In this document: in pieces, positions 1 to 54,009 of the stretch | How the letters are laid out: each line of letters opens with the position of its first letter | Numbering within the stretch: the stretch's first letter is position 1 | Source: Hyphomicrobium sp. | GTDB lineage: Bacteria > Pseudomonadota > Alphaproteobacteria > Rhizobiales > Hyphomicrobiaceae | DNA: 54,009 nt | Direction: 5' to 3' | Assembly (NCBI GenBank): GCA_022844105.1 | Contig: JALHMJ010000006.1 | Span: 1 to 54,009 of the forward strand | Made by a program: the position numbers and the translations under genes | The notes under the pieces: generated by a model | The model's database searches: none | Seen by the model: only the letters and a program-made list of their open reading frames with translations | Told to the model about the DNA's origin: nothing

Positions 1-746
1 TCGGTCGGAAGCTTCACGAGCAGCGCGTCATCCACCGGCGGCGGAGGCTCGATCGGACCCAGACGCTTGTTCAATTCCGCGCGCAGCCGTTGGAACTGTT
101 CGTGCTTGGGATGCAAGCCAGTCAAATAACCGGCCGCGTCGGGAGCGGCGCTTATATCTTCGAGCACGCGCTTGGGATCGCGGACGGGCGGCGTGAGGTC
201 GAGCAATTGGCTGATGGAACCGGGGCGTACACGGCCTCCCTTGGCATGGCGGGCATAGGTCAGGGTGGCCATCGTCACCTGTGCTTCTGCGGCACCCTGC
301 GCCTCTGCAGCTGTCCACGCCGCGGCCATGGCTGGCAGTGGGTATGCCGTGGGCTCCAACCCCCACGCCGAGGCTTTGCTGATTTCAACCGACATGGTCT
401 TGGCGCGGTCGGTGAACCCGGAAGCATTTGTCCAGAGCGGTTCGGTTCGCGTTGCGTAGAACGCCGACGCTGCTTCCAGGTCATCGCGGTTGTAGGCCTT
501 CGTGAACGCGGGGTCCGTCAATTGCTTCAAAGTGGCTGCAATAATGGGAGATGTGGGCACGGGAGACGTGAGTACAGCAGCGTCGACAGTAGGCGCACTC
601 GCACCCGCTGCTGGCGTCCCTTCAGCCGGCGCGGGCGCAGATGTTTCGGGGGCCGCGGCAAAACCTTGCCCCACCGAAACCGTCGCGATGTAAAGGCCCA
701 GCAATCCCGCAGCGGTGGCGCGGCGGAGAGGAAAAGCAAGGCTCAT
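1..746 (-). CDS. L,D-transpeptidase, YcbB-like, N-terminal part
   Basis: The minus strand reads open from an ATG at 746 to the window edge, giving the first 248 residues of a longer protein. Residues 1-30 look like a signal peptide (MSLAFPLRRATAAGLLGLYI, then an Ala-rich stretch), followed by a Pro/Ala-rich linker. The segment with RTEPLWTNASGFTDRA and ATLTYARHAKGGRVRPGSI matches the scaffold region that precedes the catalytic domain in YcbB-type L,D-transpeptidases, which cross-link peptidoglycan in the periplasm. The catalytic Cys domain would lie beyond position 1. The family is inferred from these motifs only. The gene is divergent from the ThiE-like gene across about 285 bases. Confidence 0.75.
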   Translation of the reverse strand, partial: MSLAFPLRRATAAGLLGLYIATVSVGQGFAAAPETSAPAPAEGTPAAGASAPTVDAAVLTSPVPTSPIIAATLKQLTDPAFTKAYNRDDLEAASAFYATRTEPLWTNASGFTDRAKTMSVEISKASAWGLEPTAYPLPAMAAAWTAAEAQGAAEAQVTMATLTYARHAKGGRVRPGSISQLLDLTPPVRDPKRVLEDISAAPDAAGYLTGLHPKHEQFQRLRAELNKRLGPIEPPPPVDDALLVKLPT

Positions 747-1031
747 TGTGAACGGTCTCCAGTGGCCGAATCGGTGCCAGGAAGAATTACTCATTCCCGG
801 CTGTCGTAAAAGTACGGGGGATCATGGCGATTTGTGGAGTGAATGCTACGCTCAACGGACGTCGCGCGACTGTTTATCACCGAATAGGGTCCGTTTTGCC
901 CGCTTTCCACCGGGGCCCTCCGTCACTTTTCCGCCTTATTCGATCCGGCATAGCCGCGCCTGCCGAAATTTTGCGGCAAGGGCCAACCGATGCCGTTCGT
1001 ACGGTCGCGGTGCAACTGACAATGGAACTTG
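747..1031. other. Divergent intergenic region
   Basis: This 285-base region separates the transpeptidase gene from the ThiE-like gene and must hold both promoters. I see no convincing hexamer pair, operator, hairpin or RNA gene in it. The ORFs that cross it are Arg/Pro/His-rich in composition and look like chance frames. Confidence 0.4.
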
Positions 1032-1691
1032 ATGTCTGAGAGACGGGTTTCGACACAGCTTTTGCTGGCGCTTGCGGCCAAAGCTGGCCAAGGCGACGAT
1101 CTCGTCCGCGTCATCGCCGCGGCACTCAAGGTCGTGCCCATCGCAACGGTTGTCATCGAACTCGACGCTAACGCTCCTCTCGCGACGCCTGATCTGGCCG
1201 CGTGTGTTGCGGGTATTCAGAACCTCCGTGTGGCGACGCTGATCGCCGGCGATGCAGCCCTTGCGCGGATCGTCAAGGCGGACGGCGTGCACCTGCCCGC
1301 CTCCAAGGCCGCGCCTGCAGCTTATTCGGATGCGCGCGAAAGCCTCGGAGGGCGCTTCATCGTCGGGGTCGATGTGGGCCGGACCCGCCACGACGCGATG
1401 CAGCTTGGCGAGGCGGGCGCCGATTACATCGCATTTGGAATTCCTGCGTTCGTTGAAGATCGCGCGACGGCGACAAATCGCCGTCTCGATCTCGTTGCAT
1501 GGTGGGCCGAGATTTTCGAAATCCCCTGCGTTGCTTTCGACGTGGAAACGCCCGAGGAGGCGCGAGCGCTGACGAACGCAGGGGCCGATTTCGTTTCCGT
1601 GCGCCTTCCTGCCGCGATCTCGCCCGACGGGATTGCAACGCTACTGACACCGTATGCCCATGCCCTCGCCATGACCGCGCCCGCGACTTGA
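1032..1691 (+). CDS. Thiamine phosphate synthase (ThiE/TenI)-like protein
   Basis: A 219-residue protein with the repeating beta/alpha pattern of a TIM barrel. VATLIAGDAALARIVKADGVHLP resembles the ThiE segment where the substrate-binding Asp precedes a 'DGVHL' strand, and GEAGADYIAFGIPAF corresponds to the phosphate-binding 'GADYI' strand. The usual Gly/Thr-rich phosphate loop (as in GxGPxFxT) is not well kept, so a true thiazole-phosphate coupling activity is uncertain and a divergent TenI-like role is possible. A TTG at 1029 would add one residue; I chose the ATG at 1032. The Sel1-repeat gene follows after 5 bases, so the two are probably co-transcribed. Confidence 0.65.
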   Translation: MSERRVSTQLLLALAAKAGQGDDLVRVIAAALKVVPIATVVIELDANAPLATPDLAACVAGIQNLRVATLIAGDAALARIVKADGVHLPASKAAPAAYSDARESLGGRFIVGVDVGRTRHDAMQLGEAGADYIAFGIPAFVEDRATATNRRLDLVAWWAEIFEIPCVAFDVETPEEARALTNAGADFVSVRLPAAISPDGIATLLTPYAHALAMTAPAT

Positions 1692-1696
1692 GGCCG

Positions 1697-2707
1697 ATGC
1701 CCCGCATGAACAAAACCGTGCTTGCCGTGTTGATTGTCCTCGGCGCCGGGGCCGGCGCCGCAGGCGTTCTGGTCACCACCGGTGAGTTGCAGCTGCCGCA
1801 ACTTGGCCAGAGCGAACCGGTGACCGCTCCGGCCGCGAAAGCTCCAGCACCCGCCGCGCAAGCAGACGATTCCGCCTACCAGGCCTTCGACCAGGGGCAA
1901 TATCTGACCGCGCTTTCGCTGGCGGAGTCGCAGGCGGCTCTGGGTGATCCGCAAGCCCACACGCTGGTGGCCCGGATCTATGAGGGTGGACTGGGCGTGG
2001 CCAAAGACGAGATAACGGCGGCGCGCTGGTATGCGCGCGCAGTGCAATTGGGCGACGTTCCCGCGATGCTGGCCTACGGCAACATGCTCGCGGAGGGACG
2101 CGGCGTCGGCAAGGACCGCGTCGCCGCCGCCGAAATGTACGAAAAGGCCGCTGCGACAGGAGATCCGCTCGCGAATTACAACCTGGGCCTTCTGTTCCTC
2201 AAAGGCGATGGAAAGCCGGAAAATCCCTATCGAGCCGCCAAACACATTCAATACGCCGCCGAAAAAGGCATTGCACAAGCCCAGTACGATCTGGCCGCGC
2301 TTTACCAAAAAGGTACCGGTGTCGACTTCGATGCTCTCGAAGCGGCGCAATGGATGTCGAAAGCTGCAGCTCAAGGACTACTGGCGGCGCAGTACGACTA
2401 CTCCGTCATGCTGCTGCGCGGCTTTGGCTTGAAGAACGACGAGAACAAGGCCATTCCGCTACTGCGAACGGCGGCCGAAAAAGGCGTGCCAGGAGCGCAG
2501 AACCGGCTCGCCTGGGTTTTTCACGACGGGGTTGGCGGTATCCAGAAAAATGCCGGCGAGGCTGCAAAATGGCGGCTCATCGCAAAAGCCGGCGGCATAG
2601 CCGACGAAAAACTCGACCTGCTTGTTGACGCTCTGCCCGACAGTGAGAAGAAAGCGGCTCAAAAGGCCGCGCAGGAATGGCAGGACAAACGGCTCTCACT
2701 CCGCTAG
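1697..2707 (+). CDS. Membrane-anchored Sel1-like repeat protein
   Basis: A 336-residue protein. Residues 1-25 contain one hydrophobic segment (TVLAVLIVLGAGAGAAGVLV) without an obvious cleavage site, so it is likely a signal anchor. An Ala/Pro-rich linker follows, then about six or seven Sel1-type repeats from residue 60 to the end, recognisable by units such as GLGVAKDEITAARWYARA and GRGVGKDRVAAAEMYEKAA. Sel1 repeats form alpha-solenoids that bind other proteins; no catalytic function is expected. I chose the ATG at 1697 (MPRMNK); the ATG at 1706 is equally usable. A far longer open frame upstream (from 1499) overlaps the ThiE-like gene and looks random. The partner is unknown. Confidence 0.8.
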   Translation: MPRMNKTVLAVLIVLGAGAGAAGVLVTTGELQLPQLGQSEPVTAPAAKAPAPAAQADDSAYQAFDQGQYLTALSLAESQAALGDPQAHTLVARIYEGGLGVAKDEITAARWYARAVQLGDVPAMLAYGNMLAEGRGVGKDRVAAAEMYEKAAATGDPLANYNLGLLFLKGDGKPENPYRAAKHIQYAAEKGIAQAQYDLAALYQKGTGVDFDALEAAQWMSKAAAQGLLAAQYDYSVMLLRGFGLKNDENKAIPLLRTAAEKGVPGAQNRLAWVFHDGVGGIQKNAGEAAKWRLIAKAGGIADEKLDLLVDALPDSEKKAAQKAAQEWQDKRLSLR

Positions 2708-2784
2708 GCAATGGTCCCGCCCTGCTATCGCGCCCGCGTTCCTGCAATTCGCGCAATGGCACCACCCAGCAACAACCGGCCGCC

Positions 2785-3573
2785 ATGCCCGCTTCCGCGC
2801 TGATCAACGTCATGACCCAGGCCGCCCGCAAGGCGGCGCGTTCGCTCGTGCGCGACTTCGGAGAAGTCGAACAGCTGCAAGTCTCGATCAAGGGGCCGGC
2901 GAATTTTGTTTCCGCCGCCGATCATAAGGCTGAAGAGATTCTGTTCAGAGAATTGAATAAGGCGCGGCCGCAGTACGGTTTCCTGATGGAGGAAGGCGGG
3001 GAAGTCGAAGGCGCGGACAAATCGCATCGCTGGATCATCGATCCGCTCGACGGGACGACGAACTTCCTGCACGGCATTCCTCTATTCACGATCTCGATCG
3101 GGCTGGAGCGGGACGGACAACTGGTGGCGGGGGTCATTTACAATCCCATCGCCGACGAATTGTTCACCGCCGAAAAAGGCAAGGGCGCGTTTTTAAACGA
3201 AAAGCGGCGCTTGCGCGTGGCCGCGCGTAAAACCGTCGGCGATGCCGTCATCGCCACCGGCATTCCGCATCGCGGCCGGCCAGGACATCCAGGCTTTTTG
3301 AAAGAGATGACGACGGCCATGCGCGAAGTCGCCGGCATCCGGCGCACGGGTTCGGCGGCACTTGATCTGGCGTGGACGGCGGCCGGACGCTTCGATTGCT
3401 ACTGGGAACGCAACATCAAGCCGTGGGATATGGCTGCCGGTATTGTCATCGTGCGCGAAGCGGGCGGGCTGGTCACCGATCTGCAGGGCAGCGATAAGAT
3501 GATGGACAAGGGCGATGTGATTGCCGGCAACGGCCATATGGTCAAAGCCATCCGCACGCTTGTTGCCGGCTGA
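2785..3573 (+). CDS. Inositol monophosphatase family protein (SuhB-like)
   Basis: A 262-residue protein with the metal-binding signatures of the Mg-dependent, Li-sensitive phosphatase family: the acidic FLMEEGGE, the WIIDPLDGTTNF motif whose Asp residues bind Mg, and the C-terminal WDMAAG motif. The family hydrolyses inositol-1-phosphate and related sugar phosphates; the exact substrate cannot be read from sequence. The start at 2785 (MPASALINVM) fits the family's usual N-terminus, because the 36 upstream open codons are Ser/Arg/Pro-rich and overlap the Sel1 gene. It converges on pdxH with only 6 bases between the stops and no visible terminator. Confidence 0.9.
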   Translation: MPASALINVMTQAARKAARSLVRDFGEVEQLQVSIKGPANFVSAADHKAEEILFRELNKARPQYGFLMEEGGEVEGADKSHRWIIDPLDGTTNFLHGIPLFTISIGLERDGQLVAGVIYNPIADELFTAEKGKGAFLNEKRRLRVAARKTVGDAVIATGIPHRGRPGHPGFLKEMTTAMREVAGIRRTGSAALDLAWTAAGRFDCYWERNIKPWDMAAGIVIVREAGGLVTDLQGSDKMMDKGDVIAGNGHMVKAIRTLVAG

Positions 3574-3579
3574 TCGGTT

Positions 3580-4221
3580 TCACGGATAGAGGCGCGTTTT
3601 CGTCCACCGGTCGTCCACCGCCGCGCGCTGGAAAGCGACGCGGTCGTGCAGCCGGAACGGACGATCCGACCAGAATTCCATTTCCAATGGTGTCAGGCGG
3701 AATCCCGACCAATGCGATGGACGCGGGATCGTGCCGATGCCGAAGCGGGCCGTCTCGACCGCCACGGCTTTTTCCAAAGCGAGCCGGCTTTCGAGCGGCT
3801 GCGACTGTTTTGATGCCCAAGCCCCGATGCGACTGGTGCGGTGACGAGAGGCATAATATTCGTCGGCTTCTTCAGCCGAAACGGATGTGATCAGCCCCCG
3901 CGCTCGCACTTGGCGCAGAAGGCTTTTCCAGTGAAAGACGATCGCTGCCTTCGGATTGGCGGCGAGCTCCCGGCCTTTTGCGCTGTCCAGATTGGTATAG
4001 AAGACGAAGCCACGGCCCGGAACGCCAGCGCCGTCGACGCCCTTCAAGAGAACCATCCGCACGTTGGGCAAACCGGCGGCGTCGCAGGTGGCGATCGCCA
4101 TGGCATTTGGGTCATTGATTTCTTTCTCGCGCGCTTCGCCAAACCAGCTTTCAAACAGCAGGAACGGCTCCACCGCGTTGGCGAAGTCACCGTGATGCGT
4201 GGCGTCGGTTTGCTGGCTCAT
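3580..4221 (-). CDS. pdxH: Pyridoxamine 5'-phosphate oxidase
   Basis: A 213-residue protein of the usual PdxH length. It is an FMN enzyme that oxidises pyridoxine or pyridoxamine phosphate to pyridoxal phosphate in the cytoplasm. Visible family features are [20 protein letters not shown] in the split-barrel core, [20 protein letters not shown], the FMN-contacting [14 protein letters not shown], and the C-terminal dimer segment ending WTKTRLYP, which is nearly invariant in PdxH. The ATG at 4221 gives a normal N-terminus. Its product PLP is the cofactor of the HemA encoded further right, though they are not in one operon. Confidence 0.95.
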
Positions 4222-4426
4222 GACGTCAATATCTCTTGCTCTCTTGATCTCATGTCGTGCGTGGGGCTCACCCGGCGCTGCTGTTGTCAGTGATTGTTAA
4301 CGGCTGGCGTCGCCGTCTCCGATCGATACGTCTGTTGAGACTTTTTTATTCATGTTCAGCCAGGATGAGGAGGTTCGGCTTTATCGGAGCCGCAGTTGTA
4401 GCCTGTTTTTTAGTGCGAGTTCAGTC

Positions 4427-4888
4427 ATGCGTGAAAGCCTGTCCTTTGTGTCGTTGACGGCCGGCGGCCTTACCGCCTTTGCCCTCGTGGCGGCGATCTT
4501 TCTTTCCACCGGCGATGCATCGGCCGATGGTGGTGCCTCGGCGCCATCCTGCTCTTGCCCGGAAAGCGCCAATCGGCAGCAAAAGCCGAAATTCGCCGAA
4601 CTCAGGTCGCAGCCGGATGATGGGCGTCCGCTCGATGCAGGCGATGAGGTGGCCGCCCTTTCGAGCGTGCAACACGGACTTTCCGCGACCGCCGACGGTT
4701 CAACCTACATCTGGCATCGCAACAATGGTCGCCTGTCCGGATTGGTGCAGCCGACCTCCTCGTTCAAGAACGTCGAGGGCGCGGTCTGCCGCCACGTCGT
4801 GGTCATGATGACGACCGGGGTCAGAACCCGGAAGACGGAAGGCGTTGCCTGCCGGCAGGCGAACGGTGTCTGGAGCCTGGAAGGCTGA
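4427..4888 (+). CDS. Secreted 17-kDa-surface-antigen-like small protein
   Basis: A 153-residue protein. Residues 1-33 are a signal peptide (hydrophobic SLTAGGLTAFALVAAIFL, then a likely cleavage after GDASA), so the protein is exported. The C-terminal segment with VCRHVVVMMTTGVRTRKTEG and ACRQANGVWSLEG resembles the end of 17-kDa surface-antigen-like domains, where paired Cys residues flank a beta-strand repeat and the protein ends on a Trp motif. A start at 4352 is open but would put 25 polar residues ahead of the signal peptide, so I prefer 4427. Function unknown. A 9-bp inverted repeat follows the stop. Confidence 0.65.
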   Translation: MRESLSFVSLTAGGLTAFALVAAIFLSTGDASADGGASAPSCSCPESANRQQKPKFAELRSQPDDGRPLDAGDEVAALSSVQHGLSATADGSTYIWHRNNGRLSGLVQPTSSFKNVEGAVCRHVVVMMTTGVRTRKTEGVACRQANGVWSLEG

Positions 4889-4922
4889 GACGTCCTTGGT
4901 TCGGCCGGCCGGGTCGATCGGC

Positions 4923-4946
4923 CGCGTTGCCCCCGCCGGCAACGCG
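4923..4946. repeat. Inverted repeat (hairpin) after the surface-antigen-like gene
   Basis: CGCGTTGCC at 4923-4931 pairs perfectly with GGCAACGCG at 4938-4946 around a 6-base loop. It lies 35 bases after the stop at 4888. No T-run follows on either strand, so it is not a standard intrinsic terminator; it could stabilise the 3' end or bind a factor. Confidence 0.4.
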
Positions 4947-5122
4947 CGGTGGCCGCGACATAAAATTCTCCTGCTTTTCAGCGACTTACAATTATTGTCG
5001 AACCCAATTGCAAAGCGCTCGCGGTTGGCGGTCAGAATAGCCGAGCGTAGACTGGACCGCTCAGGTCTTTTGTGTAGGATGCCGCCGGATTACGCGCATC
5101 GAGATAAGGAATTGGGGAGCTC

Positions 5123-5971
5123 ATGGCTGAACCACGGGCAGGGGACGGCGTGCCGGCAGGCAATCTGATGGCCGGCAAGCGCGGCCTCATCATGGGCATC
5201 GCCAATAACCGATCGATTGCCTGGGGCATTGCTCGTGCGGTTGCCGCCCAAGGTGCGGAACTGGCCGTCACCTACCAGGGGGACGCCCTTAAAAAGCGCG
5301 TCGATCCGCTGGCTGTGGAACTCGGCGCCAAGCTGGTGCTGCCGTGCGACGTGTCCGACAAGGGCTCCATCGATGCGCTCTTTGCGGAGATAGAGAAGGA
5401 ATGGGGCCGACTGGACTTCATGGTTCACGCCATTGCATTCTCGGATAAGAACGAACTCGATGGGCGCTACGTCGATACGACCGAAGCAAACTTCACCCAG
5501 ACGATGCTGATCTCCTGCTACTCGCTGACCGCGCTTGCCCAGCGCGCTGAGAAACTGATGACCGACGGCGGGTCTATCCTCACGCTGACCTACTATGGCG
5601 CCGAAAAGGTCATGCCGCATTACAACGTCATGGGTGTCGCCAAGGCTGCCCTTGAAGCGAGCGTGCGCTATCTGGCGGCTGATCTCGGGCGCACCAGCGT
5701 GCGCGTCAACGCGATCTCCGCGGGACCGATCAAAACGCTGGCCGCATCCGGCATTTCGGATTTCCGCTATATTCTGCGTTGGAATGAATACAATTCACCG
5801 CTGCGCCGAACCGTCACGATCGAAGACGTCGGCGGCGCGGGGCTCTATCTCCTGTCGGACTTGTCGCGCGGCGTGACGGGGGAAGTGCATCATGTCGACA
5901 GCGGCTATCATGTGCAGGGCATGAAAAACGAGGATGCGCCCGACATCTCGGTGATTAAGACCGACACCTGA
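5123..5971 (+). CDS. fabI: Enoyl-[acyl-carrier-protein] reductase (NADH)
   Basis: A 282-residue short-chain dehydrogenase of the FabI branch, which does the last reduction of each fatty-acid elongation cycle in the cytoplasm. The N-terminal nucleotide motif GLIMGIANNRSIAWGIA is the FabI variant of the Rossmann Gly-rich loop. The active-site Tyr and Lys sit six residues apart in HYNVMGVAKAALEAS. The mid-region RVNAISAGPIKTLAASGI is also typical. I kept the ATG at 5123 because GGGGAGC precedes it; an ATG at 5168 (MAGKRG) would match shorter family members. About 230 non-coding bases precede it and probably hold its promoter. Confidence 0.95.
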   Translation: MAEPRAGDGVPAGNLMAGKRGLIMGIANNRSIAWGIARAVAAQGAELAVTYQGDALKKRVDPLAVELGAKLVLPCDVSDKGSIDALFAEIEKEWGRLDFMVHAIAFSDKNELDGRYVDTTEANFTQTMLISCYSLTALAQRAEKLMTDGGSILTLTYYGAEKVMPHYNVMGVAKAALEASVRYLAADLGRTSVRVNAISAGPIKTLAASGISDFRYILRWNEYNSPLRRTVTIEDVGGAGLYLLSDLSRGVTGEVHHVDSGYHVQGMKNEDAPDISVIKTDT

Positions 5972-6041
5972 GAAGAAAATGGCAATCTTCGCCTCGATGC
6001 ACGACATGCGTGGAAGAGTTTAGCGCGAGCCCGCGGACAGC

Positions 6042-6629
6042 ATGCGATCCGGTCTGACTTTGTACTTCGTGCGCCACGGTGAGACCGACTGGAATGCTGA
6101 GAGGCGTTACCAAGGTCAGACCGACGTTCCCTTGAACGAGCGCGGCCGGACGCAGTCGCGGCGCAACGGCGAGGCGATGCGGGCTTTCCTGCCGGGTCTT
6201 GCAAGCGCCGACTTTGTCGCCAGCCCCCTCAGTCGGGCGCAGGAGACCATGCAGATCCTGCGCGCGTCACTTGGATTGGACCCCAACGGATATCGGGTCG
6301 ACAGCCGCCTCCTCGAACTTTCGTACGGGTCGTGGGAAGGACGCTTGCAGGACGAACTGCCGGTCACCGATCCGCAGGGTCTAGCCAACCGGCAGTCGGA
6401 CCCGTTCCACTGGCGGCCGGTTGGCGGTGAAAGTTACGCCGATCTCCTCAAGCGAACGATTGATTGGTTGGAAACGCTGGAACGCGACACTGTCGTGGCC
6501 TCACATGGCGGGGTGTCGCGGTGTCTCAGGGCGCATCTTCTTGGTCTCGACCCTGCAACCATCCCCGATCTGGAGAGCCCGCAAGACCAAGTTCTGGTTG
6601 TTGCGAACGGATCAGTCAATTGGGTGTAA
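6042..6629 (+). CDS. Histidine phosphatase family protein
   Basis: A 195-residue protein with the phosphoglycerate-mutase fold. The catalytic motif FVRHGETDWN at residues 9-18 carries the phosphorylated His. LSYGSWEG supplies the acidic region, and VVASHGGVSRCL near residue 155 carries the second active-site His. The family includes phosphoglycerate mutases, cobalamin phosphatases (CobC) and others, and nothing here fixes the substrate. It lies 70 bases after fabI on the same strand and may be co-transcribed with it. Confidence 0.88.
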   Translation: MRSGLTLYFVRHGETDWNAERRYQGQTDVPLNERGRTQSRRNGEAMRAFLPGLASADFVASPLSRAQETMQILRASLGLDPNGYRVDSRLLELSYGSWEGRLQDELPVTDPQGLANRQSDPFHWRPVGGESYADLLKRTIDWLETLERDTVVASHGGVSRCLRAHLLGLDPATIPDLESPQDQVLVVANGSVNWV

Positions 6630-6708
6630 ACGGGCGTGAACCGATCGCGTGTCCATATCGTTTACTTGTGAAGACGACAGTGCGGCATTCATTTGCAAGG
6701 GCTGAGTG

Positions 6709-7122
6709 ATGAACTACGTGATCGCCTATCTTGCCGCCGGACTTTATATGGCGGTCGTTGATGCCGTGTGGCTTACGTCGATGATCAATACCTACCGGCA
6801 GGCCATTGGCGAAATCCTGCTGCCGGACAGCATTCGCGTTGGGCCGGCCATCACTTTCTATTTGCTCTACATTTTCGGCATCGTCTGGTTCGCCATCAGT
6901 CCCGCGCTGGCGAATGGGGGCAGTTTGCAGACAGCGGCGCTGAACGGCGCCCTGCTCGGTCTGGTCTGCTACGGCACCTACGACCTCACCAACCAGGCGA
7001 CGATGAAGGTTTGGCCGGTATTCATCACCGTCATGGATATGACATGGGGCGTATTCCTGACCGCGACGGCCGCCGTGGCCGGGACCCTTGCCGCGCGCTG
7101 GTACGGCGGCTCGACAGGTTAG
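6709..7122 (+). CDS. DUF2177 family membrane protein
   Basis: A 137-residue integral membrane protein with four hydrophobic segments at roughly residues 3-22, 46-66, 73-95 and 104-128. The motifs YLAAGLYMAVVDAVWL, GTYDLTNQATMKVWP and VMDMTWGVFLTA mark it as DUF2177. The biochemical role is unknown. Members are commonly found near cyclopropane-synthase-like and DUF1295/DUF1365 genes, as here, which suggests a part in membrane-lipid chemistry (inference). A GTG at 6706 directly precedes the chosen ATG. It converges on the following methyltransferase gene with a 3-base gap. Confidence 0.85.
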   Translation: MNYVIAYLAAGLYMAVVDAVWLTSMINTYRQAIGEILLPDSIRVGPAITFYLLYIFGIVWFAISPALANGGSLQTAALNGALLGLVCYGTYDLTNQATMKVWPVFITVMDMTWGVFLTATAAVAGTLAARWYGGSTG

Positions 7123-7125
7123 GTG

Positions 7126-8160
7126 TCAGAGCGCCGGCCGCAGACGAAAATGCTTCACGCCCCACTGCGCCCCATTGGCGTGGCCGAACAGGCCCTCGGT
7201 CGCAAGAAAAAATAGACGCCAGCGACGTTTCCAGAGCGCGGCTTTGGGACCGTAGATGGCGTTCAAGATGCGCTCAATCTGGGCTTCGTTGCGGTCGAAG
7301 TTCTCAATCCATTGGGCGGCGGTTCTTGCATAGTGCGTTCCGCTCCAACGCCACTCGTCCTCAACCTGCATCAATGCTGAGAATTGTCGGATCAGGCCGT
7401 CGCTCGGCATTATTCCGCCGGTGAAGAAATGCCGGCCAATCCAATCCGTCGGGTCTTTGTGGTCGAAGCGATAGGGCGTTGTGCGATGCGCGAACACATG
7501 CATAAAAAAGCGTCCGTTCGCTGCAAGAGCCCCGCGCACCTTGAACAGCAGAGCTTCCCAGTTCGACATGTGTTCGAACATTTCCACCGAGACGATGCGA
7601 TCAAAGCGGCCCTCGGGTTGAAATACATTCATTTCGCAGGTGATGACGCGGATATTGAGCAGGCCGCGGGCAACCGCAGTCTCCTCGATGTAGCGGCGCT
7701 GACCGATTGAATTGGAAACTGCGATGATTTCCGCGTTGGGATAGCGTGCCGCCATATACAGAGTAAGCGAACCCCAGCCGCAGCCGAGTTCGAGGATGCG
7801 CTGGCCATCACTCAGCGCGGCCCGTTCCGCCGTTATTGCAAGCGCGGCTGCCTCGGCCTCAGCGAGCGATTCCGTGCCATTGGCGTAATAGCAGCAGGAA
7901 TATTTGCGATGCGGCCCGAGCGTCAGACCGAAGAAATCCGCCGGCAGTTCATAATGCTGCTCATTGGCGGCATCGGTATGCAGCGCAACGGAATGGCCTC
8001 GCATGTCGTTGGCAAATGCGCGCTCGACTTCGGGGCAAGGTTGATGAAATCTGTAACGGGTGCTGATCAGGGATTGTACTCCCAGGCGCACCACCGTGTC
8101 GGGAAGTGGCACGCTTTCTACAGTACGGATCGCACCGGCAATAATTGCTTCAGGCATCAT
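7126..8160 (-). CDS. Cyclopropane-fatty-acyl-phospholipid synthase family methyltransferase (first copy)
   Basis: A 344-residue SAM-dependent methyltransferase acting on lipid acyl chains. Motif I is ILELGCGWGSLTLYMAARYP. The family's acidic motif is SVEMFEHMSNWE, and FFTGGIMPSDG and SGTHYARTAAQW follow as in CFA-type enzymes. It lacks the long N-terminal lipid-binding domain of classical Cfa, unlike the second copy at 11187-12359. It may therefore methylate an unsaturated chain without making a cyclopropane, as described for furan-fatty-acid methylases in Rhodobacter; this is inference. The start ATG at 8160 overlaps the stop of the DUF1295 gene (ATGA), so the two are translationally coupled. 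Confidence 0.85.
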   Translation of the reverse strand: MMPEAIIAGAIRTVESVPLPDTVVRLGVQSLISTRYRFHQPCPEVERAFANDMRGHSVALHTDAANEQHYELPADFFGLTLGPHRKYSCCYYANGTESLAEAEAAALAITAERAALSDGQRILELGCGWGSLTLYMAARYPNAEIIAVSNSIGQRRYIEETAVARGLLNIRVITCEMNVFQPEGRFDRIVSVEMFEHMSNWEALLFKVRGALAANGRFFMHVFAHRTTPYRFDHKDPTDWIGRHFFTGGIMPSDGLIRQFSALMQVEDEWRWSGTHYARTAAQWIENFDRNEAQIERILNAIYGPKAALWKRRWRLFFLATEGLFGHANGAQWGVKHFRLRPAL

Positions 8161-8984
8161 CGTCCGTCGTGATCTCCAACATCCGTGACGGCCGGAGCCC
8201 ACGGCAGTTTCGGAAAGAATGCTGGCACTCGCGCCTTGTATGCTGCAAATTCACGTGGACGCGAGCGCTCCATGTGGGCTTCAAGCGGAGGCAGTCCGGA
8301 CACGTAGACGAGCAGATAATACATCATCGCGGGCGCCAGAAGTGCGGCCAGTCCGATGGGGTAGCCCATGACATCGAAGGCGATGATCGGCCAGGCACAC
8401 CAGGACAGCCATTCGAATAAGTAGTTGGGATGCCGTGACAGGCTCCACAAGCCCGCATCACATATGCGGCCCTTGTTCGACGGTTCGCTTTTGAAGCGGG
8501 CAAGCTGCCAGTCCGCCACGCCGCCGCCAAAAACGCCGATCAGCAGGACCGCGGCACCGACGGCATCGAAGGCGTCAAGCGGCCCGGGCCGGTCGGCGGC
8601 CAATGCAATAGCGGCGACGAGGGGGAGGGCAGCAATGGCTTGCGACTGCAAGAAAAGAAACAGGCGACGTGGATGGTCCTTGCCCCAAGTTCTCCGCAGG
8701 TCGGCGTAGCGGGCGTCTTCAGACTTGCCGCGCGTCCGTGTGAACAGGTAAATGCCCAAGCGCAGGGACCAAAGTGCGGCGAGCACCGCGACCAGTCCGT
8801 GACGCGGGCCAGGATCAGCCCCTCCGAGGATGGCGATTGCCGTAAGGCCCGCCAATCCGACGCCGAACGTCCAAATGGTGTCGGCCCAGCCGCCATTGCC
8901 GGTCCGCATGGCGATGACGTGCGCTCCCGCCATGACGAGCGAAAGGACAGCGAGGCTTCCGGCGAGCGCGATGATCAATTCCAA
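8157..8984 (-). CDS. DUF1295 (steroid 5-alpha-reductase-like) membrane protein
   Basis: A 275-residue polytopic membrane protein with about six or seven hydrophobic segments. Near the C-terminus is the diagnostic LWSLSRHPNYLFEWLSWCAW, the 'SRHPNY' signature shared by DUF1295 and steroid-reductase/isoprenylcysteine-methyltransferase folds that bind NAD(P)H or SAM. I set the start at the TTG at 8984, just before a hydrophobic segment; the 73 upstream open codons are Arg/Pro/Ser-rich and run into the divergent gene. It is probably the first gene of a two-gene operon with the methyltransferase. Confidence 0.8.
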   Translation of the reverse strand: MELIIALAGSLAVLSLVMAGAHVIAMRTGNGGWADTIWTFGVGLAGLTAIAILGGADPGPRHGLVAVLAALWSLRLGIYLFTRTRGKSEDARYADLRRTWGKDHPRRLFLFLQSQAIAALPLVAAIALAADRPGPLDAFDAVGAAVLLIGVFGGGVADWQLARFKSEPSNKGRICDAGLWSLSRHPNYLFEWLSWCAWPIIAFDVMGYPIGLAALLAPAMMYYLLVYVSGLPPLEAHMERSRPREFAAYKARVPAFFPKLPWAPAVTDVGDHDGR

Positions 8985-9063
8985 GGTAATACGCTTTCGG
9001 TTGAGTGTTTTACAAGTCAACGGGCGGGGCTGCAAAACGGATTGACGTGAACCGGCGCGAGAC

Positions 9064-9078
9064 TGATCTCGTAGATCA
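9064..9078. promoter_or_regulatory. Palindrome in the divergent lipid-gene promoter region
   Basis: TGATCT-CGT-AGATCA is a perfect 6+6 palindrome in the 122 bases between the divergent DUF1295 and flavoprotein genes. It lies 29 bases before the GTG start of the flavoprotein. TGATC also resembles the -35 element used by ChrR-controlled ECF sigma factors, but I find no matching -10 at the right distance on either strand. An operator is the simpler reading. Confidence 0.3.
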
Positions 9079-9106
9079 ACATAACAGCTGGTGGGGGCGA
9101 AAGAGC

Positions 9107-10360
9107 GTGACGCGAATTGCAGTCGTCGGGGCGGGAATATCCGGCCTGGCATGTGCCGATATGCTGGCGCGCGACCATGATGTCGTGCTGTTTGAACGGG
9201 CATCGCGAGCGGGCGGGCATTCGCGGACGCTGACCGTGGCCCGCAGTGACGGCCCGCTCCCGGTTGACACAGGGTTTATTGTCTACAACGAAGTCAACTA
9301 TCCGCTCCTGACCAAGCTCTTCGCCGCGCTCGCGGTGCCCACGAAGCCCAGCGACATGTCATTTGGACTGCGGTACGGCGATGGCGAACTGGAGTTTTGC
9401 GCGAGTTCGCTTGCCGGGTTGTTTGCGCAAAAGAAAAACATAGTTTCACCGGCCTACCTTCGGATGCTGGCCGATATCATGCGGTTCTTTCGCTCGGCAA
9501 AGCTTGTTCTCAACGATCCCGGCGACCCAACGCTTGGCGAATTCATCGACCGGCTGGCACCTGGCGCGTGGTTCAAGGATCGTTTTCTGGTGCCCATGGG
9601 CGCGGCGATCTGGAGTACGCCGCCGCACCAGATGCTGGCGTTTCCGGCCAAGACGTTTGTGCGGTTCTTCGAGAACCATGGACTTTTGTCCGTCAATGGG
9701 CATCATCCCTGGCGGACTGTCGATGGGGGCAGCGAGCAGTATGTGCGCCGGTTAACCGACCGGCTTGGTGCTCGTGTCAGGACAGGGGCGGGAATCGAGA
9801 CGGTTCGCGCGGCACAAGGTGGGTTCGAAGTCGTGGCGGGTACGGGGGAACGGCAGCACTTCGACGAGGTCGTCCTGGCCGCGCACGCCGACACTTCCCT
9901 CGCGATGATTGCGGACCCCACTCCGCAAGAGCGGCGCGTGCTGGGCGCTTTCCAATTTCGCGACAACGAGGCCGTCCTGCACACCGACGCGCGGCTCATG
10001 CCACAGTCGAAGGCGGCCTGGGCGAGCTGGGTTTATGCAGCCCGCGGTTCGGATACCGACAATGAAGTATCCGTCACCTACTGGATGAACAAGTTGCAGA
10101 GCCTGCCGGGTGCGGACGTGTTCGTCAGCCTCAATCCCGATCGCGAACCCGATGCGGCCAAAGTCATTGATCGCCATGTTTTCCGGCATCCCATTTTTTC
10201 GCGCGAGGCCGTCGCGGCACAGGCGGAGGTCCCATCGATCCAGGGGCAGCGCGGGCTTTGGTTCTGCGGCGCCTGGCAGCGCAACGGATTTCACGAAGAC
10301 GGTTTGTGGAGCGCTGTTCGCGTGGCCGAAGCGAAGGGAGTGACGATCCCATGGCTGTGA
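9107..10360 (+). CDS. FAD-dependent amine-oxidase-like protein (COG2907 type)
   Basis: A 417-residue flavoprotein. The N-terminal FAD motif is RIAVVGAGISGLACADMLA, followed by the second signature RAGGHSRTL and the conserved VDTGFIVYNEVNYP. The C-terminus has LWFCGAWQRNGFHEDGLWSA, which closes the FAD site in this family. These proteins travel with DUF1365 and Cfa genes and are thought to oxidise or desaturate modified lipid chains; the exact reaction is not shown here. The GTG at 9107 has a purine-rich GGGGGCGAAAG upstream and fits the motif distance better than the open frame from 9005. Its last 10 bases overlap the DUF1365 gene. Confidence 0.85.
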   Translation: MTRIAVVGAGISGLACADMLARDHDVVLFERASRAGGHSRTLTVARSDGPLPVDTGFIVYNEVNYPLLTKLFAALAVPTKPSDMSFGLRYGDGELEFCASSLAGLFAQKKNIVSPAYLRMLADIMRFFRSAKLVLNDPGDPTLGEFIDRLAPGAWFKDRFLVPMGAAIWSTPPHQMLAFPAKTFVRFFENHGLLSVNGHHPWRTVDGGSEQYVRRLTDRLGARVRTGAGIETVRAAQGGFEVVAGTGERQHFDEVVLAAHADTSLAMIADPTPQERRVLGAFQFRDNEAVLHTDARLMPQSKAAWASWVYAARGSDTDNEVSVTYWMNKLQSLPGADVFVSLNPDREPDAAKVIDRHVFRHPIFSREAVAAQAEVPSIQGQRGLWFCGAWQRNGFHEDGLWSAVRVAEAKGVTIPWL

Positions 10361-11190
10361 CAAACGCCAATTCCGCGACTGCGCCTGAGCCGATCGCTCG
10401 CGGGCTTCTTGAGGCGCGGATCACCCATGCGCGCTTCTCGCCAAAGCCATATACGTTGGCGCATGACCTGACCTATCTGCATGTGCCGATCGAGGCGTTG
10501 CCGCGTCTGAAGCGGCGCTTTCTCAATCGCAACGGATGGGGGCTCTTCGCCCTCAACGACCGTGACTACGGGGATGGCGGCGCCGACGTCAACGACTGGC
10601 TGAAGTCCGCCTTCGCCGAGGTGGGGGCCAGGGTGCCCGACGGCGAAGTGACGCTTCTAACGCTACCTCGCGTGCTTGGCTTCGGGTTCAATCCGGTCAG
10701 CTTCTGGCTCTGCCATGACGGTTCGGGCGCTCTGATCGCGGTGCTGGCGGAAGTGAACAACACCTTCGGCGAGCGGCACTGCTACCTGTGCCGCAAACTG
10801 AACGGATCGGCGATTGGATCTGACGATGATCTCGTGGCCGAAAAGGTGTTCCACGTTTCTCCGTTCCTTCCCGTCGACGGGGAATATCGCTTTCGCTTCG
10901 TCGAGAGGGACAACCGCGTATCGATAAAAATCGATCTTCACCGGGACGGCGCGCGGGTTCTGTCGGCAACGATCGCAGGTCGGCTATCCGACCTTACCTC
11001 GGCGGCGCTCTGGCGCAGCTTCATGCGTCATCCCTTCCCGACGTTGCAGGTGGTCCTGCTGATCCACTATCACGCAGTGCGCCTCTACCTGAGGGGTCAC
11101 AAACTCTTTGCCAAGCCAGAAGCCCCCGATCACCTCGTGACGCCGTCACTTAGTGGTCGGACCCACGCCATTACGCCGGAGCAGACATGA
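10351..11190 (+). CDS. DUF1365 family protein
   Basis: A 279-residue protein of the DUF1365 family. Recognisable segments are ARITHARFSPKPYTLAHDL near the N-terminus, the LPRVLGFGFNPVSFWLCHD motif, EVNNTFGERHCYL, and FHVSPFLPVDGEYRF. The family has no established reaction but almost always neighbours an amine-oxidase-like flavoprotein and a cyclopropane synthase. The start at 10351 lies inside the flavoprotein gene (10-base overlap), and its stop overlaps the start of the next gene by ATGA. The three genes therefore form a tight operon. Confidence 0.85.
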   Translation: MAVTNANSATAPEPIARGLLEARITHARFSPKPYTLAHDLTYLHVPIEALPRLKRRFLNRNGWGLFALNDRDYGDGGADVNDWLKSAFAEVGARVPDGEVTLLTLPRVLGFGFNPVSFWLCHDGSGALIAVLAEVNNTFGERHCYLCRKLNGSAIGSDDDLVAEKVFHVSPFLPVDGEYRFRFVERDNRVSIKIDLHRDGARVLSATIAGRLSDLTSAALWRSFMRHPFPTLQVVLLIHYHAVRLYLRGHKLFAKPEAPDHLVTPSLSGRTHAITPEQT

Positions 11191-12359
11191 CCACGATCCC
11201 CTATCTCGGCCAGAAAGCCTTGCGCGTCCTCGAAAGCGCAACGCGCATCGGAACGCTGACCGTCATCACTCCGGAGGGCGAGGAACGGACATTTGTCGGC
11301 GCCGAGGCAGGGCCGCATGGGATCATTCACGTCAAGGACTGGCGGACAATCAACGCTTCGCTTGCAGAGGGCGATATCGGTCTGGGCAATGCCTACATGG
11401 CGGGCTGGTGGGACAGCCCGGACCTGGAAGAACTCCTGAAAGTTTTGATGCTGAACATGGATGGGCTCGGCCGCCTTGCGTGGGGTTCGTACCTGCATCG
11501 AATCCGATCGGTGCTACTGGAGTGGTTCTTCCGGCGGAACTCGGTGAAGGGTTCGCAGCGCAACATCATGGCGCACTACGACGTCGGCAACGATTTCTAT
11601 TCGCGCTGGCTCGACCCGACGATGACCTACTCGAGCGCGATCTTTTCCGCTCCCGACACGGACCTGGAAACCGCGCAGAAGGCAAAGTACACGCGGATCC
11701 TCGACCGACTTGGCGACACGCCGGGCAAAGTTCTGGAAATCGGCTGTGGCTGGGGCGGCTTCACGGAAGCAGCCGTCCATCAGGGACATGACGTGACGGC
11801 GCTGACGATCTCGCCACGCCAACACGACTACGCCAAAACGCGCGTCGGCAACGCGGCCGAAATCAAATTGCAGGATTATCGCAAGCAGGCCGGGACGTTC
11901 TCGTCCATCGTTTCGATTGAAATGTTCGAAGCTGTCGGCGAAACGTACTGGCCAACCTACTTCCAGACACTGCGGGAGCGGCTGACGTCGAACGGTGTCG
12001 CGGTCATTCAGACGATCAGCATCAGCGAGCAATTGTTTCCAAGTTACCGGACGTCGAGCGATTACATCCGCCATCATATTTTTCCGGGCGGGATGCTGCC
12101 GTCGGTGACGCGGTTCAAGCAAGAGTCGGAGCGGGCGGGTTTGGCGGTGCGCGACGTCTTCTCATTCGGTCAGTGCTACGCGCGCACATGCCGCGAATGG
12201 CTCGACCGGTTCGATGCGGCTCTGCCCGACATCCGGGCACTTGGCTACGAAGAAGGTTTTCTGCGCGGCTGGCGGCTCTATCTGGCCATGTGCGCGGGCG
12301 CCTTCGCGATCGGACGCACGGACGTGCATCAGTTCGAGTTGGTGCCGGCGCGGCGGTAG
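11187..12359 (+). CDS. Cyclopropane-fatty-acyl-phospholipid synthase (second copy)
   Basis: A 390-residue enzyme of full Cfa length. It transfers a methylene from SAM to double bonds of phospholipid acyl chains at the membrane. The N-terminal half is the lipid-binding region (GNAYMAGWWDSPDLEELLKV). Then come MAHYDVGNDFYSRWLDPTMT, the SAM motif VLEIGCGWGGFTEAAV, SIEMFEAVGETYWPTYF and HHIFPGGMLPS, all characteristic of Cfa. Position in an operon with flavoprotein and DUF1365 genes fits the lipid-modification locus. It converges on the HAD-IIA gene with a 2-base gap. Confidence 0.92.
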   Translation: MTTIPYLGQKALRVLESATRIGTLTVITPEGEERTFVGAEAGPHGIIHVKDWRTINASLAEGDIGLGNAYMAGWWDSPDLEELLKVLMLNMDGLGRLAWGSYLHRIRSVLLEWFFRRNSVKGSQRNIMAHYDVGNDFYSRWLDPTMTYSSAIFSAPDTDLETAQKAKYTRILDRLGDTPGKVLEIGCGWGGFTEAAVHQGHDVTALTISPRQHDYAKTRVGNAAEIKLQDYRKQAGTFSSIVSIEMFEAVGETYWPTYFQTLRERLTSNGVAVIQTISISEQLFPSYRTSSDYIRHHIFPGGMLPSVTRFKQESERAGLAVRDVFSFGQCYARTCREWLDRFDAALPDIRALGYEEGFLRGWRLYLAMCAGAFAIGRTDVHQFELVPARR

Positions 12360-12361
12360 CC

Positions 12362-13231
12362 TTACGGCCAAGCCAGGCCATTCATCGCGGCGATGGGACG
12401 TTGCGCAATCTGCGAAAAAATTGCCTCGATACTCGCTTCATCGATGCGGCCGCCTGGGCCGGCGTGGACGCCGCTCGCAACATAGACGCACGCAATGCCG
12501 GCGGCCGCGGCCCCTTCGATGTCGGTGCCGATGCCATCGCCGATCGCCAGGACTTCATCACGAGTGACCGGCTCCGCGCGCAAGGCTGTAAGTCGTTCGA
12601 AGGCTAAATCGTAGACCGGCACATAGGGTTTGCCCGCGTACGCGACAGGGCCGCCGATATCCTCGAATGCTTTGGCCAACGCTCCGGCGCAATAGATGAT
12701 CCGGCCGCCGCGCTCGACGGTGATATCGGGATTGGCACAGATCATGTCCACGCCGCGCTTTTGTAGAAGCGCCAGGATCTCGACGTACGTTTCCGGCGTC
12801 TCGGTCTCGTCGTTGAAGAGACCGGTGCAGACCACGGTCTCAGCCTTTTGCAATGGCACCGGCAGCGCGGCCCCATCGAAGAGAGCGACATCGCGCTGCG
12901 GACCGATGTGCCCGATGGCGCGGCCTGCCGCGGCTGCGCGCATGATCAAGTCGCGCGACGCATCACCTGAGGTCAAGATGGTGTCGTAGGCTGCTTTCGG
13001 CACGCCAATTCGCTCCAACTGCTCGGCGACGGAGGCGGCAGGGCGCGGTGCATTCGACAGAAGGAGAACCGTTCCACCCTTGGCGCGGAATTTCGCGCAA
13101 GCAGCGGCAGCCCGAAGATACGGCGTCACCCCATTGTGCATGACGCCCCAGATATCGACCAGCCACGCCTTGCGGCCAGCGCCGGGAGTTTCAATCGACG
13201 ACAGGATCGGAATGGGGGACGGGTTTTGCAT
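12362..13231 (-). CDS. HAD-IIA family hydrolase (TIGR01459-like)
   Basis: A 289-residue HAD hydrolase related to NagD-type sugar and nucleotide phosphatases. Motif I is WLVDIWGVMHNG, where the second Asp of DxD is replaced by Trp, a normal feature of this subfamily. Motif II is VLLLSNAPRP, the Lys motif is YAGKPYVPVYD, and motif IV is LAIGDGIGTDIEGAAAAGI. The substrate is unknown. The start at 13231 (MQNPSP) excludes a Pro/Arg-rich upstream stretch. It lies downstream of the hemA terminator on the same strand, so it is a separate unit whose promoter must be in 13232-13376. Confidence 0.82.
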   Translation of the reverse strand: MQNPSPIPILSSIETPGAGRKAWLVDIWGVMHNGVTPYLRAAAACAKFRAKGGTVLLLSNAPRPAASVAEQLERIGVPKAAYDTILTSGDASRDLIMRAAAAGRAIGHIGPQRDVALFDGAALPVPLQKAETVVCTGLFNDETETPETYVEILALLQKRGVDMICANPDITVERGGRIIYCAGALAKAFEDIGGPVAYAGKPYVPVYDLAFERLTALRAEPVTRDEVLAIGDGIGTDIEGAAAAGIACVYVASGVHAGPGGRIDEASIEAIFSQIAQRPIAAMNGLAWP

Positions 13232-13376
13232 GACCCGTGGGTAGAGAACAGGCCGGTGGGGATCAAGGGGCAGGATGTCCCGGTCGGCCGAACGTTGCGG
13301 CTTCGAAGCGGCAAAGTGTGCCGGCGACGCAGGGGCAGGCTGTCTCACTGACGCTCATGAAGGGGGATCGATGGCC

Positions 13377-13405
13377 AAAAAAACCGCCGCGGAGTACCGC
13401 GGCGG
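13377..13405 (-). terminator. Intrinsic terminator of hemA and the bch-puh run
   Basis: On the minus strand a 9-bp perfect GC stem (CCGCCGCGG, loop TACT, CCGCGGCGG) is followed directly by seven T residues. It begins 32 bases after the hemA stop. It cleanly ends the long minus-strand transcription unit and separates it from the HAD-IIA gene. Confidence 0.85.
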
Positions 13406-13436
13406 CTTTGAGGGCAGGATCAACGTGACGGCGTTA

Positions 13437-14669
13437 TTATTCGGCGGCGAGGCGGACATACTTGCCGTTCGCCATCGGACACGCGTTCCAAAGATCGCTG
13501 AGTGCAGCAACGAGCACCGACATCTGCTGGTCACTGTGCAGCGGACCCGGTGTCAGGCGCATGCGTTCGGTCCCTTTCGGAACCGTTGGATAGTTGATCG
13601 GTTGCACGTAAATTCCGTGATGGTTGAGAAGGGTGTCGGTGACGGCCTTGCAGTGCACGGGATCGCCGACCATCACGGGAACGATGTGGCTCGGATTGGC
13701 CATGAAGGGAATGTTGGCCTCTTTCAATCTTGTCTTCAGCGTCTTGGCCCGTTCCTGGTGACGTTCGCGCTCGGCATTGCTGGCTTTGAGGTGCCGCATG
13801 CTGGCCAGTGCGCCGGCGGTTATGGCCGGCGCCAGCGACGTGGAGAAAATGAAGCCGGAGGCGAACGAGCGGATCGCATCGCAGATGTCGCGCTTGGCAG
13901 CTATGTAGCCGCCCATGACGCCAAATCCCTTGGCGAGCGTGCCGTTGATGATGTCGATGCGGTCCATCAGACCTTCACGCTCCGCGATGCCGCCGCCGCG
14001 CGGACCGTAGAGCCCAACGGCGTGGACTTCGTCGAGATAGGTCATAGCGCCGTACTTCTTGGCCAGATCGCAAATTGCGGCCATCGGAGCAATATGGCCG
14101 TCCATGGAGTAGACGCTCTCGAACACGATCAGCTTGGGGGCGCCGACGGGCGCCTGTCGCAGCTTCCTTTCAAGGTCTTCCACGTCGTTGTGGCGGAAGA
14201 TCTTTTTTGGGCCGTTGCCGTGACGGATACCCTCAATCATCGAAGCGTGGTTCTTTTCGTCGGAGAAGACGATAATGCCGGGTATCAGGCGCTGCAGCGT
14301 GGACAGGGTCGCTTCGTTGGCGACATAGGCCGACGTGAAGAGAAGTGCGGACTGCTTGCCATGCAGGTCGGCAATTTCTTGCTCGAGTTCGACGTGATAG
14401 CGCGTGGTGCCCGAAATGTTCCGCGTGCCACCCGAACCAGCGCCTGCTTCGTCAATCGCCTGATGCATGGCGGCTAGGACCACCGGATGCTGGCCCATGC
14501 CGAGATAGTCGTTCGAGCACCAGACCGTGATCGGGCGCGCTCCGGCATCGGTGTGGTGCACCGCTGTCGGGAAGGATCCACACTGCCGCTTGATGTCCGC
14601 GAAGACGCGGTAGCGACCCTCGGCCTTGAGGCCGTCGAGCTGCTCGCGGAAGATCGACAGGTAATCCAT
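13437..14669 (-). CDS. hemA: 5-Aminolevulinate synthase
   Basis: A 410-residue PLP enzyme that condenses glycine and succinyl-CoA to 5-aminolevulinate, the committed step to haem and bacteriochlorophyll in alphaproteobacteria. Signatures are [33 protein letters not shown], the Asp-bearing [18 protein letters not shown], and the PLP-Lys motif [18 protein letters not shown] precedes the ATG closely. It lies 50 bases after puhE on the same strand with no terminator between, so it is probably the last gene of the bch-puh unit, which would tie precursor supply to pigment synthesis. Confidence 0.96.
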
Positions 14670-14719
14670 TTTGCTTCTCCGTTCTTATGCTGTCGGTCGG
14701 TTGTTTCGATGTAATCGGT

Positions 14720-15592
14720 CTAGAAGAGTGTCGCGCTGACGGGTTGCGGCGGGTCGGGCTGTATTGGCACGGCGGTACGTGCATGGGCATGTGCTGTCGG
14801 CTGCGGGTCTGCGTCGGTCTCACGTGACCAAAGCCCCCATGACCAAAGCGAAGCGGATGGAAGCGGGACGACAAGGAACCAATGCTCGATTAGAGCCAGT
14901 GCCATCAAGGTTGCCAGGAACGTGAAACCGATCGTATCGAACGCCGTTACGGAATTGCCTGCCTGCGTGATCAACAGCCACGTCGCGATGGTCGACAACG
15001 TGACGGAGACCGGGAACAGCAAATTCATAGAGCGCCGGCAAAAATACGTTTTGAGGTAGGTCAGGTGCGCGGGAAGAAATTCTTCCGTCAGGTTCGGCAC
15101 GCCGAGATAAACGTTCAACTTGGCGCTGATGCGCATGACCCAAAGAATGACGAAGGTCCACAAACCGACTTCGTTCGGCTGACCCGCAAGCATCACGGCC
15201 AGGATGGCGACCGTCAGAAGAATCGCCGCTTCGTGGTAGATCAGCGTTTCAACGGCCGGCAAAAGTCCCGCACGTCCACGGACGCGGCGCGGAGCCTCGG
15301 TGGTGCGGGGACCCGTCACCACTCCGGTCAGGAAGCTCATCTCATGCCAGCCCCAGACCAGGAGCGCGGCTAGAAACGCGATGTAGGCGGCGGCCGGCGA
15401 GGTGTCGCCGGCCGTCTGCCAAAGTGTGACCAGCGCACCCAGGCCAACCACCGTTGCCACGGTCATTGACCAGCGCACTGTCGTCCGCGGCAGCCCGACG
15501 AGCCACAGCACCGCACCGGTGAGGAACCACCAGGCGAATAGAACGAAGAGAACAGGCAAGCCATACTGCAACAATGAAAGGCCCTCGAGCAC
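14720..15592 (-). CDS. puhE: Photosynthetic complex assembly protein PuhE
   Basis: A 290-residue polytopic membrane protein with about seven or eight hydrophobic segments. Family segments include LLVWGWHEMSFLTGVVTGPR, LIYHEAAILLTV and VMRISAKLNVYLGVPNL, where EFLP and HLTYLKTYF follow. PuhE affects reaction-centre and antenna assembly or BChl supply in Rhodobacter, but its mechanism is not known. Its place right after acsF and near puhABC supports the call. The last 30 residues are a Pro/Ala-rich tail that may be disordered. Confidence 0.9.
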   Translation of the reverse strand: MLEGLSLLQYGLPVLFVLFAWWFLTGAVLWLVGLPRTTVRWSMTVATVVGLGALVTLWQTAGDTSPAAAYIAFLAALLVWGWHEMSFLTGVVTGPRTTEAPRRVRGRAGLLPAVETLIYHEAAILLTVAILAVMLAGQPNEVGLWTFVILWVMRISAKLNVYLGVPNLTEEFLPAHLTYLKTYFCRRSMNLLFPVSVTLSTIATWLLITQAGNSVTAFDTIGFTFLATLMALALIEHWFLVVPLPSASLWSWGLWSRETDADPQPTAHAHARTAVPIQPDPPQPVSATLF

Positions 15593-15597
15593 GACGG

Positions 15598-16665
15598 TTA
15601 CCAGATGGGTTCGAGCCGGATCTGCTGCGGGAGCGGATTGTCCCGCGCCTTTAACAGATAGAGGCTTGCAAATGTCGTGACGGCGGAAGCGCCGAGGCCG
15701 AAGCGGCGCAGGCGGGCGGCGATCCCCGTCTTGCCCTCGATTGCGCCGAGCTTGTCATTAATGACGCGCAGTTTCTCGAGACCCTTCAGGAATTTCGGAT
15801 TGTCGATATCGAGTTCGACCGGGAATACCTGACGCGCAATTTCCGACGTGAGGCGGAAAACCTGCATGTCGTACTCGGTCGGGTCAATGCCGATCGCCTT
15901 GTGGAACTCCGGACGGGCGTGGTCGCGAACGTACATAGTGGAGTAAACCGCGAGCACGAAAAAGCGCACCCAGAGCTTGTTCACGCCTTCGAGCAGATGC
16001 GGATTGGCGCGCATCAACAGGGCGAACGCCTCTCCGTGGCGGAACTCGTCGTTGCACCACTTTTCGAACCACTTGAAGATCGGGTGGAAGCGCTTGTCGG
16101 GATGCCGCTCAAGGTGGCGGAAAATGGTGATGTAGCGGGCGTAGCCAATCTTCTCCGACAGGTATGTGGCGTAGAAGATGAACTTCGGCCGGAAGAAGGT
16201 GTACTTCTTCGCCTTTGTGAGGAACCCAAGGTCGATGCCGATGTCGAAATCGCGCAGTGTATCGTTGATGAACCCGGCGTGGCGGGCTTCATCACGGCTC
16301 ATGAACTTGAACAGCTCCACGAGGTCCTTGTTCTTGCCGCGCTTCTTCATTTCCGCGTAGAGAACGCAACCGGAAAACTCCGACGTCAGGGAGCTGACGA
16401 GGAAATCGATGAACTCCTTGCGCAAGCCTTCCGGCAATGCATTGAGATCGAAATCGTCCCAGGCTTCGGTGCGGCGGAAATGCCCACGATTTGTGTCGGC
16501 CTTCATCTCGGCGAGCAGCGCATCCCACTCGACGCGCAGTGACGACACATCGATGCGATCGAGTTCGTCAAAGTCGGTCGTGTAAAAGCGCGGGCTAAGC
16601 AGGGTTTCGCTGGCGGCGGCGGCCGTCGTTTCATTGGGCGCGCGGGCGAATGTTTCGATGGTCAT
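15598..16665 (-). CDS. acsF: Mg-protoporphyrin IX monomethyl ester oxidative cyclase
   Basis: A 355-residue diiron enzyme that forms the isocyclic ring E with O2. The metal-site motifs are [27 protein letters not shown] and [11 protein letters not shown], giving the Glu and Glu-x-x-His ligands. [15 protein letters not shown] near the N-terminus is also conserved. It shares ATGA with the preceding orf101 and is 5 bases from puhE. No anaerobic cyclase (bchE) occurs in the window, so pigment synthesis encoded here depends on oxygen unless bchE lies elsewhere. Confidence 0.96.
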
Positions 16666-16967
16666 AGTTTTCTCCCCGAAGAAAAACTCACTTCGTAGAG
16701 TTCGGTGAACTCGAGGCGGGCTGAAATCTTGGTCATCAGGCGTTCGATCGGCGACGCACGCGTCACCGTTGCCTTGCGTTGCAAGACAACCTTTTCGCCG
16801 TAGGGAACGCGAATGGGATCGCCGTGAACCTGGACCTCGTCGCCGGCTTCCACCGGCGTCGTGCCGTGCAAGTCGACATGCGCATGCAGACTTTCAAACG
16901 TATTTTCAATTTCAATCGTGCAGTTCACCACCTCAGGCGGTGGGCCTCGAAAAACTGACAGCATCAT
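16662..16967 (-). CDS. Conserved PGC protein between puhC and acsF, function unknown
   Basis: A 101-residue soluble-looking protein with no signal peptide or membrane segment. It is rich in short beta-strand patterns: [20 protein letters not shown], then [20 protein letters not shown], then a C-terminal helix with [19 protein letters not shown] small uncharacterised ORF occupies this slot in several purple-bacterial clusters. The start codons 16967 and 16964 are adjacent (MM). It overlaps puhC upstream and acsF downstream by ATGA, so it is strictly co-translated with both. Coupling to acsF suggests a helper for the cyclase or for complex assembly, but this is inference. Confidence 0.75.
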
Positions 16968-17425
16968 GGTGTCGTACTCCCCATGGCGAGAAATTGTTCG
17001 AAGGATTTTCTGTTCATCGCTCCGAACGCGTTCAACATGACGACCTCGCCAGTCGCCAAGTCGGTCAGGCTTAAAGTGTCGTCGGCGTGCAGGGCCAAGC
17101 GGAACGGCACGTCGGCAGTGGTTCCGAGTACGGTGCGGTCGCGAGCCATGCTACGCATGACGACGCGGACAAATCCGTCGTGACCCGGTTTTAGTGCGGC
17201 AAGTTCCGTGTTGAGGCGGGCATCAACGACGCCCACCGATCCATCAGGCAGGTCCTTGAAAAAGAGTTCGCGCGATTGAGTGATTGGCGCGTACTCCACG
17301 CGTGTGGCGCCGAAATCCCAAAGCTTGGCCGACAGGGCGAAGAGGATCGACATGCCGATCAGAGCAGCTGCTGCAATCAGCACGCTTCTGGGAAAGGGTT
17401 TTACGTCGATGGCTTCTTCGTGCAC
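16964..17425 (-). CDS. puhC: Photosynthetic complex assembly protein PuhC
   Basis: A 153-residue protein with one N-terminal membrane anchor (SVLIAAAALIGMSILFALSA) and a periplasmic domain. Typical segments are ITQSRELFFKDLPDGSVGVV, GHDGFVRVVMRSMARDR and FRLALHADDTLSLTDLATGE. In Rhodobacter PuhC is needed for normal levels of the reaction centre/LH1 complex. It lies between puhB (35-base gap) and orf101 (ATGA overlap). Confidence 0.93.
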   Translation of the reverse strand: MHEEAIDVKPFPRSVLIAAAALIGMSILFALSAKLWDFGATRVEYAPITQSRELFFKDLPDGSVGVVDARLNTELAALKPGHDGFVRVVMRSMARDRTVLGTTADVPFRLALHADDTLSLTDLATGEVVMLNAFGAMNRKSFEQFLAMGSTTP

Positions 17426-17460
17426 GAGGCTACTCCTTTAGTTTCTCATCCTTCAGTTTT

Positions 17461-18132
17461 TCAGGCCACAGCGGTGGCCGCGCCACGAGGCGCCGACACC
17501 GGTTCCGCGGGACGAGTGGCCGCCGTGGGTCGTGTCGCTTTCTCCGGAGATCCGACAGCCGCATGCAGCGACCGCGATAGGAGTGCAGCAACGTTCTGAG
17601 CGTCCGGCACCGACCGCAACTGCGGCTGCGGTTTGCGCAGATGCCAGGGGCGTGTGTTCGGCCACAGGTGAAGATATGTCAGCTTACCGAGGCTGTCGAC
17701 ACCGAGCGCGATATCACCCGAGCCGTCAGACCGGAGGGCGACATCGGCGCTTTGGATTGCCTTGAACGGGATGTTGACTGTTATCGGCAACGCCACGCCG
17801 AACCGCATCATTACACGCCGGCTCGTGATCGAGTAAATCGTCGTGCGAGCGATGAAACGGGCGAGCAGGGCGAGGATCGCCAAGGCGGCCGCGGCCATTC
17901 CGGCGAGCGGAATGCTGTCGACGGCGATCTGCGAAAGCGTGTGCCCGTCGTAGAGGCCAGCGAGCAACCGCCAAGACATGAGCGCGGCGAAGTAGACCGC
18001 GACCAGATCGATGTGTAGCACCCGGCGGGCGACCGACGGAGCCGAAGGCGAACCCTGCCAAAGAAGCTGTTCGCCCTCCGGCAGGTTCGCGGGCAGCCCG
18101 GGAATGGGCTCGAAATCGAAATCGTCACTCAC
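17461..18132 (-). CDS. puhB: Photosynthetic complex assembly protein PuhB
   Basis: A 223-residue membrane protein with a PH-like domain. The N-terminus EPIPGLPANLPEGEQLLWQG is a PuhB hallmark. Two or three hydrophobic segments follow (about residues 43-60 and 75-95), then TIYSITSRRVMMRFGVALP and a Pro/Ala-rich tail. PuhB assists reaction-centre assembly. Its start overlaps the puhA stop by ATGA, giving co-translation with the H subunit. Confidence 0.93.
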   Translation of the reverse strand: MSDDFDFEPIPGLPANLPEGEQLLWQGSPSAPSVARRVLHIDLVAVYFAALMSWRLLAGLYDGHTLSQIAVDSIPLAGMAAAALAILALLARFIARTTIYSITSRRVMMRFGVALPITVNIPFKAIQSADVALRSDGSGDIALGVDSLGKLTYLHLWPNTRPWHLRKPQPQLRSVPDAQNVAALLSRSLHAAVGSPEKATRPTAATRPAEPVSAPRGAATAVA

Positions 18133-18911
18133 AGCAGCGGCTCCGAACGCGAAGGCTCAGAATAGAGTGTGCCGGCGCCGTAGTAGGCTGTCACCTTTTC
18201 TTCTTCGAGCCGGGTGATCTGATCGGGATTTTTCAGAGCCGGAACGTTGCCGAACTGCGAACCCATCAACGCCTTGACTTTGACCGTGCCGCGGCGGTTG
18301 TCGAGCGTGAGGAAAGTCATCGGAACGATGATCGAGCGTCCGGGCTTGCCGCCGGCGGCGTTCAGCTCGGCTTCAAGATAACGGATCAGGATTTCCGAAC
18401 GATCGATCCAGACGTCTTTGATTGTGCCAACTGCAACGCCATTGGCGCCGACCAGCGCAAAGCCGCGGGGATCGTTGTCGTTGACGTTAATGTCGAACGC
18501 CGGCGCTACGCGGAAGGGCACAATTTTCAACGCACCGGAGACCATCAGATCTGGCACGTCGGCTCGCATTGCGTAGGCACCTGGACCAATCTCTGCCAAA
18601 AGCGGATCACCGTTGGGTTCGATCGGCGCCCCCGGCCAAACGGCCATCTTGGTGCCGTTGGGCATCCGAGTATCGATGCGATCATCGTTCGGCACCGAAA
18701 TTTCGGAACCGTCGGCCATTTTGAACACCTTCGCCTCGGGAATAAAGAAGTCGTCGCCGGGCTTGAGCGTGTCGGATGGCTCGGAGAAAAGCGGATAGCC
18801 CTCACGACGGGTTTCGCGTTGAAGATAGATCACGAGCCCGATGAAGAAGATAAAGAACACATACAGCGTGACCTGAGCGACATCGAAGATGCCAAAGATT
18901 TCACCTTTCAT
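18129..18911 (-). CDS. puhA: Photosynthetic reaction centre H subunit
   Basis: A 260-residue protein with a single N-terminal membrane helix (VTLYVFFIFFIGLVIYLQRE) and a cytoplasmic domain, as in all RC-H subunits. Conserved blocks are RREGYPLF, FKMADGSEISVPNDD, PGAPIEPNGDP, PFRVAPAFDINVNDNDPRG and the KALMGSQFGNVP segment. It caps the L/M core and shapes proton entry to QB. A very strong GGAGGTG ribosome site lies just before the ATG. The L and M genes are not in the window. Confidence 0.97.
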   Translation of the reverse strand: MKGEIFGIFDVAQVTLYVFFIFFIGLVIYLQRETRREGYPLFSEPSDTLKPGDDFFIPEAKVFKMADGSEISVPNDDRIDTRMPNGTKMAVWPGAPIEPNGDPLLAEIGPGAYAMRADVPDLMVSGALKIVPFRVAPAFDINVNDNDPRGFALVGANGVAVGTIKDVWIDRSEILIRYLEAELNAAGGKPGRSIIVPMTFLTLDNRRGTVKVKALMGSQFGNVPALKNPDQITRLEEEKVTAYYGAGTLYSEPSRSEPLL

Positions 18912-18936
18912 ATTCCACCTCCATAAAGACCAACAG

Positions 18937-20373
18937 CTAACCGGGGAAATCGGCGAGGCCGAAATTCCCGGAGATACGAGACTTGTTCATCCTCTCCTGC
19001 CCGACGAGCGGGCCAATCGCGATCAACGTGGCAAAAAGCAGGACGATTTCGATGTGATAGACCGTTGTGTAACCGACGGCGCCTCCCGATAGCCCCTCAC
19101 CCAGGCGACCCGTGGCGGCCAGATTGCCGACGACGTCGCGGATGATGCCGCCCAGGGCAATGGCGCAACCGGCGGCGCTTGCTTGCACGGCACCCCAGAC
19201 ACCCAAGGCCAAGCCGTTGCGGCTACCGCGCGACATGTTCATCGCCGCGGTGAGCGTGCCGACCGAAAAGAGACCGCTGCCGACGCCGATCATGAGCGTG
19301 CCAAAGCGAAAGACGTGGACGGATTCCAGCGAGGCCGAGAGGATGACCGCTGGAAACGCCGCCAATCCAGCCAGGATGCCGAGTGCCGCCAAACGGAAGG
19401 GATCAACTCCCGACGTCAACGCGCGGGCCGCCAAGATAAAGCCGATCAAGGTGCCCCCGGCAAGTATCCCGGTCAGCGCGGTGGTCTGGCCGACCGACAG
19501 ATGCAGAATTTCGCCGCCATAAGGTTCAAGCAGGATGTCCTGCATACTGAACGCGGCGGTGCCAAGGCCGATCGCGACCAGCAGGCGAGGCCACGGACCA
19601 TCGCTGGCCAGGGCCCGCCAGGATTCCAGAAATCCCGGGTCGCCGGCTTGCTGTCCGCGCGTTTGCGCCGGGTTGCGTGCTTCCTGTTTCCAAAGAGCAA
19701 TCACGTTGAAGATCATGGTTGCGGCGGCGGCGCCCTGGACGACCTGGATCAGGCGCAACTGGCTGAAGCTCGACAGCAGCCAGCCGAAGACAAGGGAGCT
19801 TGCCACCATTCCGGCAAGCAACATGACATAGAGGAAGGCCACGACCCGAGGCCGCGACTGCGGAGGCGCGATATCGGTCGCAAGCGCGAGGCCGGCGGTC
19901 TGCGTGGTGTGCAGTCCGGCGCCAACGAGCAGGAACGCCAGACTTGCAGCGAGATAGCCGATCCAAAGCGGGCCGGTCGTATCGCCAGACAGCACGAGCA
20001 GCGCAAACGGCATGATGGCCAAGCCACCGAACTGCAGCAGCGAACCGAACCAGATAAACGGCGCCCTCTTCCATCCCAGCGCCGACTTGTGCGTGTCGGA
20101 CTTGAAGCCGATCAGGGCGCGCAGGGGAGCAAAGAGCAATGGCAGCGATACAGCGATTGCGACGACGGCTGTCGGGACGCCCAATTCAACGATCATCACC
20201 CGATTGAGGGTGCCGTTGAGAAGCACCAGCGCCATCGCGACCGAGACTTGGAAAAGCGAAAGCCGCAGCAAACGGCCAAGCGGCAACTCCGCCGTCACCG
20301 CATCGGCGAACGGCAGGAACCGTGGGCTGATATTCACCCACACATTGGCCAGCTTGTCGCCCAGTTGGCTCAT
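18937..20373 (-). CDS. lhaA: PucC-family light-harvesting 1 assembly protein LhaA
   Basis: A 478-residue transporter-like protein with about 12 membrane segments, of the BCD branch of the major facilitator superfamily. Diagnostic stretches are LLNGTLNRVMIVELGVPTA, LIGFKSDTHKSALGWKRAPF and SMQDILLEPYGGEILHLSVG. In Rhodobacter LhaA is needed for LH1 assembly, probably handling BChl delivery. It sits between bchM (ATGA overlap) and puhA, the normal order. A second PucC-family protein is encoded at 32861-34222. Confidence 0.94.
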   Translation of the reverse strand: MSQLGDKLANVWVNISPRFLPFADAVTAELPLGRLLRLSLFQVSVAMALVLLNGTLNRVMIVELGVPTAVVAIAVSLPLLFAPLRALIGFKSDTHKSALGWKRAPFIWFGSLLQFGGLAIMPFALLVLSGDTTGPLWIGYLAASLAFLLVGAGLHTTQTAGLALATDIAPPQSRPRVVAFLYVMLLAGMVASSLVFGWLLSSFSQLRLIQVVQGAAAATMIFNVIALWKQEARNPAQTRGQQAGDPGFLESWRALASDGPWPRLLVAIGLGTAAFSMQDILLEPYGGEILHLSVGQTTALTGILAGGTLIGFILAARALTSGVDPFRLAALGILAGLAAFPAVILSASLESVHVFRFGTLMIGVGSGLFSVGTLTAAMNMSRGSRNGLALGVWGAVQASAAGCAIALGGIIRDVVGNLAATGRLGEGLSGGAVGYTTVYHIEIVLLFATLIAIGPLVGQERMNKSRISGNFGLADFPG

Positions 20374-21091
20374 GCTTTTACGAGCTCGATCGCAGAGGAG
20401 ACGTAGAAGCCGCTGTCAACGCGGAAAGCGTGTCCTTCGCGGAACGTCGAAAGTGCCGGCTCTGCCGCGATATGCCGGCGGAGTTCGCCGGCATCAACCG
20501 GCTCGATGGCCGGGGCTCGGTCTTGCCTGGGGAAGAAGCGGCCGACCGCATGCATCAACGTCAGAGCCGGCGTTCGGGGAGCATAGGTAAAGATGATACC
20601 CCGCTCGACGTTCGCAGAAAGCCTTCCAAGCATGGCAACCATGTCGGACGACCGGTAGTGAATGAGCGAATCCATCGCAACGGCGTAGTCGAAGCGGCCG
20701 AGCGCCGGATCGAGCATGTCGCCAACATGGAACTGGATGGAGCCGTACCCGTGTTGCGGGGGCAGCTCAGCGTGCATTTTTTGTGTTCGCTCATCAGCGA
20801 GTGCGACGAGTGTCTCGGCCAGATCAACGGCCACGACATTCGCGCCCCGGCGCGCCGCCTCGAACGACAGCGCACCCGTGCCGCAACCGGCATCAAGCAC
20901 GCGCTTGCCGGTCAAGTCGGCGGGCAACCAATCGAGCAGCGTGGCCCGCATCTGATCGCGCCCGGCGCGGACGGTACGGCGAATGCCGCTGACCGGCGCG
21001 TCCGACGTCAGGCGGGCCCATGTTTCCGACGCCGTGCGGTCGAAATAAGTCTGCAGTTCGCTGCGGCGCTGGCGATAAGAGAGCGTGTGCA

Positions 21092-21092
<1 letters not shown>
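20370..21092 (-). CDS. bchM: Mg-protoporphyrin IX O-methyltransferase
   Basis: A 240-residue SAM-dependent methyltransferase that methylates the C13 propionate of Mg-protoporphyrin IX, just after Mg insertion. Motif I is RVLDAGCGTGALSFEAARRG, followed by DYAVAMDSLIHY and GIIFTYAPRTPALTLMHAVG, both typical of BchM. The start at 21092 shares one base with the bchL stop (TGATG), which decides it over longer open frames. It is flanked by bchL and lhaA in the canonical order. Confidence 0.95.
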
Positions 21093-25732
<4,640 letters not shown>

Positions 25733-25761
<29 letters not shown>

Positions 25762-27379
25762 ACAGGGTCTCGATCGTTATGTTCTTAATTCCCCGATCCG
25801 CGGCGTAGCGTTCGGTATTGCGACGTGCCTTGCCCCGCACAAAGAACGGGATTTTGCGAAGTTCCTGCTCCGCTTCCGTGGCCCAGCCGCCAACCTCGTC
25901 GGCCGCGGCAACGGCGGGCCGTTCCAGAACAACGGTATCTGTCGATCCGGGCGTGGCGAGAGGTGCCGGGGTTGTGGCGGCAATTTCGGCCGCGATGTCA
26001 TCCGCGCCGCTTTGGGCTTCGCGCGCTCCGCCGTGGCCACCTAGATGCGAGGGTCCGGCGCCATCGTGGAATTCGAAATCGTCGCGGAACATCTGCAGCA
26101 GGTGTTCCTCAAGGCCCATCATGAGTGGGTGCACCCATGTGTCGAACAGCACATTGGCGCCTTCGAAGCCCATCTGCGGTGCATAGCGCGCCGGGAAATC
26201 CTGGACGTGGATGGGAGCGGAGATCACGGCGCAGGGCACGCCGAGACGCTTGGCGATGTGGCGCTCCATCTGCGTGCCGAGCACCAGTTCGGGGTGCAGT
26301 TCGCGCACCGCCTGCTCGACTTCGAGATAGTCGTCGGTGATGAGGGCCTCGACGCCGTACTGAACCGCTGCTTGCCGAACATCGCGGGCGAACTCTCGCG
26401 AATAGGTGCCCAAACCGACAACTTTGAAGCCCAGTTCGATGCTGGCAACGCGCGCGGCAGCCATGGCATGAGTGGCATCGCCGAAAATGAAAACGCGCTT
26501 GCCGGTAAGGTAGGTGGAATCGATGCTGCGCGAATACCAAGGTAAGCGCGAACGTTCACTGGCGAGGTACGTCTGGCTGTCGATACCGGCGAGGTCGCAG
26601 ACTTCCTTGACGAAGTCGCGTGTGGCCGTGACGCCGATGGGGATCGTCGTCGTGAACGGCTGACCGAAGGTGCGCTTCAACCAGTTGGCCGCGTTCTGAG
26701 CCACTTCCGGATAGAGCACCACGTTGAAATCCGCGTCCGGCAGGCGGGTGAGGTCGCCGGGGCGGGCGCCCTGCGGGGCGACGACATTGACGTCGATCTT
26801 GAGGTCGGCGAGCAACCGCTGGATTTCCGTGACATCATCGCGATGGCGAAAGCCGAGCGAAGTTGGGCCCAGGATATTGCAGCGTGCGCGGTCGCCGGCG
26901 GCTCGCGCGGGCCGCGCCGCACCAGGGGCTGGGGCGCGCGTGCCTGCAAATGCTCGCACGAGTTGATAGAATGTTTCCGCAGCGCCCCAATTTTCTTTTT
27001 TCTGATACGCCGGGAGTTCAAGCGGAATGACGGGGCAGTCGAGGCCGAGAGCCTTGGCGAGCCCGCCCGGATCGTCCTGAATCAGTTCGGCTGTGCACGA
27101 GGCGCCGACGATCATCGCTTCAGGCCGGAAGCGCTCATAAGCCGCCAGAGCAGACGACTTGAAGAGTTCCGCCGTGTCGCTGCCGAGATCGCGCGCCTGG
27201 AAGGTCGTGTAGGTGACCGGGGGGCGCACATTGTTTCGCTCGATCATCGTAAACAGAAGATCGGCATAGGTGTCGCCCTGCGGCGCATGCAGAACGTAAT
27301 GCAGTCCTTGCATGGAGTTGGCGATGCGCATGGCGCCGATATGCGGGGGGCCTTCATAGGTCCAAACGGTCAATTGCAT
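25733..27379 (-). CDS. bchB: Dark-operative protochlorophyllide reductase subunit BchB
   Basis: A 548-residue NifK-like subunit. It forms the catalytic core with BchN. The N-terminus [20 protein letters not shown] is nearly invariant, and Asp36 in [17 protein letters not shown] is the unusual Asp ligand of the NB cluster. An Ala/Pro-rich linker at about residues 445-490 separates the core from the conserved C-terminal domain ([20 protein letters not shown]), which contributes to the substrate pocket. The spacer after bchN is 4 bases. Confidence 0.97.
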
Positions 27380-27383
27380 GGCC

Positions 27384-29215
<1,832 letters not shown>

Positions 29216-29272
29216 GCTGGTGCAGTGAAGCTGCGACCAAGCGTCCAGAGACTACGTCCGCCCTGAAAGAAA

Positions 29273-29290
29273 TGTCAACCTAAGTTGACG
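29273..29290 (-). promoter_or_regulatory. PpsR/CrtJ-type operator and -35 box of bchF
   Basis: On the plus strand the site reads TGTCAACCTAAGTTGACG, a TGT-N12-ACG near-match to TGT-N12-ACA with a symmetric TGTCAA/TTGACg core. On the minus strand its last six bases are TTGACA, a consensus -35, with TAGTCT 18 bases further as a weak -10. It would place the 16-kb bchF-to-hemA unit under PpsR control. The second operator 8 bp away that I see at other promoters is not clear here. Confidence 0.7.
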
Positions 29291-29322
29291 TAATTTTTGC
29301 TTTACATTTTTCTGTCCAGGGT

Positions 29323-29338
29323 CTTTGAATGATCAAAG
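29323..29338. promoter_or_regulatory. Perfect 16-bp palindrome between bchF and aerR
   Basis: CTTTGA-ATGA-TCAAAG has fully complementary 6-base arms. It resembles an FNR/FixK box (TTGA-N6-TCAA), but the spacer is 4, not 6, so a canonical FNR-family site is unlikely. It sits about 160 bases ahead of the favoured aerR start. Confidence 0.35.
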
Positions 29339-29497
29339 TTCGTGATGGTGCTCGTGGCCGGGGAACGCTCAGATCCCGATAGATCTTTGCAACTGGTCCA
29401 AAAGTTTAAACGAGAGCGGGGCCATTCTCGAACGGCCGTAGTGGGTTAGAGCACCGGGTTGGGTGTTCATATGGCCAAGACGGGAGGAGCACGCTCA

Positions 29498-30391
29498 ATG
29501 CCCGGGTCGCGGCAGCTCATTGAAGCATTCAGCGAATGGCAGTCCTGCGAGGACGCGCCAGCGTATTCGTCATCCGGCGGCGTCGCGCCGGCGCCGCAAG
29601 AGTTCAATCGCGCCATGCTTGGCCGAACCATCGAGGCGGAAGTCATTCCGCGTCTGATGCTCGTTCATCGTGGACTTGCGCACGGAGAACTGGCGGGCAC
29701 TCCCGGGATGGAGTTGTCGCTGCATATCTCTTCCGAAGATGTCGCCGAGCTGGCGCGGATCGTCATTGAGCATGAGACCGAGGTGGCCTGCTCCTACGTC
29801 GATGCGCTGCGCAATCAAGGTGTGCCCGTCGAGGCCATTTTCGTGGAACTGATGGCACCGACGGCTCGTTTGCTCGGTGAAATGTGGAAAGCGGATCTGT
29901 GCTGTTTCACCGATGTGACGATCGGAATGGCGCGGATTCAGCAAATCGTTCATCAGCTCAGCCCCGAATTCGAGAAAGAGACGGCGATGGCCTTCGATGG
30001 CCGGCGCATTCTGCTTATGACAATGCCCGGGGAGCAGCACACACTCGGCCTCATGCTGATCGAGGAATATTTCCGGCGCGCCGGCTGGGACTGTTCCAGC
30101 GGGGCGCCGAAAGACGCGCGGGACATGGCTCGGCGGGTCCGCGCTCAGCACTTCGACGTCGTGGGCATTTCGGTCGCCTGGGGGGCGTTGCTCGACGGAA
30201 TATCCACTGCAATCCAAGGCATCCGGAAGGCTTCGTTGAACAAATCAATCGTCGTTCTCGTCGGCGGCAGCATATTTCTCGACAATCCCGAGTTGGTGTC
30301 TCGAGTCGGCGCCGACGGCACGGCTGTAAGCGGGCGTCATGCTGTCATGCAGCTGCGCAGTCTGCTCGGTGCTAAAGTCACAAGTGGCTAA
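29498..30391 (+). CDS. aerR: Cobalamin-binding light/redox antirepressor (AerR/PpaA type)
   Basis: A 297-residue regulator from the chosen start. Residues about 80-165 form the helical domain that packs on the cofactor. From about residue 170 comes a B12-binding Rossmann domain with RRILLMTMPGEQHTLGLMLI, whose His is the likely Co ligand, and FDVVGISVAWGALL. In Rhodobacter AerR/PpaA binds B12 in a light-dependent way and counteracts CrtJ/PpsR. Position directly before ppsR supports this. The ATG at 29498 has GGGAGGAG 8 bases upstream; an in-frame ATG at 29471 gives a form nine residues longer. Confidence 0.9.
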   Translation: MPGSRQLIEAFSEWQSCEDAPAYSSSGGVAPAPQEFNRAMLGRTIEAEVIPRLMLVHRGLAHGELAGTPGMELSLHISSEDVAELARIVIEHETEVACSYVDALRNQGVPVEAIFVELMAPTARLLGEMWKADLCCFTDVTIGMARIQQIVHQLSPEFEKETAMAFDGRRILLMTMPGEQHTLGLMLIEEYFRRAGWDCSSGAPKDARDMARRVRAQHFDVVGISVAWGALLDGISTAIQGIRKASLNKSIVVLVGGSIFLDNPELVSRVGADGTAVSGRHAVMQLRSLLGAKVTSG

Positions 30392-30425
30392 TCAGATAGC
30401 ATCGGGCAAAGGTTGCGGTATCGGT

Positions 30426-31865
30426 ATGGAAATTCGAGTGCCGTCCAAACGCGTCGAGCCGTTCAGAGCCCCCAAAAGGCATCTGGGCGACATCGACGCG
30501 GATTCGGCTGCAAGATTACTGACCGCCGCAGCCGACATCGCACTTGTGATCGACAATAAAGGCGTCATCCGCGACGTTGCACTTGGCAGCGAAGAATTAT
30601 TGCGCGACGGCTGTGCCAACTGGATCGGGCAGCGCTGGATCGATACGGTCGCCGAAGACAGCAAGAATAAAATCGAGGATCTGCTCCGCGATACGGTCGT
30701 TTCTTCCGCCGTCACATGGCGGCAGGTCAACCATCCCGTCGGACGCAGCGGCGAAATTCCGATCCGCTATTCCGCCATTCCTCTTGGCCAGTCTGGCAAA
30801 ATCGTCGCGATCGGACGAGATCTGCGCGCGCTTGCAGCGATGCAACAGCGTCTCGTCGACACGCAGCAGACGATGGAGCGCGAGTATACGCGGCTGCGTC
30901 ACGCCGAGACGCGGTATCGCCTCCTGTTCCAGATCTCCTCGGAAGCGGTGTTGATTGTCGACGCTGCAAACAACCGGATCGCTGAGTCCAACCCGGCAGC
31001 CTCGAAGCTGCTGGGCCGGTCGACGCGGCGGCTTGCCGGGCGTCCGCTGCACGAGCTTTTCGACAGCGATGGGCAGCGGAAAGTTCAGACTTTCCTCGCC
31101 GCCCTGCGGACCAGCGGCCAGGCGGACGACATCATCGTGCGTCTCGACGAGGCGAAGCTCGATCTGAGCGTCTCGGCCTCATTGTTCCGCCAGGAAAACG
31201 CCGCCAACATTCTCATTCGCCTGACGCCGACCTCGGCAAACGCCGGCGCCTGGATGAAATCCCGGTCGAGTCTGTTCGACGTCGTGCAAAAGCTACCGGA
31301 TGGGTTTGTCGTCACGGATCCGGATCGCCGCATTCTGACAGCGAATGCAGCGTTTATCGAGTTGACGCAGCTGGCCACCGAGGAACAGCTTCGCGGCGAG
31401 CTGGTCGATCGTTGGATCGGGCGGCACCCCATCGACATGTCGGTGCTCGGCAAAAACCTGAAAGAACGCGGCGAAATCCGGAATTTTTCGACCGTGGTTC
31501 GTGGCGAGTACGGCTCGGCGGAAGATGTCGAAGTCTCGGCGGTGTCGGTGTCGGGGTCAGAGCAGCCCTGTCTCGGCATGACCCTAAGACGGGTAACGCG
31601 GCGGCCCGATACCACCATCAACGGCCGACGCGCGCTGCCGCGCTCTGTCGAGCAATTGACCGAACTCGTCGGCCGCGTGCCGCTGAAAGAACTGGTTCGC
31701 GAATCCACCGATATGATCGAGCGGCTATGCATCGAGGCAGCGCTCGAACTGACGGACGACAATCGCGCGTCGGCCGCCGAAATGCTGGGGCTCAGCCGGC
31801 AGGGGCTCTATTCAAAGCTGCGGCGCCACGGCATGGGCGATCTCGATGGCGAGCGCGACGAGTAA
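30426..31865 (+). CDS. ppsR: Transcriptional repressor of photosynthesis genes PpsR/CrtJ
   Basis: A 479-residue repressor. An N-terminal domain, a coiled-coil-like linker (LAAMQQRLVDTQQTMEREYT) and two PAS domains (about residues 160-280 and 285-400) precede a C-terminal Fis-type helix-turn-helix, ALELTDDNRASAAEMLGLSR. It binds TGT-N12-ACA palindromes and represses bch and crt genes aerobically. Cys63, Cys382 and Cys435 are present; Cys435, just ahead of the HTH, lies about where the redox-active Cys420 of R. capsulatus CrtJ is. A GTG at 30384 that overlaps the aerR stop is an alternative start. Confidence 0.95.
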   Translation: MEIRVPSKRVEPFRAPKRHLGDIDADSAARLLTAAADIALVIDNKGVIRDVALGSEELLRDGCANWIGQRWIDTVAEDSKNKIEDLLRDTVVSSAVTWRQVNHPVGRSGEIPIRYSAIPLGQSGKIVAIGRDLRALAAMQQRLVDTQQTMEREYTRLRHAETRYRLLFQISSEAVLIVDAANNRIAESNPAASKLLGRSTRRLAGRPLHELFDSDGQRKVQTFLAALRTSGQADDIIVRLDEAKLDLSVSASLFRQENAANILIRLTPTSANAGAWMKSRSSLFDVVQKLPDGFVVTDPDRRILTANAAFIELTQLATEEQLRGELVDRWIGRHPIDMSVLGKNLKERGEIRNFSTVVRGEYGSAEDVEVSAVSVSGSEQPCLGMTLRRVTRRPDTTINGRRALPRSVEQLTELVGRVPLKELVRESTDMIERLCIEAALELTDDNRASAAEMLGLSRQGLYSKLRRHGMGDLDGERDE

Positions 31866-31882
31866 ACTGCCGCCGGCATCGG

Positions 31883-31900
31883 CGTAGCAATTTTTTGACA
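31883..31900 (+). promoter_or_regulatory. Upstream PpsR operator of bchG
   Basis: CGT-AGCAATTTTTTG-ACA matches TGT-N12-ACA with one mismatch. Its end supplies the -35 TTGACA. It lies exactly 8 bp before the perfect operator at 31909. Confidence 0.6.
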
Positions 31901-31922
31901 GCGCAAAGTGTAATCCTGAATT
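31895..31922 (+). promoter_or_regulatory. Promoter of the bchG operon
   Basis: TTGACA at 31895-31900, a 16-base spacer, then TGAATT at 31917-31922 as a weak -10. Start of transcription would be near 31929, about 27 bases before the bchG ATG. The -35 is the end of the upstream operator and the -10 lies inside the downstream one, so repressor binding would block RNA polymerase. The plan is the same as at crtE and bchC. Confidence 0.55.
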
Positions 31923-31926
31923 GACA
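31909..31926 (+). promoter_or_regulatory. PpsR/CrtJ operator of bchG (perfect match)
   Basis: TGT-AATCCTGAATTG-ACA is a perfect TGT-N12-ACA site, 29 bases before the bchG start codon. It covers the inferred -10 region. Confidence 0.82.
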
Positions 31927-31955
31927 CTTTTGAATCGCCGCATTAGCTTTGCTTT

Positions 31956-32864
31956 ATGGCAATGCCTGCGCTCACAGTATCGCGTCTCGACCCCGCTGCG
32001 GTGCTCGAGTTATTGAAACCCATCACGTGGTTTCCGCCGATGTGGGCCCTTGCCTGCGGCGTGGTTTCATCTGGCTTCGATGGCTCGATCGATCGACTTC
32101 CGCTGGTGGTCGTCGGCGTTCTGCTCGCCGGTCCGCTGGTTTGCGGCACATCGCAAGCCGTGAACGACTGGTTTGACCGCCATGTCGATGCGATCAATGA
32201 ACCCAACCGGCCGATCCCTTCCGGTCGCATTCCCGGTCAGATGGGGCTCGTCATCGCCATCGTCTGGACGATCCTGTCGCTTGCCGTTTCGACATTCCTC
32301 GGACTTTGGGGGTTCGTTGCCACGTGCGTCGGCCTTGCGCTCGCATGGGCCTACAGCATGCCGCCGGTTCGACTGAAAAAGAATGGCTGGTTCGGCAACG
32401 CCGCCGTCGGCGCCTGTTATGAGGGACTACCCTGGTTCACCGGCGCGCTAGTGATGTCGTCCGCCCTTCCCAGCACGCAGGTCTTGGCAATGGCTGCGCT
32501 CTACAGCATCGGGGCGCACGGCATCATGACCCTCAATGACTTCAAGTCGATCGATGGGGACCGACAGCTCGGCATCCGGTCTCTACCGGTTCAACTCGGG
32601 CCCGATCGTGCAGCGCGTCTGGCATGCATCGTGATGGCGCTGCCGCAATTCTTCGTCGTTCTCTTGCTTGTGCATTGGGATCATATGATATCCGCCGCGC
32701 TCATCGGCCTGGTGCTGCTGGCCCAGATTGGACTGATGTCAATTTTGGTCCGTGACCCGCGCGGACGCGCACCTTGGTACAATGCCACCGGCATCTCCTT
32801 GTACGTGACCGGCATGATGATCGCGGCCGTCGCCATTCGCCCAGAACTCGGTGTTCTTTCATGA
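31956..32864 (+). CDS. bchG: Bacteriochlorophyll synthase (tail prenyltransferase)
   Basis: A 302-residue UbiA-family membrane protein with about eight hydrophobic segments. It esterifies bacteriochlorophyllide a with geranylgeranyl diphosphate. The first Asp-rich motif is NDWFDRHVDAINEPNRPIPS and the second is LNDFKSIDGDRQLGIRSLP. The N-terminal KPITWFPPMWALACGVVSS is typical of BchG. It overlaps the PucC-like gene by ATGA. An ATG at 31962 is an alternative start. Confidence 0.96.
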   Translation: MAMPALTVSRLDPAAVLELLKPITWFPPMWALACGVVSSGFDGSIDRLPLVVVGVLLAGPLVCGTSQAVNDWFDRHVDAINEPNRPIPSGRIPGQMGLVIAIVWTILSLAVSTFLGLWGFVATCVGLALAWAYSMPPVRLKKNGWFGNAAVGACYEGLPWFTGALVMSSALPSTQVLAMAALYSIGAHGIMTLNDFKSIDGDRQLGIRSLPVQLGPDRAARLACIVMALPQFFVVLLLVHWDHMISAALIGLVLLAQIGLMSILVRDPRGRAPWYNATGISLYVTGMMIAAVAIRPELGVLS

Positions 32865-34222
32865 ACCAGGCGCCTCCCCTCGGCTGGATCGGCATCATTC
32901 GTCTCGGTTTCGTGCAAACGGCACTGGGCTCCATCGTCGTCCTCACCACCTCCACGATCAACCGCGTGATGGTCGTTGAACTGGCCCTGGCTGCCGCAAT
33001 TCCAGGTGCGCTGGTTGCTTGGCACTATGCGTTGCAGTTTCTACGGCCGCGATGGGGCTATGGGGCGGATACCGGGGGGCGGCGCACGCCGTGGATCCTG
33101 TTTGGCATCGCGACGCTGGGGATCGGCGGCACCGGCGCGGCGCTTGCCGTCGCGGTGACGGCGGCGAATTTCTGGGCCGGCATGGCGCTGGCCGTTGTTG
33201 CCTTCACGTTCGTCGGGATCGGGGTCGGGGCGTCGGGCACTAATCTGCTGGCATTGCTTGCCACGCGCGTCGACCCGGCCCGGCGCGCACCGGCTGCGAC
33301 GATCGTATGGATGATGATGATTGCCGGCTTCGTCGTCACGACAATCGTTGCCAGTAAATTTCTCGACCCGTTTTCGATGACGCGGCTCGTCGCTGTCAGC
33401 GGCAGCGTTGCTGTTCTCGCCTTTGCCGTTTCATGCCTGGCGCTCTGGGGCATCGAGCCGTCGCGCGCGCCGCACGCTCAGACAAACCAAGTTGCTACCA
33501 GCGCACGAGACGGCGGCGCATTCCGGGCGGCCTTGAGCGAGGTGTGGAACGAACCGCAGTCCCGCCGCTTCACGATATTCGTATTCGTTTCGATGCTTGC
33601 CTACAGCATGCAGGACCTGATTCTGGAGCCGTTCGCCGGTTTTGCCTTCGGCCTCAACCCGGCTCAGTCGACAAAGCTCGCCGGACATCAGCATTTGGGA
33701 GTGTTCATGGGCATGGCGCTTGTCGCCATCGCCGCGCATCCGCGCATCGGGTTTGGCTCCCTGCGGAGTTGGACGATCGGCGGATGTCTTGCGTCCGCTG
33801 TAGCTCTACTTGGGCTCGTACTCGCTGGACTTTTCGCACCCAACTTTCCGCTGACCGCCACCGTCATTGCCCTCGGCTTCGCCAACGGCGCCTTCGCTGT
33901 CGCTGCGATCGGAACGATGATGGCACTGGCCGGCGCAGGACGAGCGAACAGCGAGGGGATGCGCATGGGCCTGTGGGGCGCGGCGCAGGCGATCGCATTT
34001 GGCGCGGGCGGCTTCGTCGGCGCAGCGGCGGCCGATCTCATTCGCACCGTGGTGCTGGAACCAGCCGACGCCTTCACAGTGGTCTTTGCCGCCGAAGCAA
34101 TACTTTTCATCGCGGCGGCCGTTCTGGGTGCGCGTGCCATTGCGGACCCGGCGCAATTGCCAAAACGGCCATTCGTTGAGCCCGACATCCCCCGTGCCGT
34201 CAAGTCCGAACCCGTTTATTGA
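32861..34222 (+). CDS. PucC-family MFS protein between bchG and bchP
   Basis: A 453-residue protein with about 12 membrane segments. GIIRLGFVQTALGSIVVLTT, STINRVMVVELAL and YSMQDLILEPFAGFAFGLNP place it in the BCD/PucC family with LhaA, but it is a clear paralogue. This slot corresponds to the gene called orf428/bch2 in Rhodobacter, between bchG and bchP. A role in handling newly made BChl or in antenna assembly is likely but not shown. It overlaps bchG by ATGA; bchP starts 23 bases after it. Confidence 0.88.
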   Translation: MNQAPPLGWIGIIRLGFVQTALGSIVVLTTSTINRVMVVELALAAAIPGALVAWHYALQFLRPRWGYGADTGGRRTPWILFGIATLGIGGTGAALAVAVTAANFWAGMALAVVAFTFVGIGVGASGTNLLALLATRVDPARRAPAATIVWMMMIAGFVVTTIVASKFLDPFSMTRLVAVSGSVAVLAFAVSCLALWGIEPSRAPHAQTNQVATSARDGGAFRAALSEVWNEPQSRRFTIFVFVSMLAYSMQDLILEPFAGFAFGLNPAQSTKLAGHQHLGVFMGMALVAIAAHPRIGFGSLRSWTIGGCLASAVALLGLVLAGLFAPNFPLTATVIALGFANGAFAVAAIGTMMALAGAGRANSEGMRMGLWGAAQAIAFGAGGFVGAAAADLIRTVVLEPADAFTVVFAAEAILFIAAAVLGARAIADPAQLPKRPFVEPDIPRAVKSEPVY

Positions 34223-34245
34223 ACTCAGAAACAGGTGCTGCAGCC

Positions 34246-35439
34246 ATGGAAACGTTTGATGTTGTTGTTGTAGGTGGCGGACCGGCCGGAGCGACCGCGG
34301 CGACAGACCTCGCCGAGCAGGGTTATTCGGTGCTGCTGCTTGACCGGGCGGGGCGCATCAAGCCGTGCGGCGGCGCCATCCCGCCCATTCTGGTCAAGGA
34401 ATTCGACATTCCCGACGAGCTGATCGTGGCGCGCATCAGGTCGGCTCGAATTGTCTCGCCGAAAGAACGCATAGCCGACATGCCGATCGATGGCGGCTTC
34501 GTCGGCATGGTCGACCGGGAGCACTTTGACGAGTGGCTGCGGGAGCGTGCCGCTGGGGCGGGTGCCCTGCGTCGCACCGGAGCGTTCGAGGATTTGACTC
34601 GCGACGCATCCGGCACCGCCCTCGTGTCCTTCAAGAAGCGTCTCGATGATGGGTTTGAAACGCGCGAAACCGTGCGGGCACGCTTCGTGATAGGTGCCGA
34701 CGGTGCGTCATCAGGGGTCGCCCGTCAGGCGCTGCCAAAGGAAGAGGCGCCGCCGTTCGTGTTCGCCTATCATGAAATTGTGCGCAGTCCGAAGCCCGCC
34801 GAGGGCGCAGCCTTCGAGCCGCGCCGCTGCGATGTCTACTATAGCGGCCGCTATTCACCCGACTTCTACGCCTGGGTATTTCCACACGGCGAGACAACCA
34901 GCATTGGAACCGGGACCGCCCACAAAGGATTTTCGCTGCGCGGGTCGGTCGCCGATCTGAGACAGAGTATCGGAATGGCCGGCCATGAGACCATTCGAAA
35001 GGAAGGCGCGCCTATACCGCTCAGGCCACGCCGCCACTGGGACAACGGCCGGGACGTGATCGTGGCCGGTGACGCTGCCGGCGTTGTTGCTCCCGCGTCG
35101 GGCGAAGGGATCTATTACGCCATGCTGTGTGGGCGCATGGTGGCCGATGCCGTGGCCGAAGCGCTGCAAACGGGGGACGCTCGTTATCTCGCCTCGGCTC
35201 GTAAGCGCTTCATGAAGGCGCATGGACGTGTGTTCTGGGTACTCGGCATTATGCAGCGCTTCTGGTACGCGAACGACGCGCGCCGCGAACGTTTCGTAAC
35301 CATGTGCAAGGATCCGGATGTGCAATCGCTCACCTGGCAAGCCTACATGCATAAGAAGCTCGTCAAGGCGAAACCTATGGCGCACATGCGCATATTCGTG
35401 AAGGATATGGCGCATCTGCTCGGTATGGTGCCACCCTGA
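34246..35439 (+). CDS. bchP: Geranylgeranyl reductase BchP
   Basis: A 397-residue flavoprotein that reduces the geranylgeranyl tail of BChl to phytyl in three NADPH-dependent steps. The FAD motif is DVVVVGGGPAGATAATDLAE, then LLLDRAGRIKPCGGAIPP, and the GD motif is VIVAGDAAGVVAPASGEGIY. The ATG at 34246 puts the FAD motif at the expected distance; an in-frame TTG at 34219 would add nine residues. It lies in the canonical bchG-pucC-bchP order. Confidence 0.96.
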   Translation: METFDVVVVGGGPAGATAATDLAEQGYSVLLLDRAGRIKPCGGAIPPILVKEFDIPDELIVARIRSARIVSPKERIADMPIDGGFVGMVDREHFDEWLRERAAGAGALRRTGAFEDLTRDASGTALVSFKKRLDDGFETRETVRARFVIGADGASSGVARQALPKEEAPPFVFAYHEIVRSPKPAEGAAFEPRRCDVYYSGRYSPDFYAWVFPHGETTSIGTGTAHKGFSLRGSVADLRQSIGMAGHETIRKEGAPIPLRPRRHWDNGRDVIVAGDAAGVVAPASGEGIYYAMLCGRMVADAVAEALQTGDARYLASARKRFMKAHGRVFWVLGIMQRFWYANDARRERFVTMCKDPDVQSLTWQAYMHKKLVKAKPMAHMRIFVKDMAHLLGMVPP

Positions 35440-35520
35440 CGGAGGGGGTCGCGATGGGCGCGGCTGAGCAACCGACCAAAAAAGGCCGGGCCAATCCGGC
35501 ACAGATGAGATCGACGCAGC

Positions 35521-35814
35521 ATGGAAGAGGCTTTCTCCAGCGGCTGGATCATCGACATCATACTTGCGTTGATGGCGGTAGAGGCCGTTGGGCTGATCAT
35601 TCTGCGCCGGGTTCTCGGGCGCGGGCCATCGGTATTGGAACTCCTGGTCTCTTTGGCCGCGGGGTTGTGTCTGATGCTCGCCCTTCGCGTTGCGCTGACC
35701 GGCGGCGCTTGGCAGGCGATCGCGCTGGCACTGGCGGCGTCGCTCGTCGTTCATGTGACGGACTTGCGGCTGCGCTGGTTGCGCCGGACCTGTGCACCCG
35801 ACGAGACGACATGA
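35521..35814 (+). CDS. Small three-helix membrane protein, function unknown
   Basis: A 97-residue protein with three hydrophobic segments: IIDIILALMAVEAVGLIIL, VLELLVSLAAGLCLMLAL and AWQAIALALAASLVVHVTDL, then a short basic tail. I do not recognise a family; it is too short and lacks the Trp pattern of TspO. Its stop overlaps the start of the HAD-CBS gene by ATGA, so the two are co-translated. A stop just upstream in frame fixes the start at or after 35506. The overlapping longer frame on the same strand (35454-35810) is Arg-rich and looks non-coding. Membrane tethering of the HAD-CBS protein is one possibility. Confidence 0.75.
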   Translation: MEEAFSSGWIIDIILALMAVEAVGLIILRRVLGRGPSVLELLVSLAAGLCLMLALRVALTGGAWQAIALALAASLVVHVTDLRLRWLRRTCAPDETT

Positions 35815-37034
35815 CACTGCAGGCGATCATATTGAGGGCCGACGGCGTCATTGCCGAAACCGACGGGCTGGAACGTTCGGTGCTCAATCAGGTCGTGCAG
35901 TCAGCCGGCTTCAAGTGGACCTGCTCGCGCGAGGCTTTCGCAGCGCTTCGTCAGCATGCGCGCCGCCGTGATCGGTATCGCCACTTCGTCCGGCAAAACC
36001 TCGGTATCGATCGCAGCTCGGATGATTTCGAACGCATGATCGACGTGATGATCCGCCACGCCGGAACGGTCGCGCGGACATTCATTGACAAAGACTACCT
36101 CGACGCGCGGCCGGGAGCGCGTGAATTGGCGTCCGCCGCGCGGCAGGAGGGCGTCAAGGTTGCCATTGTCTCGGCGCTCCCCAAAGCCGAGATTGAATAC
36201 TTGATGGCGCACCTGTTCGGTGAGGGCAGCAAGCGTCTCATCGCCTGCATCACTGCGCCCGACACGGTCGACGGGGAAGCCAGTCTGCTCGACGTCTACA
36301 GCCAAGCGGTCGAGAAACTGGAGGTTGATCCGGCCTCCTGCCTTGCACTGGAAGCCACGCTGGAGGGGGCCAACACGGCCCGGCGAGCCGGGGTCGCCGC
36401 GGTGATCCTCCTTGGACATCACGAACCGAGCGAAGACGTTCTCTTCGCCGTCAACGAACTCCCCGACCTCATCGGCCGCGACGAGAAGCGTGAGGCCATG
36501 ATCGTGACACCCGGCGACGGGTTTGAAATACTCGCAGCACTGCGGCGTGCACACGCCGGCTACTTCGACGTCTTCGGGGGGCTACACAGGAGCTACGCCA
36601 TGAAAGTCTCCGATATCCTGAAAGACAAAGGCTCAGCGGTGAAAGCCGTCAAAGCTTCCGATTCCATCCTTATGCTCAGCCAGAAATTGAAGTCCGACGC
36701 GGTCGGCGCCATGGTGGTGATCGGCGCTTCGGGCAAGCTTGAAGGCATCATATCCGAGCGAGATATCGCCAACGGGCTGGCCACGCACGGCGATGCGCTG
36801 ACGCGCATGCTGGTCGGCGATTTGATGACGCGGGCCGTCGTCACCTGCTCACCCGACGACCCGATCGCCAACGTTGCCAAAATCATGACCCAGCGCCGTT
36901 TCCGTCATATGCCCGTCCAGCAGGACGGAGAACTGATCGGCGTCGTCAGTATCGGCGATGTCCTGAAGCATCGCCTCGACGAACTGCAACTTGAAACCAA
37001 TGTGCTGCGCGACTTCGTCATCGCGCGGGGCTAA
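35811..37034 (+). CDS. Degenerate CbbY-like HAD domain fused to a CBS pair
   Basis: A 407-residue two-part protein. Residues 1-263 resemble CbbY-type HAD phosphatases (AIILRADGVIAETDGLE and the later KVAIVSALPKAEIEYL and CLALEATLEGANTARRAG). The nucleophile Asp of motif I is Arg9 (LRADG in place of DxDG), the Lys of motif III is missing, and the motif IV acidic pair is changed from ED to EA, so it is probably catalytically dead. Residues 264-407 are a complete CBS pair of the kind usually found alone at about 144 residues; such pairs bind adenosyl ligands. CAGGAG lies 7 bases before an in-frame ATG at 36600, so a free CBS protein may also be made. Confidence 0.82.
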   Translation: MTLQAIILRADGVIAETDGLERSVLNQVVQSAGFKWTCSREAFAALRQHARRRDRYRHFVRQNLGIDRSSDDFERMIDVMIRHAGTVARTFIDKDYLDARPGARELASAARQEGVKVAIVSALPKAEIEYLMAHLFGEGSKRLIACITAPDTVDGEASLLDVYSQAVEKLEVDPASCLALEATLEGANTARRAGVAAVILLGHHEPSEDVLFAVNELPDLIGRDEKREAMIVTPGDGFEILAALRRAHAGYFDVFGGLHRSYAMKVSDILKDKGSAVKAVKASDSILMLSQKLKSDAVGAMVVIGASGKLEGIISERDIANGLATHGDALTRMLVGDLMTRAVVTCSPDDPIANVAKIMTQRRFRHMPVQQDGELIGVVSIGDVLKHRLDELQLETNVLRDFVIARG

Positions 37035-37062
37035 AAACGACAAGCAACCCGGAACCGCCGCC

Positions 37063-38085
37063 ATGCCCGCTATTTTTCCTTTCTCCGCCATCGTCGGCCA
37101 AGACGAAATGAAACTGGCCTTACTCATCGCCGCGATCGACCAATCCGTCGGCGGCGTTCTCGTGTTCGGCGACCGGGGAACAGGAAAATCGACGACAGTG
37201 AGGGCCTTGGCGGCGCTGTTGCCGCCGATGCCCGTCGTTGGCGGATGCCGCTTCAATTGCGCACCCGGCACGGGTTGCACGCATACGCAAGGTGCCGAAA
37301 CGGCCGCCACAGCGCCTGTCCCGGTTGTCGATCTGCCGCTGGGAGCGACGGAAGACCGGGTCGTCGGCGCGCTGGATCTCGAACGCGCGCTCGTGCACGG
37401 CCAAAAGGCATTCGAACCGGGGCTGCTGGCGCGCGCGCACCGGGGCTTTCTCTATATCGACGAGGTGAACCTGTTGGAGGACCACCTTGTCGATCTTCTG
37501 CTCGATGTCGCCGCGTCGGGGGAGAATGTGGTCGAACGGGAAGGGCTGAGCGTGCGGCATCCGGCCAAATTCGTTCTGGTCGGCACCGGCAATCCCGAGG
37601 AAGGCGAACTGCGTCCGCAGCTTCTCGACCGGTTCGGCATGTCGGTCGAAGTGCGCACGCCTGAAGATCTAAAGACGCGGATTGAAGTGGTTCGTCGGCG
37701 CGATGATTTCGAGCGAAATCCTGACGTATTCAATGCGCGCTTTGCCGACGACGAGCAGCGGCTGCGCAACCATATTGTTGCCGCGCGCGAGCGCGTACCG
37801 GGAATTCCAACCAGCGATCATGCGCTGGAACGCGCCGCACAGCTGTGTTCGGACGTCGGCACCGACGGCCTGCGGGGTGAACTCACTCTTGTCCGCGCGG
37901 CTCGTGCCGTCGCTGCCCTCGAAGGCGCCAGCGAGATCGACGATGCTCATCTACGCCGGGTCGCGCCGATGGCCCTGCGGCACAGATTGCGCCGGACGCC
38001 GCTATCGAGCCCGGATTCTGGTGCGCGCGTCGAACGTGCGGTGGCTGATCTCTTCGGCGGGTCGGGAGAGCGGCTCGTCATATGA
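37063..38085 (+). CDS. bchI: Magnesium chelatase ATPase subunit I
   Basis: A 340-residue AAA+ ATPase that forms the ring driving Mg insertion with BchD and BchH. Walker A is VLVFGDRGTGKSTTVRALAA, Walker B is RGFLYIDEVNLLEDHLVD, and the sensor region is FVLVGTGNPEEGELRPQLLD. The ATG at 37063 gives the family start PFSAIVGQDEMK. It is 28 bases after the HAD-CBS gene and overlaps bchD by ATGA. Confidence 0.97.
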   Translation: MPAIFPFSAIVGQDEMKLALLIAAIDQSVGGVLVFGDRGTGKSTTVRALAALLPPMPVVGGCRFNCAPGTGCTHTQGAETAATAPVPVVDLPLGATEDRVVGALDLERALVHGQKAFEPGLLARAHRGFLYIDEVNLLEDHLVDLLLDVAASGENVVEREGLSVRHPAKFVLVGTGNPEEGELRPQLLDRFGMSVEVRTPEDLKTRIEVVRRRDDFERNPDVFNARFADDEQRLRNHIVAARERVPGIPTSDHALERAAQLCSDVGTDGLRGELTLVRAARAVAALEGASEIDDAHLRRVAPMALRHRLRRTPLSSPDSGARVERAVADLFGGSGERLVI

Positions 38086-39908
38086 GCACGGGAGCGGCCA
38101 ATCGTACGATTTGGGACGACGCATGTCTTGCCGCAGCGGTCGTTGCAGTCGCGCCGCATGCTGTCGGCGGGATCGTGCTGCGGGCGCGCGCCGGACCCGT
38201 CCGCGATGCCTGGCTCGATCTTCTCAAGTCGCTGATGGGGCCTACGAAGCCGCTGCGGCGGCTGCCTTTGAATGTCGGCGATGACCGGCTTTTGGGCGGG
38301 CTCGACTTGTCGGCAACGCTGGCGCAGGGTCGGCCGGTGGCGGAGCGCGGGCTCCTCGCAGACGCCAATGGCGGGGTTCTCGTCATCCCCAGTGCCGAGC
38401 GGCTGGACGGGGGACGCACGGCCCGCATCGTTCGCACGATCGATTATGGGCGAGTTGAAATGGAGCGCGATGGGCTCTCCGCCAAGCTCCCTGCCCGCTT
38501 CGGCGTCGTGGCCTTCGACGAAGGTGCGGAACCAGATGAAACGGCTCCCACCGCGCTCAAAGACCGGCTGGCCATTTGGCTGATGCTTGACGGTCTGAGC
38601 TTGCGCGATACCTCAATCGCGCCGGATTGGCCGAGTCGTGTCGCATCCGCGCGTGCAACCCTGGCCAACAGCGACGCTGATCCGAACCTTGCAACATTAT
38701 TCTGCGAGGCCGGTGCGGCACTCGGCATCGGATCTATTCGCGCACCGATCCAGGCGCTGGCGGTGGCGCGTGTGCTTGCAGCCCTCGATGGGCGAAGCAT
38801 GGCCGCAACAGGTGACGCCGAGATTGCCGCGCGCCTCGTGCTTGGTCCGCGCGCCACGCGCCTTCCCAGCGAAGAGACACCGGACGAGGAGAACGGACCC
38901 GAGCCGGAGCCGCAGCAAGCAGCGGCCCCCGAGACCACCGACCCCGGCGGCGAGGATACGTCGCCCGAACAGGCTCTCTCGCCGGACGATCTGGAACTCG
39001 TGCTCGCGGCGGCACAGGCGGCGATCCCGGCGCTCATTCTTGCCGATCTTGCACAGCAACGCGCCCTTGGCCGGGCACCTCCATCCCAGGGCAAGGCCGG
39101 TGCCAATCAAGCATCGAAACTGCGCGGCCGGCCGGCGGGCGTGCGCCGGGGCGAACCGCGCAATGGCAACGTGCTCAGTCTCATCGAGACGCTGCGCGCA
39201 GCCGCGCCGATGCAGCTCATCCGGCAACGGCTCCGTGGCGGTCCGCATTTGCTCGCTGATGGCCGCCAGCGCATCGAAATCCGCGCTGACGATTTTCGCA
39301 TTGCCCGCTTCAAGCAGAAGACCAGTTCGACAACAATATTCGTCGTCGACGCGTCCGGTTCGAGTGCCTTGCACCGGCTGGCCGAAGCCAAAGGTGCGGT
39401 CGAGATCATCCTGTCGGAATGCTACGTTCGCCGCGATAGCGTGGCGCTGATTGCATTCCGCGGCACAACAGCTGAGACGTTGCTGCCGCCGACGCGATCA
39501 CTGACACGCGCGCAGCGGAGCTTGGCCGGATTGCCGGGCGGTGGGGGAACGCCGCTTGCCACCGCCATCGACAGCGCCATGCAGCTGGCCGCAGCCCAGA
39601 AGCAGAAGGGCATTAGTCCGACCGTGGTCGTATTGACCGACGGCAAAGCGAATATCGACCGCGCCGGAAAGCCTGGCCGGAGGGCGGCCATGGCGGATGC
39701 CCATACGGTGGCTGAGGGTTTTCGCGGGCTCGGCATCAACGCGCTGCTGATCGACACTTCGCCCCGGCGCAATGCGGAGGCGGAGGCACTGGCAACGGTC
39801 ATGGGCGCGCGTTACCTGCCGCTGCCGCACGCCGACAGCACGCGACTATCCCAGGCTGTGTTCGCCGCGCGCCGCGATACCGACGAACGCAGCGGGTCGC
39901 GGACCTAA
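38082..39908 (+). CDS. bchD: Magnesium chelatase subunit D
   Basis: A 608-residue protein. The N-terminal half is an AAA+-like domain without an intact Walker A, as usual for BchD. Residues about 265-300 are an acidic/Pro-rich linker (ENGPEPEPQQAAAPETTDPG). The C-terminal part is an integrin I-type (vWA) domain with the MIDAS motif FVVDASGSSALHRLAEAKG. It bridges BchI and BchH. It overlaps bchI by ATGA. Confidence 0.97.
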   Translation: MSTGAANRTIWDDACLAAAVVAVAPHAVGGIVLRARAGPVRDAWLDLLKSLMGPTKPLRRLPLNVGDDRLLGGLDLSATLAQGRPVAERGLLADANGGVLVIPSAERLDGGRTARIVRTIDYGRVEMERDGLSAKLPARFGVVAFDEGAEPDETAPTALKDRLAIWLMLDGLSLRDTSIAPDWPSRVASARATLANSDADPNLATLFCEAGAALGIGSIRAPIQALAVARVLAALDGRSMAATGDAEIAARLVLGPRATRLPSEETPDEENGPEPEPQQAAAPETTDPGGEDTSPEQALSPDDLELVLAAAQAAIPALILADLAQQRALGRAPPSQGKAGANQASKLRGRPAGVRRGEPRNGNVLSLIETLRAAAPMQLIRQRLRGGPHLLADGRQRIEIRADDFRIARFKQKTSSTTIFVVDASGSSALHRLAEAKGAVEIILSECYVRRDSVALIAFRGTTAETLLPPTRSLTRAQRSLAGLPGGGGTPLATAIDSAMQLAAAQKQKGISPTVVVLTDGKANIDRAGKPGRRAAMADAHTVAEGFRGLGINALLIDTSPRRNAEAEALATVMGARYLPLPHADSTRLSQAVFAARRDTDERSGSRT

Positions 39909-39945
39909 TCTGCAGCGAGCGACGGCAGGAAGGCCTTGGACCCAC

Positions 39946-40830
39946 ATGCCCGAAGCGCTGGACTTTGATCGCCATGCGGGTGACTGGCCGAACCGGGCCG
40001 CGAGCCGGCTGATCGAGACGCCGGGATTGCGTTGGCATGTTCAGGTCATGGGCGCGGGCCCGCCACTTCTGCTTTTGCACGGCACGGGCGCTTCAACGCA
40101 TTCCTGGGCCGGTCTGGCGCCACTGTTGAGCCGTCGCTTCAAGGTCATTGCTCCGGATCTGCCCGGTCAAGGCTTCACGATCGCGAGCGGCAGGCAAGAC
40201 CTTTCGATGCGCGGCATGGCGGGCGCGATCCGTACTTTGATGGATCATCTTCAGCTCGAGCCGCAAATCGGCGTCGGTCATTCGGCGGGGGCGGCCATTC
40301 TGGCGCGCATGAGCCTCGATCGGCAACTTGCGCTCCAGTCCATCGTCGCGCTCAACGGGGCATTTGTCCCGTTCGGTGGTCTTGCCAGCCGGGTGTTCTC
40401 ACCGCTGGCGAAACTTCTGACGCTGAACCCCGTCGTGCCGCGGATATTCGCTTGGAGCGCCGGCGACCGCTCGGCTGTGGAACGGCTGCTGCGGAGTACC
40501 GGTTCGAAGGTGCCTGACCAAAGCCTCGCCTTGTACCAGCGCCTTTTTGCTTCGCCCGCCCATGTCGCAAGTACGCTTTCTATGATGGCCTCATGGGATC
40601 TGGAATCGCTGATCCGTGATCTGCCGCGATTGCAGCCACCTCTGCTGCTCGTGACCGGCGAGAACGACCTGACGATTGCACCGGGCGACGCAAAACTGAT
40701 CGCGCGCCTCGTGCCCGTGAGCCGTATTTTGCCCCTGCCAGGGCTCGGGCATCTGGCGCATGAGGAAGATCCGCAACGGATTGCCGAGGTGATTCCAAGC
40801 CCGGCCGGCCCGAACTCAGCGGAATTCTGA
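39946..40830 (+). CDS. bchO: Alpha/beta-hydrolase BchO
   Basis: A 294-residue alpha/beta-hydrolase. The nucleophile elbow is GVGHSAGAAILARM, the oxyanion/His-Gly loop is LLLLHGTGASTHSW, and the C-terminal His is in LPGLGHLAHEEDP. BchO is annotated as a magnesium chelatase accessory protein because it follows bchD in most purple bacteria; its reaction is unknown. The ATG at 39946 (MPEALDFDRHAGDWPNR) gives the family N-terminus. Confidence 0.92.
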   Translation: MPEALDFDRHAGDWPNRAASRLIETPGLRWHVQVMGAGPPLLLLHGTGASTHSWAGLAPLLSRRFKVIAPDLPGQGFTIASGRQDLSMRGMAGAIRTLMDHLQLEPQIGVGHSAGAAILARMSLDRQLALQSIVALNGAFVPFGGLASRVFSPLAKLLTLNPVVPRIFAWSAGDRSAVERLLRSTGSKVPDQSLALYQRLFASPAHVASTLSMMASWDLESLIRDLPRLQPPLLLVTGENDLTIAPGDAKLIARLVPVSRILPLPGLGHLAHEEDPQRIAEVIPSPAGPNSAEF

Positions 40831-40877
40831 CGGAGAGCGAACTTCAGACTTGCGCCACCGCACTTTACACTCTTAGA

Positions 40878-40895
40878 TGTCATCTTATGTTGACA
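40878..40895 (+). promoter_or_regulatory. PpsR/CrtJ operator overlapping the crtI start codon
   Basis: TGT-CATCTTATGTTG-ACA is a perfect TGT-N12-ACA palindrome with TGTCA/TTGACA arms. The crtI ATG (40887-40889) lies inside it. An upstream half-site TTTACA ends exactly 8 bp before it (40864-40869). Those six bases plus TATGTT at 40886-40891 repeat the -35/16/-10 plan of bchC and crtE. Confidence 0.8.
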
Positions 40896-42419
40896 CCTTC
40901 TGCCCATGCCCGCGCCGCCTATCCCGTCCCCGAGGCACGACCGCACGCGGTCGTAATCGGCAGCGGTTTCGGTGGTTTAGCGGCAGCCGTGCGATTGGGC
41001 GCGCGGGGGTACAAGGTTACGGTGCTCGAAAAGCTCGATGCCGCGGGAGGACGCGCCTACGTCTTCCGCCAAGACGGGTTCACGTTCGACGCGGGCCCAA
41101 CAATCATCACGGCGCCTTTTTTGCTGGAAGAGCTTTGGAGCCTATGCGGGCGCAAAATGTCCGACGACGTGGACCTGCGACCGCTTTCGCCCTTTTATAC
41201 CCTGCGCTTTCACGACGGCGAAACCATCACATGCTGCGCGGACCCCGACGCCATGCGGGCCGAAGTGGCGCGCATTTCGCCAGGTGATGTCGCCGGCTAC
41301 GAGCGCTTCATGGCGCAGGCGCAGCAGATTTATCACGTCGGGTTCGAGCAGCTGGGCGATGTACCGTTCGACAGCTGGACGGACATGGCCAAGCTGTTGC
41401 CGCAGCTTTTCAAGCTCGAAAGCTACCGGTCGATTTACGGTCTGGCATCCAAGCATGTGCAGGATCCGCGACTGCGGGTGTTTCTCAGCTTCCACCCGCT
41501 GTTTGTCGGCGGCAACCCGTTCAACGTCACGTCGATTTACGGCCTGATCACATTTCTGGAGCGCCGCTTCGGTGTGCATTTCGCGATGGGCGGGACCGGC
41601 AGCCTCGTGCAAGGCCTCGTCAAGCTGATCGGTTCGCAGGGCGGCGAAATTCGCTATGGGGCGGAGGTCGCCGAGATCACGCTGCAAGGACGTCGTGCCA
41701 CGGGCGTACGGCTTGCCAACGGCGAAAAACTTGCCGCTGACGTCGTCGTTTCCAACGCGGATGCGGCCTGGACCTACCGCTACCTTTTACCCAAGAGTGC
41801 GCGCCGCACGTGGACGGACAAGCGTCTCGACAAGGCACGCTACTCCATGAGCCTTTTCGTCTGGTATTTTGGGACGAAAACAAAATACGACGACGTTCCG
41901 CATCACACAATTCTGCTCGGACCGCGATACCGGGAACTGCTCAACGACATCTTTGAAACAAAGCGTCTGGCGCAGGATTTCAGTCTCTATCTGCACCGGC
42001 CGACGGCAACCGATCCCTCGCTTGCGCCCGCCGGCAACGATGCCTTCTACGTGCTGTCACCGGTGCCGCACCTGGAAGGCGATACCGATTGGACAGTCGA
42101 AGCCGAACCCTACCGCCGCCGCATATCAAAGTATCTGTCCGACACCGTGCTGCCGGGACTGGAAGACAATCTCGCTACTTCGCGCATCATGACCCCGCTC
42201 GACTTCCGCGACCGCCTCATGTCTTACAAGGGCGCCGCGTTCAGCCTGGAACCTGTGCTCACACAAAGCGCTTGGTTCCGTCCGCATAACCGCAGCGAAG
42301 ACATCGAACACCTCTATCTCGTCGGCGCCGGAACGCATCCGGGTGCCGGCGTGCCGGGTGTTTTATCGTCCGCTCGCGTTCTCGACAGGATCGTGCCAGA
42401 TGCGTCAGCCTTCGCTTGA
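40887..42419 (+). CDS. crtI: Phytoene desaturase
   Basis: A 510-residue FAD-dependent desaturase that turns phytoene into neurosporene and/or lycopene. The FAD motif is AVVIGSGFGGLAAAVRLGAR, then VLEKLDAAGGRAYVFRQDGF and FDAGPTIITAPF. The C-terminal signature is LYLVGAGTHPGAGVPGVLSS. The only start codons before the FAD motif are ATG 40887 and TTG 40890. No ribosome-binding site precedes them, and a PpsR operator covers them. The last 20 bases overlap crtB. With crtC/D/F and no crtA, a lycopene-forming enzyme of the spirilloxanthin pathway is likely. Confidence 0.95.
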   Translation: MLTPSAHARAAYPVPEARPHAVVIGSGFGGLAAAVRLGARGYKVTVLEKLDAAGGRAYVFRQDGFTFDAGPTIITAPFLLEELWSLCGRKMSDDVDLRPLSPFYTLRFHDGETITCCADPDAMRAEVARISPGDVAGYERFMAQAQQIYHVGFEQLGDVPFDSWTDMAKLLPQLFKLESYRSIYGLASKHVQDPRLRVFLSFHPLFVGGNPFNVTSIYGLITFLERRFGVHFAMGGTGSLVQGLVKLIGSQGGEIRYGAEVAEITLQGRRATGVRLANGEKLAADVVVSNADAAWTYRYLLPKSARRTWTDKRLDKARYSMSLFVWYFGTKTKYDDVPHHTILLGPRYRELLNDIFETKRLAQDFSLYLHRPTATDPSLAPAGNDAFYVLSPVPHLEGDTDWTVEAEPYRRRISKYLSDTVLPGLEDNLATSRIMTPLDFRDRLMSYKGAAFSLEPVLTQSAWFRPHNRSEDIEHLYLVGAGTHPGAGVPGVLSSARVLDRIVPDASAFA

Positions 42420-43503
42420 GGATATGCGGCGACAGGCCGTCGATCTTGATGACTGCCGCGAGAAGCTCGCAAACGGGTCGCGAACGTTTCTCGCCGCCTC
42501 GCGCCTGCTGCCCCGCCGCGTTCGCGATCCAGCGATCGCGCTCTACGCCTTCTGCCGGGAAGCCGACGACATCATCGACATCGGAGGGGCGACGGAGGGC
42601 AACCTCGCGCTGCTGACCGATCGGCTCGACGGTATTTATCGTCACGCTCCCTGCGCGTCAGCGACCGACCGGGCGTTTTGCGCGGTCGTGCATAAATTCG
42701 AAATCCCACGCACCCTGCCCGATGCTCTGATCGAGGGCTTCGCGTGGGATGCTGAGGGCCGGCGCCATGAAACCTTCGCCGATGTTCTTGCCTATTCCAC
42801 ACGCGTGGCCGGCAGCGTCGGCGCGATGATGGCGCTGCTCATGTGCGCGCGCGAACGTTCGCAGCTGGCGCGGGCATGCGATCTGGGCATTGCGATGCAG
42901 CTGTCGAATATCGCCCGCGATGTCGGCGAGGATGCCCGTTCCGGACGCATCTATCTGCCGCTCACGTGGATGCGAGACGAGGGACTTGATCCAGACGCAT
43001 GGCTTGCCAACCCGGTCCACTCACCGGCGATTGCCAGAATCGTCGAAAGGCTGCTGGATGGAGCCGACAGCCTCTACCGTCGCGCCGCGCGCGGGATCTC
43101 CGCGCTGCCGGTCGACTGCCGCGCTGGCATTTTTGCCGCCGCCTATCTTTACGGAGAGATCGGCAACGAAGTGCGCCGCAACGGTCACGATTCCATTTCG
43201 CGGCGCGCGGTGGTTCCGGCCAAGCGCAAAATCGAGCTTGCGGCCAAGGCTGCTCTTTCCGCATCCCTGTCACTGACGCAGGCGCGCGTGGTCATCCCCG
43301 ATCGCGTCCCGGAAGCGGCTTATCTCTTGGATGCTGTGCACCCGCACGCTGCCCATGCGCCGAACCCGGCATGGTGGAACCTGCCGGCGCGGACCGTGCG
43401 CGTTATCGAACTCTTCGAACGACTTGAATTGCGCGATCGCGACGCCCAGCACGCGCGTCTCTCGCACATGCAATCCGCCTCACCTTCGCCTGCTGAAGCC
43501 TAG
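42400..43503 (+). CDS. crtB: Phytoene synthase
   Basis: A 367-residue enzyme of the squalene/phytoene synthase family. It condenses two geranylgeranyl diphosphates to phytoene. The Asp-rich motifs are [13 protein letters not shown] and [19 protein letters not shown], and [16 protein letters not shown] is the typical N-terminal block. The start lies within the 3' end of crtI (20-base overlap), so the pair is translated together. Confidence 0.96.
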
Positions 43504-43519
43504 AACCGGAGAACCGGCC

Positions 43520-45460
43520 ATGAACGCACATATCGGTCAGCCCGTCCCTTCCCCGAAACCGCTGCTTGACAAGGTGCGCGTGCCCGCCGACCTGCGCGCC
43601 CTGCCGGAGCGCGACATGAAGCAGCTCGCCGAAGAATTGCGGCAGGAAACCATTGAAGCGGTCTCGGTCACCGGCGGGCACCTCGGCGCGGGGCTTGGCG
43701 TCGTCGAGTTGACGCTGGCCATCCACCGCGTCTTCGATACGCCGCGCGACCGGCTGATCTTCGACGTCGGCCACCAATGCTATCCGCACAAGATCCTGAC
43801 CGGCCGCCGCGATCGCATTCGGACACTGCGGACCGGCGGCGGATTATCGGGTTTCACGAAACGATCCGAGAGCGAGTACGATCCATTCGGCGCCGCGCAC
43901 TCCTCGACATCCATTTCGGCGGGCCTCGGCATGGCCGTGGCGCGTGACCTCAAGGGTGGCGACAACCACGTCATCTGCGTCATCGGCGACGGCGCAATGA
44001 GCGCTGGCATGGCGTACGAGGCGATGAACAATGCCGGCGCGCGCGATGAACGTCTCATCGTTATCCTCAACGATAACGATATGTCGATCGCGCCACCGAC
44101 GGGAGCGCTGTCGAAGTATCTGACGCGAGCGACGTCAAGCGGGTCTTACCTGCAGTTGCGTGATTTCGCCAAGCAGCTCGCCAAGCGGCTGCCGAAAAAG
44201 TGGGAACGCCGGGCTGCGCGCGTCGAGGAGATGTCGCGAACCATCATGTCGGGCGGCATCTGGTTTGAAGAACTCGGCTTCTACTATGTCGGTCCGGTCG
44301 ATGGCCACGATCTCGACCAGCTGCTGCCGGTCTTGAAGAACGCGCGCGATGCCGAGCAGGCACCAATCCTGGTTCACGTCATTACGCAAAAGGGCAAAGG
44401 CTACGCGCCTGCCGAGGCATCGGCCGACAAATATCATGGTGTTGCGAAGTTCGATGTCGTGACCGGCGCCCAGGTGAAGCCTAAGGCGGCAGCACCCAGC
44501 TACACGAAAGTGTTCGCAAACGCCCTTGTGGCCGAGGCTAAAAAGGACGAGCGCATCGTTGCGGTCACGGCGGCCATGCCGGAGGGCACCGGACTGGATG
44601 TTTTTGGCCGGGCGTTTCCTGAGCGCATCTTCGATGTCGGCATCGCTGAACAACATGCGGTGACATTCGCGGCGGGGCTCGCCACCGAAGGGTTAAAGCC
44701 CTTTGCAGCGATCTATTCGACGTTCCTTCAGCGTGGCTATGACCAGGTTGTGCACGATGTTGCAATCCAGAGCCTGCCGGTGCGCTTCATGATCGATCGC
44801 GCGGGGCTGGTCGGCGCTGACGGCCCGACGCATGCTGGCTCGTTCGATCTTGCCTACCTCGGCTGTCTGCCGGGCTTCGTCATCATGGCCGCGGCGGATG
44901 AATCAGAGCTTGTGCACATGGTCGCGACCGCCGCTGCCATCGATGACCGTCCTTCGGCCGTACGGTATCCGCGCGGTGACGGCGTCGGCGTCGATTTGCC
45001 GGCGGAAGGGGTACCGCTGCCGATCGGCAAGGGCCGCATCGTGCGTGAAGGCGACACGGTTGCGATCCTGTCGCTGGGTACACGGCTGGCAGAAGCGCAA
45101 AAGGCGGCCGATCAGCTGGCAGCCCACGGCTTGTCGACCACCGTTGCCGATGCGCGCTTCATGAAGCCGCTGGACGAGGACCTTATGCGCCAACTCGCCC
45201 GCGATCACGAGGTGCTGATTACGATCGAGGAAGGCAGCGTCGGCGGGTTCGGCAGCCACGTGCTGGAATTCCTGTCGCGCGAGGGGCTGATGGATCGGGG
45301 CTTGAAGGTTCGGACAATGACGTTGCCCGACACGTTCATCGATCATGACAAGCCCGAGGTGATGTACGCCCAAGCCGGCCTCGACGCCGCGGCCATCGTG
45401 GCGAAGGTGTTCGCAGCTCTCGGCAGAACGGAATTAGACGGAGGCGCGTTGCGCGCCTGA
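43520..45460 (+). CDS. dxs: 1-Deoxy-D-xylulose-5-phosphate synthase
   Basis: A 646-residue TPP enzyme that makes DXP from pyruvate and glyceraldehyde-3-phosphate, the entry step of the MEP isoprenoid pathway. Signatures are [18 protein letters not shown], the TPP/Mg motif [20 protein letters not shown], and the catalytic-Glu motif [18 protein letters not shown]. The location 16 bases after crtB links precursor supply to carotenoid and BChl-tail demand. Confidence 0.97.
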
Positions 45461-45465
45461 GGTGG

Positions 45466-45636
45466 ATGGACACCAACCCACTCGCGTTCATCGAGCTCAT
45501 GATTGTGCTCGCGTTCGGTGTCGGCTGGTTCATTCTGGAGAAGTTGGCGAACAGCATCGACCGCGATAAGCCGAAGCCTCGCACCGATGATCCGGCGCAA
45601 TCCACGGGGAGCGGCGAGGCGGGGAAAGCCCCCTGA
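45466..45636 (+). CDS. 56-residue single-helix membrane protein
   Basis: A short ORF (MDTNPLAFIEL and so on) five bases after the dxs stop, with GAGGTGG just before its ATG. It has one hydrophobic segment, LAFIELMIVLAFGVGWFILE, followed by a charged, Pro-rich C-terminus (DRDKPKPRTDDPAQ). The layout suggests a small inner-membrane protein with its tail in the cytoplasm. I do not recognise it. It is almost surely co-transcribed with dxs. It ends two bases from the convergent crtC stop. Confidence 0.65.
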   Translation: MDTNPLAFIELMIVLAFGVGWFILEKLANSIDRDKPKPRTDDPAQSTGSGEAGKAP

Positions 45637-45638
45637 CT

Positions 45639-46598
45639 TCAGCGCCCGGCCCGGCGTGGCATGCGAAATGGCAACATGCATTGCACGATCGGGGACACGA
45701 ACCGGTCAAGCGACAGGCTCTCGTGCATCGCGGTCACAGGCCGTCCCGCGACCTTCGATGATACGATCGAACGGGCATAAAATGGGGTATCTTCCAGTGT
45801 CTTGACGACGGCGCCGCTCAAGCCCGCGTCGGATCGCGTTCCCCGCGCCACGCGCCAGATGGGCGCCGACGGCAGAGCGCATAGCGGCGGCGGATCGATC
45901 GGTTCAATTTGGCCGTCCGGGCCGATAAAGAGAGCCAGTCCGTCTTCGCGGCCGTCTTTGAGAGAGACATCGTAGAAAATCGTCGCTCCGTCGCGGTCAC
46001 TGGCACGCGACCAATCCCAACGGCGAAAACTCGCTTCCAATGGTACGACGCCGCCGTTCCAGTCGAAGTAGCCGTTTCCCGACCATTTGAGGCCGTTGTC
46101 AAACGCGACTTCAACGCGCGAAACCGGTGCGATGGGACGCCACTGATGTTCGCCCCTCGCATCGATGGCGAATGACTGCCGGTTCACCGCAGACGGGATG
46201 ACGCGGACGCGGCCCTTGAGGCGCGAGGGAATGGGTACGGTGATCTCGTCGATGTCAAACGTCAGTCCGTCGCCATCCCAGCGCAGGGAACTCCGACCAA
46301 CCGTAAACGTATCTGCCGTGCGCTTTAATGCCGTCCGGCCGCGCTCGGTCATGGTCCAGCGGTGACCGCCGGCGCCATAAAGTGCGACGTTGATCGCAAC
46401 GTGATCCTCAGGATCGGCATCCGGCTTGCGGCGGGCGAGTTTGTAGTACGGCGAGAATACGCTGCCGATGAAGGATATGATCGATAGCCCGTGCTGGGCG
46501 TCATCGCTGAGCGCGTCGACGTACCACCAGGCGTAGCCTCCCGGCGCTACAGGCGCGTCGAATTCAGGTCCACCGCCAGTTGTGCGGCCGCCAGCCAT
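45639..46598 (-). CDS. crtC: Carotenoid 1,2-hydratase (hydroxyneurosporene synthase)
   Basis: A 319-residue enzyme that adds water to the end double bond of neurosporene or lycopene. Hallmarks are FDAPVAPGGYAWWYVDALSD, ISFIGSVFSPYYKLAR, the DPEDHVAINVALYG block and RWTMTERGRTALKRT. A start at 46598 puts the conserved VAPGGYAWWYVDA at the expected place; it lies 52 bases inside the 3' end of crtD, and the longer upstream frame is just crtD out of frame. Likely translated together with crtD. Confidence 0.92.
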   Translation of the reverse strand: MAGGRTTGGGPEFDAPVAPGGYAWWYVDALSDDAQHGLSIISFIGSVFSPYYKLARRKPDADPEDHVAINVALYGAGGHRWTMTERGRTALKRTADTFTVGRSSLRWDGDGLTFDIDEITVPIPSRLKGRVRVIPSAVNRQSFAIDARGEHQWRPIAPVSRVEVAFDNGLKWSGNGYFDWNGGVVPLEASFRRWDWSRASDRDGATIFYDVSLKDGREDGLALFIGPDGQIEPIDPPPLCALPSAPIWRVARGTRSDAGLSGAVVKTLEDTPFYARSIVSSKVAGRPVTAMHESLSLDRFVSPIVQCMLPFRMPRRAGR

Positions 46599-48049
46599 CC
46601 CGAAAGCGCTGCCATCGGTACGCCCGGTCCCGGATGCACGCTGCCCCCCGCCAGATACAAGCCCGGGATTCGCGTCGTCCCTCCCGGTCTGGAGAATGAC
46701 GCCATCCAACCATGGGAGGCTGCTCCGTAAAGCGCGCCACCGGTTGCTGGAAAAAGGTCGTTGAAGCCGGCCGGCGTTGTCCGGACCGTTTCGGCACTCT
46801 CCCGGTCCACATCCAGCCCCAATCTGCGCAGAAGCGCAAATGTCCGTTCCTCGCATTCTGCGACCTCCACACCCGTATAGCGATCCATATCGCCCGTGGC
46901 GGGCGCGTTGACGAGAACGAGTAGCCGCTCGGGGCCACCTGCGAATTTGGCCGGATCATCGCCACGATCCTGCGCGCAGACATAGACCGTCGGCTCTCGC
47001 GGCAACCGTGCACGGCCAAAGATATCGTCGAATTCGGCTTTGTAATCGGATGAAAAGAATACGTTATGGCGCACGAGTGGAAAGCCGCTCGTTTGCGCGT
47101 TCATGACCCAGGTCATGGCCGAGAGCGATCGCTGGTCGCGGCGCAGTTGGGAGACGGTGCCCGCTATTGTCCGGCCGAACAGGCCGGCGGCGACGGCGGC
47201 TGCATCAGCATTGACGATCACGTTGGCCGATTCGACGATTTCGCCGTTGCGCAAGCGGATTCCGGCGACGCGCCCATTGCGGCCAATGACTTCCTCGACT
47301 TCAGCACCATACGTGTAGCGCGCGCCGTTCTCGCGTCCGATCCGTTCGAGTGCCGTGGCCAGAGCGTGCATGCCATCCTGGACGACCCACACGCCTTCCT
47401 GTTCGACGTGAGCAACGAGCATGAGGGTGGCTGGCGAGTCGAACGGCGAGGAACCGCAGTAGGTCGCGTAGCGGCCGAACAATTGGCGCAACCGCGGATC
47501 CGTGAAATGATCCCCCAATGCCGACCAGAGGGTGGAAAACGGTGAGATCCTCCACATGTCACCAAGGCCGCGCAGTCCGGAACTGAAGGCAAGCGAGACG
47601 GGTGTGGGCTGGGGTGAGCGGATAAAGGGCTCTTCGAGTGTCTGATAAACGTCGCGCGCCCGGGCACAGAAGGCGCGAAACCCGGCGGCTTCACGGGGGC
47701 CTGCAAAGGATGCGATCGCATCGGCCGATCGGTCGATGCCGGCGAAAAGATCGAGACAGTCGCTGCCGGACCAGGCGTGGCGGGCCAGGATTTCGAGCGG
47801 CTGCAAACGCACTTCATCGGCGAAGACTTTGCCTGCGTCGCCGAAGATCCGCTCGAACACCCAGCGCATCGTAAAAACGGTGGGGCCCGCATCCACGGGG
47901 CGCCCTCCGGCCATAATCTGGCGCATTTTGCCGCCCGGCGACGCCTGTCGCTCGAAGACCTGCACGTCATAGCCGGCCCGGGCCAGTTCAAGAGCGGAGA
48001 CGAGCCCCGCTATGCCGGCCCCGACGACGACCACCTTCCCCTTGACCAT
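46547..48049 (-). CDS. crtD: Methoxyneurosporene / 1-hydroxycarotenoid 3,4-desaturase
   Basis: A 500-residue flavoprotein paralogous to CrtI. It introduces the C3-C4 double bond next to the hydroxyl or methoxyl group. The FAD motif is VVVVGAGIAGLVSALELARA, then VFERQASPGGKMRQI and RPVDAGPTVFTMRWVFE, which is typical of CrtD. The C-terminal signature is LYLAGGSVHPGPGVPMAALS. The start at 48049 (MVKGKVVVVG) is preferred over 48118, which would lie in the operator. Confidence 0.94.
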   Translation of the reverse strand: MVKGKVVVVGAGIAGLVSALELARAGYDVQVFERQASPGGKMRQIMAGGRPVDAGPTVFTMRWVFERIFGDAGKVFADEVRLQPLEILARHAWSGSDCLDLFAGIDRSADAIASFAGPREAAGFRAFCARARDVYQTLEEPFIRSPQPTPVSLAFSSGLRGLGDMWRISPFSTLWSALGDHFTDPRLRQLFGRYATYCGSSPFDSPATLMLVAHVEQEGVWVVQDGMHALATALERIGRENGARYTYGAEVEEVIGRNGRVAGIRLRNGEIVESANVIVNADAAAVAAGLFGRTIAGTVSQLRRDQRSLSAMTWVMNAQTSGFPLVRHNVFFSSDYKAEFDDIFGRARLPREPTVYVCAQDRGDDPAKFAGGPERLLVLVNAPATGDMDRYTGVEVAECEERTFALLRRLGLDVDRESAETVRTTPAGFNDLFPATGGALYGAASHGWMASFSRPGGTTRIPGLYLAGGSVHPGPGVPMAALSGWLAAAQLAVDLNSTRL

Positions 48050-48099
48050 GACCCGCCCGGAAATCGCTAACTGGCGCCGCCCTCGGCAGCGCGCTGAAG

Positions 48100-48117
48100 T
48101 GTCTATTTTACTAGACA
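48100..48117. promoter_or_regulatory. PpsR/CrtJ operator between crtD and crtE
   Basis: TGT-CTATTTTACTAG-ACA is a perfect TGT-N12-ACA palindrome with TGTC/GACA arms. It is 51 bases ahead of crtD and 53 ahead of crtE. On the crtE side a half-site TTACA sits where a second operator spaced by 8 bp would end (48126-48143). It could control both divergent units. Confidence 0.82.
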
Positions 48118-48139
48118 TTTAAAAAAGACCAACTAGGAT
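48112..48139 (+). promoter_or_regulatory. Promoter of crtE
   Basis: TAGACA at 48112-48117, a 16-base spacer, and TAGGAT at 48134-48139. Start of transcription would be near 48146, about 24 bases before the crtE ATG. The -35 is the end of the perfect PpsR operator, as at bchC and bchG. Confidence 0.55.
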
Positions 48140-48169
48140 TACACCTCTGTCGCGAAATGGGGCCTTCCA

Positions 48170-49036
48170 ATGGACGCTACAGCACGCATCGAACAGACTT
48201 TGGAAGCCGTCCTCGCGCGCGCGGAAACCCCAGGCTCACCTCCTAAACTCGCCGCGGCTCTGCGCTACGCCGTCTTTCCCGGCGGCGCACGCGTTCGCCC
48301 GCGGCTTTGTTTGGCGGTGGCGCATGCATGCGGCGACGACCAGCCGGCCCTGGCGGACGCGGCCGCAGCTTCAATCGAAATGCTGCACTGCTCTTCACTG
48401 GTGCACGACGATCTGCCGTGCTTCGACGACGCCGCCCTGCGGCGCGGCAAGCCGTCTGTCCATATGGCCTTTGGCGAACCGCTCGCGGTTCTGGCCGGCG
48501 ACGCCCTGATCGTCATGGCCTTCGAATCCCTCGCTGCCGCTGCCGACGGAGCGCCATTGCGCCTGCCGGCCCTACTGGCCAAAATTGCTAGCTCCGTCGG
48601 CATGCCGCACGGCATCGTTGCCGGCCAGGCGTGGGAATGCGAACCCGAAGTCGAATTGGCCAAATATCATCGTGAAAAGACCGGCTCGCTGTTTGCCGCC
48701 GCTACCGAGGCCGGCGCACTGGCGGCGGGTCATTCACCTGCTGCGTGGCGGCGCCTCGGCGAATGCATCGGGGAAGCCTATCAAGTCGCCGATGACCTCC
48801 ACGATCTGCTCGGCAAAGCGGCCGACATCGGCAAGCCGTCCGGACAGGATGCCGCCCATCATCGACCGAGCGCTTGCAGCCTCGGCATCGAAGGCGCCTC
48901 GCTGCGCCTCAAGAGCCTGATGAAGGAAGCGATGGATTCGATCCCGCATTGCGCCGGCTCGGATGAACTCAGGGCCGTTATCCGCGCCGAGTCGACGCGT
49001 TTCGTGCCCAAAGAGGTCGCGCGCCTGCCCGCATGA
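48170..49036 (+). CDS. crtE: Geranylgeranyl diphosphate synthase
   Basis: A 288-residue trans-prenyltransferase that makes the C20 precursor of carotenoids and the BChl tail. The first Asp-rich motif is SLVHDDLPCFDDAALRRGKP and the second region is YQVADDLHDLLGKAADIGK. RYAVFPGGARVRPRL is the conserved FARM-preceding block. It overlaps crtF by ATGA. Confidence 0.96.
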   Translation: MDATARIEQTLEAVLARAETPGSPPKLAAALRYAVFPGGARVRPRLCLAVAHACGDDQPALADAAAASIEMLHCSSLVHDDLPCFDDAALRRGKPSVHMAFGEPLAVLAGDALIVMAFESLAAAADGAPLRLPALLAKIASSVGMPHGIVAGQAWECEPEVELAKYHREKTGSLFAAATEAGALAAGHSPAAWRRLGECIGEAYQVADDLHDLLGKAADIGKPSGQDAAHHRPSACSLGIEGASLRLKSLMKEAMDSIPHCAGSDELRAVIRAESTRFVPKEVARLPA

Positions 49037-50214
49037 GCCGGCCCGACGGCATACCCGTTATGGGCAAGCCGCAACCGTCTCCCGCGTCTGGAGCAGCACC
49101 CATGCCCTCTCTCGCCGAGCGATGGCTGTCGTTTCGCAATCGTCTACTGGCCGAGCCGCGCTTTCAAAAATTTGCCGCGTCAACACCGGGTTTACGCTCC
49201 ATAGCGCGGCAGAAAGCTCGCGGCGTTTTCGATCTCCTGTCGGGGTTCATCTATTCGCAAGTGCTGCTTTCGTGTGTGCAGCTCGATCTTTTTCGAATGG
49301 TCAAAGCCACCCCATTGCCGCTCGAGACGCTTGCCGCGCGTGCCGATCTGCCTCTGGAATCCGCACGCCGCCTGTTCGATGCGGCGGCGTCTCTCGATCT
49401 TTTATGCCGCCTGAAAGATGGCCGTTACGGGCTCGGCATGAATGGTGCTGCGATCCTCGCCAATCCGGGCATCGAGGCCATGGTCGCGCACAACGCTTTA
49501 CTTTACGACGACCTCAAAGATCCGGTCGATTTCCTGCGTCATCCGCATCGCGCAACGGCTTTATCTCGGTACTGGGCCTATGCGCAGGCAGATGATCCCA
49601 CGCATTTGTCGGATGAAGCCGTGCGCGACTACAGTGCGCTCATGTCGGCGTCGCAGCCCCTCGTCGCCAGTGAGATTCTCGACGCCTATCCCTTTAACGC
49701 GCATCAACGGCTGCTTGATGTGGGCGGCGGCGAAGGTCGGTTTTTATGCGCGGCCGGCGCACGTTTTCCGCAACTCGACTTGATGATGTTCGACTTGCCG
49801 GCCGTTGCCGCCCGAGCGCGGCAGGCGCTGGCGGATGCCGGACTGGGGGAACGGGCGCGCGCGTTCGGCGGCAACTTTTTTACCGACCCACTTCCGGCGG
49901 GGGCGGATCTCGTGACCCTGGTCAGAATTCTGCATGATCACGATGATGAAAAAGCAGAATTGCTGCTAGCCAACATTCGCCGCGCGCTACCGCAGCATGG
50001 GCGCCTTCTGATTGCCGAGCCCTTTGCCGATACCCGCGGCGCGGAGCGCATGGGGGACGCTTATTTCGGCTTCTATCTCATGGCCATGCGTTCGGGCCGA
50101 CCGAGATCGCAACAGACCATCGAAGAGATGCTGCGGCGCAGCGGATTTGGCTCGATCAAAGCCGTACCGACACGGGTGCCGCTGCAAACGAGCCTTCTTG
50201 TCGCACAAACATGA
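49033..50214 (+). CDS. crtF: Carotenoid O-methyltransferase (hydroxyneurosporene methyltransferase)
   Basis: A 393-residue SAM-dependent methyltransferase of the winged-helix O-methyltransferase class. The N-terminal dimerisation region contains SGFIYSQVLLSCVQLDLF. Motif I is RLLDVGGGEGRFLCAAGARF, and the catalytic region includes LVTLVRILHDHDDEKAELLL. It methylates the 1-hydroxyl of carotenoids to give methoxy groups as in spirilloxanthin. It overlaps crtE by ATGA. Internal ATGs (for example the M at residue 10) cannot be excluded as starts. Confidence 0.94.
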   Translation: MSRPDGIPVMGKPQPSPASGAAPMPSLAERWLSFRNRLLAEPRFQKFAASTPGLRSIARQKARGVFDLLSGFIYSQVLLSCVQLDLFRMVKATPLPLETLAARADLPLESARRLFDAAASLDLLCRLKDGRYGLGMNGAAILANPGIEAMVAHNALLYDDLKDPVDFLRHPHRATALSRYWAYAQADDPTHLSDEAVRDYSALMSASQPLVASEILDAYPFNAHQRLLDVGGGEGRFLCAAGARFPQLDLMMFDLPAVAARARQALADAGLGERARAFGGNFFTDPLPAGADLVTLVRILHDHDDEKAELLLANIRRALPQHGRLLIAEPFADTRGAERMGDAYFGFYLMAMRSGRPRSQQTIEEMLRRSGFGSIKAVPTRVPLQTSLLVAQT

Positions 50215-50222
50215 CTCAAAAC

Positions 50223-50240
50223 TGTTCATCTTGCTTGACA
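50223..50240 (+). promoter_or_regulatory. Upstream PpsR/CrtJ operator of bchC (perfect match)
   Basis: TGT-TCATCTTGCTTG-ACA is a perfect TGT-N12-ACA site. Its final TTGACA is the -35 hexamer of the bchC promoter. Exactly 8 bp separate it from the second operator. Confidence 0.85.
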
Positions 50241-50262
50241 CTTTTATCTGTCCGCATAGATT
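50235..50262 (+). promoter_or_regulatory. Promoter of the bchCXYZ operon
   Basis: Consensus TTGACA at 50235-50240, a 16-base spacer, then TAGATT at 50257-50262. Start of transcription would be near 50269, giving a leader of about 69 bases to the chosen bchC ATG. The -35 and -10 are each covered by one of two tandem operators, the arrangement known for CrtJ control of bchC in R. capsulatus. Confidence 0.65.
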
Positions 50263-50266
50263 GACA
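50249..50266 (+). promoter_or_regulatory. Downstream PpsR/CrtJ operator of bchC (perfect match)
   Basis: TGT-CCGCATAGATTG-ACA is a perfect TGT-N12-ACA site that covers the -10 region. It pairs with the operator at 50223-50240 at 8-bp spacing. Confidence 0.85.
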
Positions 50267-50337
50267 GATGAAGAGTGGACGCAGGCGACGGGATGATCCC
50301 TCCGCCATGGCCCCCACAAAAGAGAGTCCCCCCTCGG

Positions 50338-51279
50338 ATGAACACCCTCGCTGTCGTGCTCGAAGAGCCGGAGCGCCTTGTGCTCAGCCGACTTCCTTTG
50401 CCGGAACCGGGCGAGGAAGATGTCGTCGTCGACATCGAGTGGAGTGGCATCAGCACTGGGACCGAGAGGCTTTTATGGTCGGGCCGCATGCCGCCATTCC
50501 CGGGGTTGGGCTATCCGCTCGTTCCCGGATACGAGTCCGTCGGACGCATTAAGGAAGCCGGCTCGCGTTCCGGTGCCTGCGTCGGCGACCGGGTGTTTGT
50601 GCCGGGCGCCCGCTGCTACGGTGCAATCAAAGGGCTATTCGGCGGGGCCTCATCGCGGGTTGTCGTTCCCGGTCAGAAGGCCATCCGGTTTGACGAAGCA
50701 CTCGGGGAGCAAGGCGTCCTGCTGGCGCTTGCCGCGACCGCCTATCACGCGCTCGACGCCGGCCGTTCCGTTCTGCCGCAACTCGTTATCGGCCACGGCG
50801 TTCTGGGCCGATTGATTGCTCGGCTTGTCCTGGCCGTTGGTGGTGACGCACCGGTGGTCTGGGAAAACAACGCGCGCCGCGCTGCCGGTGCGCTCGGCTA
50901 CACCGTCATCGATCCTGCATCCGACGTGCAGCGCGGCTACGCATCGATTTGTGACGTCAGCGGGGACGCCAAACTTCTCGATACGCTCATCGGCAAACTG
51001 TCGCCGGGTGGCGAAATCATTCTCGCCGGCTTTTACAGCGAGCCGCTTTCATTCGCATTTCCTCCGGCCTTCATGCGCGAGGCGCGCCTGCGCGTTGCCG
51101 CTGAGTGGAAAGAACACGATCTCATCGCCGTTCGCGACCTCATCGAGCGCGGGGCTCTGTCGCTGGACGGGCTCATCACTCATCGGGAACCTGCACTTGC
51201 AGCGGGGGAAGCCTACCGCACGGCCTTCACCGATCCCGACTGCCTAAAAATGATCCTCGATTGGAGACAGTGCTCATGA
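50338..51279 (+). CDS. bchC: 3-Hydroxyethyl bacteriochlorophyllide a dehydrogenase
   Basis: A 313-residue medium-chain dehydrogenase that oxidises the C3 hydroxyethyl to acetyl. MNTLAVVLEEPERLVLSRLP is a typical BchC N-terminus, followed by EWSGISTGTERLLWSGRMPP and the nucleotide-binding VIGHGVLGRLIARLVL. A GTG at 50275 and an ATG at 50293 are open in frame, but the added residues are Pro-rich and would sit very close to the transcription start, so I chose 50338. It overlaps bchX by ATGA. Confidence 0.95.
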   Translation: MNTLAVVLEEPERLVLSRLPLPEPGEEDVVVDIEWSGISTGTERLLWSGRMPPFPGLGYPLVPGYESVGRIKEAGSRSGACVGDRVFVPGARCYGAIKGLFGGASSRVVVPGQKAIRFDEALGEQGVLLALAATAYHALDAGRSVLPQLVIGHGVLGRLIARLVLAVGGDAPVVWENNARRAAGALGYTVIDPASDVQRGYASICDVSGDAKLLDTLIGKLSPGGEIILAGFYSEPLSFAFPPAFMREARLRVAAEWKEHDLIAVRDLIERGALSLDGLITHREPALAAGEAYRTAFTDPDCLKMILDWRQCS

Positions 51280-52298
51280 GCGCGTGCGGAACCACGACGA
51301 CACTCAACACTCTCAAGCCGTCGATGACGGACTTCCTGCGCGAGGAGGCCGCGCAAGAGCCCGATCCCGTGCCGCAGGTCGGATCGGCGACGAAAGAAAC
51401 ACAGATCATCGCGATCTACGGCAAGGGCGGCAGCGGCAAGAGTTTCGCGCTCGCCAATCTGTCTTACATGATGGCGCAACTTGGCAAGCGCGTGCTCCTC
51501 ATCGGCTGCGATCCCAAGAGCGATACGACGTCGTTGCTCTTCGGCGGCCGGGCGACGCCGACCATCATCGAGACGAGTGCCAAGAAAAAACTTGCCGGTG
51601 AAGAGATCAAGATCTCGGACGTCTGCTTCAAGCGGGACGGCGTCTTCGCCATGGAACTGGGCGGTCCGGAAGTCGGCCGCGGCTGCGGCGGGCGCGGGAT
51701 CATCCACGGTTTCGAAACGCTCGAGAAGCTCGGCTTCCACGAGTGGGGCTTTGATTACGTCCTGCTCGACTTCCTCGGTGACGTGGTGTGTGGAGGCTTC
51801 GGCCTGCCGATTGCGCGCGACATGTGCCAGAAGGTCATCGTCGTTGGCTCAAACGACCTGCAGTCGCTCTATGTGGCCAATAACGTTTGCTCGGCAGTCG
51901 AGTACTTCCGCAAGCTGGGCGGCAACGTCGGTGTCGCCGGCATGGTGATCAACAAGGACGATGGAACGGGTGAGGCGCGTGCCTTTGCAGCGGCTGCCGG
52001 CATACCTGTTCTGGCAGCAATCCCGGCGCATGAAGACATTCGCCGCAAGAGCGCCAACTACGAGATCATCGGCTTGCCCGGTGGCGAATGGGCGCCGCTG
52101 TTTGAAGAATTGGCCCTGAATGTCGCCACCGCGCCGCCCGTGCGTCCTTCGCCGCTTTCACAAGACGGCCTGCTCGGCTTGTTTGCAGGTGATGTGGTTG
52201 GGCGCAACGTCGTGCTGCAGCCGGCGAGCTACGAAGACATGTGCGGCGGTTCGGCAGTGATCAAGCCGTCTCTGGAAGTCATTTACGACACGGTTTGA
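51276..52298 (+). CDS. bchX: Chlorophyllide a reductase, iron protein BchX
   Basis: A 340-residue NifH-like ATPase that passes electrons to BchYZ to reduce ring B, giving the bacteriochlorin. Walker A is IYGKGGSGKSFALANLSY. The [4Fe-4S] Cys ligands are in GGPEVGRGCGGRG and [14 protein letters not shown]. About 40 extra N-terminal residues compared with BchL are normal for BchX. The start overlaps the bchC stop by ATGA. Confidence 0.97.
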   Translation: MSACGTTTTLNTLKPSMTDFLREEAAQEPDPVPQVGSATKETQIIAIYGKGGSGKSFALANLSYMMAQLGKRVLLIGCDPKSDTTSLLFGGRATPTIIETSAKKKLAGEEIKISDVCFKRDGVFAMELGGPEVGRGCGGRGIIHGFETLEKLGFHEWGFDYVLLDFLGDVVCGGFGLPIARDMCQKVIVVGSNDLQSLYVANNVCSAVEYFRKLGGNVGVAGMVINKDDGTGEARAFAAAAGIPVLAAIPAHEDIRRKSANYEIIGLPGGEWAPLFEELALNVATAPPVRPSPLSQDGLLGLFAGDVVGRNVVLQPASYEDMCGGSAVIKPSLEVIYDTV

Positions 52299-52334
52299 GT
52301 TCAGCAGCGATTACCGGGCCGGGGGCCCTCACTC

Positions 52335-53897
52335 ATGACGGCGTTAGACGAGAAAATCGTTGAGGCACCACCGGAAGCACCGGTTGCGAATGCGTGCGCG
52401 CCCGCCCCCCCGAACAGTGGCGACGGTCTGGGCTGCCATGCCGGCAAAGACGCGTTGAAGACCGCCGCTATTGCGGCCGGCAAGAGCGAAACTCTCGAAC
52501 GCTACGCTGCCGACTATCCGATGGGTCCGCACGACCAGCCGCAGAGCATGTGCCCTGCCTTTGGCTCTCTGCGGGTCGGCTTGCGGATGCGGCGCACGGC
52601 CACGATCCTTTCCGGTTCCGCCTGTTGCGTTTATGGATTGACCTTCACGTCGCATTTCTACGGCGCGCGCAGAACAGTCGGCTACGTGCCGTTCAATTCC
52701 GAAACGCTCGTCACCGGCAAACTGTTCGAAGACATCCGCGACGCGGCCTTCCAGCTTGCCGATCCAGAACTTTACGACACAATCATCATCACCAACCTGT
52801 GCGTTCCGACAGCGTCCGGCGTTCCGTTGCAGCTCCTGCCGAAAGAAATCAACGGCGTGCGCATTATCGGCATCGACGTGCCGGGATTTGGCGTGCCGAC
52901 GCACGCGGAAGCCAAGGACGTCCTTGCGGGTGCGATGTTGAAATATGCCCGCTCGGAAGCCGAGGTCGGGCCGGTGCAAGCCCCGCGCACGGGCGTGAGC
53001 CTGAAGCCGACGGTCACTTTGCTCGGCGAAATGTTTCCGGCCGATCCCATGAGCATCGGCGCTTTGCTGGAGCCGATGGGTCTTGCCGCTGGCCCCGTCG
53101 TGCCCACGCGCGAATGGCGCGAACTTTATGGCGCTCTGGATTGCGCGGCTGTGGCCGCAATCCATCCATTCTACAAGGCAAGTGTTCGTGAATTCGAGGC
53201 AGCCGGCCGCAAAGTCGTCGGATCGGCGCCGGTCGGGCTCGACGGCACGGCGGCTTGGCTCGAAAGCATCGGGGCTGCGTGCAACATTGCGACAGCCAAA
53301 ATCGACGAAGCGAAGGCGAAGTTCCTGCCGGCCATCCGCGCGGCCATTGCAGCCAAGCCCATCAAAGGGCGGATCACGTTGTCGGGTTACGAGGGCTCCG
53401 AGCTCATCGTAGCGCGGCTCCTGGTCGAAAGCGGCGCCGATGTGCGTTACGTCGGCACGGCGTGTCCGAAGACGCGCTGGTCGGATGCCGATCGCGAATG
53501 GCTCGAAGCCAAGGGCGTGCATATTCAGTATCGCGCGTCGCTGGAGCAAGATCTCGCGGCCTTCCACGAGTTCAAGCCAGACCTCGCCATCGGCACAACA
53601 CCCGTCGTGCAGAAGGCGAAGGAAAGCTCCACGCCGGCGCTTTATTTTACCAACCTCATTTCGGCGCGTCCGCTGATGGGCGTTGCGGGCGCAGGGTCTC
53701 TGGCTCAGGTCATCAACGCCGCAATGGCCGGAAAAGCCCGGTTCGATACCATGAGCGCCTTCTTCGAGGGCGTCGGCGAAGGGCATGCGACCGGCATCTG
53801 GGAAGACGTCCCCACCGAGCGCCCCGAATTCCGCGCCGAATACAAACGCCGCATCGAAAAGGAAGCCAAGAAGCGCAAGGCGGAGGAAATGTTATGA
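52335..53897 (+). CDS. bchY: Chlorophyllide a reductase subunit BchY
   Basis: A 520-residue NifD-like subunit that forms the catalytic core with BchZ. Cluster-binding Cys residues lie in PQSMCPAFGSLRVGLRMRRT, SGSACCVYGLTFTSHFYGA and ITNLCVPTASGVPLQLLP. An Ala/Pro-rich N-terminal extension (about residues 8-30) precedes the conserved domain. It ends in ATGA shared with the following 29-codon ORF rather than with bchZ. Confidence 0.96.
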   Translation: MTALDEKIVEAPPEAPVANACAPAPPNSGDGLGCHAGKDALKTAAIAAGKSETLERYAADYPMGPHDQPQSMCPAFGSLRVGLRMRRTATILSGSACCVYGLTFTSHFYGARRTVGYVPFNSETLVTGKLFEDIRDAAFQLADPELYDTIIITNLCVPTASGVPLQLLPKEINGVRIIGIDVPGFGVPTHAEAKDVLAGAMLKYARSEAEVGPVQAPRTGVSLKPTVTLLGEMFPADPMSIGALLEPMGLAAGPVVPTREWRELYGALDCAAVAAIHPFYKASVREFEAAGRKVVGSAPVGLDGTAAWLESIGAACNIATAKIDEAKAKFLPAIRAAIAAKPIKGRITLSGYEGSELIVARLLVESGADVRYVGTACPKTRWSDADREWLEAKGVHIQYRASLEQDLAAFHEFKPDLAIGTTPVVQKAKESSTPALYFTNLISARPLMGVAGAGSLAQVINAAMAGKARFDTMSAFFEGVGEGHATGIWEDVPTERPEFRAEYKRRIEKEAKKRKAEEML

Positions 53898-53983
53898 CCC
53901 TCGTCTTGGATCACGACCGCGACCTGATCGATTTGCGCGCTCGTCGCGCCGGTGTGAATGCACGAGAGGAGGTCACGTCATGA
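53894..53983 (+). CDS. 29-codon ORF repeating the bchZ start, between bchY and bchZ
   Basis: The ORF begins in the bchY stop (ATGA) and ends in the bchZ start (TCATGA). Its first nine codons (MTLVLDHDR) are identical in DNA sequence to the first nine of bchZ. The rest (DLIDLRARRAGVNAREEVTS) does not resemble BchZ as I know it. A strong GAGGAGGT just before its end serves bchZ. It may be a coupled leader peptide or the scar of a tandem duplication. Confidence 0.5.
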   Translation: MTLVLDHDRDLIDLRARRAGVNAREEVTS

Positions 53984-54006
53984 CCCTCGTCTTGGATCAC
54001 GACCGC
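53894..54006 (+). repeat. Direct repeat of the bchZ 5' end, 86 bp apart
   Basis: A 27-base sequence starting ATGACCCTCGTCTTGGATCA occurs at 53894-53920 and again, identically, at 53980-54006. The next base differs (g versus a), then two match before the window ends. The offset of 86 is not a multiple of three, so the two copies are in different frames. Confidence 0.85.
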
Positions 54007-54009
54007 AAC
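53980..54009 (+). CDS. bchZ: Chlorophyllide a reductase subunit BchZ, first ten codons
   Basis: Only MTLVLDHDRN is in the window. Known BchZ proteins begin with a similar short hydrophobic stretch and DHDR, and bchZ always follows bchY in purple bacteria. The strong GAGGAGGT just upstream supports the start. Confidence 0.75.
   Translation, partial: MTLVLDHDRN

Follow-up and report, generated by a model that had tools for sequence, protein, structure and literature searches.

The window, that is, the whole 54,009-nucleotide stretch of Hyphomicrobium sp. DNA that was analysed, carries a reading frame in which a HAD domain of inactive appearance is joined to a pair of CBS domains, and the question it raises is what such a protein does between bchP and bchI. 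A preliminary description took it for part of a membrane-bound sensor acting on Mg chelatase or bacteriochlorophyll synthesis. The features of the locus are as follows.

35811..37034, + strand: HAD-CBS fusion gene (P0001), 407 aa, from the ORF call and Pfam; conserved in the window's genus
35811..36560, + strand: HAD part, CbbY-like predicted pseudophosphatase, approximately residues 1-250 (4uar, E 1.2e-34; motif alignment)
36588..36599, + strand: AGGAG and spacer preceding the CBS part's in-frame ATG, a candidate internal ribosome-binding site (six of six genus genomes; codon resampling)
36600..37034, + strand: CBS pair from Met264, possibly a separate 144-aa product (Pfam; 3fhm, E 1.1e-22)
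35521..35814, + strand: P2, 97-aa three-helix membrane protein (ORF, model, family comparison)
34219..35439, + strand: bchP, context (Pfam, FAD oxidoreductase families)
37063..38085, + strand: bchI, context (PF01078, 1.5e-16)
31909..31926, + strand: TGT-N12-ACA palindrome upstream of bchG (pattern count)

From the window's reading frames and their Pfam matches, the order on the + strand is bchG, a pucC-like gene, bchP, P2, HAD-CBS, bchI, bchD and bchO. Several names in this run are assumed, with synteny as a guide, among them that of bchP, which Pfam assigns to FAD oxidoreductase families. It can be seen from the coordinates that the P2 and HAD-CBS genes share the ATGA at 35811-35814 and that the bchI ATG at 37063 lies 28 bases beyond the HAD-CBS stop, which ends at 37034; this agrees with the spacing given for the 97-residue protein and bchI in the preliminary description. 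The ATGA overlap is present in all six genomes of the window's genus, in which HAD-CBS is probably co-transcribed, and so made together, with the bchG, pucC, bchP, P2, bchI, bchD and bchO genes. We also considered TGT-N12-ACA sites as evidence for an operon. After the palindrome at 31909..31926, which we take to be PpsR/CrtJ-like, no such site was found before 40878; the window holds 10 sites against 4.79 expected, and as many were obtained in 4 of 100 shuffles. The sites are thus only weakly above chance and were set aside.

Kinship and motifs of the HAD part

Pfam recognises PF00702 (5.3e-08) and PF13419 (2.7e-06) in the HAD region. A profile built from the HAD parts of 11 fusions, when searched against solved structures, matched CbbY of R. 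sphaeroides (4uar, 1.2e-34) and of Arabidopsis (6.7e-28), with the first non-CbbY match at 2.8e-09. The AlphaFold model of the fusion protein (35 sequences; mean pLDDT 78.8, pTM 0.57) has a HAD fold with a cap, and Foldseek again placed CbbY 4uar first for the HAD part (4.3e-13, TMt 0.81). We conclude, on the grounds of profile and fold comparison, that the HAD part is descended from or close kin to CbbY, an enzyme described in passages of PMC10212915 as the phosphatase of xylulose-1,5-bisphosphate (XuBP). Like the CbbY proteins of R. sphaeroides (4uar/4uas) and Arabidopsis (4uav), the fusion has a HAD core and cap, the AETE stretch, and Trp36, Arg55 and Arg100, which are kept together with a further pocket residue, Glu16. 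Unlike them, it carries a C-terminal CBS pair, has Arg for the nucleophile Asp, lacks the Lys of motif III and the Asp of motif IV, and occurs in a genus without Rubisco.

The altered motifs had been read from the window at the outset, and those readings are confirmed: motif I is ILRADG, with Arg9 at the place of the nucleophile and Asp11 kept, motif III has no Lys, and motif IV is LEAT, in which Glu181-Ala182 stands for Glu-Asp. We then compared 24 aligned intact fusions, six from photosynthesis clusters and 18 not, with 30 stand-alone homologues of CbbY, selected by eye. Position 9 is Arg in 24/24 fusions, none of which has the nucleophile Asp, and Asp in 30/30 CbbY homologues, so this change is not a matter of chance. 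Likewise, Lys157 of motif III and Asp182 of motif IV are found in all 30 CbbY homologues and in none of the 24 fusions, although a Lys at the neighbouring column 156 in 11 of the fusions makes the motif III alignment uncertain and the loss of Lys less sure there. The acid/base Asp11 is present in 23/24 fusions and 30/30 CbbY homologues, and Glu181, Arg55 and Arg100 are found throughout both sets. At the motif II column 121 the fusions have Ser (19), Thr (1), Ala (2) or Gly (2), with Ser121 in the window. The claim that three of the four catalytic motifs are lost therefore stands for motifs I (nucleophile), III (Lys) and IV (Asp), but has to be refined in that Asp11 is kept and motif II is Ser or Thr in 20/24.

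Five arginines, Arg9, Arg55, Arg82, Arg100 and Arg104, are invariant in all 24 fusions, and of these Arg9 and Arg104 are new to the fusions; Arg55 presumably matches the substrate-phosphate Arg49 of beta-phosphoglucomutase. Taken together, the residues support the prediction of a catalytically dead domain that is selectively kept. The fusion set omits the window itself, the frameshifted L031 and the divergent L189. Left out of the CbbY set were the dead, unfused L055 and L092, two repeats of L052 (L105 and L166), L178, in which motif III is altered although the Asp is kept, and L189-L191 and L196-L200 (other HADs, repeats or unaligned). In the most divergent fusion, L189 from genome G056, HAD and CBS are likewise in one frame and Arg again occupies the place of the nucleophile. 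We note separately that motif I of this protein (G056:C5) reads VRLEGG and that its CBS part falls together with the CBS found in the G057 cluster.

The CBS pair, its candidate internal start and selection on both parts

The CBS pair is complete, as had been described, with two PF00571 stretches in tandem (1e-21), and it is joined to the HAD part in a single frame of 407 residues. Because the fused frame also occurs in further genomes of two genera, an assembly artefact joining two genes was rejected. In a sequence search of solved structures the CBS part best matches Atu1752 (3fhm; E 1.1e-22, approximately 40% identity), and by fold the model agrees with 3fhm at TMt 0.89-0.95 and rmsd 1.0-1.3; 5nmu, which bears on the comparison with cyanobacterial CBS-CP12 below, was also among the structure matches. 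The fold is common to the stand-alone CBS-pair proteins Atu1752 and NE2398 (2rc3), but here the pair sits behind a HAD that is predicted to be dead. The ligand-type residues Asp318, Ser380 and Asp383 are invariant in 12/12 aligned fusions. No CBS paralogue adjoining a HAD was found in two stretches of the same genome that were examined.

Over the five intact genes of the window's genus, the frameshifted sixth being excluded, dN/dS averages 0.094 (mean dS approximately 1.0) in the HAD part and 0.074 (mean dS approximately 0.6) in the CBS part. We conclude from these ratios that both parts are under purifying selection, and on the same ground a pseudogene or chance frame was rejected. In the sixth genome, G003, the HAD frame is interrupted about 41 residues in by a deletion of approximately 10 nt, with the CBS part left intact; this may mean that the HAD is not essential, or that the MAG is in error. 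The frameshift lies at L087 9141-9302.

The CBS part also appears to have a start signal of its own. The in-frame Met264 is preceded by AGGAG in all six genomes of the window's genus, and six of the seven degenerate codons around it are identical across the five intact genes (P 0.0001 when codons for the same amino acids were resampled from the rest of the gene, the rows being partly related, with L027 and L029 95% identical, and so not independent). The Arg codon at this site is the rare AGG, used for 7 of the 161 arginines of the five genes, and five of those seven uses are at this site. In the sister genus g11 (Hyphomicrobium type), GGAG precedes the internal ATG in 16/20 fusions and is absent in 4/20; where present, it mostly falls within adjoining Trp and Ser codons. 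This conserved internal Shine-Dalgarno sequence and ATG is a new finding, and suggests either that a free CBS product is also made from the internal start or that the signal is a relic of a formerly separate gene.

A reading that would make much of these observations is that the CBS pair, free or fused, is the working part and the HAD a decaying passenger left over from a former cbbY. It would explain why the CBS part survives where the HAD frame is broken in G003, why CBS is more conserved than HAD (93% against 80% identity) and has its own start signal, and why G057 holds, at the same place, a CBS-pair gene without a HAD (L103 8450-11429, where P2, a GAPDH gene and the lone CBS-pair gene stand directly before bchI). 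However, decay is difficult to reconcile with a HAD dN/dS of 0.094 at a mean dS of about 1 over five genomes, with the five invariant arginines of the 24 fusions, and with the retention of the HAD in 21 g11 genomes, and we consider this reading unlikely.

Distribution and the membrane protein P2

The HAD part gave 42 matches in 103 genomes of the family. The fusion is not confined to one genome: it was found in 6/6 genomes of the window's genus (broken in G003) and, among the matches listed, in 21 genomes of g11 (G046-G067 except G063, whose row is absent from those matches; G056 was added to a first 20). Patterns drawn from the alignment of the fusion HADs were run over 84,980 GTDB species and returned 17 loci, of which 14 carry the title Hyphomicrobium sp. 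or H. facile and three 'Proteobacteria bacterium'; the patterns contain RADG, so this count leaves room for fusions with other versions of motif I. Across 397 genomes of the order the fusions scored 366-390 bits; after them, the highest score was 168 bits. The culturable Hyphomicrobium facile DSM 1565 is among the carriers of the fusion gene.

The reaction centre (PF00124) is present in 28 of the 103 family genomes, which include 6/6 of the window's genus and 8/21 of the g11 fusion genomes; the other 13 gave no match, and 11 of these are at least 97% complete. At 10 of the 17 named GTDB loci there was no photosynthesis gene within the approximately 10 kb of the fetched flanks. In H. facile (L116) the fusion lies beside a LysR/FAD-oxidase group and flagellar genes, and at L122 it lies beside FIST and histidine kinase genes. 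The fusion is therefore widely retained in phototrophic and non-phototrophic Hyphomicrobium-type genomes alike. Since it occurs in g11 genomes without a reaction centre, specificity for Mg chelatase or bacteriochlorophyll is unsupported, and since non-photosynthetic relatives keep it too, HAD-CBS probably acts as a general regulator and not as a switch reserved for chlorophyll.

The P2 family has 33 members with invariant Glu21, Gly48, Ala54, Leu71 and His78, and the P2 model shows three long helices and one short (pLDDT 91). No known family model matched consistently, stray matches being confined to 1/33 members each, and against the PDB there was no sequence match at E 1 and no significant fold match. 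P2 lies within 1.3 kb after bchP, often behind tspO, at 41/51 bchP loci, whereas a same-strand HAD is nearby at 7/51; by subtraction, 34 of the 41 loci have P2 beside bchP without such a HAD. The 51 loci omit L152 (contig end) and seven loci repeating others, some were fetched because of P2 or the HAD, and a strand match was not required for P2. Among loci picked from bchP matches alone, P2 was present in 26 of 36 usable ones, hand-picked from 72 genomes with bchP matches. P2 was found in 20/367 genomes of the class, and at 14/18 further P2 loci bchP was in the flanks. Within the family, a reaction centre is present in 26 of the 27 genomes with P2 at E 1e-6 or better, and P2 in 26 of the 28 with a reaction centre. 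As P2 follows bchP mostly in the absence of a HAD, it is not a dedicated partner of HAD-CBS; it is a photosynthesis-cluster gene, more likely tied to bchP/tspO than to HAD-CBS and, though adjoining the latter, most likely a separate bchP-associated gene. We would guess at a BchP anchor or a pigment-handling protein. An unnamed gene of so many alphaproteobacterial photosynthesis clusters deserves a function; no paper on P2 or on the HAD-CBS fusion was found among the open-licence literature.

These data bear directly on the original proposal that P2 and HAD-CBS together form a membrane-tethered adenylate sensor tuning Mg chelatase or bacteriochlorophyll synthesis. In its favour, the pair stands between bchP and bchI throughout the genus (6/6 genomes), the order bchP-P2-HAD-CBS-bchI recurs in the g11 genomes G052 and G061, the genes overlap at ATGA in all six, and the CBS pair is intact. 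However, 13/21 fusion-bearing g11 genomes have no reaction-centre match, the phototrophs G054, G055 and G057 have the fusion on a different contig from the photosynthesis cluster, and 34/41 of the P2-bchP loci have no same-strand HAD nearby. Tethering through P2 is unsupported, the sensor as proposed is quite improbable, and Mg chelatase is an unlikely target.

Origin and possible function of the fusion

No Rubisco (PF00016) match was found in the six genomes of the window's genus, and of the 19/103 family genomes with Rubisco the g11 share is 2/22 (G046-G067), which fits loss of the XuBP job. Two stand-alone CbbY genes, in G093 and G026, are near Rubisco. Genomes of three other genera (G042, G075 and G095) have a stand-alone HAD after bchP in the cluster, followed by two CBS-pair genes, with Gly, Ala and Gly, respectively, at the place of the nucleophile; the occurrence of unfused dead HADs beside CBS genes in three genera supports a functional link between the two domains. 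These CbbY-like HAD and CBS genes lie at L090 704-2524, L091 4715-6484 and L092 7509-9093.

In the HAD tree the fusions group together (17 rows including the divergent L189, 95/90), and the three unfused dead HADs form a group (98/99) apart from them, among CbbY, CbbY itself being a single group in 33% of 200 bootstrap trees. The nucleophile losses in fused and unfused HADs may, on this topology, be independent. We had also asked whether the trees prove a single fusion event; although the fusions come together in the HAD tree, their CBS parts from g11 and from the window's genus are left unjoined, or joined without support, in the CBS tree, and this claim was dropped. Passages of PMC12700997 place a CBB gene set including cbbY inside the photosynthesis cluster of Acaudatibacter, and in G105 an intact cbbY lies approximately 1.4 kb from bchP on the opposite strand. 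It is therefore possible that the fusion HAD arose from a cbbY carried in the photosynthesis cluster.

The reading that we prefer is that a CbbY-type HAD exchanged its nucleophile Asp for Arg, lost the Lys of motif III and the Asp of motif IV, kept its fold, acid/base Asp and pocket, and became joined to a CBS pair. The HAD part would then bind a phosphorylated sugar and leave it uncleaved, the CBS pair, in which ligand-type residues are kept, would bind an adenine nucleotide, and the two would jointly switch a partner according to carbon and energy state. The internal start would probably yield a free CBS pair, and this might associate with the CBS part of full-length molecules. We put the chances of such a pseudophosphatase/CBS regulator at about even. 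An active enzyme of unusual chemistry, with the Arg9 HAD catalysing through Asp11 and Glu181, could draw on Asp11 in 23/24 fusions, Glu181 in 24/24 and strong purifying selection, but given established HAD chemistry the simultaneous lack of nucleophile, Lys and Mg-binding Asp rules out phosphoryl transfer, and this alternative is highly improbable.

A more tentative extension of the pseudophosphatase/CBS reading, possible but on balance doubtful as a whole, is that on loss of Rubisco a CbbY, perhaps cluster-encoded, became a non-cleaving sugar-phosphate sensor fused to an adenylate-sensing CBS pair, a carbon/energy regulator in two forms, the full-length protein and an internally initiated free CBS, that is general in non-phototrophs and tied into the bchG-bchO operon here, and that a parallel, unfused dead-HAD/CBS pair arose in the three other genera. 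If this is true, a Rubisco-repair enzyme has been turned into a signalling protein, its catalytic Asp swapped to an Arg that was then strictly kept, and CBS serves as the output or second input of a converted CbbY.

Two known systems offer analogies only. In cyanobacterial CBS-CP12, according to passages of PMC9514657, a CBS domain is fused to a Calvin-cycle accessory protein and is thought to be regulatory; CP12, however, is not a HAD, and Pfam gave no CP12 match in the window protein. PRL pseudophosphatases are described in published abstracts as working with the CBS pair of CNNM Mg transporters, but these are separate, eukaryotic proteins and PRL has a PTP fold. Elsewhere in the window, at 43331-45460, there is a long ORF that many of the fetched clusters also have next to their crt/bch genes, with 58-88% identity over much of its length.
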